Source: a virus
DNA: 25,139 bases
Reading direction: 5' to 3' (one strand)
IMG/VR virus record: IMGVR_UViG_3300021185_002065
Coordinates: 1 to 25,139 of that record
Of the stretch, positions 1-25,139 are shown in pieces. The position numbers and the translations under genes were made by a program. Within the stretch, counting starts at the first letter, position 1; each line of letters opens with the position of its first letter. Under the pieces are notes generated by a model, which was not told the DNA's origin, made no database searches, and was given only the letters and a program-made list of their open reading frames with translations.

Positions 1-184
1 CTACTGAACCGTAGAAGTCGCTGAAAGATATTTCGCCAGAAGTTGCAATATTTGAGTTGGCTCCCGCATCAGGTACGTTAGCACCATTGCGGTAGTACTC
101 AGAAAGACTGTGAGGGGCTTGGCCACCAAATTCGCCTACAATATCTGTAGTAATCGATAGGGAGCCTGAAGATTTGACAGCCAT
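1..184 (-). CDS. Tail-associated protein with SFSDFYG motif, N-terminal part (runs off left edge)
   Basis: The visible 61 residues begin MAVKSSGSLSITTDIVGEFG and contain PHSLSEYY and later TSGEISFSDFYGS. This arrangement (short beta-rich start, SLSEYY, then a DFYG box) recurs at the N-termini of tail-fibre or other tail proteins in many marine phages; that comparison is from memory. The ATG is preceded by AAGGAGGTGG, a very strong Shine-Dalgarno sequence, which fixes the start. It is 10 nt downstream of the stop of the large fibre gene on the same strand and is presumably co-transcribed with it. The rest of the protein, which would show its true role, lies outside the window. The open frame is seen directly; the tail role is inferred. 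Confidence 0.72.
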   Translation of the reverse strand, partial: MAVKSSGSLSITTDIVGEFGGQAPHSLSEYYRNGANVPDAGANSNIATSGEISFSDFYGSV

Positions 185-194
185 AGCCACCTCC

Positions 195-2864
195 TTAAGA
201 AATAGTTCCGAACGCAGTAATATCGTCTACTGTTTTAAGCGCACCTGTAGTGCTTAGTTCTAGTACTTTAGTTGTTCCATATAAAATTTCAAGGTTACCA
301 GAAGCGTCTACTTGGAACTTCCAATCTGTAGCTGCATCTAAAACAAGTTCATCTGTTTTAACGGTTGCTGCATCAAGCACATCAGCCGTGGCCGTACCAT
401 TAACATCAACGCCTGTGCTGGTTATTTCCATTTTAAGGGTATTACCAGTACTAGTATTATAGAAGCGTGTTCTTGTGTTTTCAATGTCTAGAGAATTAGC
501 CGTATCAGAAATAATACCAGTAGTACCAGTGTGATAGATTTCTAAATCATTACCGAAGATGGCTTTGTCATTGTCGCCAAAGGTAACATCCCCAGTAAAC
601 TCTCCGTTACCAGCAGTAACAGTACCAGTAGCAATAACATTACCAGCACTTACGTCACCCGTAAGATCGCCAGTCACATTACCCGTAACGTTACCTGTTA
701 CGTTGCCTTCTACGTTAGATACTAAAGTACCTGTACTGTAAGAGGCGTGGGCTGTATCAATAGTTCCGTCGGGTGTTGGATCGTACTCGTCTACGAGTTT
801 CCATTTTGAATCTGACACATCATACCACATACCCATGTGAGTGTAACCAACACCAGACGTACCAGTGTTTCTGTTGGTCCAATAACCTGTGTCAACATTA
901 ATTGGAGATGCAACGCCAGTCCATTGATCGTTAAGTGTGTGACCAGTAGCCGCACCGAATTCGACCGATATGTTGTCGGCAGAATGAATTAACTGTTCGT
1001 TAGTAGTAATATCTACGTTACTTACAATAGTCGTAGCGAAGTTATCAGTAGACACTGCGAATGTATCTACGCCACCAGTACCGCCGCCTACGCTATCAAT
1101 TTTAACGTAGTACGTAGTTGGTACTGTACCTGTAAAGTGTCCAGCAAAGAACGCATCATCAAGACCAGTGCCGTTAAATGTAGTACCAGCTTCACCAATG
1201 GCGTTACCTTCGTTAAGGCGGAACATTGGAGAACCTGCTGTAACGTCTGCTGAAGACACAGTAGTAGTCGTACCAATAACCGTTAAGTCACCATCAATTT
1301 GAAGATCACCACCAACGTGAGCATCCGTTTCAACTCTGAAAGATTGTACCGCATGGAACTGCCTGTTAAGCAAGATTACACCATCAGTAGCATCTGAGTT
1401 TACAACGAATCCAAGACAAATAGGAAAGTTAGGATAAGTAGGAGCAGCAGTTTGAAGCGCCCCAGGAGTTACCCCAACAAAAACATTTGTGCCAGCAGTT
1501 AAACCTGAAGTATCTAGGCCATCAAGTTGACCCGTGATAATACAGTAACCGTAAGAATTAGCCGCTATGTCGCCTGCCAAAAGACCTTGCGCGTTATACG
1601 CAGTAGCGCTTGTACCATCTGCAAGAGCAACTGTAGGTACTTCAATAGAACCATTTGAATGGCTCCCAGAGAAGTAAACAGGTTTACCTCTGTTAAGCGT
1701 TGATCCAGTATTGTTGTAAACGCGTTGGTGTTCTTCAATACCTATTTCGTGAACTACATCATTAACATCGCTGTAGTAGTTAACAGTTTTATGAATATTA
1801 TCATACCAAAGCAAACCTTCCTGATAAGAAGGATGCGCTGATTGCGCTGTCATTTCAATGGTCTGACCTACTTCAATAGTATCAGCATCTACATTACCTG
1901 TAAGATTACCTGTTACATTACCCGTTACTGCACCTGTAACATCGCCTGTTACATTGCCTGTAACATTACCCGTAAGATCGCCCGTAACGTTACCCGTCAC
2001 TGCGCCCGTTACATTACCTGTTACGTTACCTGTGAGGGGTCCTGAAAATGCGTTCGCAGTTATAGTGGCTGTACTCGTCGTATCTACGTCTGAACGAAGA
2101 AATTGAAGGCTATCTAAGCCATCAAGCGTACCAGCATCTGCTGCGCCTTCAATTACTAGAGATTGAAAAGCAAAGCCGCCATTCCCATCTGTAATAAGAT
2201 ATTGGCCTGCTAAACCATCAGTTACCCCTAAGTCAGTAATCGAAGTCGGAGTACCTGTAATGTTCCCATAATCAGTGTAGTATGTACCATGCTGACCATC
2301 AAGGAGATCTGCATCGAGACTTGTTCCAGCACCGTCGTTAGCGGTAATAGTATTCATCAAAGCTGATGAGTTTGTAAAATTAGCGTAATCAAGATAGTAA
2401 GTACCTTGCTGACTATCTAAAAGATCTGAATCAATACCCGAACCTGGGCCATCAAAAGTTTGAATGGCACTTTTCATTGTATTTGGATTGTAAGATAACG
2501 TAATAGCGGCGTTGTCGCTAGTAATAGTTGAAGCGCCAGTTACATCACCATTAAAACTAATAGTAGAAGCATTAGTACGAGTTGTAGAAATATTAACATC
2601 GCCTAAATTAGTAAGCGTACCTGAACCTGTAGCAAAACCGCTAATAGTAATTGTAGGATCAGGTAAGTTAGTTAGATTTCCATAATCAATAGCACCTGAA
2701 ATAGTGCCTGAAGCATTTAAGTCACCCTGAACGGTGAGGCTAGACGTAGTATCAGCTTGATCTGAGCGAACATATTGTTCCCCAGAAGCGCCATCGAGAC
2801 TCGTGGCATCTACATCTGCAGGAGTCGAATTAAGGAGATTCGACATATCTCTTGTTTTACCCAT
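195..2864 (-). CDS. Large repeat-rich tail fibre / receptor-binding protein (889 aa)
   Basis: Extended beta-rich protein, poor in Cys and rich in T, G, N, D and V, as expected for a trimeric phage fibre. Residues about 277-325 are an almost pure run of four-residue units of the type xVTG (NVTG, AVTG, DLTG); a shorter run lies near residues 720-740. Residues about 145-205 hold two related DADLLDGQ..TYY..Y units. Residues about 380-502 (from RVYNNTGSTLNRGKPVYFSG to GVILLNRQ) resemble a domain widespread in phage tail fibres. Near the C-terminus AIFGNDLEIYHTGTTG is another familiar fibre element. No chaperone or peptidase domain is evident at the end. The start is supported by AGGAGA 8 nt upstream. 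It probably contacts the host surface; the receptor cannot be deduced. Confidence 0.85.
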   Translation of the reverse strand: MGKTRDMSNLLNSTPADVDATSLDGASGEQYVRSDQADTTSSLTVQGDLNASGTISGAIDYGNLTNLPDPTITISGFATGSGTLTNLGDVNISTTRTNASTISFNGDVTGASTITSDNAAITLSYNPNTMKSAIQTFDGPGSGIDSDLLDSQQGTYYLDYANFTNSSALMNTITANDGAGTSLDADLLDGQHGTYYTDYGNITGTPTSITDLGVTDGLAGQYLITDGNGGFAFQSLVIEGAADAGTLDGLDSLQFLRSDVDTTSTATITANAFSGPLTGNVTGNVTGAVTGNVTGDLTGNVTGNVTGDVTGAVTGNVTGNLTGNVDADTIEVGQTIEMTAQSAHPSYQEGLLWYDNIHKTVNYYSDVNDVVHEIGIEEHQRVYNNTGSTLNRGKPVYFSGSHSNGSIEVPTVALADGTSATAYNAQGLLAGDIAANSYGYCIITGQLDGLDTSGLTAGTNVFVGVTPGALQTAAPTYPNFPICLGFVVNSDATDGVILLNRQFHAVQSFRVETDAHVGGDLQIDGDLTVIGTTTTVSSADVTAGSPMFRLNEGNAIGEAGTTFNGTGLDDAFFAGHFTGTVPTTYYVKIDSVGGGTGGVDTFAVSTDNFATTIVSNVDITTNEQLIHSADNISVEFGAATGHTLNDQWTGVASPINVDTGYWTNRNTGTSGVGYTHMGMWYDVSDSKWKLVDEYDPTPDGTIDTAHASYSTGTLVSNVEGNVTGNVTGNVTGDLTGDVSAGNVIATGTVTAGNGEFTGDVTFGDNDKAIFGNDLEIYHTGTTGIISDTANSLDIENTRTRFYNTSTGNTLKMEITSTGVDVNGTATADVLDAATVKTDELVLDAATDWKFQVDASGNLEILYGTTKVLELSTTGALKTVDDITAFGTIS

Positions 2865-2874
2865 AATTCTTCTC

Positions 2875-3117
2875 CTAGAATGTTACTGATTGAGTTAGCG
2901 TTCCAGCTATCTCAAGATTACCGTTAGATGCTAACCTAAATTTTAAAGCACCATTATGACTTATTAAGAGTTTTTGATTACTATCTTCCGTAATAGTCCA
3001 ATTAGAAATATTTACGGAAGCCGTAATGGATTCTAATTCTTCAACGGCTAATGTAGTTTGTTCAGCCCAAGAGTCTTGATCAACAATTCCTGTAATTGGT
3101 GGTTTAATTACTGCCAT
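2875..3117 (-). CDS. Small fibre-like protein (80 aa)
   Basis: Unknown protein that starts MAVIKPPITGIVDQDSWAEQ and ends with a beta-rich half containing NWTITEDSNQKLLISHNGAL and LRLASNGNLEIAGTLTQ-like strands (exact text FRLASNGNLEIAGTL). The second half resembles the repeat units at the ends of phage fibres, including those of the neighbouring 889-aa fibre. It could be a fibre accessory subunit or attachment piece joining the fibre to the tail. It overlaps the end of the upstream membrane protein gene by 14 nt and is followed 10 nt later by the fibre gene, so all three are probably translated from one message. The open frame is clear; the structural role is inferred from position and composition. 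Confidence 0.65.
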   Translation of the reverse strand: MAVIKPPITGIVDQDSWAEQTTLAVEELESITASVNISNWTITEDSNQKLLISHNGALKFRLASNGNLEIAGTLTQSVTF

Positions 3118-3415
3118 TTTCTAATTCCTCAATAACGACTTCAAGTTTATTGATGCGTTCCTGAAGAAATTCAATCATCATATCTTGTTTGGAGTCAGCA
3201 GGTAAAACGCCAAGCTCTCCGCGAGGCCACTTCACTCGAAACTCGCTATTCATTTTAGTGTAAACAAGTTGTTTATCCGCTTCATTCTCAAGAGAGTTAA
3301 GCCGTTCTACAATACCAAAATAACCCCACACAGCTATAGCTACGCTAGCAATCATGCCTAAAAGATTCCTAATGGGAATCGTAATTTCTGTGTTATCGTT
3401 TACTTCAGTAGACAT
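3104..3415 (-). CDS. Membrane-anchored coiled-coil protein (103 aa)
   Basis: One hydrophobic segment at about residues 18-34 (LLGMIASVAIAVWGYFGIV), followed by a charged, mostly helical part and a C-terminal predicted coiled coil (MIEFLQERINKLEVVIEELE). The central WPRGELGVLPADSKQDMMIE resembles a conserved small protein of marine phages known to me only as hypothetical. An ATG at 3415 (MSTEV) is preferred. A GTG at 3427 would add four residues but has no ribosome binding site. A single membrane anchor with an extended helix would suit a spanin-like or virion-associated role, but no lysis signature such as a lipobox is seen. It sits between a small basic protein gene and a fibre-like gene. 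Confidence 0.68.
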   Translation of the reverse strand: MSTEVNDNTEITIPIRNLLGMIASVAIAVWGYFGIVERLNSLENEADKQLVYTKMNSEFRVKWPRGELGVLPADSKQDMMIEFLQERINKLEVVIEELENGSN

Positions 3416-3420
3416 ATTAT

Positions 3421-3696
3421 TCACCACTTAGTTTTGTGAGACCAATAACGGGCGCTCAACTTGCTGGGACTAGAATCCTGTGCATTATGTCGAGCGTAAT
3501 AAGCTTTCTTACGAGCCTTCCCAGCTTTAGTCTTCGGGTTTTTTCCTTCACCGCTAACGCCTTGTGCGCCGAAGCGAATAAGTTTGATCTTATCGCCTTC
3601 TTTAGCAAGCACTGCATGGCTTTTCTTAGGGTGTTTAGACGTCCGTTTGGGTTTGTTATAACCGCTAAACGTTTCGCCTCTATAATTAATACTCAT
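3421..3696 (-). CDS. Small basic protein of unknown function (91 aa)
   Basis: Very lysine/arginine-rich protein beginning MSINYRGETFSGYNKPKRTS. It has a KIKLIRFGAQG stretch, then a long basic helix (KAGKARKKAYYARHNA) and a C-terminal SARYWSHKTKW. The pattern KLIRFG..G, ARHA and SA.YW...KW is familiar from conserved hypothetical proteins in marine phage structural modules, from memory only. High positive charge suggests nucleic-acid contact, perhaps DNA inside the head, but there is no direct evidence. Its ATG overlaps the 3' end of the upstream 58-codon gene by 11 nt in another frame, and GGAG lies just upstream within that gene. Confidence 0.7.
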   Translation of the reverse strand: MSINYRGETFSGYNKPKRTSKHPKKSHAVLAKEGDKIKLIRFGAQGVSGEGKNPKTKAGKARKKAYYARHNAQDSSPSKLSARYWSHKTKW

Positions 3697-3862
3697 AAAT
3701 CCTCTCCATTATTAAATTCTCTTGATCACATAAGGCAGCTTCAAGCTGACCTGATAGAATATCTAACTCCGCTAGTGTTTCCCGCTTCATATCTCTGTGG
3801 AGACAGCGTTTCATTGTGTGAATAGTCTTGTTCATTGCTTCTAAACGTTCAAGAGAGTTCAT
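3686..3862 (-). CDS. Short helical protein (58 aa)
   Basis: A 58-codon frame starting MNSLERLEAMNKTIHTMKRC and ending EEN-like helix ENLIMERIYEY. It is amphipathic and probably all helical (ELDILSGQLEAALCDQ), with two Cys residues that show no metal-site spacing. AGGT lies 6 nt before the ATG. The stop overlaps the start of the downstream basic-protein gene by 11 nt, the tight overlap style seen throughout the genome, which is the main support that it is real. It is the first gene after the structured intergenic stretch at about 3911-3987. No function can be assigned. Confidence 0.6.
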   Translation of the reverse strand: MNSLERLEAMNKTIHTMKRCLHRDMKRETLAELDILSGQLEAALCDQENLIMERIYEY

Positions 3863-3910
3863 TTTTTACCTATTATTGTTTGAGTTGAAGAAAATAGGCA
3901 GTTTACATTC

Positions 3911-3987
3911 ATGCCTAGGAACCCTTGTCGGGTCGGATTGCTCCGACTTCCACGAATGGCGTAACGCGACGCCTGCTCCGTAGGGGC
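3911..3987. other. Structured intergenic region: three consecutive hairpins
   Basis: In the 156-nt gap between 3863 and 4018 three hairpins follow each other: 3932-3947 (GTCGGA/TCCGAC, 6 bp, tetraloop TTGC on plus or the GNRA loop GCAA on minus), 3958-3973 (GGCGT/ACGCC, 6-nt loop) and 3975-3987 (GCTCC/GGGGC, 3-nt loop, one G.U pair on plus). GGAA at 3918-3921 can also pair with TTCC at 3948-3951 and enclose the first hairpin. The stretch is far richer in G+C than its surroundings. It is not a recognisable tRNA or known ribozyme core. It may be a leftward RNA leader, a processing site, a terminator without a U-run, or a DNA site for replication or packaging. The transcribed strand is unknown. 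Confidence 0.4.
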
Positions 3988-4018
3988 TGTATTACTTAAC
4001 CCAGCCCAAGGTAATCTC

Positions 4019-4531
4019 TTATAATTTTGTCCAATTACTTATAGGTGTTAAAAACATACTACTCTTATATTCTTTCTCAGTTAATATCAAATCACCTGCA
4101 AAAGAAATTCTTTGATTCTTATTCACAGTAGGCTTAATATAATGAATTAAATAATTTGGAATAACAATAAAATCGTTAATTTCAACGTTAACTTCAAACT
4201 CGATATTGTTTACATCCCGAATAATTAAAGGCGACGCCTCACTAACTTTAGTATAGAATACAAAACTAAAATGAGAGTAACCATGATTATGCGGGTTAAC
4301 TGGAATAGGGAAGTCTTTAGGTATGCTAATACACCAAGATTGAGCGAGATACTTATCGTAATCTTTCGGTAAGTACTCGTCAATCTTTTGATTTATTTTT
4401 TGTAATACAGAAGGAAATCGGTTTAAACAGTTAGGTACTTCTTCTTCCGAAGAACCTTCGAACTCACTTGCGAAATTATTAAGCGCAGTTAATTCTTTCT
4501 TGTTTAAATTAATTTTTGTTTTCCAATACAT
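4019..4531 (-). CDS. 2-oxoglutarate/Fe(II) oxygenase-like protein, copy 2 of tandem pair (170 aa)
   Basis: A double-stranded beta-helix (cupin-like) protein with the layout of the 2OG-Fe(II) oxygenase superfamily. H81-N-H83 in NPHNHGYSHFSFVFY begins the core, H130 in DFIVIPNYLIHYIKP is the distal metal histidine, and R141 in RISFAG is the expected 2-oxoglutarate-binding arginine. Members use Fe(II), O2 and 2-oxoglutarate to hydroxylate a substrate; the substrate here is unknown. It is a paralog of the gene immediately upstream: the same length, with 87 of 170 positions identical in an ungapped alignment by my count and all four key residues conserved. AAAGGAC precedes the ATG. Low-G+C coding sequence. 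The fold assignment is fairly strong, the reaction is inferred. Confidence 0.72.
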   Translation of the reverse strand: MYWKTKINLNKKELTALNNFASEFEGSSEEEVPNCLNRFPSVLQKINQKIDEYLPKDYDKYLAQSWCISIPKDFPIPVNPHNHGYSHFSFVFYTKVSEASPLIIRDVNNIEFEVNVEINDFIVIPNYLIHYIKPTVNKNQRISFAGDLILTEKEYKSSMFLTPISNWTKL

Positions 4532-4561
4532 TTTTATGATTGTCCTTTAATGTAACGTCAA

Positions 4562-5074
4562 TCATAATCGACACCAGTTGTGAATTGGTGGTAAATAAGT
4601 ACTATTTTCATGTTCATGTTCTGTAACAATAATATCACCAGCAAAACAAATTCTGTTTTCAGTGACTACATTTGGTTCAATTTGATGTTGATAGTAATTA
4701 GGGAGAATAATAAAATCTCCGAAATCAACATCTACTCTGAATGTTAAGTTATTCATATCCATTAATACTAAAGGACAACCTTGATTTGCAGTCGTGTAAA
4801 AAACAAAACTAAAATGAGTGTAACCATGATTGTGAAGATTAACTTGAGATTTTTTCCCAGGTTTAATATTAACGGACCAAGACTGAGTCATATACTTAAC
4901 GTATGATGAAGGTAAATAAGCATCAATATTAGCATTTACTTTTTCTAAAACAGAAGGGAAATCTATTAAAATATTAGGAATATCAAATTCCGAACCGCCC
5001 TCATATTTTAATGCAACTTCATTTAAACTAGTTACTTCTTCATCCGTTAATTCGATCTTAGTTTTACTTAACAT
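4562..5074 (-). CDS. 2-oxoglutarate/Fe(II) oxygenase-like protein, copy 1 of tandem pair (170 aa)
   Basis: Paralog of the next gene downstream, with the same candidate metal histidines (H81, H83 in LHNHGYTHFSFVFY; H130 in DFIILPNYYQHQ) and the 2-oxoglutarate arginine R141 (RICFAGD). The family resembles the putative 2OG-Fe(II) oxygenases common in marine phages, whose targets are mostly unknown. The ATG follows the reductase stop directly (TAAATG), so it is translationally coupled to the B12-dependent reductase and probably expressed with it. That linkage hints at a role in nucleotide or DNA metabolism, or at a shared expression time, but does not prove either. Both copies keep the catalytic residues, so neither looks decayed. 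Confidence 0.73.
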   Translation of the reverse strand: MLSKTKIELTDEEVTSLNEVALKYEGGSEFDIPNILIDFPSVLEKVNANIDAYLPSSYVKYMTQSWSVNIKPGKKSQVNLHNHGYTHFSFVFYTTANQGCPLVLMDMNNLTFRVDVDFGDFIILPNYYQHQIEPNVVTENRICFAGDIIVTEHEHENSTYLPPIHNWCRL

Positions 5075-6937
5075 TTAAATTTCGCACCCACCCGCTGTGC
5101 AAGCAAGGGTTTGTGCGCCTTCAGTGTTATCTTCTTTCTCGTACGACACAAGATCGGCGAAGTTGATTTGCGAAGGGAACGCTGCAAACGCTTCTTCGTA
5201 TTCTTCTTCGGAACAGTCTTGATAAGGCGCTTGGGCATACGTATGATCGCTATAGGGCAGGAAACTAATTCCCGAACACAAGTCGAAGTTGTCATAGACC
5301 CATGCACCCACTTCCATCCACTCTTCTTCTCGCACATAAATCGTAACCGAAGGTTTGTGTTCGCACCAATGCACGGCATACATCTTCCAGTTTTCAAGCT
5401 GTTCGATTGCATTTTGTTCATTCGCTAGAATAGCGCCTTCTGGGGATTTAATGGGGAAACTAAAGATGGTTGTACTATTAGGTTTCATAGCGCAAGCTTC
5501 GTTAGGTACACCTACGTCTTTCAAAAAATCTGTGATAGGATCTTTGTTATCTTGTCGTACAGTACGAATGTAGTACGGAGCAAAACGCCCGTGTATACCT
5601 GATGCAGAATTAACAAGCTGCGAAACAGTGCCTGATGGCTTGATACAAGTAATAGCTGCGCTCTGGGGGATTCCCAGCTTCTCAGCCCATTCTTTATTTG
5701 TTTCGACAGCAACATCTTTTAATTCCTTCAAGAATTTTTCATCGGGGTTTTGGAGTATAGGTGAATCCTGGATTCCGGTGAGAGACACTCCGAGCAAAGA
5801 CTCTTCGGCAGTATTGCGTTTCCACACTGCTCGCAAGTAGGGAAGGTCGGTAAGGGTTGCTTGTAATGTCCCAAGAATTGTTGCCAACCGTACTTTGCGC
5901 TTGAGAGAAGCTTTAGTATCTTTTTCACGTGCTACGACCTCGCTGAGGTTACAGAATTGGTTTGGTCGGAGGATGATTTCTGAGCAGGGATTCGTTCCGA
6001 AATCCCAATCAACGTCTCTGCGGCCATTTTCAGCCGCTTTCGCCTTTGCTGCAATGCGCGAGAATATTCCTCGCTCTCCCGATTTACTCTTGACGAGGGC
6101 GGTCCATTCATCTAGGAAGGTCTCCATATCTGGTTTGACTTCGTAACATGCACTATTATTAGCTAGCGCACGATGACCGTAATGTTCCCACCAGTTACCG
6201 CTCTTAGCGTCACGCACTTGGGGATCGCCAATGTCTGAAAGCGAAATCATCGCGCTCCGACGTACACCGCCGACAACAATAATCTCACCAACTTTGCACA
6301 TGATGTCATGGCATTCAATTGGATTTAGCTTTCGTCCAGCGGCTCCTTTAAAAATTCTATCGATGAAACCCATGAGGTCGATAAGAGGCTCTGGACCGCT
6401 AGCCCGTCCTCCCATCGTCTTAAGCCTAGCTCCTGCGGGGCGTACCTTTGAGTAGTCCCACTGGTGTACTTGACCAAGATATAGATCTGCAACTTGTTTG
6501 CGGATTGCTTTCGCCCATCCTTCTTTAGAGTCACCAACTACGATCTCCCGTTCCGTATCCGTAAACGTATCGTTTACAATGGGAAGTTTAGAAACAAATT
6601 TTGATTCGACACTGAAACCCACACCCGTCCCAGAGGCAAGAATGTAGAGAGCCTCGTCAAAAGCGCGAGGGGAATCAACGGCCAAAAAACTACAATTAAA
6701 GCCAGCAACGTTATTTTTAGCAAGAGCATCACCCGCGCTCCAAAGGCAACGCATACTCGGCATAACTTCGAGTTCGTGAATTGCTTTGTAAAGTTCTGCA
6801 TAATCTTCTTTACTAATCCTTTCGCCCCAATAATCAAGATATCGGGTAACGGTTTCTTCCCAGCTTTCGCGTTTTTCTGTTTCTTCGCTCCAACGAGCAT
6901 AACGTGAGAGGTGAATAAATTTTTGATATGTGTCCAT
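5075..6937 (-). CDS. nrdJ: Class II (adenosylcobalamin-dependent) ribonucleotide reductase (620 aa)
   Basis: Converts ribonucleotides to deoxyribonucleotides for phage DNA synthesis using coenzyme B12 as radical generator. Diagnostic features: GFNCSF with C82; the finger-loop motif TNPCSE with N316, the thiyl cysteine C318 and E320; QFCNLSE with C329, the redox partner of C82; and a C-terminal CTAGGCEI (C613, C618) that shuttles electrons to the active site. The sequence resembles monomeric class II enzymes rather than NrdA. At 620 residues it is shorter than the roughly 740-residue Lactobacillus enzyme. The ATG at 6937 has GGAG 8 nt upstream; an in-frame start 69 nt earlier would lie inside the glutaredoxin gene. 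Four nt separate it from glutaredoxin, the likely reductant. No small subunit is needed or seen. Confidence 0.93.
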   Translation of the reverse strand: MDTYQKFIHLSRYARWSEETEKRESWEETVTRYLDYWGERISKEDYAELYKAIHELEVMPSMRCLWSAGDALAKNNVAGFNCSFLAVDSPRAFDEALYILASGTGVGFSVESKFVSKLPIVNDTFTDTEREIVVGDSKEGWAKAIRKQVADLYLGQVHQWDYSKVRPAGARLKTMGGRASGPEPLIDLMGFIDRIFKGAAGRKLNPIECHDIMCKVGEIIVVGGVRRSAMISLSDIGDPQVRDAKSGNWWEHYGHRALANNSACYEVKPDMETFLDEWTALVKSKSGERGIFSRIAAKAKAAENGRRDVDWDFGTNPCSEIILRPNQFCNLSEVVAREKDTKASLKRKVRLATILGTLQATLTDLPYLRAVWKRNTAEESLLGVSLTGIQDSPILQNPDEKFLKELKDVAVETNKEWAEKLGIPQSAAITCIKPSGTVSQLVNSASGIHGRFAPYYIRTVRQDNKDPITDFLKDVGVPNEACAMKPNSTTIFSFPIKSPEGAILANEQNAIEQLENWKMYAVHWCEHKPSVTIYVREEEWMEVGAWVYDNFDLCSGISFLPYSDHTYAQAPYQDCSEEEYEEAFAAFPSQINFADLVSYEKEDNTEGAQTLACTAGGCEI

Positions 6938-6941
6938 TGTG

Positions 6942-7187
6942 TTACTCCGAGTAAACTGATTTATAATAACCATTAGTAAGATGTAGCTTGAGTTGATCGT
7001 ACCCACCGATGTGTAAGTTCCCCTTCATAATTTGGGGAACCGTAGACCATTTCCGACTCTTAAACATTTTTAGAGTTTCGGGATCTGAATCCACATCGAT
7101 AAGCTCATACTCAAGATAGTTATCTTGGAGTAACTTTTCGGCTTTCTCACAATAGCCGCATGTGTCTTTTGTGTATACTGTGTACAT
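6942..7187 (-). CDS. Glutaredoxin / NrdH-type thiol reductant (81 aa)
   Basis: Thioredoxin-fold dithiol protein with an N-terminal MYTVYTKDTCGYC. The CGYC active site is C10-C13. The cis-proline motif TVPQI follows at about residues 49-53, and GGYDQL near residues 62-67 is the conserved GG turn of glutaredoxins. It ends 4 nt before the class II reductase start and so is almost certainly the reductant that regenerates the reductase C-terminal cysteines. Length fits phage glutaredoxins. GAGGAC lies 4-9 nt upstream of the ATG. Whether it is reduced by glutathione or by thioredoxin reductase cannot be read from sequence. Confidence 0.92.
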   Translation of the reverse strand: MYTVYTKDTCGYCEKAEKLLQDNYLEYELIDVDSDPETLKMFKSRKWSTVPQIMKGNLHIGGYDQLKLHLTNGYYKSVYSE

Positions 7188-7209
7188 ATTGTCCTCTATA
7201 TGCGTACAG

Positions 7210-7605
7210 CTACTTAATTACAGTAAGTTTGGCGATTTCCATTTCCAACTCGTCGTCACTTAAATCACCAGCATTAATCGTCTGGTTGACTTCTTGACGT
7301 TGTAGTTTGGGAGCTTCATATTCTGCAATAATAGCAGCAATACGGGTGGCTTCGCCTTTATCACCTTCTTCAAGTGCTTCGTACATATTATAGCGTAGGA
7401 CATCAAGAGCGCTAAAAGCAGCTTCATCTTCCTTGAGGACCTTCGCTAGTTGTTCCATTTTATCTTTAATCTCTTCGCGGATAGCTTTGTTACGCATACG
7501 CGTCTCTAAGCCTTTCTTCCGATATTCTTCAGCCATCTCAGGAGAAGTAATAGGATTTAAGTTCGACAATGACTTGTCTGAAACAGGGTGCTTACCTTTG
7601 CTCAT
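7210..7605 (-). CDS. Probable terminase small subunit (131 aa)
   Basis: Mostly helical, strongly charged protein. The N-terminal part (SPEMAEEYRKKGLETRMRNK) is followed by long helices and PKLQRQEVNQTINAGDL, with an acidic end (SDDELEMEIAKL). Proteins of this type with the PKLQR/QEVNQT ending commonly precede large terminases in marine phages and are assigned as DNA-recognition subunits; this is recalled family knowledge, not a search result. It lies downstream of the large terminase, separated only by one small gene, on the same strand. Alternative: an unrelated scaffold-like helical protein. GGAG precedes the ATG by about 6 nt. No helix-turn-helix is obvious by eye. Confidence 0.5.
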   Translation of the reverse strand: MSKGKHPVSDKSLSNLNPITSPEMAEEYRKKGLETRMRNKAIREEIKDKMEQLAKVLKEDEAAFSALDVLRYNMYEALEEGDKGEATRIAAIIAEYEAPKLQRQEVNQTINAGDLSDDELEMEIAKLTVIK

Positions 7606-7615
7606 GTCTATTCTC

Positions 7616-7789
7616 CTATATTTCTATTCTGCATTCAGGGAACAATTCAAATCGGGGGTCAACACTGTGACCATCCCATTTTTTCATTGCGTGTTCCATA
7701 CATGCCTGATGTGTTTCAAAAGTTAAATCGGTTTTTATTTGGGCTACGGGTGAGCCTGCAATATAAAATATTATGAATAATTTAAACAT
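7616..7789 (-). CDS. Small exported or membrane protein (57 aa)
   Basis: Starts MFKLFIIFYIAGSPVAQIKT, a short hydrophobic stretch with an AQ-like signal-peptide cleavage possibility, followed by a polar domain with two Cys (ACMEHAM and FPECRIEI) that could form a disulphide in the periplasm. Its ATG overlaps the terminase stop as TAATG (shared A at 7789), so it is coupled to the terminase; an upstream TTG start is less plausible. Position between terminase subunits and an export-like N-terminus are all that is known. It could be a lysis or envelope protein, but nothing specific supports this. Confidence 0.55.
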   Translation of the reverse strand: MFKLFIIFYIAGSPVAQIKTDLTFETHQACMEHAMKKWDGHSVDPRFELFPECRIEI

Positions 7790-9423
7790 TACAACCAACT
7801 CGTATCATCGTCATTTGATGCACCGCCAATGCGGTCTCGCCATGATATCCTGTCGTTCGTAAGTTTATCCGCGTGAGTCCTGAGAACTTCTAATCCCATA
7901 GCGCAAGCCATAACAGTATCGTCGTTACAACCAGACATAGCTTCCATTTTACCCGAATCTTTTGAGATGTATGTCTTGAGTTCTCTGATAATTGTACTAG
8001 AAGGAACTCGTATATCATCTTCATTCACCGCATTTTGTAGGAGACCAATAATCTGTGGCTTAGTCGCCATAGTAGTTTTAAACCCAGGCCTCGCCCCTTC
8101 GGACGACGATAAGTCTGCTACTTTAGTTTGGTAATATAAGTTGACATAACGCATTTGATCTAGCCTTAAAAGTGTTGCTAGCCCAATGCTATTTGATTCT
8201 ACGCATAGTAGTGCGTTATTAAAGTACCTTCCAAGATAAAATAAAACTTCCCCGAACTCTGTCGGGTCGATTCTATTGTTGCGATACATTGCTACGACTT
8301 CCCTATTGGAATTCATAACTACCGCACAAGAATAGTCTTTCCCAACGCCCTGTGCAACGTCAGCTGCAATAATAAAAGGAGTATCGAACTGTGGGTAATC
8401 CCAGATTTCGAGTGAACCTTCTTTCATCTCAACAAACTCACCCGTCATTGGGTTGAAGTCTCTGAGTGCTTGGGGGTCGGTAGCTACTAAATCATTCAGC
8501 TTCTCTTGATCAAAGACTGTGTTGCCTGAGACAATAAAAGCTTCTTGAGCGTTAGCTGGATATTCTTGTTTAAATTTATTCTCGCCGCCTTCCGCAATTT
8601 TTAAACGTCGCCAGTAAAGCTGATCGTTATCGAGATCATATTTCTCGACTAATTCATCTTCCTCAACCGTCCGTTCAAAGTTGGTAGGGGCTTCCCTGCG
8701 ATATTCTTCTGTAGCGAACCACGGAATAAAAATCGCTAGGTATTCATTCTCTTCATTCATCGCACCCTGAAAGAGTCGCCAGAATTCTCCTGACGCACCA
8801 TTCGCAGTGGACTCCATGATTACTTCCGTACCTTCGGCTTGGGATATTCCCTGAAAAAGTCCTGCAAGGATCTTCTCATCGTGTGTCCAAAAGCCGACCT
8901 CCGAAAGGTGGGCAATGGTGGGGGTAGTACCGCGTCCAGCTTCAGGAGAACCAGCAGTATAGAGCCGATAACCACTTTTGTTTTCATCGAATAAAATCTC
9001 TTTCGCATTAGACTTCTGAAGTGTTGGTCGAAAACCATCAGGCATATTATCAATAATATTCCTACTCATATTAAACAGCGCATCCGAAGTTGCGGAGTCA
9101 TGAGCCATTACGACTGACTTAGAGTAAGGCGTAAAGTAGGTCTTCCAGAATACCCGCGCAGCGCAATAAGTAGAAATACCTTGCTGCCGCGCTTTGAGGA
9201 TAATGGCGCGTACGCGACCAGTCTCCTTAATTTGTTTGTCTATAGCTTCTGTGATGAGCCGTTGGGGTTCGTTAAAGTTGAAGGGTAGGAATCCTTGAGA
9301 AGAATCTTTAGTGAGGATCTTAATGTTATCCGCACAGAACTTTTCAAAGTCGTCTTCATAAACTTTAACAGCCTCCCGTTTGGCTTTCTCTTTCAGAAGT
9401 TCAAGTGTCCTCTTGTTCTTCAT
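7789..9423 (-). CDS. terL: Terminase large subunit (544 aa)
   Basis: Packaging motor that translocates DNA into the prohead and cuts the concatemer. The ATPase domain has a Walker A variant (KARQQGIST, residues 78-86), Walker B (IAHLSEVGFW, catalytic E175) and a motif III-like STANGASGEFW at about 205-215. The RNase H-like nuclease domain shows acidic residues D355 (IIAADVAQG), E409 (LLCVESNS) and D501/D502 (GCNDDTVMA). The length is typical. AAGGA lies about 9 nt before the ATG. The RQQGIST version of Walker A is common in phages of this group. It belongs to the leftward late block and shares its stop with the start of a small exported protein. Confidence 0.93.
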   Translation of the reverse strand: MKNKRTLELLKEKAKREAVKVYEDDFEKFCADNIKILTKDSSQGFLPFNFNEPQRLITEAIDKQIKETGRVRAIILKARQQGISTYCAARVFWKTYFTPYSKSVVMAHDSATSDALFNMSRNIIDNMPDGFRPTLQKSNAKEILFDENKSGYRLYTAGSPEAGRGTTPTIAHLSEVGFWTHDEKILAGLFQGISQAEGTEVIMESTANGASGEFWRLFQGAMNEENEYLAIFIPWFATEEYRREAPTNFERTVEEDELVEKYDLDNDQLYWRRLKIAEGGENKFKQEYPANAQEAFIVSGNTVFDQEKLNDLVATDPQALRDFNPMTGEFVEMKEGSLEIWDYPQFDTPFIIAADVAQGVGKDYSCAVVMNSNREVVAMYRNNRIDPTEFGEVLFYLGRYFNNALLCVESNSIGLATLLRLDQMRYVNLYYQTKVADLSSSEGARPGFKTTMATKPQIIGLLQNAVNEDDIRVPSSTIIRELKTYISKDSGKMEAMSGCNDDTVMACAMGLEVLRTHADKLTNDRISWRDRIGGASNDDDTSWL

Positions 9424-9434
9424 TTCTTTAATCC

Positions 9435-9692
9435 TTACGTACTCGATAGGAGTTCATCGAAAACTCCGTTCCGACCGAGATAGCCTATCTTGATTACTAG
9501 GGTAGCTGAGGCGATATATACAAACTGGGATCCGCCGCTTTTGTGCGAGTCAAATTCGACAATCAAACCTGTAGCGGGATTAACATGCCAGTGACAGTCG
9601 TGGTCGATACCAATGTAAGTATGCTGCCCAGCTTTCGCTTCTTCAACGTCAGCGCCACCTGTATTAATAATTTTGCAAAGTAGAGTAGCCAT
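9435..9692 (-). CDS. Hypothetical protein (85 aa)
   Basis: Not recognised. Predominantly beta protein beginning MATLLCKIINTGGADVEEAK, with a His/Cys-containing segment (YIGIDHDCHWHVNP) that might bind metal but matches no motif I know, and an Ala/Ser-rich strand (FVYIASATLVIKIGY). It overlaps the stop of the 166-aa gene upstream as TAATG and ends 11 nt before the large terminase, so it is co-translated in the packaging block. A small beta protein here could be a head-decoration or completion protein; this is a guess from position only. Confidence 0.6.
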   Translation of the reverse strand: MATLLCKIINTGGADVEEAKAGQHTYIGIDHDCHWHVNPATGLIVEFDSHKSGGSQFVYIASATLVIKIGYLGRNGVFDELLSST

Positions 9693-10192
9693 TACGTTAC
9701 CTTCCTATATACACTAAATATTGCGTTAGCTGGAAATTTTTCAGGGTTCTCTTGAATTTCTTTTGAGAGCGTTAGTTCAAATGGCAAAACATTTTTTGAA
9801 GCAATGCCTACGGGACTCGTATTACTGCGAATCACTAATAACCCAACACCGTTTAAAGCTGTAATAATATTATCAACTTCTTCTTTAAATTCTGGAGAGT
9901 AAAACCATGCGCGAGAGCCATCATTATCTCTGCCTACTAATACATATCGTTGTAGGAGAAATTGTTTTTCTTCATAAGGAATTAAGTCTACAGAAGCGCA
10001 ACCAACTACGTGGTTATCTTTGAAATAAGTTAAAGGGGTTTTATCGGGGTCATTATGAAGTTCCCACATTCCCTCTTTTAATTCATCGTTACCTACTCTT
10101 TCTCGTTCTGCTTCCGAATAAGGGTAAGCATCTTCATAAAGACGATCAAACGTTTCTTTATCAATCTTTTGATTCCTAATTGAAAAAGCCAT
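9692..10192 (-). CDS. Hypothetical protein, possibly acetyltransferase-like (166 aa)
   Basis: Alpha/beta protein starting MAFSIRNQKIDKETFDRLYE. The pattern of a charged helical start, a central pair of strands (TPLTYFKDNHVVGCASVDLIPY, written here in pieces: LTYFKDNHVVGCASVDL) and a later helix-strand region (IITALNGVGLLVIRSNTSPV) could be compatible with a GNAT-type acetyltransferase fold, in which the hydrophobic strand near VVGCASVDL would be beta-4. The acetyl-CoA loop (Q/RxxGxG/A) is not visible, so this remains weak. It is linked by TAATG overlaps to both neighbours. It has no membrane segment or signal peptide. Confidence 0.55.
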   Translation of the reverse strand: MAFSIRNQKIDKETFDRLYEDAYPYSEAERERVGNDELKEGMWELHNDPDKTPLTYFKDNHVVGCASVDLIPYEEKQFLLQRYVLVGRDNDGSRAWFYSPEFKEEVDNIITALNGVGLLVIRSNTSPVGIASKNVLPFELTLSKEIQENPEKFPANAIFSVYRKVT

Positions 10193-10452
10193 TACGTTGT
10201 CCTCCGTTTGGCTGAAGTTTTAGCGGCTACCTTCTTAGGTTGAGCGCTATGTTGTTTACCTTTGCGGATATCTTTTTTCTTTTTAGCATTGGTAGCTTTC
10301 TTTTCGGAAGCGCTAAGCTTTTTCCATTCAGAGTCTGGTAGATAACGACCGCCGCTAGCCTTGGGGCCTTGCGTAGAGGGTTTCCCAGAGGAAGTACGCC
10401 AGTTCTGTTTGGTCCAGCGGGTAAGTGACTTCTGTTGTTTAGTCTTTGCCAT
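10192..10452 (-). CDS. Small lysine-rich basic protein, DUF5872-like (86 aa)
   Basis: Extremely basic. It contains SLTRWTKQNWRTSSGKPSTQ, then GGRYLPDSEWKKLSASEKKA, and a tail of KK and PKK repeats. The order W..Q.WRT.SGK, RYLP, LS..EK.AT, KGKQ resembles proteins I recall as DUF5872, found in phages and a few protists; this is unverified. It may condense or bind DNA in the virion. TGATG overlap joins it to the upstream 60-aa basic protein and TAATG joins it to the downstream gene, so the three are coupled. Confidence 0.65.
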   Translation of the reverse strand: MAKTKQQKSLTRWTKQNWRTSSGKPSTQGPKASGGRYLPDSEWKKLSASEKKATNAKKKKDIRKGKQHSAQPKKVAAKTSAKRRTT

Positions 10453-10634
10453 CAGTTTTTATAACCGCCTCCAGCTGCTTTGTAGGCTTTCGCGAGGAGT
10501 TGAGCTTTTCGGGCTGACCATTGACCTGGCTTCCCACCTTTCCCTTGGGCTTTAATTTTGTTGAAGAGACGCTTACGCATGGAGGGTTTAGTATAATTAC
10601 CTGATTCATTAACTTTAGATTTTCCTTTGGTCAT
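10452..10634 (-). CDS. Small basic GG-rich protein (60 aa)
   Basis: Starts MTKGKSKVNESGNYTKPSMR and carries KGGKPGQWSARKAQLLAKAY and a GGGYKN end. This is a conserved hypothetical protein of many marine phages (NY.KP.MRKRLF..IKA..KGGKPGQWSARKAQ), from memory. The start chosen at 10634 has GGAGA about 9 nt upstream. An in-frame ATG at 10703 would add 23 residues of a different character and lies deep within the upstream gene. The gene overlaps the upstream membrane protein by 20 nt. Function is unknown, but the charge and the arginine/lysine-rich helix suggest nucleic-acid binding. Confidence 0.7.
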   Translation of the reverse strand: MTKGKSKVNESGNYTKPSMRKRLFNKIKAQGKGGKPGQWSARKAQLLAKAYKAAGGGYKN

Positions 10635-10845
10635 GTTCAAGTTTCTCCAGTAACGATAATCGTCTCTCAATTTCTTTGTTATGTAACTCAAATAGATTTT
10701 CAATTTTCTTTTCGATTTGCTTTAGCCTTTCATCTTGACTATCATTGTAACCTTTGAGTTCGCTTATAGTACGACTAATCCAAAAGACAAGAAATAATAG
10801 AGCAGTGATTTGGGGCCACCAAGCTAATATTGTTGTTGCATCCAT
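10615..10845 (-). CDS. Membrane-anchored coiled-coil protein (76 aa)
   Basis: First gene of the leftward block. One transmembrane helix at about residues 5-25 (ILAWWPQITALLFLVFWISR) is followed by a coiled coil (DERLKQIEKKIENLFELHNK and on). The topology resembles small phage membrane proteins of the holin or spanin-like class, but no specific family is recognised, and the second anchored protein at 3104-3415 has the same plan. The ATG lies 26 nt downstream (in the leftward sense) of the 20-nt motif at 10872-10891, giving a short leader. The ribosome binding site is weak (only GGTACAC nearby). Confidence 0.65.
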   Translation of the reverse strand: MDATTILAWWPQITALLFLVFWISRTISELKGYNDSQDERLKQIEKKIENLFELHNKEIERRLSLLEKLEHDQRKI

Positions 10846-10871
10846 GTTAGTGTACCATATATATAAAAAAG

Positions 10872-10891
10872 TTCTTATAGGGACTTATACT
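10872..10891 (-). promoter_or_regulatory. Candidate phage promoter/operator, leftward copy
   Basis: On the minus strand reads AGTATAAGTCCCTATAAGAA, identical at 19 of 20 positions to two plus-strand copies at 14191-14210 and 16773-16792. It faces the leftward block and ends 26 nt before its first ATG. The motif contains two TATAAG units spaced 10 bp apart (one helical turn) around CCC. A phage-specific promoter is the favoured reading; a repressor or activator operator is the alternative. Confidence 0.65.
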
Positions 10892-11037
10892 TTTTGTAGG
10901 ATTTCTGTGGGGGGTAGCTCTCTCTGTATGTAAAAAGGTATAGATTGTTGTTTGTGGTACCCCGTTCTGGTTTCGTACCCCCCTTGCGCTCGCTCGGCCC
11001 GTGCGCTTGGGTTTCTTTTCGGCCTTTGGAGGTTGCC
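10892..11037 (+). promoter_or_regulatory. Divergent intergenic region / early leader
   Basis: Non-coding stretch between the divergent blocks, holding whatever promoter drives the early rightward operon. No convincing -35/-10 pair was found; TATAGAT at 10939-10945 is the best -10-like sequence but lacks a good -35. Downstream, GGTAC at 10956-10960 pairs with GTACC at 10975-10979 (14-nt loop), and GTACCCC occurs twice 18 bp apart. GGAGG at about 11028-11032 is the ribosome binding site of the first gene. Confidence 0.4.
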
Positions 11038-11307
11038 ATGTCGCAGCACCACTCACCCACCACCGCCCTTGTCGCAACTAGCCGCGCGCTAATTGCGGCA
11101 CAACGTGAGCTTATCCCGCTCCTCGAGAAACGCGCCGAGCTTGCCAATCAGCTGTTCGAGCTTGAGGGTTCAATCTCGCTAGCTAAAGATAAGGTAGCTG
11201 CCTTGAAGGAAGCTCGCGAGGTTCTCAACTTTTACGTTTACGCCGACGACGAGGACGAACTTTCCGATGCCGCTGACGCTGTGTTGGAAGGTCCCTTCGG
11301 TTGCTAA
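11038..11307 (+). CDS. First early gene: coiled-coil protein with acidic tail (89 aa)
   Basis: Unknown helical protein. It has a short Ser/Thr/His-rich start (MSQHHSPTTALVATSR) and a long heptad-like helix (ELIPLLEKRAELANQLFELE through KVAALKEAREVL). An acidic segment follows, with YADDEDELSDAADA and an end in FGC. The start is set by GGAGG about 6 nt upstream. G+C of the first 120 nt is about 62% by my count, clearly above the neighbours, and codons such as GCC, CGC and ACC dominate, suggesting a different history or host-adapted expression. As the first rightward gene it is a candidate host-takeover protein; that is inference. Its stop lies within the first nucleotides of hammerhead 1. Confidence 0.7.
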   Translation: MSQHHSPTTALVATSRALIAAQRELIPLLEKRAELANQLFELEGSISLAKDKVAALKEAREVLNFYVYADDEDELSDAADAVLEGPFGC

Positions 11308-11368
11308 TCCGAAACACCTTTCGGGGTGTCTGCGCAGGATGAACTCTGCGTACTGATGAGGTAGTTCA
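11304..11368 (+). ncRNA. Hammerhead ribozyme 1 (type II topology)
   Basis: Core is complete: GAAA at 11311-11314 and CTGATGA at 11353-11359. Stem III is CACC/GGTG (11315-11318 with 11325-11328) plus the A11314-U11329 pair, followed by C11330, the predicted cleavage site. Stem I is 8 bp (11331-11338 with 11345-11352, including G.U pairs). Stem II is only GG/CC (11360-11361 with 11309-11310), extendable by UAG/CUA across a 2-nt bulge. The stem I loop UGAAC (11340-11344) can pair with GUUCA (11364-11368). It begins at the stop codon of the upstream gene and ends 15 nt before the next ATG. Confidence 0.83.
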
Positions 11369-11383
11369 ATAAAGGAGAATAGT

Positions 11384-11620
11384 ATGAAGAAGAAACAACG
11401 AGTGTATGCTCGCATCGTGTCATTGGGTTCTTTGATCCGCTGGCACTTAACCGCTATCTTGGTTGGCATCGTCATCCAACTAGCTTTCACATGGTATCAT
11501 CATGAGATGACTATGAGTAAGTTAGATGGTATGGTCGATACTACCGTGAAGTTATATAAAGTCTGTTCAGAGATCGGTCTGAGCGACTGTAATAAAGTAC
11601 GTAAGATATTGCGTGATTAA
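11384..11620 (+). CDS. Single-pass membrane protein (78 aa)
   Basis: Basic N-terminus (MKKKQRVYAR), one transmembrane helix at about residues 20-37 (WHLTAILVGIVIQLAFTWYH), then a mainly helical tail with two Cys (VCSEIGLSDCNKV). N-terminal positive charge suggests an N-in orientation. AAAGGAG lies about 7 nt upstream. Unknown function; an early inner-membrane protein could alter host envelope or exclude competing phages, but this is speculative. The gene is bracketed by hammerheads 1 and 2, so its mature message would be a separate short RNA with a hairpin at both ends. Confidence 0.68.
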   Translation: MKKKQRVYARIVSLGSLIRWHLTAILVGIVIQLAFTWYHHEMTMSKLDGMVDTTVKLYKVCSEIGLSDCNKVRKILRD

Positions 11621-11677
11621 GCCGAAACCCTTCGAGGGTCTGTATGGATTGAACACCATGCACTGATGAGGCAGTTC
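11621..11677 (+). ncRNA. Hammerhead ribozyme 2 (type II topology)
   Basis: Starts at the nucleotide after the upstream TAA. GAAA is at 11624-11627 and CTGATGA at 11663-11669. Stem III is CCCT/AGGG (11628-11631 with 11635-11638, loop TCG) plus A11627-U11639; cleavage is predicted after C11640. Stem I is 7 bp (11641-11647 with 11656-11662, loop ATTGAACA). Stem II is GGC/GCC (11670-11672 with 11621-11623). Loop GAAC (11651-11654) can pair with GTTC (11674-11677). Best of the three by core and stem quality. The next ATG is 28 nt downstream. Confidence 0.88.
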
Positions 11678-11704
11678 CTTAGTCATAAATCATGGAGAAT
11701 TATT

Positions 11705-12154
11705 ATGACAAACACAATCAAAACATCTATCATCCGCGACGTAACTCTTAACTACGCCTTCCTCGATACACCTCACGCCCCTTTCGGTGGTGATCCAGTG
11801 TTCGACGTACAGGTTGTAGTACCTAAGAAGCGTCGTAAGGAACTCGAAGCTTTCGGGAAGGTCCGTGAAGTTGAGGGTGGTGTTGCCATTAACATTAAGC
11901 GTTACGCTAAGGATGCTAAGGGTAAGGCCGTTAAGATCGATGTTGTTACTTCTACTAAAGAAGACTTCCGTGCTGAGTATGGTAGTGCTTCTTGTATCGG
12001 TAACGGTTCTAAGGGTGCTATCAAGGTCTTCACATACCCTCGTGGAGAACAAACTATCGCCCGTCTTTCTGCTGTCCAAGTGACTGAGCTTAAGAAATAT
12101 GAGCCAACACCCACGGTTGACTTCGATAGCATCGAGGCTTCTGAAGACTTCTAA
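11705..12154 (+). CDS. T7 gp2.5-like single-stranded DNA-binding protein, early paralog (149 aa)
   Basis: Shares a clear pattern with the protein at 17061-17531: APFG near residue 25, a KR.AK..KG block, IGNGS, VK.FTYP, LSAVQVT.L..Y.PT..VDFD, and an acidic end with terminal EDF. That ending (acidic tail plus C-terminal Phe) is the hallmark of T7 gp2.5, which uses it to contact the polymerase and helicase. It would coat single-stranded DNA during replication, or, given its early position, protect or bind other nucleic acid. The start has GGAG 8 nt upstream; the in-frame ATG at 11666 lies inside hammerhead 2. It is shorter than T7 gp2.5 (232 aa). Flanked by hammerheads 2 and 3. Confidence 0.75.
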   Translation: MTNTIKTSIIRDVTLNYAFLDTPHAPFGGDPVFDVQVVVPKKRRKELEAFGKVREVEGGVAINIKRYAKDAKGKAVKIDVVTSTKEDFRAEYGSASCIGNGSKGAIKVFTYPRGEQTIARLSAVQVTELKKYEPTPTVDFDSIEASEDF

Positions 12155-12213
12155 GTCGAAACTCCCTTCGGGGAGTCTACGTAGGATAGTCTCTACGTAC
12201 TGATGAGACAGAC
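12155..12213 (+). ncRNA. Hammerhead ribozyme 3 (type II topology)
   Basis: Begins at the nucleotide after the stop of the early DNA-binding protein. GAAA is at 12158-12161 and CTGATGA at 12200-12206. Stem III is CTCCC/GGGAG with a UUCG loop (12162-12175) plus A12161-U12176; cleavage is predicted after C12177. Stem I is 7 bp perfect (12178-12184 with 12193-12199) plus a G.U pair. Stem II is GAC/GTC (12207-12209 with 12155-12157). Loop GUCU (12189-12192) can pair with AGAC (12210-12213), different in sequence from copies 1 and 2 but still complementary. Confidence 0.88.
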
Positions 12214-12236
12214 ATCTCAATTGAAAGGAAACTGTT

Positions 12237-12626
12237 ATGTCGCGTTACAAAGAAATGGACATTGCAATCCAAACAATGATGCTAGCTAACCCTATCATCG
12301 ATCCTCTCGCTAATGCTATTGAGGATGAACACCTTGAGCTTCACTACGAATTCCTGTTTGAACAGGGAGTCGATGAGAGTATCTTGGAGGTCATAGACGA
12401 TATTGTTTATAAGCCTTTCTGGGAGAACCTCGTGGAGAAGTTTGATGAATTCTTCCTTGATAATGGCATTGCTGTTATGACTTATGAGAATGATGATTAT
12501 CAACTCCTAAGTAAAATCGAGAAAGCTATGGTAGACCGTCGGTTTGCCTCTGCACTCATTGAGGACGCTAAGAAAGAGATACAACAACGTATCGATATGG
12601 CTATCCTCGATAGGCAATCCTCATGA
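12237..12626 (+). CDS. Acidic early protein of unknown function (129 aa)
   Basis: Not recognised. Acidic, all-helical by appearance (NAIEDEHLELHYEFLFEQGV, then VIDDIVYKPFWENLVEKFDE), ending in a more basic helix (KKEIQQRIDMAILDRQSS). It has no metal site, membrane segment or nucleotide motif. GAAAGGA lies about 7 nt before the ATG. It is the first gene after hammerhead 3 and its stop overlaps the ATG of a 22-codon membrane peptide (ATGA). Small acidic proteins in phage early regions often bind and inhibit host enzymes, which is a family-level generality and not shown here. Confidence 0.68.
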   Translation: MSRYKEMDIAIQTMMLANPIIDPLANAIEDEHLELHYEFLFEQGVDESILEVIDDIVYKPFWENLVEKFDEFFLDNGIAVMTYENDDYQLLSKIEKAMVDRRFASALIEDAKKEIQQRIDMAILDRQSS

Positions 12627-12691
12627 GTTTTGCCCTCTTAATACTCTTTGTAGTAGCCTTCCCATTCATCCTAGATTCTACTAGGAAGTAA
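12623..12691 (+). CDS. Very short membrane peptide (22 aa)
   Basis: MSFALLILFVVAFPFILDSTRK: sixteen hydrophobic residues followed by a charged end (D, R, K). Its ATG shares ATGA with the stop of the preceding gene, the standard coupling arrangement in this genome, and the sequence composition is that of a single transmembrane helix. Such short frames also occur by chance. The coupling and the second comparable case at 15553-15651 are the reasons for including it. Confidence 0.45.
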   Translation: MSFALLILFVVAFPFILDSTRK

Positions 12692-12880
12692 CTCAGGAGG
12701 CAAACCTAAATTCCCTATAGAGGCCCTATACAATACCCCAAAAAGGAACCTCTAGAGCATCCTCTGGAGATCCTAGAGGGTCTTCTCCCCTAAGGTAGGC
12801 CCTACGAGGGGCCTTACGAGGGTTCTGTGGGGAAATCCCTGCGGGGGCGACACTAAAGCCAAGCTTGAAAGGAGCTTATA
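12692..12880 (+). other. G+C-rich structured non-coding leader
   Basis: No coding frame with a plausible start was found. Several inverted repeats follow in order: CCTCTAG 12749-12755 with CTAGAGG 12773-12779; GTAGGCCC 12795-12802 with GGGCCTTAC 12809-12817 (one bulge); and short GGG/CCC hairpins between 12827 and 12848. An AGGAGG at 12695-12700 has no start codon after it. A promoter-like element lies at 12716-12735. The region ends in GAAAGGAG before the 57-aa gene. It may be an RNA leader, an attenuator, or a site for processing. Confidence 0.4.
12716..12735 (+). promoter_or_regulatory. Degenerate copy of the phage promoter/operator motif
   Basis: Carries the exact core AGGCCCTATA of the 20-nt motif (12721-12730), with upstream TATAG in place of TATA and downstream CAAT in place of AGAA. 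It lies in a non-coding stretch on the same strand as the genes it precedes. Weaker match than the other three copies. Confidence 0.35.
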
Positions 12881-13054
12881 ATGAATACCTACATAGTAAA
12901 ACTAACAGACCACGATGGGAACATTGTGTATCATGAATGTAGTACTTACGGGCTAGCCTTGAGGGCTGGAGAGTCTATGGTGAAAGCCCATGGAGGTACT
13001 TTTGAAATTACACCTGAAGAAATGGAGACTGATAATGGAAAAGAACTGGTATAA
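12881..13054 (+). CDS. Hypothetical protein (57 aa)
   Basis: Starts MNTYIVKLTDHDGNIVYHEC and ends DNGKELV. It looks like a compact beta-beta-alpha protein: two strands around the DHDGN turn, then a helix (ALRAGESMVKAHGG). GAAAGGAG precedes the ATG by 7 nt. It overlaps the next gene by 20 nt in another frame. Small proteins of this shape (strand, turn, strand, helix with A..A.......G) recur in phage early regions, and the downstream 51-aa protein has a comparable N-terminal strand and an A..DA...A helix. No function known. Confidence 0.6.
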   Translation: MNTYIVKLTDHDGNIVYHECSTYGLALRAGESMVKAHGGTFEITPEEMETDNGKELV

Positions 13055-13190
13055 AGTAACAATGACTGTAGAAAGTATGGTTCAAGCTGATAATGAGGAC
13101 GATGCAATTGACCTTGCAAGAGAAGATTTTGATTATAGTGATATGAGCTACGCTGACCTTGATGTAGAGGAGGTAGAAGGAAATGATTAG
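13035..13190 (+). CDS. Small acidic protein (51 aa)
   Basis: Starts MEKNWYKVTMTVESMVQADN and ends DLDVEEVEGND. The pattern, a strand (WYKVTMTVESMVQA), then EDDAIDLAREDF, then an acidic end, resembles small phage proteins in which W/Y.V..TV...V.A....EDA...A is conserved; similar wording is seen in the protein at 15182-15559 (YEVNATENVSGFFHVEAESP). GGAG lies 8 nt upstream of the chosen ATG. An upstream in-frame ATG at 12990 would add 15 residues but lies far inside the previous gene. Function unknown. Confidence 0.58.
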   Translation: MEKNWYKVTMTVESMVQADNEDDAIDLAREDFDYSDMSYADLDVEEVEGND

Positions 13191-13377
13191 ACGTATAGAT
13201 TATCATGATGGGAGAGCTATGGAAATGGCTATTGAGCTTATCCTCATGAGAACACTTAATACAATGCGTTTGAGTGACTTAGAAGACGCACTTGAAATGG
13301 AGTTTGATGACTTCTGTAATGCGCTAGACGTCTTCGAGGATGTTCGTAAACAATATAAGCTAGCGAAAGGATTTTAA
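13183..13377 (+). CDS. Hypothetical helical protein (64 aa)
   Basis: Starts MIRRIDYHDGRAMEMAIELI. It appears all helical, with LSDLEDALEMEFDDFCNALD forming a helix-turn-helix-like pair that could also be simple packing helices. AGAAGGAA precedes the ATG, which overlaps the upstream gene by 8 nt; the following gene starts immediately after the stop (TAAATG). A DNA-binding role is possible but the recognition helix would be acidic, which argues against it. Confidence 0.58.
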   Translation: MIRRIDYHDGRAMEMAIELILMRTLNTMRLSDLEDALEMEFDDFCNALDVFEDVRKQYKLAKGF

Positions 13378-13548
13378 ATGTCAACCTTCTTTGGATTAGT
13401 AGGGAGTATTGCATTCTTCCTACTGCTTGCTTGGGTTACCCTAGCGATAATCTCAGGGGCTTTTGAGTTGATTGGGTATCTTTTAAACCCGATACTCTTA
13501 GTCTCCATTGGAGTAGCCTCTATAGTATTAGCGTGGATGTTCTCATGA
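13378..13548 (+). CDS. Two-pass small membrane protein (56 aa)
   Basis: Hydrophobic throughout: transmembrane helices at about residues 6-27 (GLVGSIAFFLLLAWVTLAII) and 36-54 (LNPILLVSIGVASIVLAWMF). It has almost no charged residues. The start directly follows the upstream stop and the stop overlaps the next ATG as ATGA, which supports translation in a coupled chain. Topology is compatible with a class II holin, but its early-region position among regulatory genes argues against lysis. Otherwise unknown. Confidence 0.55.
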   Translation: MSTFFGLVGSIAFFLLLAWVTLAIISGAFELIGYLLNPILLVSIGVASIVLAWMFS

Positions 13549-13742
13549 GCATGTGTGGTAAAATCGAAGATCTTGAGAGCGAACTTAAAAGCATTCAAGA
13601 GTCTTCACCCTGCAAAGCAGTCTGCTTTATAGGTCCTTCAGGGAACTGTGAAGCTTGTTTTAGGAGTATCTCAGATATTCAAGAAGCAGGTAAAAGAGTA
13701 ATGGAACTTAAAAGAGAGATTAAGGAGTTAAAAGAATGGTAA
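13545..13742 (+). CDS. DUF1289-like four-cysteine protein (65 aa)
   Basis: Residues 21-45 match the layout of the bacterial DUF1289 family: SPC(23)KAVC(27)FIGPSGNC(35)EAC(38)FRSISDI, where the family has SPC...VC....TG.C.GC.R...EI. The cysteines probably bind a metal or an iron-sulphur cluster; the function of the family is not established. It is followed by a basic coiled-coil tail (GKRVMELKREIKELKEW) and preceded by a short helix. The ATG at 13545 uses the ATGA overlap; an upstream ATG at 13533 is in frame. A phage member of this family fused to a coiled coil is unusual in my experience. Confidence 0.6.
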   Translation: MSMCGKIEDLESELKSIQESSPCKAVCFIGPSGNCEACFRSISDIQEAGKRVMELKREIKELKEW

Positions 13743-14197
13743 TAGTTGATTACGAGTGGTCTTCGGATGGCGACCATAATGCCATTGAGAACTGGGCTAC
13801 AGACTTCCTATGTCACCTAGACGACAGTTTATTTGATAAAGGGGTAGCCTCTAAGTACGTTAACATTAAGATACGACACAATAATAACGATGGGATGGTA
13901 GGATATTGTCACGGGGACGACGAGGAAGCTTATATCGAACTAGACGAAACACTAATCGGAGACGAAGACTACTTCAAGGAGACGTTAGCACACGAACTAG
14001 TGCATGCCAAACAACTCCTGAAAGGAGAACTAGTAGACGAAACGGGGTTCAAGACGATATGGAAGGGTGAAGAATACGTTAACCTAAGAAACAAGCTACC
14101 CGAAGCTGTGTATAAGGCTCTCCCTTGGGAAGCCGAAGCGTATACCCGACAAGCCGACCACAGTCTTATCTCGAACGAACCTTTCTTTGAAGTATAA
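13736..14197 (+). CDS. Putative zinc metallopeptidase with HExxH (153 aa)
   Basis: Contains ETLAHELVHAKQLLKGEL with H86, E87 and H90 as the HExxH zinc site, and a downstream LPWEAEAYTRQA, in which E132 or E134 is the likely third ligand. This PWE.EAY arrangement is common in small SprT/wss1-like or related phage peptidases. An acidic, YGYCHGDDEEAYIELDE-like beta segment precedes the active-site helix (GYCHGDDEEAYIEL). No signal peptide, so it acts in the cytoplasm, perhaps on a host protein or protein-DNA crosslinks. The ATG overlaps the previous gene by 7 nt, and the stop lies within the promoter-like motif. Confidence 0.7.
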   Translation: MVIVDYEWSSDGDHNAIENWATDFLCHLDDSLFDKGVASKYVNIKIRHNNNDGMVGYCHGDDEEAYIELDETLIGDEDYFKETLAHELVHAKQLLKGELVDETGFKTIWKGEEYVNLRNKLPEAVYKALPWEAEAYTRQADHSLISNEPFFEV

Positions 14198-14210
14198 GGC
14201 CCTATAAGAA
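14191..14210 (+). promoter_or_regulatory. Candidate phage promoter/operator, rightward copy 1
   Basis: AGTATAAGGCCCTATAAGAA, identical over 20 nt to the copy at 16773-16792. It overlaps the peptidase stop codon (TAA at 14195-14197) and precedes a 119-nt leader, then the next gene. Two TATAAG units lie 10 bp apart. Confidence 0.65.
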
Positions 14211-14329
14211 AGGGGTTTCCCTAAGATATCCTTATAGGATATTAAAGGGATTATTAAAAGAATAATAATAATAAGATATCCTTTAAGGATACTTTTAGGA
14301 GCAACACCATCAACTGAAGGAGACTTACG
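14211..14329 (+). other. A+T-rich leader with two related hairpins
   Basis: Non-coding. AAGATATCC occurs twice (about 14223 and 14273). The first forms ATATCC/GGATAT (14226-14231 with 14237-14242) inside a longer imperfect CCC...GGG helix (14219-14249); the second forms TATCC/GGATA near 14276-14290. Between them is a run of AAT repeats. GAAGGAG at 14316-14322 serves the next gene. It could be an RNA leader or an A+T-rich unwinding element. Confidence 0.4.
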
Positions 14330-14503
14330 ATGGAATATCATGAAGAAAAGTTTAAAGAACTTATTACGTTAATCAAAGATACTTGGGATGAATCCAATCC
14401 TACCCGTAAGAGGGCTATTCAAGCTCTCGCAGAATACGGAGAAGCTATGTGGGAAGAAGGATATGAACAAGGTATTAGAGCCTGTCAAGAGGAGCATATC
14501 TAA
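14330..14503 (+). CDS. Hypothetical acidic helical protein (57 aa)
   Basis: Starts MEYHEEKFKELITLIKDTWD and ends ACQEEHI. All-helical and strongly charged, with no recognisable domain. It is the first gene downstream of the promoter-like motif and of the A+T-rich leader. AAGGAG lies 8 nt upstream. Its stop overlaps the next ATG (TAATG), so the two are coupled. Confidence 0.6.
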   Translation: MEYHEEKFKELITLIKDTWDESNPTRKRAIQALAEYGEAMWEEGYEQGIRACQEEHI

Positions 14504-14736
14504 TGGACTATATTGATTCAATTGAGAGGGCTGCTGGATATTATCTTTGCGATTCCCTCCCAGAAGACTGGATGGACTTAGATGAAGATAAGCTTCATGC
14601 CCACATAGAGATCTACGCATGGGAGCCATTCGAGTATTACGATGGAAGTAAACTATGGGGTCTCATTGATGAGCTAGCTGCCGAATTTAGGTATATAGCT
14701 AACATAGAACGACAGAAATCTTTGACAGGAAGGTAA
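14503..14736 (+). CDS. Hypothetical acidic protein (77 aa)
   Basis: Starts MDYIDSIERAAGYYLCDSLP, followed by EDWMDLDEDKLHAHIEIYAW and a final helix ending in SLTGR. Acidic with many aromatics, a single Cys, no membrane segment. The TAATG overlap with the upstream gene supports the start. Function not recognised. Confidence 0.6.
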   Translation: MDYIDSIERAAGYYLCDSLPEDWMDLDEDKLHAHIEIYAWEPFEYYDGSKLWGLIDELAAEFRYIANIERQKSLTGR

Positions 14737-14740
14737 TGTA

Positions 14741-15052
14741 ATGACACAAAGTAATTATGAAGTATTAGTTTCTTCTCTCACATATGAAGAACTAATGACT
14801 CTTGAGGACGATTTATTAGTACGCCTCGATGAGTTAGATGGGGAGATAGCCTCCCTCCAAGGGCAGATCGATGAGATTTGGTCTGAACACGGGTGGTATG
14901 ACAGTCAAACGGGAGATCACAATCTCACGGGGAACGCATACTACTACGAAGAGAAGCTTCAAGACTCTATGGCTGAAGCTGAAGAGAAGTTGGTTATGAC
15001 TAACGACCAACTATATGATGTCCACGCTAGAATGGGAAAGTTTGGTGTATGA
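14741..15052 (+). CDS. Coiled-coil protein (103 aa)
   Basis: Two helical heptad-containing segments (YEELMTLEDDLLVRLDELDG with EIASLQGQIDEIW, and YYYEEKLQDSMAEAEEKLVM) joined by a polar loop containing HGWYDSQTGDHNLTG. This suggests a helical hairpin. AGGAAGG lies upstream of the ATG. Its stop overlaps the next ATG (ATGA). No function can be assigned; acidic coiled coils in early regions are often protein-binding. Confidence 0.62.
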   Translation: MTQSNYEVLVSSLTYEELMTLEDDLLVRLDELDGEIASLQGQIDEIWSEHGWYDSQTGDHNLTGNAYYYEEKLQDSMAEAEEKLVMTNDQLYDVHARMGKFGV

Positions 15053-15189
15053 CTCGGAAACAATGGTTAGCTAGAGCGGCTACCCTAGAAGCTATCATTG
15101 AGTATTCTAAGATGGAATGCGACAATGATCTTTACAATGCAGCTATGATGCTGCGAACTTTGTTAATGAAAGATGAAGACAATGAGTAA
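15049..15189 (+). CDS. Short helical protein (46 aa)
   Basis: Starts MTRKQWLARAATLEAIIEYS and ends KDEDNE. Basic at the N-terminus and acidic at the end, probably two helices. Translated by coupling (ATGA with the upstream gene), and overlapping the next gene's start by a few nt. Unknown. Confidence 0.5.
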   Translation: MTRKQWLARAATLEAIIEYSKMECDNDLYNAAMMLRTLLMKDEDNE

Positions 15190-15559
15190 AATCTACGAAG
15201 TAAATGCAACGGAAAATGTTAGTGGTTTCTTTCATGTCGAAGCGGAAAGTCCAGCTGAAGCTGCTTTCTTAATCGAGAATGGCTATGCTTATTACGAGCA
15301 ATATGGGGATCACTCTGATATTGAGTATACTATTAGTGACCTTCGAGACCAAGAAGATTATAAAGACGTATATGATTTCGGTGAACATAAAGCTTTTGAG
15401 AAGGCTTACGCTGATGGTCGAAGCTTTTACGATGAGCAAGGCCAACTCGAACTTAACGACGGGAATCCTGCTTGGAATGAAGCACATCTCTTTGCCCTCA
15501 ACTACGCTCGTGAAGAGACAGGTCTCGGCCTAGCAGAATTGGCTGATATCGGATGCTAA
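15182..15559 (+). CDS. Hypothetical acidic protein (125 aa)
   Basis: Starts MSKIYEVNATENVSGFFHVE and has an A-E-S-P-A-E-A-A-F-L-I helix after it: the strand-strand-helix pattern (V.A.N..G.F.VEA.S..EA..L) resembles domains that occur in small phage proteins of unknown role. The remainder is acidic and aromatic-rich (YYEQYGDHSDIEYTISDLRD) and ends REETGLGLAELADIGC. ATG at 15182 is preferred; 15173 in the same frame is an alternative adding three residues. It is coupled to the next gene by an overlap of 7 nt. Confidence 0.6.
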   Translation: MSKIYEVNATENVSGFFHVEAESPAEAAFLIENGYAYYEQYGDHSDIEYTISDLRDQEDYKDVYDFGEHKAFEKAYADGRSFYDEQGQLELNDGNPAWNEAHLFALNYAREETGLGLAELADIGC

Positions 15560-15651
15560 TAGCTTTACTAATTTGTCTTGCAATGCCGCTTGCATTGTAT
15601 GGCATAATGAAACTTCAAGATGCAGACTTAAAACGGAAGGATAAGAAATGA
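15553..15651 (+). CDS. Very short membrane protein (32 aa)
   Basis: MLIALLICLAMPLALYGIMK then a charged tail ending KRKDKK. One transmembrane helix with a strongly basic C-terminus, suggesting the tail stays in the cytoplasm. It overlaps both neighbours (7 nt upstream, ATGA downstream), so the frame fits seamlessly into the coupled chain, the best support that it is translated. Confidence 0.52.
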   Translation: MLIALLICLAMPLALYGIMKLQDADLKRKDKK

Positions 15652-15875
15652 CTTTTGGATTAATAATAGTTATGTTTACTTTATTTATTAACAATCAACT
15701 GTTGACAGCTGAATTAGAGAATATGAATTCATACGAGTATGTTGACACAACGGTTCATAATCTTTTAATTGAAGAACCTACTGTTACGATTAATAAACTC
15801 CCTGAAATTGAACGCAGCTATACTTACATAGAAAGCCAACCCGTATTCCCAGAAGGAAATCTATATGACCGATAA
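15648..15875 (+). CDS. Small exported or membrane-anchored protein (75 aa)
   Basis: An N-terminal hydrophobic segment (MTFGLIIVMFTLFINNQLLT) is followed by a polar, acidic, beta-like region (VHNLLIEEPTVTINKLPEIE) rich in Glu and Thr. With no positive charge before the hydrophobic part, either orientation is possible. GAAGGATAAG lies before the ATG. It follows another small membrane gene directly and may act with it. Not recognised. Confidence 0.58.
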   Translation: MTFGLIIVMFTLFINNQLLTAELENMNSYEYVDTTVHNLLIEEPTVTINKLPEIERSYTYIESQPVFPEGNLYDR

Positions 15876-16002
15876 AAAAGAGTTGCGCCGCTGGCGTAAA
15901 CGTGCTATAAAAGTGCAGAACAATCTTTACCCCCGAAAAGTTTCTATGGCAGAAGCTTTAAGGTTAGCTCGAAAGGAGTATGAAAATGCGGGAACGTTAT
16001 GA
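15865..16002 (+). CDS. Short basic protein (45 aa)
   Basis: MTDKKELRRWRKRAIKVQNN begins a strongly basic helix, and the C-terminal half (MAEALRLARKEYENAGTL) is an amphipathic helix. The start overlaps the upstream gene by 11 nt, and AGAAGGAAAT lies upstream. A small basic helix could bind nucleic acid. Overlaps the next gene by 17 nt. Confidence 0.5.
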   Translation: MTDKKELRRWRKRAIKVQNNLYPRKVSMAEALRLARKEYENAGTL

Positions 16003-16273
16003 GGACACTATGAAACGTTTATCTAAAGAAGGTGAAGACAAAAAGCATACGAGTTACTGGCAACATAGTGCTGCCCGTCATATGCAAGAGCTAGAGCGAG
16101 CGGAAGAACGCCGCCAACAAGCTGAACTCGCTGGATCTATGCGAGCAGAAGCAATCAATAATGCCCCGATCGATGAACTTCGTAAGGACATTAGCGATAA
16201 CGTAGAACTTTGTGATAAGTTATATACAGCACAACGTCTTATCTCAGAAGTACTACACGAACTTGAGAAATAG
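15986..16273 (+). CDS. Charged helical protein (95 aa)
   Basis: Starts MRERYEDTMKRLSKEGEDKK. Long charged helices (AARHMQELERAEERRQQAEL) form a probable coiled coil, then a second helix pair ending VLHELEK. The start at 15986 is chosen because GGAG lies 7 nt upstream; ATG at 15980 is too close to it. No function recognised. Confidence 0.62.
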   Translation: MRERYEDTMKRLSKEGEDKKHTSYWQHSAARHMQELERAEERRQQAELAGSMRAEAINNAPIDELRKDISDNVELCDKLYTAQRLISEVLHELEK

Positions 16274-16286
16274 AAAGGACTCTCTC

Positions 16287-16508
16287 ATGAAAATCATTAA
16301 AACTGTTTACAACATTATTACTGGTACTAAGTCTTACAACACGCCTTCAGCTACTTGGCGGTATAATCCTCGGACAAAGATGATTACCCAAGAGTGTAAG
16401 AAAGATAATATGAAGAAAGCTATTATCGACTACGCCCCGTGGCATCGCACATGGAACACACATATTAATCGAGTAGAGCGTCAAGCTCGCTGGATTGTTC
16501 GAGTTTAA
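16287..16508 (+). CDS. Basic protein of unknown function (73 aa)
   Basis: Starts MKIIKTVYNIITGTKSYNTP; strongly basic with many Trp and Arg (ATWRYNPRTKMITQECKK, and HINRVERQARWIVRV at the end). Mixed beta then helix. The start is fixed by AAAGGA 8 nt upstream; an in-frame ATG at 16212 lies within the upstream gene. Basic aromatic composition suggests nucleic-acid contact. Confidence 0.6.
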   Translation: MKIIKTVYNIITGTKSYNTPSATWRYNPRTKMITQECKKDNMKKAIIDYAPWHRTWNTHINRVERQARWIVRV

Positions 16509-16531
16509 TTCTAGTAAAAGGATATAATATT

Positions 16532-16774
16532 ATGGCTAAGAAACATCTTACAATAGGCATTGATGTCTACACACAGAACTTGGAGAAAGCAGCTACTCAT
16601 TGGGTTCGACTTACAATGCATGGTGCTGAACCAAGTCTTTATGTTAACACTTGGAATGTTAAAACAGCTAATCTCTCTTTGAGTGGCTGTAATTTCAGTC
16701 AAGAAGTATGGTCTATTCTAGAAGATATTAAAGAAGATGACGATTATGCAGCTGACTCAAACGATTTTGAGTAG
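16532..16774 (+). CDS. Hypothetical protein (80 aa)
   Basis: Starts MAKKHLTIGIDVYTQNLEKA. Beta-alpha-beta pattern (LTIGIDVYT, then HWVRLTMHGAEPSLYVNTW) and an acidic end (EDIKEDDDYAADSNDFE). AAAGGAT lies upstream of the ATG. Its stop codon overlaps the first two nt of the second rightward promoter-like motif, mirroring the arrangement at 14191. Acidic tail with a terminal FE resembles but does not match the gp2.5 type ending. Unknown. Confidence 0.6.
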   Translation: MAKKHLTIGIDVYTQNLEKAATHWVRLTMHGAEPSLYVNTWNVKTANLSLSGCNFSQEVWSILEDIKEDDDYAADSNDFE

Positions 16775-16792
16775 TATAAGGCCCTATAAGAA
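16773..16792 (+). promoter_or_regulatory. Candidate phage promoter/operator, rightward copy 2
   Basis: AGTATAAGGCCCTATAAGAA, 20/20 identical to the copy at 14191-14210. It starts in the stop codon of the upstream gene and lies 20 nt before the ATG of the DUF3310 gene, with GAAGGAG in between. It would give a message for the nucleotide and replication genes. Confidence 0.68.
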
Positions 16793-16812
16793 TACTGAAG
16801 GAGACTATTCTT

Positions 16813-17058
16813 ATGAAGAAAACTGTTGACGATCATGTTAACCCTGCTCACTACAAGGAGATAATTCCTGGTTACGAGTACATGGACATGATGGAACATA
16901 TGCTTGCAGACTTTCAGGGTGTAGAAGCACACCTGATGGGTCAAGTCTACAAGTATCTCATGCGTCTTGGTAAGAAGGACGCTAAAATACAGGATGCCAA
17001 GAAAGCAAAATGGTATCTCGACCGCTTAATCACAACCTATAAAACTGATGGAGAATAA
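16813..17058 (+). CDS. DUF3310 protein (81 aa)
   Basis: VNPAHYKEIIPGYEYMDMME near the N-terminus and QVYKYLMRLGKKD then AKKAKWYLDRLI are the conserved blocks of DUF3310, a family frequent in phages and often next to nucleotide-metabolism genes. It has been suggested to act in nucleotide modification, but no biochemistry is known to me. GAAGGAG precedes the ATG. It is the first gene after the promoter-like motif, and the next gene (DNA-binding protein) starts 2 nt after its stop. Confidence 0.85.
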   Translation: MKKTVDDHVNPAHYKEIIPGYEYMDMMEHMLADFQGVEAHLMGQVYKYLMRLGKKDAKIQDAKKAKWYLDRLITTYKTDGE

Positions 17059-17060
17059 AT

Positions 17061-17531
17061 ATGAGTGAAAGTAAAGTAATGATTGTACGTGATTTGAAAG
17101 CTTACTACCCAAAGCTGATGAAGCCAGTAGCACCGTTTGGTACTGAGCAATTCGAGCTACAAGTACGGGCTGAAGAAAGCTCAGAAGCTTTTAAGACTCT
17201 CACTGATTTAGGTGTGAAAGGTAAGCCACAAGAAGATGGCACGATCGCATTTAATCTTAAGCGTAAAGCAAAGAACCGCAAGGGTGACGAGAATGGCGCA
17301 CCCGATGTAGTCGATGCAGCGCGGAAGCCGTTTGACGCTTCTATTATTGGTAACGGTTCTGGCGTTAATGTCAAACTGTTTACCTACCCTTACGATGTTC
17401 AAGGGCGTAAAGGCACTGGCGTAATGTTGTCTGCCGTACAAGTCACTGATTTAGTTGAGTACAAACCAACTAATAGCGTTGACTTTGATGCGGTAGAAGA
17501 CACTACTGTAGGTGTTGCAGAAGACTTTTAA
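17061..17531 (+). CDS. T7 gp2.5-like single-stranded DNA-binding protein, replication-region paralog (156 aa)
   Basis: Begins MSESKVMIVRDLKAYYPKLM. It shares with the early paralog (11705-12154) APFG, LKRKAKNRKG, IGNGSG, VKLFTYP, LSAVQVTDLVEYKPT, VDFD and the acidic C-terminus ending AEDF. In T7 gp2.5 the acidic tail with a terminal Phe binds polymerase and primase-helicase, so this is the better candidate for the true replicative protein given its position. GGAG lies upstream. The central part (residues about 70-95) differs from the paralog, so the two likely differ in DNA or partner binding. It is followed by a strong hairpin. Confidence 0.78.
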   Translation: MSESKVMIVRDLKAYYPKLMKPVAPFGTEQFELQVRAEESSEAFKTLTDLGVKGKPQEDGTIAFNLKRKAKNRKGDENGAPDVVDAARKPFDASIIGNGSGVNVKLFTYPYDVQGRKGTGVMLSAVQVTDLVEYKPTNSVDFDAVEDTTVGVAEDF

Positions 17532-17540
17532 TTCTTAATT

Positions 17541-17564
17541 GGGGATGGCTTTCGAGTCATCCCC
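17541..17564 (+). other. 10-bp hairpin with UUCG tetraloop
   Basis: GGGGATGGCT (17541-17550), UUCG, then AGTCATCCCC (17555-17564): ten base pairs including one G.U. There is no U-run after it, so it is not a typical host intrinsic terminator. It lies 10 nt after the DNA-binding protein stop and 16 nt before the next ATG. It could stabilise the 3' end, terminate a phage polymerase, or serve as an endonuclease site. Confidence 0.6.
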
Positions 17565-17579
17565 TACAAAGGACCTTAT

Positions 17580-17909
17580 ATGTCTGATGATAACGTAATA
17601 CAGTTTCCCAAGTCGGAAGACGTAAAAGAAGCTGAAGAACAATCAGATCTTTTCTTTGTTATGGCAGTTTATTTTGACCAGAACTTTAAGGAATTATTTG
17701 AGGAACATAATAGTAAGCTACCAGAGTATATAGCATTACTAACTCTTACTGAGATTGTAATGTATCATATGAACGAAGGTAACGCTTACATCAAAGAAGA
17801 TGATGGCTTCCTACAGCTAGCGATGGCTAAGGGGCTTCATGAAGAACTTACTGATGGAATGAAAGAACTCTCTATACTAGATGAAAGGACAGAGCATGAT
17901 ATTCATTGA
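17580..17909 (+). CDS. Hypothetical helical protein (109 aa)
   Basis: Starts MSDDNVIQFPKSEDVKEAEE; the NVIQFPK opening is seen in many unrelated small phage proteins. Then a helical part (FFVMAVYFDQNFKELFEEHN, LPEYIALLTLTEIVMYHMNE) and a final TEHDIH. Acidic, no membrane segment. AAAGGACC lies upstream. It overlaps the next gene's start by 14 nt. Confidence 0.63.
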   Translation: MSDDNVIQFPKSEDVKEAEEQSDLFFVMAVYFDQNFKELFEEHNSKLPEYIALLTLTEIVMYHMNEGNAYIKEDDGFLQLAMAKGLHEELTDGMKELSILDERTEHDIH

Positions 17910-18390
17910 TGGCGATGGACCAATCCAAGACTTTGCTAAGTGGATGGTTGATAATGAGATTCCTCTTGGTTACGACCGAGAAGATACTGAATCAATTTTC
18001 CATAAAAAGATTAACGAAATCTTTTTGAAATCACCTATGGCAAAATACTATCATTACTTCAAACGAATGTATGATGTTTATCCTTTGGGCGAAGTAAAAG
18101 TTCTTACTGCGGTTGGTAATCACTGGCCTACGTTACATTACAAAGAACAAGCTACTCGAAACAAGATTGAAGCGTTAGCTAAATTAGGTTTCCACGAAGA
18201 AGATATTATCGTTGTCGATAGTGGCAATGATAAAATACAATACGCTATAGACTCAGATGGTCATGCTAATACTTTGTATGACGATAAATGGTCTACTATA
18301 GTTAAATGGGAAGAAGTAGGAGGACATGGTATGTTCGTACCAGAATGTTACTTACGCTTCGAGGAGGCAGGACATGCAGACAAAAGTTGA
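17896..18390 (+). CDS. HAD-superfamily phosphatase, possible 5'(3')-deoxyribonucleotidase (164 aa)
   Basis: MIFIDGDGPIQDFAKWMVD opens with the HAD motif I DxD (D5, D7), followed by a helical cap-like insert (residues about 25-60), VKVLTAVGNHWPTLHY with T74-type motif II, a lysine in the ATRNKIEALAKLGF helix, and DIIVVDSGNDKIQYAIDSD as motif III/IV. This layout is that of NT5C-like deoxyribonucleotidases common in phages. It would remove phosphate from nucleotides to balance pools, in keeping with the reductase and dCMP deaminase. AAAGGA lies 8 nt before the chosen ATG; a start at 17881 is possible. Confidence 0.72.
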   Translation: MIFIDGDGPIQDFAKWMVDNEIPLGYDREDTESIFHKKINEIFLKSPMAKYYHYFKRMYDVYPLGEVKVLTAVGNHWPTLHYKEQATRNKIEALAKLGFHEEDIIVVDSGNDKIQYAIDSDGHANTLYDDKWSTIVKWEEVGGHGMFVPECYLRFEEAGHADKS

Positions 18391-18568
18391 TTTCCTTGGG
18401 GAATCATTTATGACTTATAAATGTTCGCGATGTCGAAAAGAGATTATGTCTATGAAGATGTCTCTCGGCACTCGCACTTGCCCTACCTGTAGTAACCCCT
18501 CAGAGACCCCAGTGCCAGACCCAGAAGATATTCTGGCAGCGCTGGAACACTCTAGAAAGGATAAGTAA
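18374..18568 (+). CDS. Zinc-ribbon protein (64 aa)
   Basis: Contains CSRC then, 17 residues later, CPTC, the spacing of a zinc ribbon. The rest is polar, with a proline-rich linker (NPSETPVPDPEDILAALEHS). The start at 18374 has GGAGG 6 nt upstream; an internal ATG at 18410 would begin right before the ribbon. It overlaps the phosphatase end by 17 nt, and its stop overlaps the polymerase ATG (TAATG), so it is coupled to the DNA polymerase. Zinc ribbons of this sort may bind DNA or RNA polymerase. Confidence 0.66.
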   Translation: MQTKVDFLGESFMTYKCSRCRKEIMSMKMSLGTRTCPTCSNPSETPVPDPEDILAALEHSRKDK

Positions 18569-20424
18569 TGAGGTTATGTTATGATATTGAATGCGATGGG
18601 CTTGACCCTTCAGTTGTTTGGTGTCTTGTTGCTATTGATGTTGATACAGGAACCGAGTACTGTTTCAGCGATTATGATTCAGACCTTGACTCTCTGTATT
18701 CAGGCATTAAGTTACTTAGTAACGCAGACAGCATCATTGGTCACAACATTATTGGTTTCGATAATGTAGTGATGAAGAAGCTTTTTAATTGGACTCCCAA
18801 GTCTAATCAAAAGTTATACGATACATGGACTATGAGTCAGACTAACAATTACTTCCGAGGGCATAAGCATGGCTTAGCTGGATGGGGTAAACAGTTAGAA
18901 GACTCTAAACTAGACTTCGATGATTGGGAACGATATTCTAAACGAATGTTAGAGTATTGTACGCAAGATGTTCGTCTCAACGTTAAAGTGTTTAAGCTTC
19001 TTATGAAAGAGGTAGGACAGATTGCAGCGAAAGCACCGCAATACCCTAAGTATCTTCGCGCTGAACATGACGCAGCAGAATTTGAAGCGGCTACTCGCAT
19101 AAGCGGGTGGCGATTTGATTATGAAGGAGCGAACAAACTTGTCGAACAACTACAAGAAACGATGGGAGCCATTGAGAAACGCGTTGAACCAGAGTTGGGA
19201 CATCATGTTGAACTCATTGATAAAACCCCTAAGACAGCTAAATATAAAAAGAACGGCGAGTATAACGCTACAACTTGCCGCATTCTTAGTGAGTACCTTG
19301 ATCGGAGTGTCAATCCTTCTGATGCTCTTCTCGATAATCCTCCTATTCAAGCTGGCGAAGAGTTTCAGCGTGTTCGTAAAGTTAAAACTCGACTCGGTAA
19401 TCTCGAACAAGTAAAGGAGTATCTCTATGGATTGGGATGGGAACCCGACGACTGGAACGTTAAACGACTTCCAAGCGGTGATTTTCAACGAACAGGTCCT
19501 AAGCTCACTAGTAGCTCACTGGAAAAGCTTGGAGATATCGGTAGAAGTATCGACGAGTGGACTACTCTTCGATCACGGCTTAGCATTACACAAGGATGGA
19601 TTAGAGATTCTAAGCCTGATGACGCAGGTGTTAGGCGACTCCACGGACGCGCTTGGAACATTGGAACACCTACATTCCGATGGCGGCATGAGGTTATCGC
19701 AAACCTTCCTGGAGCGGGTGAGCAATGGGGAAAGCGTATGCGTGCATTGTTTCTTCCAGAGCAAGATCATGTAGTAGTGGGTGCTGACTCTGCTGGTAAT
19801 CAGTTTAGAGTGTTAGCTCACTTTATTGGTAATGAGGATTTCACAAATGAAGTACTTAACGGAGACGTTCATCAAAAGAATGCTGACATTCTGGGATGCA
19901 CTAGGGCTGCGGCTAAGAGGTGGATCTACGCTTACTTATTTGGAGCAGGCGCAGGTAAGCTTGGTCTATACCTTACTGGTAAAATGGACCCCAACGTCGG
20001 ACAAAGGTCGAAAGATCAATACGCAGCTGCTATCCCTGGCCTTGGAGATCTTAAGCGAAGCCTCGAAAACCAATGGCAAAACTCTAAGAACGCTACTGGA
20101 AGCGGATTTATCAGAGGACTCGGAGGTCAAAGAGTTTATGTTAAAGAGAACTACCAGACTCTCAACTACCTCCTCCAATCCGCTGAAGCGGCTACGATGA
20201 AGATTGCTATTGGCTACATTAAGAATCGTATTGCTGAAGAAGGAATTGAATGTGAACCTCGCTTGATGTATCACGATGAATTCCAATACTCCTGTAAGGC
20301 AGACCATGCTGATAAACTAGGTGAGATCTTAGTAGAAGGCTTAACGGAAGCACCGAAGATTCTTGGTGTAAACATTATGTCGGGTGATTATGAAGTCGGC
20401 AATAACCTAGCGGAGACACATTGA
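18568..20424 (+). CDS. Family A DNA polymerase with 3'-5' exonuclease (618 aa)
   Basis: Replicative polymerase of the T7 gp5 / Pol I type. Exonuclease motifs: D6-I-E8 (YDIECDGL), D65 (HNIIGFD) and Y130..D134 (YCTQDV). Polymerase motif A is VVVGADSAGNQFRVLAHF with catalytic D407. Motif B is TRAAAKRWIYAYLFGAGAGK: R446, K450 and Y454 at the place of E. coli F762 / T7 Y526, and F458 at the place of E. coli Y766 / T7 Y530. Motif C is LMYHDEFQY (H569-D570-E571). Length is close to marine podovirus polymerases and somewhat shorter than T7 gp5 (704). It starts from a TAATG overlap with the zinc ribbon gene. Confidence 0.95.
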   Translation: MRLCYDIECDGLDPSVVWCLVAIDVDTGTEYCFSDYDSDLDSLYSGIKLLSNADSIIGHNIIGFDNVVMKKLFNWTPKSNQKLYDTWTMSQTNNYFRGHKHGLAGWGKQLEDSKLDFDDWERYSKRMLEYCTQDVRLNVKVFKLLMKEVGQIAAKAPQYPKYLRAEHDAAEFEAATRISGWRFDYEGANKLVEQLQETMGAIEKRVEPELGHHVELIDKTPKTAKYKKNGEYNATTCRILSEYLDRSVNPSDALLDNPPIQAGEEFQRVRKVKTRLGNLEQVKEYLYGLGWEPDDWNVKRLPSGDFQRTGPKLTSSSLEKLGDIGRSIDEWTTLRSRLSITQGWIRDSKPDDAGVRRLHGRAWNIGTPTFRWRHEVIANLPGAGEQWGKRMRALFLPEQDHVVVGADSAGNQFRVLAHFIGNEDFTNEVLNGDVHQKNADILGCTRAAAKRWIYAYLFGAGAGKLGLYLTGKMDPNVGQRSKDQYAAAIPGLGDLKRSLENQWQNSKNATGSGFIRGLGGQRVYVKENYQTLNYLLQSAEAATMKIAIGYIKNRIAEEGIECEPRLMYHDEFQYSCKADHADKLGEILVEGLTEAPKILGVNIMSGDYEVGNNLAETH

Positions 20425-20624
20425 TGAGTAGAGATAAATCACTTACCTCATATATCAATCGATTATTCGTTGATGAAGATAAAGGAAAGGAATGGGCGGA
20501 ACGTAAAGCCCGTCATCCCCATATGAAAGGGTATGAACTTAAAATGGGTTGGCGTAAAATTAAATACGCGCCTGAAGAACCCGAATTATTCTCTGTATCA
20601 TTTAGTAAAAAGGAAGAATTGTAA
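20424..20624 (+). CDS. Small basic protein (66 aa)
   Basis: Starts MSRDKSLTSYINRLFVDEDK. Basic with a KGKEWAERKARHPHMKGYEL stretch and GWRKIKYAPEEPELFSVSF-like end (FSVSFSKKEEL). The ATG at 20424 forms TGATG with the polymerase stop; a TTG at 20421 is less likely. Positioned between polymerase and exonuclease genes, it may be a small polymerase-associated or DNA-binding factor, but this is inferred only from position and charge. Its stop overlaps the next ATG. Confidence 0.6.
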   Translation: MSRDKSLTSYINRLFVDEDKGKEWAERKARHPHMKGYELKMGWRKIKYAPEEPELFSVSFSKKEEL

Positions 20625-20815
20625 TGCCTAAAAGACTTGCGTTTGCTATTGTATTTGTTACGTTATCACTAATGTATATTGTACCTAGCTTTTATAACGA
20701 GATTAAAACAATGGAGCTAGGAATCTTTCATTACCTTTTAATGGGTATGTATGGTTTCTTAGTCTTTAATTTTTATCGCCTAGCATTTGTAGATATGAAG
20801 GACCGTTGGAAATGA
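20624..20815 (+). CDS. Two-pass membrane protein (63 aa)
   Basis: Transmembrane helices at about residues 5-23 (LAFAIVFVTLSLMYIVPSFY) and 33-54 (GIFHYLLMGMYGFLVFNFYR), with a basic end (DMKDRWK). TAATG at the start and ATGA at the stop couple it to both neighbours. A membrane protein between polymerase and exonuclease is curious; it could tether replication to the membrane or modify the host envelope. No family recognised. Confidence 0.58.
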   Translation: MPKRLAFAIVFVTLSLMYIVPSFYNEIKTMELGIFHYLLMGMYGFLVFNFYRLAFVDMKDRWK

Positions 20816-21555
20816 CACAGCTATTAGTTGATGCTGATAGCATGGTGTATAAGTCTTGTTTCAATGTAGTTACTGTTGATGAAGCTTTTAATAAGTTCAA
20901 AACAAAACTTAACTACTTGAAAGATGAGATGTGGACTGACGATATGGTTATCTTCCTGAAAGGGGTAGAGAACTTTCGTGCAGTAGACTTCCCGTTATAC
21001 AAGGCTAATCGCCCCAAGGCCGACCCCTCTTCTATCGTGCCTGAGCTATATGCTATCCTTGAAGAAGAAGAGATTGGGATTCAATCAGATGGTTGCGAAG
21101 CGGATGACCTAGTTCGTTCAGCAGCACATGAGTCTCGCCATAATGAAGACCCTTTTGTTGTTGTTGGTATCGATAAGGATTTATTTTGTGATCCATTTAC
21201 TTATTATAATCCAGATAAACAAGAACAGTTTGAGTTAACCCAGAAGGAAGCTGACTTTAATTATTACTCTCAGCTACTTACTGGTGACTCGACAGATAAC
21301 ATTAAGGGTCTCCATAGGGTAGGACCTAAGACAGCTGCAAAGCTTCTTGAGTCAACTTCCCAATGGAAAGACTTAGTCATTCGAGAATACAAAGAACGAT
21401 TCGGAAAAGATTATGAAGATGTTTTGACATTCGTCGGACATTTGATTCACATTAAACGTAATGAAAAAGACTGGTTCAACATTGGCTTCGGTGATTTCTA
21501 TGACCGAAAGATTGATGTAGATAAGGTCGGAAAGCTATTAGGCTATGACATCTAG
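20812..21555 (+). CDS. 5'-3' exonuclease, T7 gp6 / FEN-like (247 aa)
   Basis: Removes RNA primers and degrades DNA 5'-3'. MTQLLVDADSMVYKSC provides the first acidic pair (D7, D9). The second acidic cluster lies in GCEADDLVRSAA, then VVVGIDKDLFC supplies two more aspartates. TGDSTDNIKGLHRVGPKTAA is the H3TH DNA-binding motif with its GDS.DNI..V.G.G-type core. All acidic ligands for two metal ions appear present. Start at 20812 is the ATGA overlap; the TTG two codons earlier is unlikely. Length resembles gp6-type nucleases. Confidence 0.92.
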   Translation: MTQLLVDADSMVYKSCFNVVTVDEAFNKFKTKLNYLKDEMWTDDMVIFLKGVENFRAVDFPLYKANRPKADPSSIVPELYAILEEEEIGIQSDGCEADDLVRSAAHESRHNEDPFVVVGIDKDLFCDPFTYYNPDKQEQFELTQKEADFNYYSQLLTGDSTDNIKGLHRVGPKTAAKLLESTSQWKDLVIREYKERFGKDYEDVLTFVGHLIHIKRNEKDWFNIGFGDFYDRKIDVDKVGKLLGYDI

Positions 21556-21565
21556 GACATTTGAG

Positions 21566-22201
21566 ATGGGTGATTATACATTCATCAGGTATGACCGATT
21601 AAAGATTACAGCAACACCGCAACCGAAAGGGGGCGATCGTAAGTTGTCTTCTTCGGAAGGTATTATCTGGTGTAAAGAGAGTCTATACAAGTCTCTCGAA
21701 TTAAAACGTGGGTGGGAAGGGCCATTAACCCTTTGTACTCGCGATGGTAAACGCTGGTATGTAGCATTTGAAACATATCAGAAGGACGATTACGTTGTTG
21801 ACGAAGTTAATGACGGTGATTACGGTCATTGGGAACTCCCTAATAAGAATCTAGTTGACCCTCATCATGCTGGTTTTGTTTACGAACTTAAAGATAAAAC
21901 TACTAATCGTATATATGTAGGCTCAAAGAAATTCTCTCAACCTGATTGGAAACAATATACAGGTTCTGGAGACTTCTCTGAGTTAACTGTGGACGATGTT
22001 GAGGGGCGTATCTTATTTAGTCTCCCCACACCAGGCCAACTTAATGCGTATGAAATGAGAGAGATATATCTTCGTGATGCACTCTTTCGGGATGACTACG
22101 CTAATAAACAAGCTGAGAAACGCATTCGGTCGTCTCATCTTGGGCTTGGCTTTGATCATACACGACACTTAGAAATTACTAAAGCGGAGCGATGGCTATG
22201 A
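21566..22201 (+). CDS. GIY-YIG-family nuclease with N-terminal extension (211 aa)
   Basis: The C-terminal half carries the GIY-YIG fold: GFVYELKDKTTNRIYVGSKK (FVY and YVG are the GIY and YIG equivalents), W..YTGSGDFSEL, a helix NAYEMREIYLRDAL with the catalytic Glu, and DDYANKQAEKR with the conserved Asn. The N-terminal ~95 residues (KITATPQPKGGDRKLSSSEG and on) are a separate, unrecognised domain. It probably makes cuts or nicks in DNA; it may be a homing-type nuclease or take part in host DNA breakdown or junction resolution, since no T7 gp3-like gene is seen in this window. AGGA lies about 8 nt before ATG 21566; ATG 21545 is an alternative start. Confidence 0.75.
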   Translation: MGDYTFIRYDRLKITATPQPKGGDRKLSSSEGIIWCKESLYKSLELKRGWEGPLTLCTRDGKRWYVAFETYQKDDYVVDEVNDGDYGHWELPNKNLVDPHHAGFVYELKDKTTNRIYVGSKKFSQPDWKQYTGSGDFSELTVDDVEGRILFSLPTPGQLNAYEMREIYLRDALFRDDYANKQAEKRIRSSHLGLGFDHTRHLEITKAERWL

Positions 22202-22353
22202 TTAGCATTGACGAAGTTGTAGAGCAAGAAGATGGCTCTGCTATTTTAACTATCACAGCTAGGGGCGAGGAACTTGAAATGCTCGTGGCTGAAGGATTCT
22301 TATCTGTACTACGAAAGGCGATGGAAGATGTCTCAGGAATTGTACAAGACTAA
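22198..22353 (+). CDS. Small acidic protein (51 aa)
   Basis: Starts MISIDEVVEQEDGSAILTIT and ends MEDVSGIVQD. Beta-hairpin then a helix (ELEMLVAEGFLSVLRKAMED). The ATGA overlap with the nuclease gene supports it, and it overlaps the primase-helicase start by 26 nt. Small proteins with this D/E-G-S-A-I-L-T-I-T/helix plan precede primase-helicase genes in other phages, as far as I recall. Function unknown. Confidence 0.55.
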   Translation: MISIDEVVEQEDGSAILTITARGEELEMLVAEGFLSVLRKAMEDVSGIVQD

Positions 22354-23956
22354 ATGTGAAAAGTGTGGCTCATCAGATGGCAATGCTGTCTATGATGATA
22401 ACCACGCATATTGTTATGTGTGTCAACATTATACACACGATATAGGAAAGGAAAATGAAGTGGTATCATTGGCAGTTAATAATTCTGAACGGAATACTAG
22501 CCTTCATCGGGCCTCTGGTTTGGCTAGCCGTGGTTGCCGTGACAGGGGAATTACCAAGACCGTGGCAGAGCATTTCGGCGTTCTTTGTGAGTATGATTCC
22601 GACGGTAATATTTGCTCTTATCTCTATCCTTATAATCGAGGGTCTGAATTGGTTGCGTACAAGGTACGTGAACTTCCGAAGACTTTCAGCGCGATTGGGG
22701 ACTTTAAGGGCGTTGGTTTATTTGGTCAAAATGTTTTCCCTGCGGGTGGCAAACGTATTGTTATTACAGAAGGCGAGTTTGACGCCTTGGCGGTTGCTAC
22801 TGCGTATGCAGAGAAAGGAACGATCTGGCCAGTAGTAAGCGTACCTAACGGTGCTACAGCTAAGAAGACTATCTTAGAACAACGAGAGTATCTCCGAAGC
22901 TTCGATGAAGTTATCTTTATGTACGATAACGATGAGGCAGGCCAAGCAGGTCTTGAGGAAGCTGTTAAGATTATTGGTTATGATAAAGCTAAGGTGACTG
23001 ATTTAGGTAAGTATAAAGATCCTAATGAAGTCCTTATGGATGCAGGCGGCGGTGAACTCCTTCGTATGATTTGGAACTCCCGCACTTACACTCCTGCTGG
23101 TATTGTTGCTGGAGAGGAAGTATGGAAACAATTAGAGGAATACAATGAAATTGAATCAATTCCTTATCCTCCTTGTCTTGATGGGCTTAATGATAAGCTT
23201 AAAGGGATGCGGCGAGGTGAAATTGCTCTGTGGACATCAGGTACAGGCTCAGGGAAATCAACAATTCTCCGTGAGATCGTCGCTCATCTGCATAAAACTA
23301 CAACCTCAAAGATAGGTATCGTAGCCCTCGAAGAGTCTCCCGCTGAGACTGCTCGTAAGCTTTCGGGTATGATGCTTAATCGTAATCCAGCTAAAGAAGA
23401 GATTCCCCTTGAGGAACTTCGAGTAGGTTTTGATTCTATCTTAGCTGATGGGCGTATACAAATACTCGACCATAACGGTTCCGTAAGCGGTGATGTCATT
23501 AGTCTTATTGAATTCTTATGCGCTTCAGGTTGTGAGTATATCTTCCTCGATCATATTACTATCTTAGTCTCAGAAGGGGCTGATAGCCTTACTGGTAACG
23601 AAGCTATTGATAAGATTATGAATGACCTCAGAGGCATCTGTAAGAAGTGGAATGTTTGGATTGGTCTTGTATCTCATCTACGTAAGATGGGCAATGCAGG
23701 TCAGTCATTCGAAGATGGTAAGATTGCTTCCCTCGACGACATCAAAGGCTCAGGCTCTATTAAGCAAGTATCTTACGATATCATTGCGTTTGCTCGTGAT
23801 GTTGGTAATGAAGATGAGGATACTCGTAACACTATCCAAATGAAAGTCCTTAAGAGTCGTTACACAGGTCTTACAGGTCCTTGCGGGGAAGTACGTTACG
23901 ACTACGATACGGGTCGTTTAAATAAACTTAATGGAGATTTCGATGATTTTAATTAA
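22328..23956 (+). CDS. Primase-helicase, T7 gp4-like (542 aa)
   Basis: Unwinds DNA and lays down RNA primers. Zinc-binding domain: C10, C13, C29, C32 (CEKC...CYVC). TOPRIM primase domain: RIVITEGEFDAL (E148, D152) and FMYDNDEAG (D200, D202). RecA-like DnaB-type helicase domain: Walker A GTGSGKST (305-312), Walker B YIFLDHITIL (D408), and an SHLRKMG...GSGSIKQVSYDII segment that supplies motif 3/4. The acidic C-terminal end (GDFDDFN) resembles the T7 gp4 tail that contacts polymerase. The ATG at 22328 is chosen because an in-frame ATG at 22274 would add 18 residues before the zinc finger. It overlaps the next gene by 14 nt. Confidence 0.94.
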   Translation: MSQELYKTKCEKCGSSDGNAVYDDNHAYCYVCQHYTHDIGKENEVVSLAVNNSERNTSLHRASGLASRGCRDRGITKTVAEHFGVLCEYDSDGNICSYLYPYNRGSELVAYKVRELPKTFSAIGDFKGVGLFGQNVFPAGGKRIVITEGEFDALAVATAYAEKGTIWPVVSVPNGATAKKTILEQREYLRSFDEVIFMYDNDEAGQAGLEEAVKIIGYDKAKVTDLGKYKDPNEVLMDAGGGELLRMIWNSRTYTPAGIVAGEEVWKQLEEYNEIESIPYPPCLDGLNDKLKGMRRGEIALWTSGTGSGKSTILREIVAHLHKTTTSKIGIVALEESPAETARKLSGMMLNRNPAKEEIPLEELRVGFDSILADGRIQILDHNGSVSGDVISLIEFLCASGCEYIFLDHITILVSEGADSLTGNEAIDKIMNDLRGICKKWNVWIGLVSHLRKMGNAGQSFEDGKIASLDDIKGSGSIKQVSYDIIAFARDVGNEDEDTRNTIQMKVLKSRYTGLTGPCGEVRYDYDTGRLNKLNGDFDDFN

Positions 23957-24497
23957 GAATTATCTTGACAAAGAGTTTTGTAAAGGAGTTATTAATTACT
24001 GTGAAGAACAAGAACTTCAAGAAGCTTATGTAGGTCTTGAAAATGAAGGTAAAGTAGACGATAAAATAAGACGTTCTAAAACTTATTTTATTGGATGGCC
24101 TTTTTATAATTCCCCTTTCCTTAATGATCTTTATTTTAATCTCGAAATGAAATTAAAAGAAGCTAATAATATGATGTACGGTTTTAATCTTACTTCTTTC
24201 GAACCATTTCAATTTACTAAATACGAATCTGAGGACAAAGGTTTTTATGATTGGCATATTGACTCAATGAACGATCGACCTACTAGCGATCGTAAATTAT
24301 CCTTCTCGGTTTTATTAAATGACTCTTCCGAATTCAATGGAGGTCAATTTAAATTCCGTGCGCCATTTAAAGAAAAGCTTTCTCAAGCGGGGGACTTATT
24401 AATTTTCCCTTCATTTGAAGAACATTGTGTTAAACCTGTTACTAAGGGAATTCGTTACAGCCTAGTCGGTTGGATGCGTGGTCCTTTAATGCGATAG
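23943..24497 (+). CDS. 2-oxoglutarate/Fe(II) dioxygenase, prolyl-4-hydroxylase type (184 aa)
   Basis: Classic metal triad and cosubstrate arginine: H105-x-D107 in YDWHIDSMN, H161 in FPSFEEHCVKP and R171 in GIRYSLVGW. The GGQFKFR and DLLIFPS segments are also typical of the PiuC/prolyl-hydroxylase-like branch. It hydroxylates an unknown substrate using Fe(II) and O2. It differs from the tandem pair at 4019-5074, which have HNH instead of HxD. GGAG lies 6 nt before ATG 23943. Its 5' end overlaps the primase-helicase. Low G+C and A+T-rich codons suggest a different history from the replication genes. Confidence 0.87.
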   Translation: MILIKNYLDKEFCKGVINYCEEQELQEAYVGLENEGKVDDKIRRSKTYFIGWPFYNSPFLNDLYFNLEMKLKEANNMMYGFNLTSFEPFQFTKYESEDKGFYDWHIDSMNDRPTSDRKLSFSVLLNDSSEFNGGQFKFRAPFKEKLSQAGDLLIFPSFEEHCVKPVTKGIRYSLVGWMRGPLMR

Positions 24498-24509
24498 AAA
24501 GAGATTATT

Positions 24510-24983
24510 ATGAATCAAATAGTTCAGGATATTACTGTAGCCAGCCAAGCTACTCGGAAGAAATACAAGTATGATACTCTGTATATGCAGATTGCTGAAG
24601 CCGTAGCTGATATGTCTGTTGATCCTAAACACAAAGTTGGGGCTATCATTGTTAAGGATGGTATCTTAGCGGAAGGCTGGAACGGCGCTCCCGCAGGATT
24701 CCCTAACCAAACTCGGAATGACGATAACAAAACACACCCGTGGATTATCCATGCCGAACAGAATGCATTAGCTAAATGCGCCCGTAAAGGTATTGCCTGC
24801 GAAGGCGCTACTATCTTTGTAACACTCGCACCCTGCCGTGATTGCGCTCGTATGATTATTCAGAGTGGAATTGCAGAAGTTGTTTACAGAGATTCTTTTG
24901 AAAAAGACAAAGAAGGGTTGCGTATGCTTGAAAAAGCAGGTATAATAATTGAGCATTACGCCCGTAAACCATATGTAGGATAG
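24510..24983 (+). CDS. dCMP deaminase (157 aa)
   Basis: Zinc-dependent deaminase converting dCMP to dUMP, feeding dTTP synthesis. Zinc motif H81-A-E83 (HAEQNALA) and P-C109-x2-C112 (APCRDCARMI). N-terminal DPKHKVGAIIVKDG and WNGAPAGF are also typical. The length matches phage dCMP deaminases. AAAGAGAT lies before the ATG. It lies 12 nt after the oxygenase. No thymidylate synthase is in this window but one may follow. Function is well supported; allosteric regulation by dCTP/dTTP, known for T4 enzyme, cannot be read here. Confidence 0.93.
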   Translation: MNQIVQDITVASQATRKKYKYDTLYMQIAEAVADMSVDPKHKVGAIIVKDGILAEGWNGAPAGFPNQTRNDDNKTHPWIIHAEQNALAKCARKGIACEGATIFVTLAPCRDCARMIIQSGIAEVVYRDSFEKDKEGLRMLEKAGIIIEHYARKPYVG

Positions 24984-24991
24984 GACACTAT

Positions 24992-25139
24992 ATGAAAGAC
25001 ATTGTAGACCATTTGAGAGATAAGGTTGAAACTGTTAATCTAAATAACCCTAAAGCCAATCCAGGCTCTAAATTACTTAAAGATCATGTTCATCGTATCA
25101 TGGAATTCGTTATGACTTCTTTAGATACTATCGGAACAC
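24992..25139 (+). CDS. Unknown protein, N-terminal part (runs off right edge)
   Basis: Open frame starting MKDIVDHLRDKVETVNLNNP, helical, followed by KLLKDHVHRIMEFVMTSLDT. It begins 8 nt after the dCMP deaminase stop with only TAGGAC in front of the ATG. Forty-nine residues are visible and no domain is recognised. Confidence 0.55.
   Translation, partial: MKDIVDHLRDKVETVNLNNPKANPGSKLLKDHVHRIMEFVMTSLDTIGT

Follow-up and report, generated by a model that had tools for sequence, protein, structure and literature searches.

Genomic setting

The window, the whole stretch of 25,139 nucleotides analysed here, is an IMG/VR virus record (IMGVR_UViG_3300021185_002065). Judged by terminase (61% identity) and DNA polymerase (40%), the nearest deposited phage is Roseobacter phage CRP-7, whose host is a Rhodobacteraceae bacterium and which encodes a T7-like RNA polymerase. 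Between leftward genes, the first-pass annotation had described a G+C-rich hairpin element of 77 nt at 3911–3987, lying in an A+T-rich region and crossed by no convincing coding frame. The composition stands at 62.3% G+C for 3911–3987 against 34.6% for 3000–5000 without the element. The homologues measure 121, 128, 132, 125 and 126 nt over the same columns and have no common frame. The hairpin element itself is real, but its limits had to be redrawn: the hairpins at 3911–3987 form part of a larger conserved unit of about 3895–4018. The features of the locus are collected in Table 1.

Table 1. Features of the element, its surroundings and the related loci
Feature	Position	Strand	Remark
Whole conserved RNA element, ~124 nt	3895..4018	-	alignment of five distinct homologues; covariance model matches
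2OG-Fe(II) oxygenase-like gene, upstream of element	4019..4531	-	its stop codon directly precedes element
58-aa gene, directly downstream of element in window	3686..3862	-	without family match
91-aa gene, phrog_7595	3421..3696	-	constant downstream neighbour of element
P1 5' arm CCUUG	4007..4011	-	partner 3923–3927 CAAGG, as modelled
P2 hairpin GGCUG (4002–4006)/CAGCC (3985–3989)	3985..4006	-	loop GGUUAAGUAAUA conserved; one compensated pair
P3 hairpin	3950..3983	-	P3a CUACGGA/UUCGUGG, bulge GCA, P3b GGCGU/ACGCC
P5 hairpin GUCGGA/UCCGAC	3932..3947	-	variable loop and length
P6 hairpin UAGGC/GCCUA	3895..3917	-	
Block A ACCCGACAAGG	3923..3933	-	complementary to 23S CCUUGUCGGGU
Block B GUCGGAGC (GUCGGAAC in other four sequences)	3940..3947	-	complementary to 23S GUUCCGAC, one G-U in window
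Block C CGUUACGCCAUUCGUG	3951..3966	-	complementary to Ruegeria and Sulfitobacter 23S CACGAAUGGCGUAACG, 16/16 in window
Putative phage promoter, head of leftward late operon	10872..10890	-	motif GTATAAGTCCCTATAAGAA
Type II hammerhead ribozymes (RF02276) in window	11307–11370, 11620–11680, 12154–12217	+	early operon gene boundaries
Type II hammerheads in relatives	L129 570–633; L100 5533–5596, 6078–6139; L099 1512–1573; L104 102–165	L129 +; L100, L099, L104 -	

The tandem 2OG-Fe(II) oxygenase-like genes (4019–4531 and 4562–5074, minus strand) belong to an exchangeable cargo region. This region sits between the reductase and the tail genes, and by eye it holds lysis-like genes in some relatives. 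At least 600 stretches related to the 91-aa gene (3421–3696) occur among viral contigs. The gene shows a weak link to a minor head or pilot protein family, and no Pfam family matches it at E 0.001.

A 19-nt motif, GTATAAGKCCCTATAAGAA, is common to 10872–10890 (minus strand), 14192–14210 and 16774–16792 (both plus strand), and the plus-strand copies at 14192 and 16774 repeat the late-operon sequence but for one base. At up to 3 mismatches, 0.01 matches are expected. The motif also precedes the terminase in L097, L099 and L100, with 1–2 mismatches to the scanned consensus, and in L104, with 4. We regard it as the probable promoter for an RNA polymerase encoded by the phage; no gene for such a polymerase was identified in the window. 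The element is found 6.9 kb downstream of the copy at 10872–10890. Even when up to 5 mismatches are allowed, no further late-promoter motif turns up on the window's minus strand, neither from the operon head to the element nor within the element. Just downstream of a promoter-like motif on the plus strand, we notice two 20-nt repeats (TAAGATATCCTTATAGGATA, 90% alike) spaced 50 nt apart at 14222–14291.

Distribution and conservation

We located relatives through protein similarity and with three DNA patterns. Besides the window, the element occurs in seven IMG/VR contigs with seven different IMG sample numbers, which contribute four further distinct sequences. A fourth DNA pattern, built from two 23S-complementary blocks, returned, like the first three, the same seven viral contigs and no others. 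The five distinct sequences are that of the window; L002, on the same contig as L086 and L098; L004, equal to L083 and with identical copies in L096/L087 and L105/L088; L084, equal to L099 and with an identical copy in L101/L089; and L085, equal to L100.

Over 121 aligned columns per pair, with 4–11 gap columns set aside, the identity to the window is 95.9% for L002, 90.9% for L004, 92.6% for L084 and 95.0% for L085. At the third codon positions of the 91-aa gene, the corresponding values are 57.1%, 57.1%, 49.5% and 53.8%. Recent recombinational exchange of the element could account for part of this gap.

A covariance model made from the five sequences gave 152–170 bits in the ten scanned sources that hold the element, and nothing better than E 0.16 in the remaining ones. 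That weak match, in L062, was the single one among 79 sources, namely the Salmonella 23S stretch and 78 further loci surrounding genes related to the 91-aa gene. The whole records of L100 and L099 contain one copy each. Eight whole records contain none, namely L097, L093, L094, L104, L106, L107, L112 and CRP-7, the last over its entire 58,106 bases. Nine distinct relatives have both the ribonucleotide reductase and the 91-aa gene visible, counting L096 with L083 and L101 with L099, which are identical in the element. Five of them carry the element (the window, L083, L098, L099, L100) and four do not (L093, L094, L097, L104). The element is dispensable, since relatives without it exist.

In all carriers, the same gene or gene pair follows shortly downstream of the element. 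The upstream gene varies, those of L083 and L100 looking related by eye, and at all five distinct loci the model match starts anywhere from 1 nt within the upstream stop codon to 4 nt past it. In L094, which is without the element, a short plain gap of about two dozen bases separates the genes. A similar gene precedes the site in L093 (6500–6545, without the element) and in L099 (9085–9242, with it). The L093 site has AAACTGCC, a sequence also present near the 3' end of the element, and this stretch may be a remnant of the element. In L083, the repeat AATTTAAGGAGA flanks the cassette on both sides.

With Rfam 15, no family matched over the element at the gathering cut-offs. Six weak matches appeared in 3860–4040 at E up to 10, scoring 9–14 bits against cut-offs of 40–93. 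ARAGORN called no tRNA or tmRNA gene in the window. The type II hammerhead model RF02276 matches three other sites of the window and not the element. An intrinsic terminator was rejected: such a site would need a G+C-rich hairpin and a T run behind it on the minus strand, and the sole site called within the element (3975–3987) is on the plus strand. An integron attC-like site was also rejected, as no inverse core is seen by eye. A pattern with an exact stem and a flexible loop gave 0 matches. In bacterial genomes, one exact pattern likewise gave 0 matches, and a 19-base pattern gave 3. Two of these fit the model only over 14 bases belonging to the pattern, and the third shows no fit to it; with scores of 22–26, none resembles 23S.

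Fold and probable active strand

On the basis of the alignment, we modelled the minus strand with six helices and 32 pairs. All 160 of the 160 cells are paired; two pairs are compensated and three cells have both sides changed. Slid controls of the same model were 25–51% paired, and one of them also had one compensated pair. Among 500 column shuffles, 6 reached the pairing and covariation score and 67 reached the number of compensated pairs. The covariation support for the minus-strand fold is suggestive, not overwhelming.

The second compensated pair, beside that of P2, lies in P3a, where U-G becomes A-U in two sequences. The modelled pairs of P1, P3b and P5 are invariant across the five sequences. 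Extending P5 by its next pair brings in an A-A in one of five cells (L084), the exception among helix substitutions that nearly all preserve pairing. The pairing of P1 is unproven because the helix is invariant; folding programs prefer the register ACCUU/AGGGU over the modelled CCUUG/CAAGG, and both registers are invariant. An alternative helix, P4, joins 3906–3912 in the P6 loop with 3952–3958. It is kept in 35 of 35 cells, in all five sequences, and competes with P3a. For this reason, the element is possibly a two-state RNA.

Of the three hairpins described in the first-pass annotation, two are retained. One is the perfect minus-strand hairpin with a GNRA loop, GUCGGA-GCAA-UCCGAC, and the other is GGCGU-N6-ACGCC. 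The third (3975–3987) falls away: on the plus strand, one homologue of the five has a C-A that breaks it, and in the minus-strand fold its arms belong to P2 and P3a instead. An enclosing GGAA/UUCC pairing, also described there, is lost in two of the five sequences, GGAA being replaced by UGUA in L004 and by UGUGA in L084.

Comparison of the two strands gave the following picture. The RNAalifold consensus of the minus strand has -40.4 kcal/mol with a covariation term of -0.84 and two compensated pairs, versus -32.2, a term of +1 and zero compensated pairs on the plus strand. Single-sequence minimum-energy folds of the minus strand contain P1, P2, P3, P5 and P6 in four of five sequences, with a local register shift within P3 in L002 and L085, and L004 differs. 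When the same helices are placed on the plus strand, cells are lost in P2 (4/28), P3a (8/35) and P6 (2/30). The two independent consensus folds make the fairer comparison, because these helices come from the minus-strand model and using them gives that strand an advantage. The folding z-score over 97 nt is modest, at -1.77 for the minus and -0.04 for the plus strand, and reaches -2.67 for the 156-nt minus-strand intergenic stretch. Across the five homologues, the strands show little difference (-0.9 to -2.0 for minus, -0.75 to -1.5 for plus). Taken together, the minus strand, on which the leftward late genes lie, is the better supported of the two.

What this marine phage carries is a conserved, folded RNA that no Rfam family covers. 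The proposal of a new small RNA or a processed leader is partly supported, in kind: the structured RNA is conserved, lies on the mRNA strand, shows two compensated pairs and has no Rfam match. A DNA site, also proposed, is less likely, since several substitutions are minus-strand G-U wobbles, and wobbles kept in this way would be A-C mismatches on the opposite strand. The helix substitutions also bear on the idea that the element has no function and is a neutral cassette edge spread by recombination. The exchange of upstream cargo around the element and the repeat on both cassette sides in L083 would suit such an edge, but it would hardly produce two compensated pairs or helix substitutions that, apart from the A-A in P5 of L084, keep pairing. 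We consider this explanation improbable.

Complementarity to 23S rRNA

The starting lead was a similarity search against annotated phages, which brought up 17 weakly matching records (E 0.5 to 6). Thirteen of the 17 showed the same 42-nt match, 6 of the 13 being annotated as 23S, and the database match stood at E 6. The 23S target was chosen post hoc from this weak match. Repeating the search with L002 yielded 6 records, and 23S was shown for none of them. The plus strand aligns with the Salmonella 23S over CCTTGTCGGGT...TCCGAC..CACGAATGGCGTAA. Because it aligns in the 23S sense, the minus-strand RNA is complementary to 23S.

Three blocks of 11, 8 (with one G-U) and 16 nt, 35 nt in all, are complementary to host-type 23S in what is presumably the helix 71 (H71) region. 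We take the target of block A, CCUUGUCGGGU, to be about 1941–1951 of the E. coli 23S. H71 lies at the ribosomal subunit interface and is folded inside the mature subunit.

The local score with the Salmonella 23S is 42 for the window, 38 for L002, 38 for L004, 33 for L084 and 38 for L085, and 200 shuffles per sequence scored at most 30. Among 1721 GC-matched segments from the window and the loci, element copies included and partly redundant owing to overlapping loci, ten score at least 33. All ten are the element, and the best other segment scores 32. With the 23S of Ruegeria and Sulfitobacter, the group of the likely host, the match is longer by two bases and the window score rises to 46. The duplex energy with the Salmonella 23S is -79.0, compared with a mean of -52.1 and a minimum of -63.1 for 150 single-base shuffles. 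The Ruegeria 23S gives -70.7 to -77.4, which is no gain over Salmonella. The match does not extend into the flanking 23S. Against the shuffles and GC-matched controls tried, the complementarity thus appears to exceed chance, for a target chosen post hoc.

Two of four plasmid-borne 23S stretches were used. Those of Rufibacter and Thermomicrobium were dropped: the former is without the part after H71, and in the latter the search motif is absent in both orientations, so that its orientation is not established. The dropped stretches scored 18–24 in the complementary orientation and 22–28 in the other.

Three positions vary within the blocks. Two of them change A-U to G-U with 23S, and the third, G to U at the edge of block C in L004 and L084, loses the 23S pair. 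Variable columns number 2 of 32 in the blocks, 14 of 19 in the gaps between them, where the variable edge column of block C is counted, and 10 of 81 in the rest of the element. Blocks and rest do not differ significantly (Fisher p 0.50); p becomes 0.039 only when the gap columns are included. The blocks do not stand out by conservation alone, since the remaining part of the element varies about as little. The block arms also take part in the element's own helices, which gives their conservation another cause.

Since the plus strand reads in the 23S sense, that strand might be the active one, either as an RNA decoy imitating H71 or as a DNA site resembling an rRNA gene. We give this little credence. 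The homologues differ in their plus-strand folds, A-C mismatches arise in P2, P3a and P6 in at least one sequence (for helices taken from the minus-strand model), and leftward is the direction both of the adjacent genes and of the closest late promoter motif.

Possible action on ribosomes or in cis

Our leading interpretation, with a probability of roughly 0.4, is that the element, a structured part of the late mRNA, base-pairs with 23S rRNA and tethers or blocks 50S subunits, changing late translation. In the proposed course of events, the element, with a variable cargo gene on one side and the next conserved gene on the other, would be transcribed as part of a long late mRNA. The loops of P3b and P5 would start the pairing with 23S when the H71 region is exposed, as in free or maturing 50S subunits. 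The RNA may act within the mRNA or after release from it, and the paired RNA would tether or block 50S subunits and so alter translation late in infection. The claim that a folded RNA derived from late mRNA pairs with the H71 region of the host 23S and so captures or disables 50S subunits is a doubtful one. If true, it would mean control of the ribosome by a phage at the RNA level, with a phage RNA aimed at the ribosome core. A limited search of the open-access literature found no phage RNA complementary to 23S. Even without 23S pairing, the element adds a conserved RNA without an Rfam family to a marine phage group that also bears hammerhead ribozymes.

Nearly as likely as the 23S-pairing interpretation is a purely cis-acting mRNA element that governs processing, stability or translation and insulates the cargo, the 23S likeness being a relic or irrelevant. 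Its start at the upstream stop codon in the five distinct loci, its location in a leader that always belongs to the same gene or gene pair, the lack of a late promoter motif (up to 5 mismatches) between operon head and element, and the three hammerheads at stop-codon boundaries of the early operon all agree with such a role. In a compact genome, however, any intergenic element follows a stop codon, L094 manages with its plain gap, and the 23S complementarity is left unexplained.

Another conceivable role is self-cleavage: the element might be a new ribozyme that severs the late mRNA in the way the hammerheads presumably sever the early one. It occupies the same kind of slot, its fold is compact and multi-helical, and its unpaired segments are invariant. 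No Rfam ribozyme family is among the matches up to E 10, however, and no known catalytic core is recognised by eye, which leaves this a very slim prospect.

Relation to known phage RNAs

The 'epsilon' enhancer in the T7 gene 10 leader is a short stretch said to be complementary to 16S rRNA. The element resembles it as a stretch of phage late mRNA with rRNA complementarity, but epsilon is short and directed at 16S, whereas the element is structured and offers 35 nt in three blocks to 23S. RNase III processing sites of T7-like phages are likewise hairpins between the genes of phage mRNAs, and CRP-7 has a T7-like RNA polymerase. These sites are mainly single long hairpins, in contrast to the conserved multi-helix fold described here.

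The RNA anti-CRISPRs (Racr) are described in PMC10651486 as small phage RNAs imitating CRISPR repeats. They share with the element the imitation of a part of a host RNA by a small phage RNA. They differ in the part imitated, since the element resembles the complement of 23S rRNA.

The type II hammerheads are, like the element, structured RNAs at stop-codon boundaries of the same phage. They are unlike it in fold and sequence, and they lie in the early operon rather than the late one. Passages of PMC3088659 already report hammerheads in phage intergenic regions and several in one polycistronic RNA. The words hammerhead, ribozyme and noncoding do not occur in the main text of the CRP-7 paper (PMC6918029). 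Hammerheads were also found in CRP-7, L099, L100 (two) and L104; among nine loci scanned together, the others had none, apart from L084, which is on the same contig as L099. For all three hammerheads of the window, the first base coincides with the final base of an ORF's stop codon. On the plus strand, we also notice a 54-nt stretch, 72% identical, common to two genes (11987–12040 and 17337–17390), a likeness that suggests a duplicated gene.
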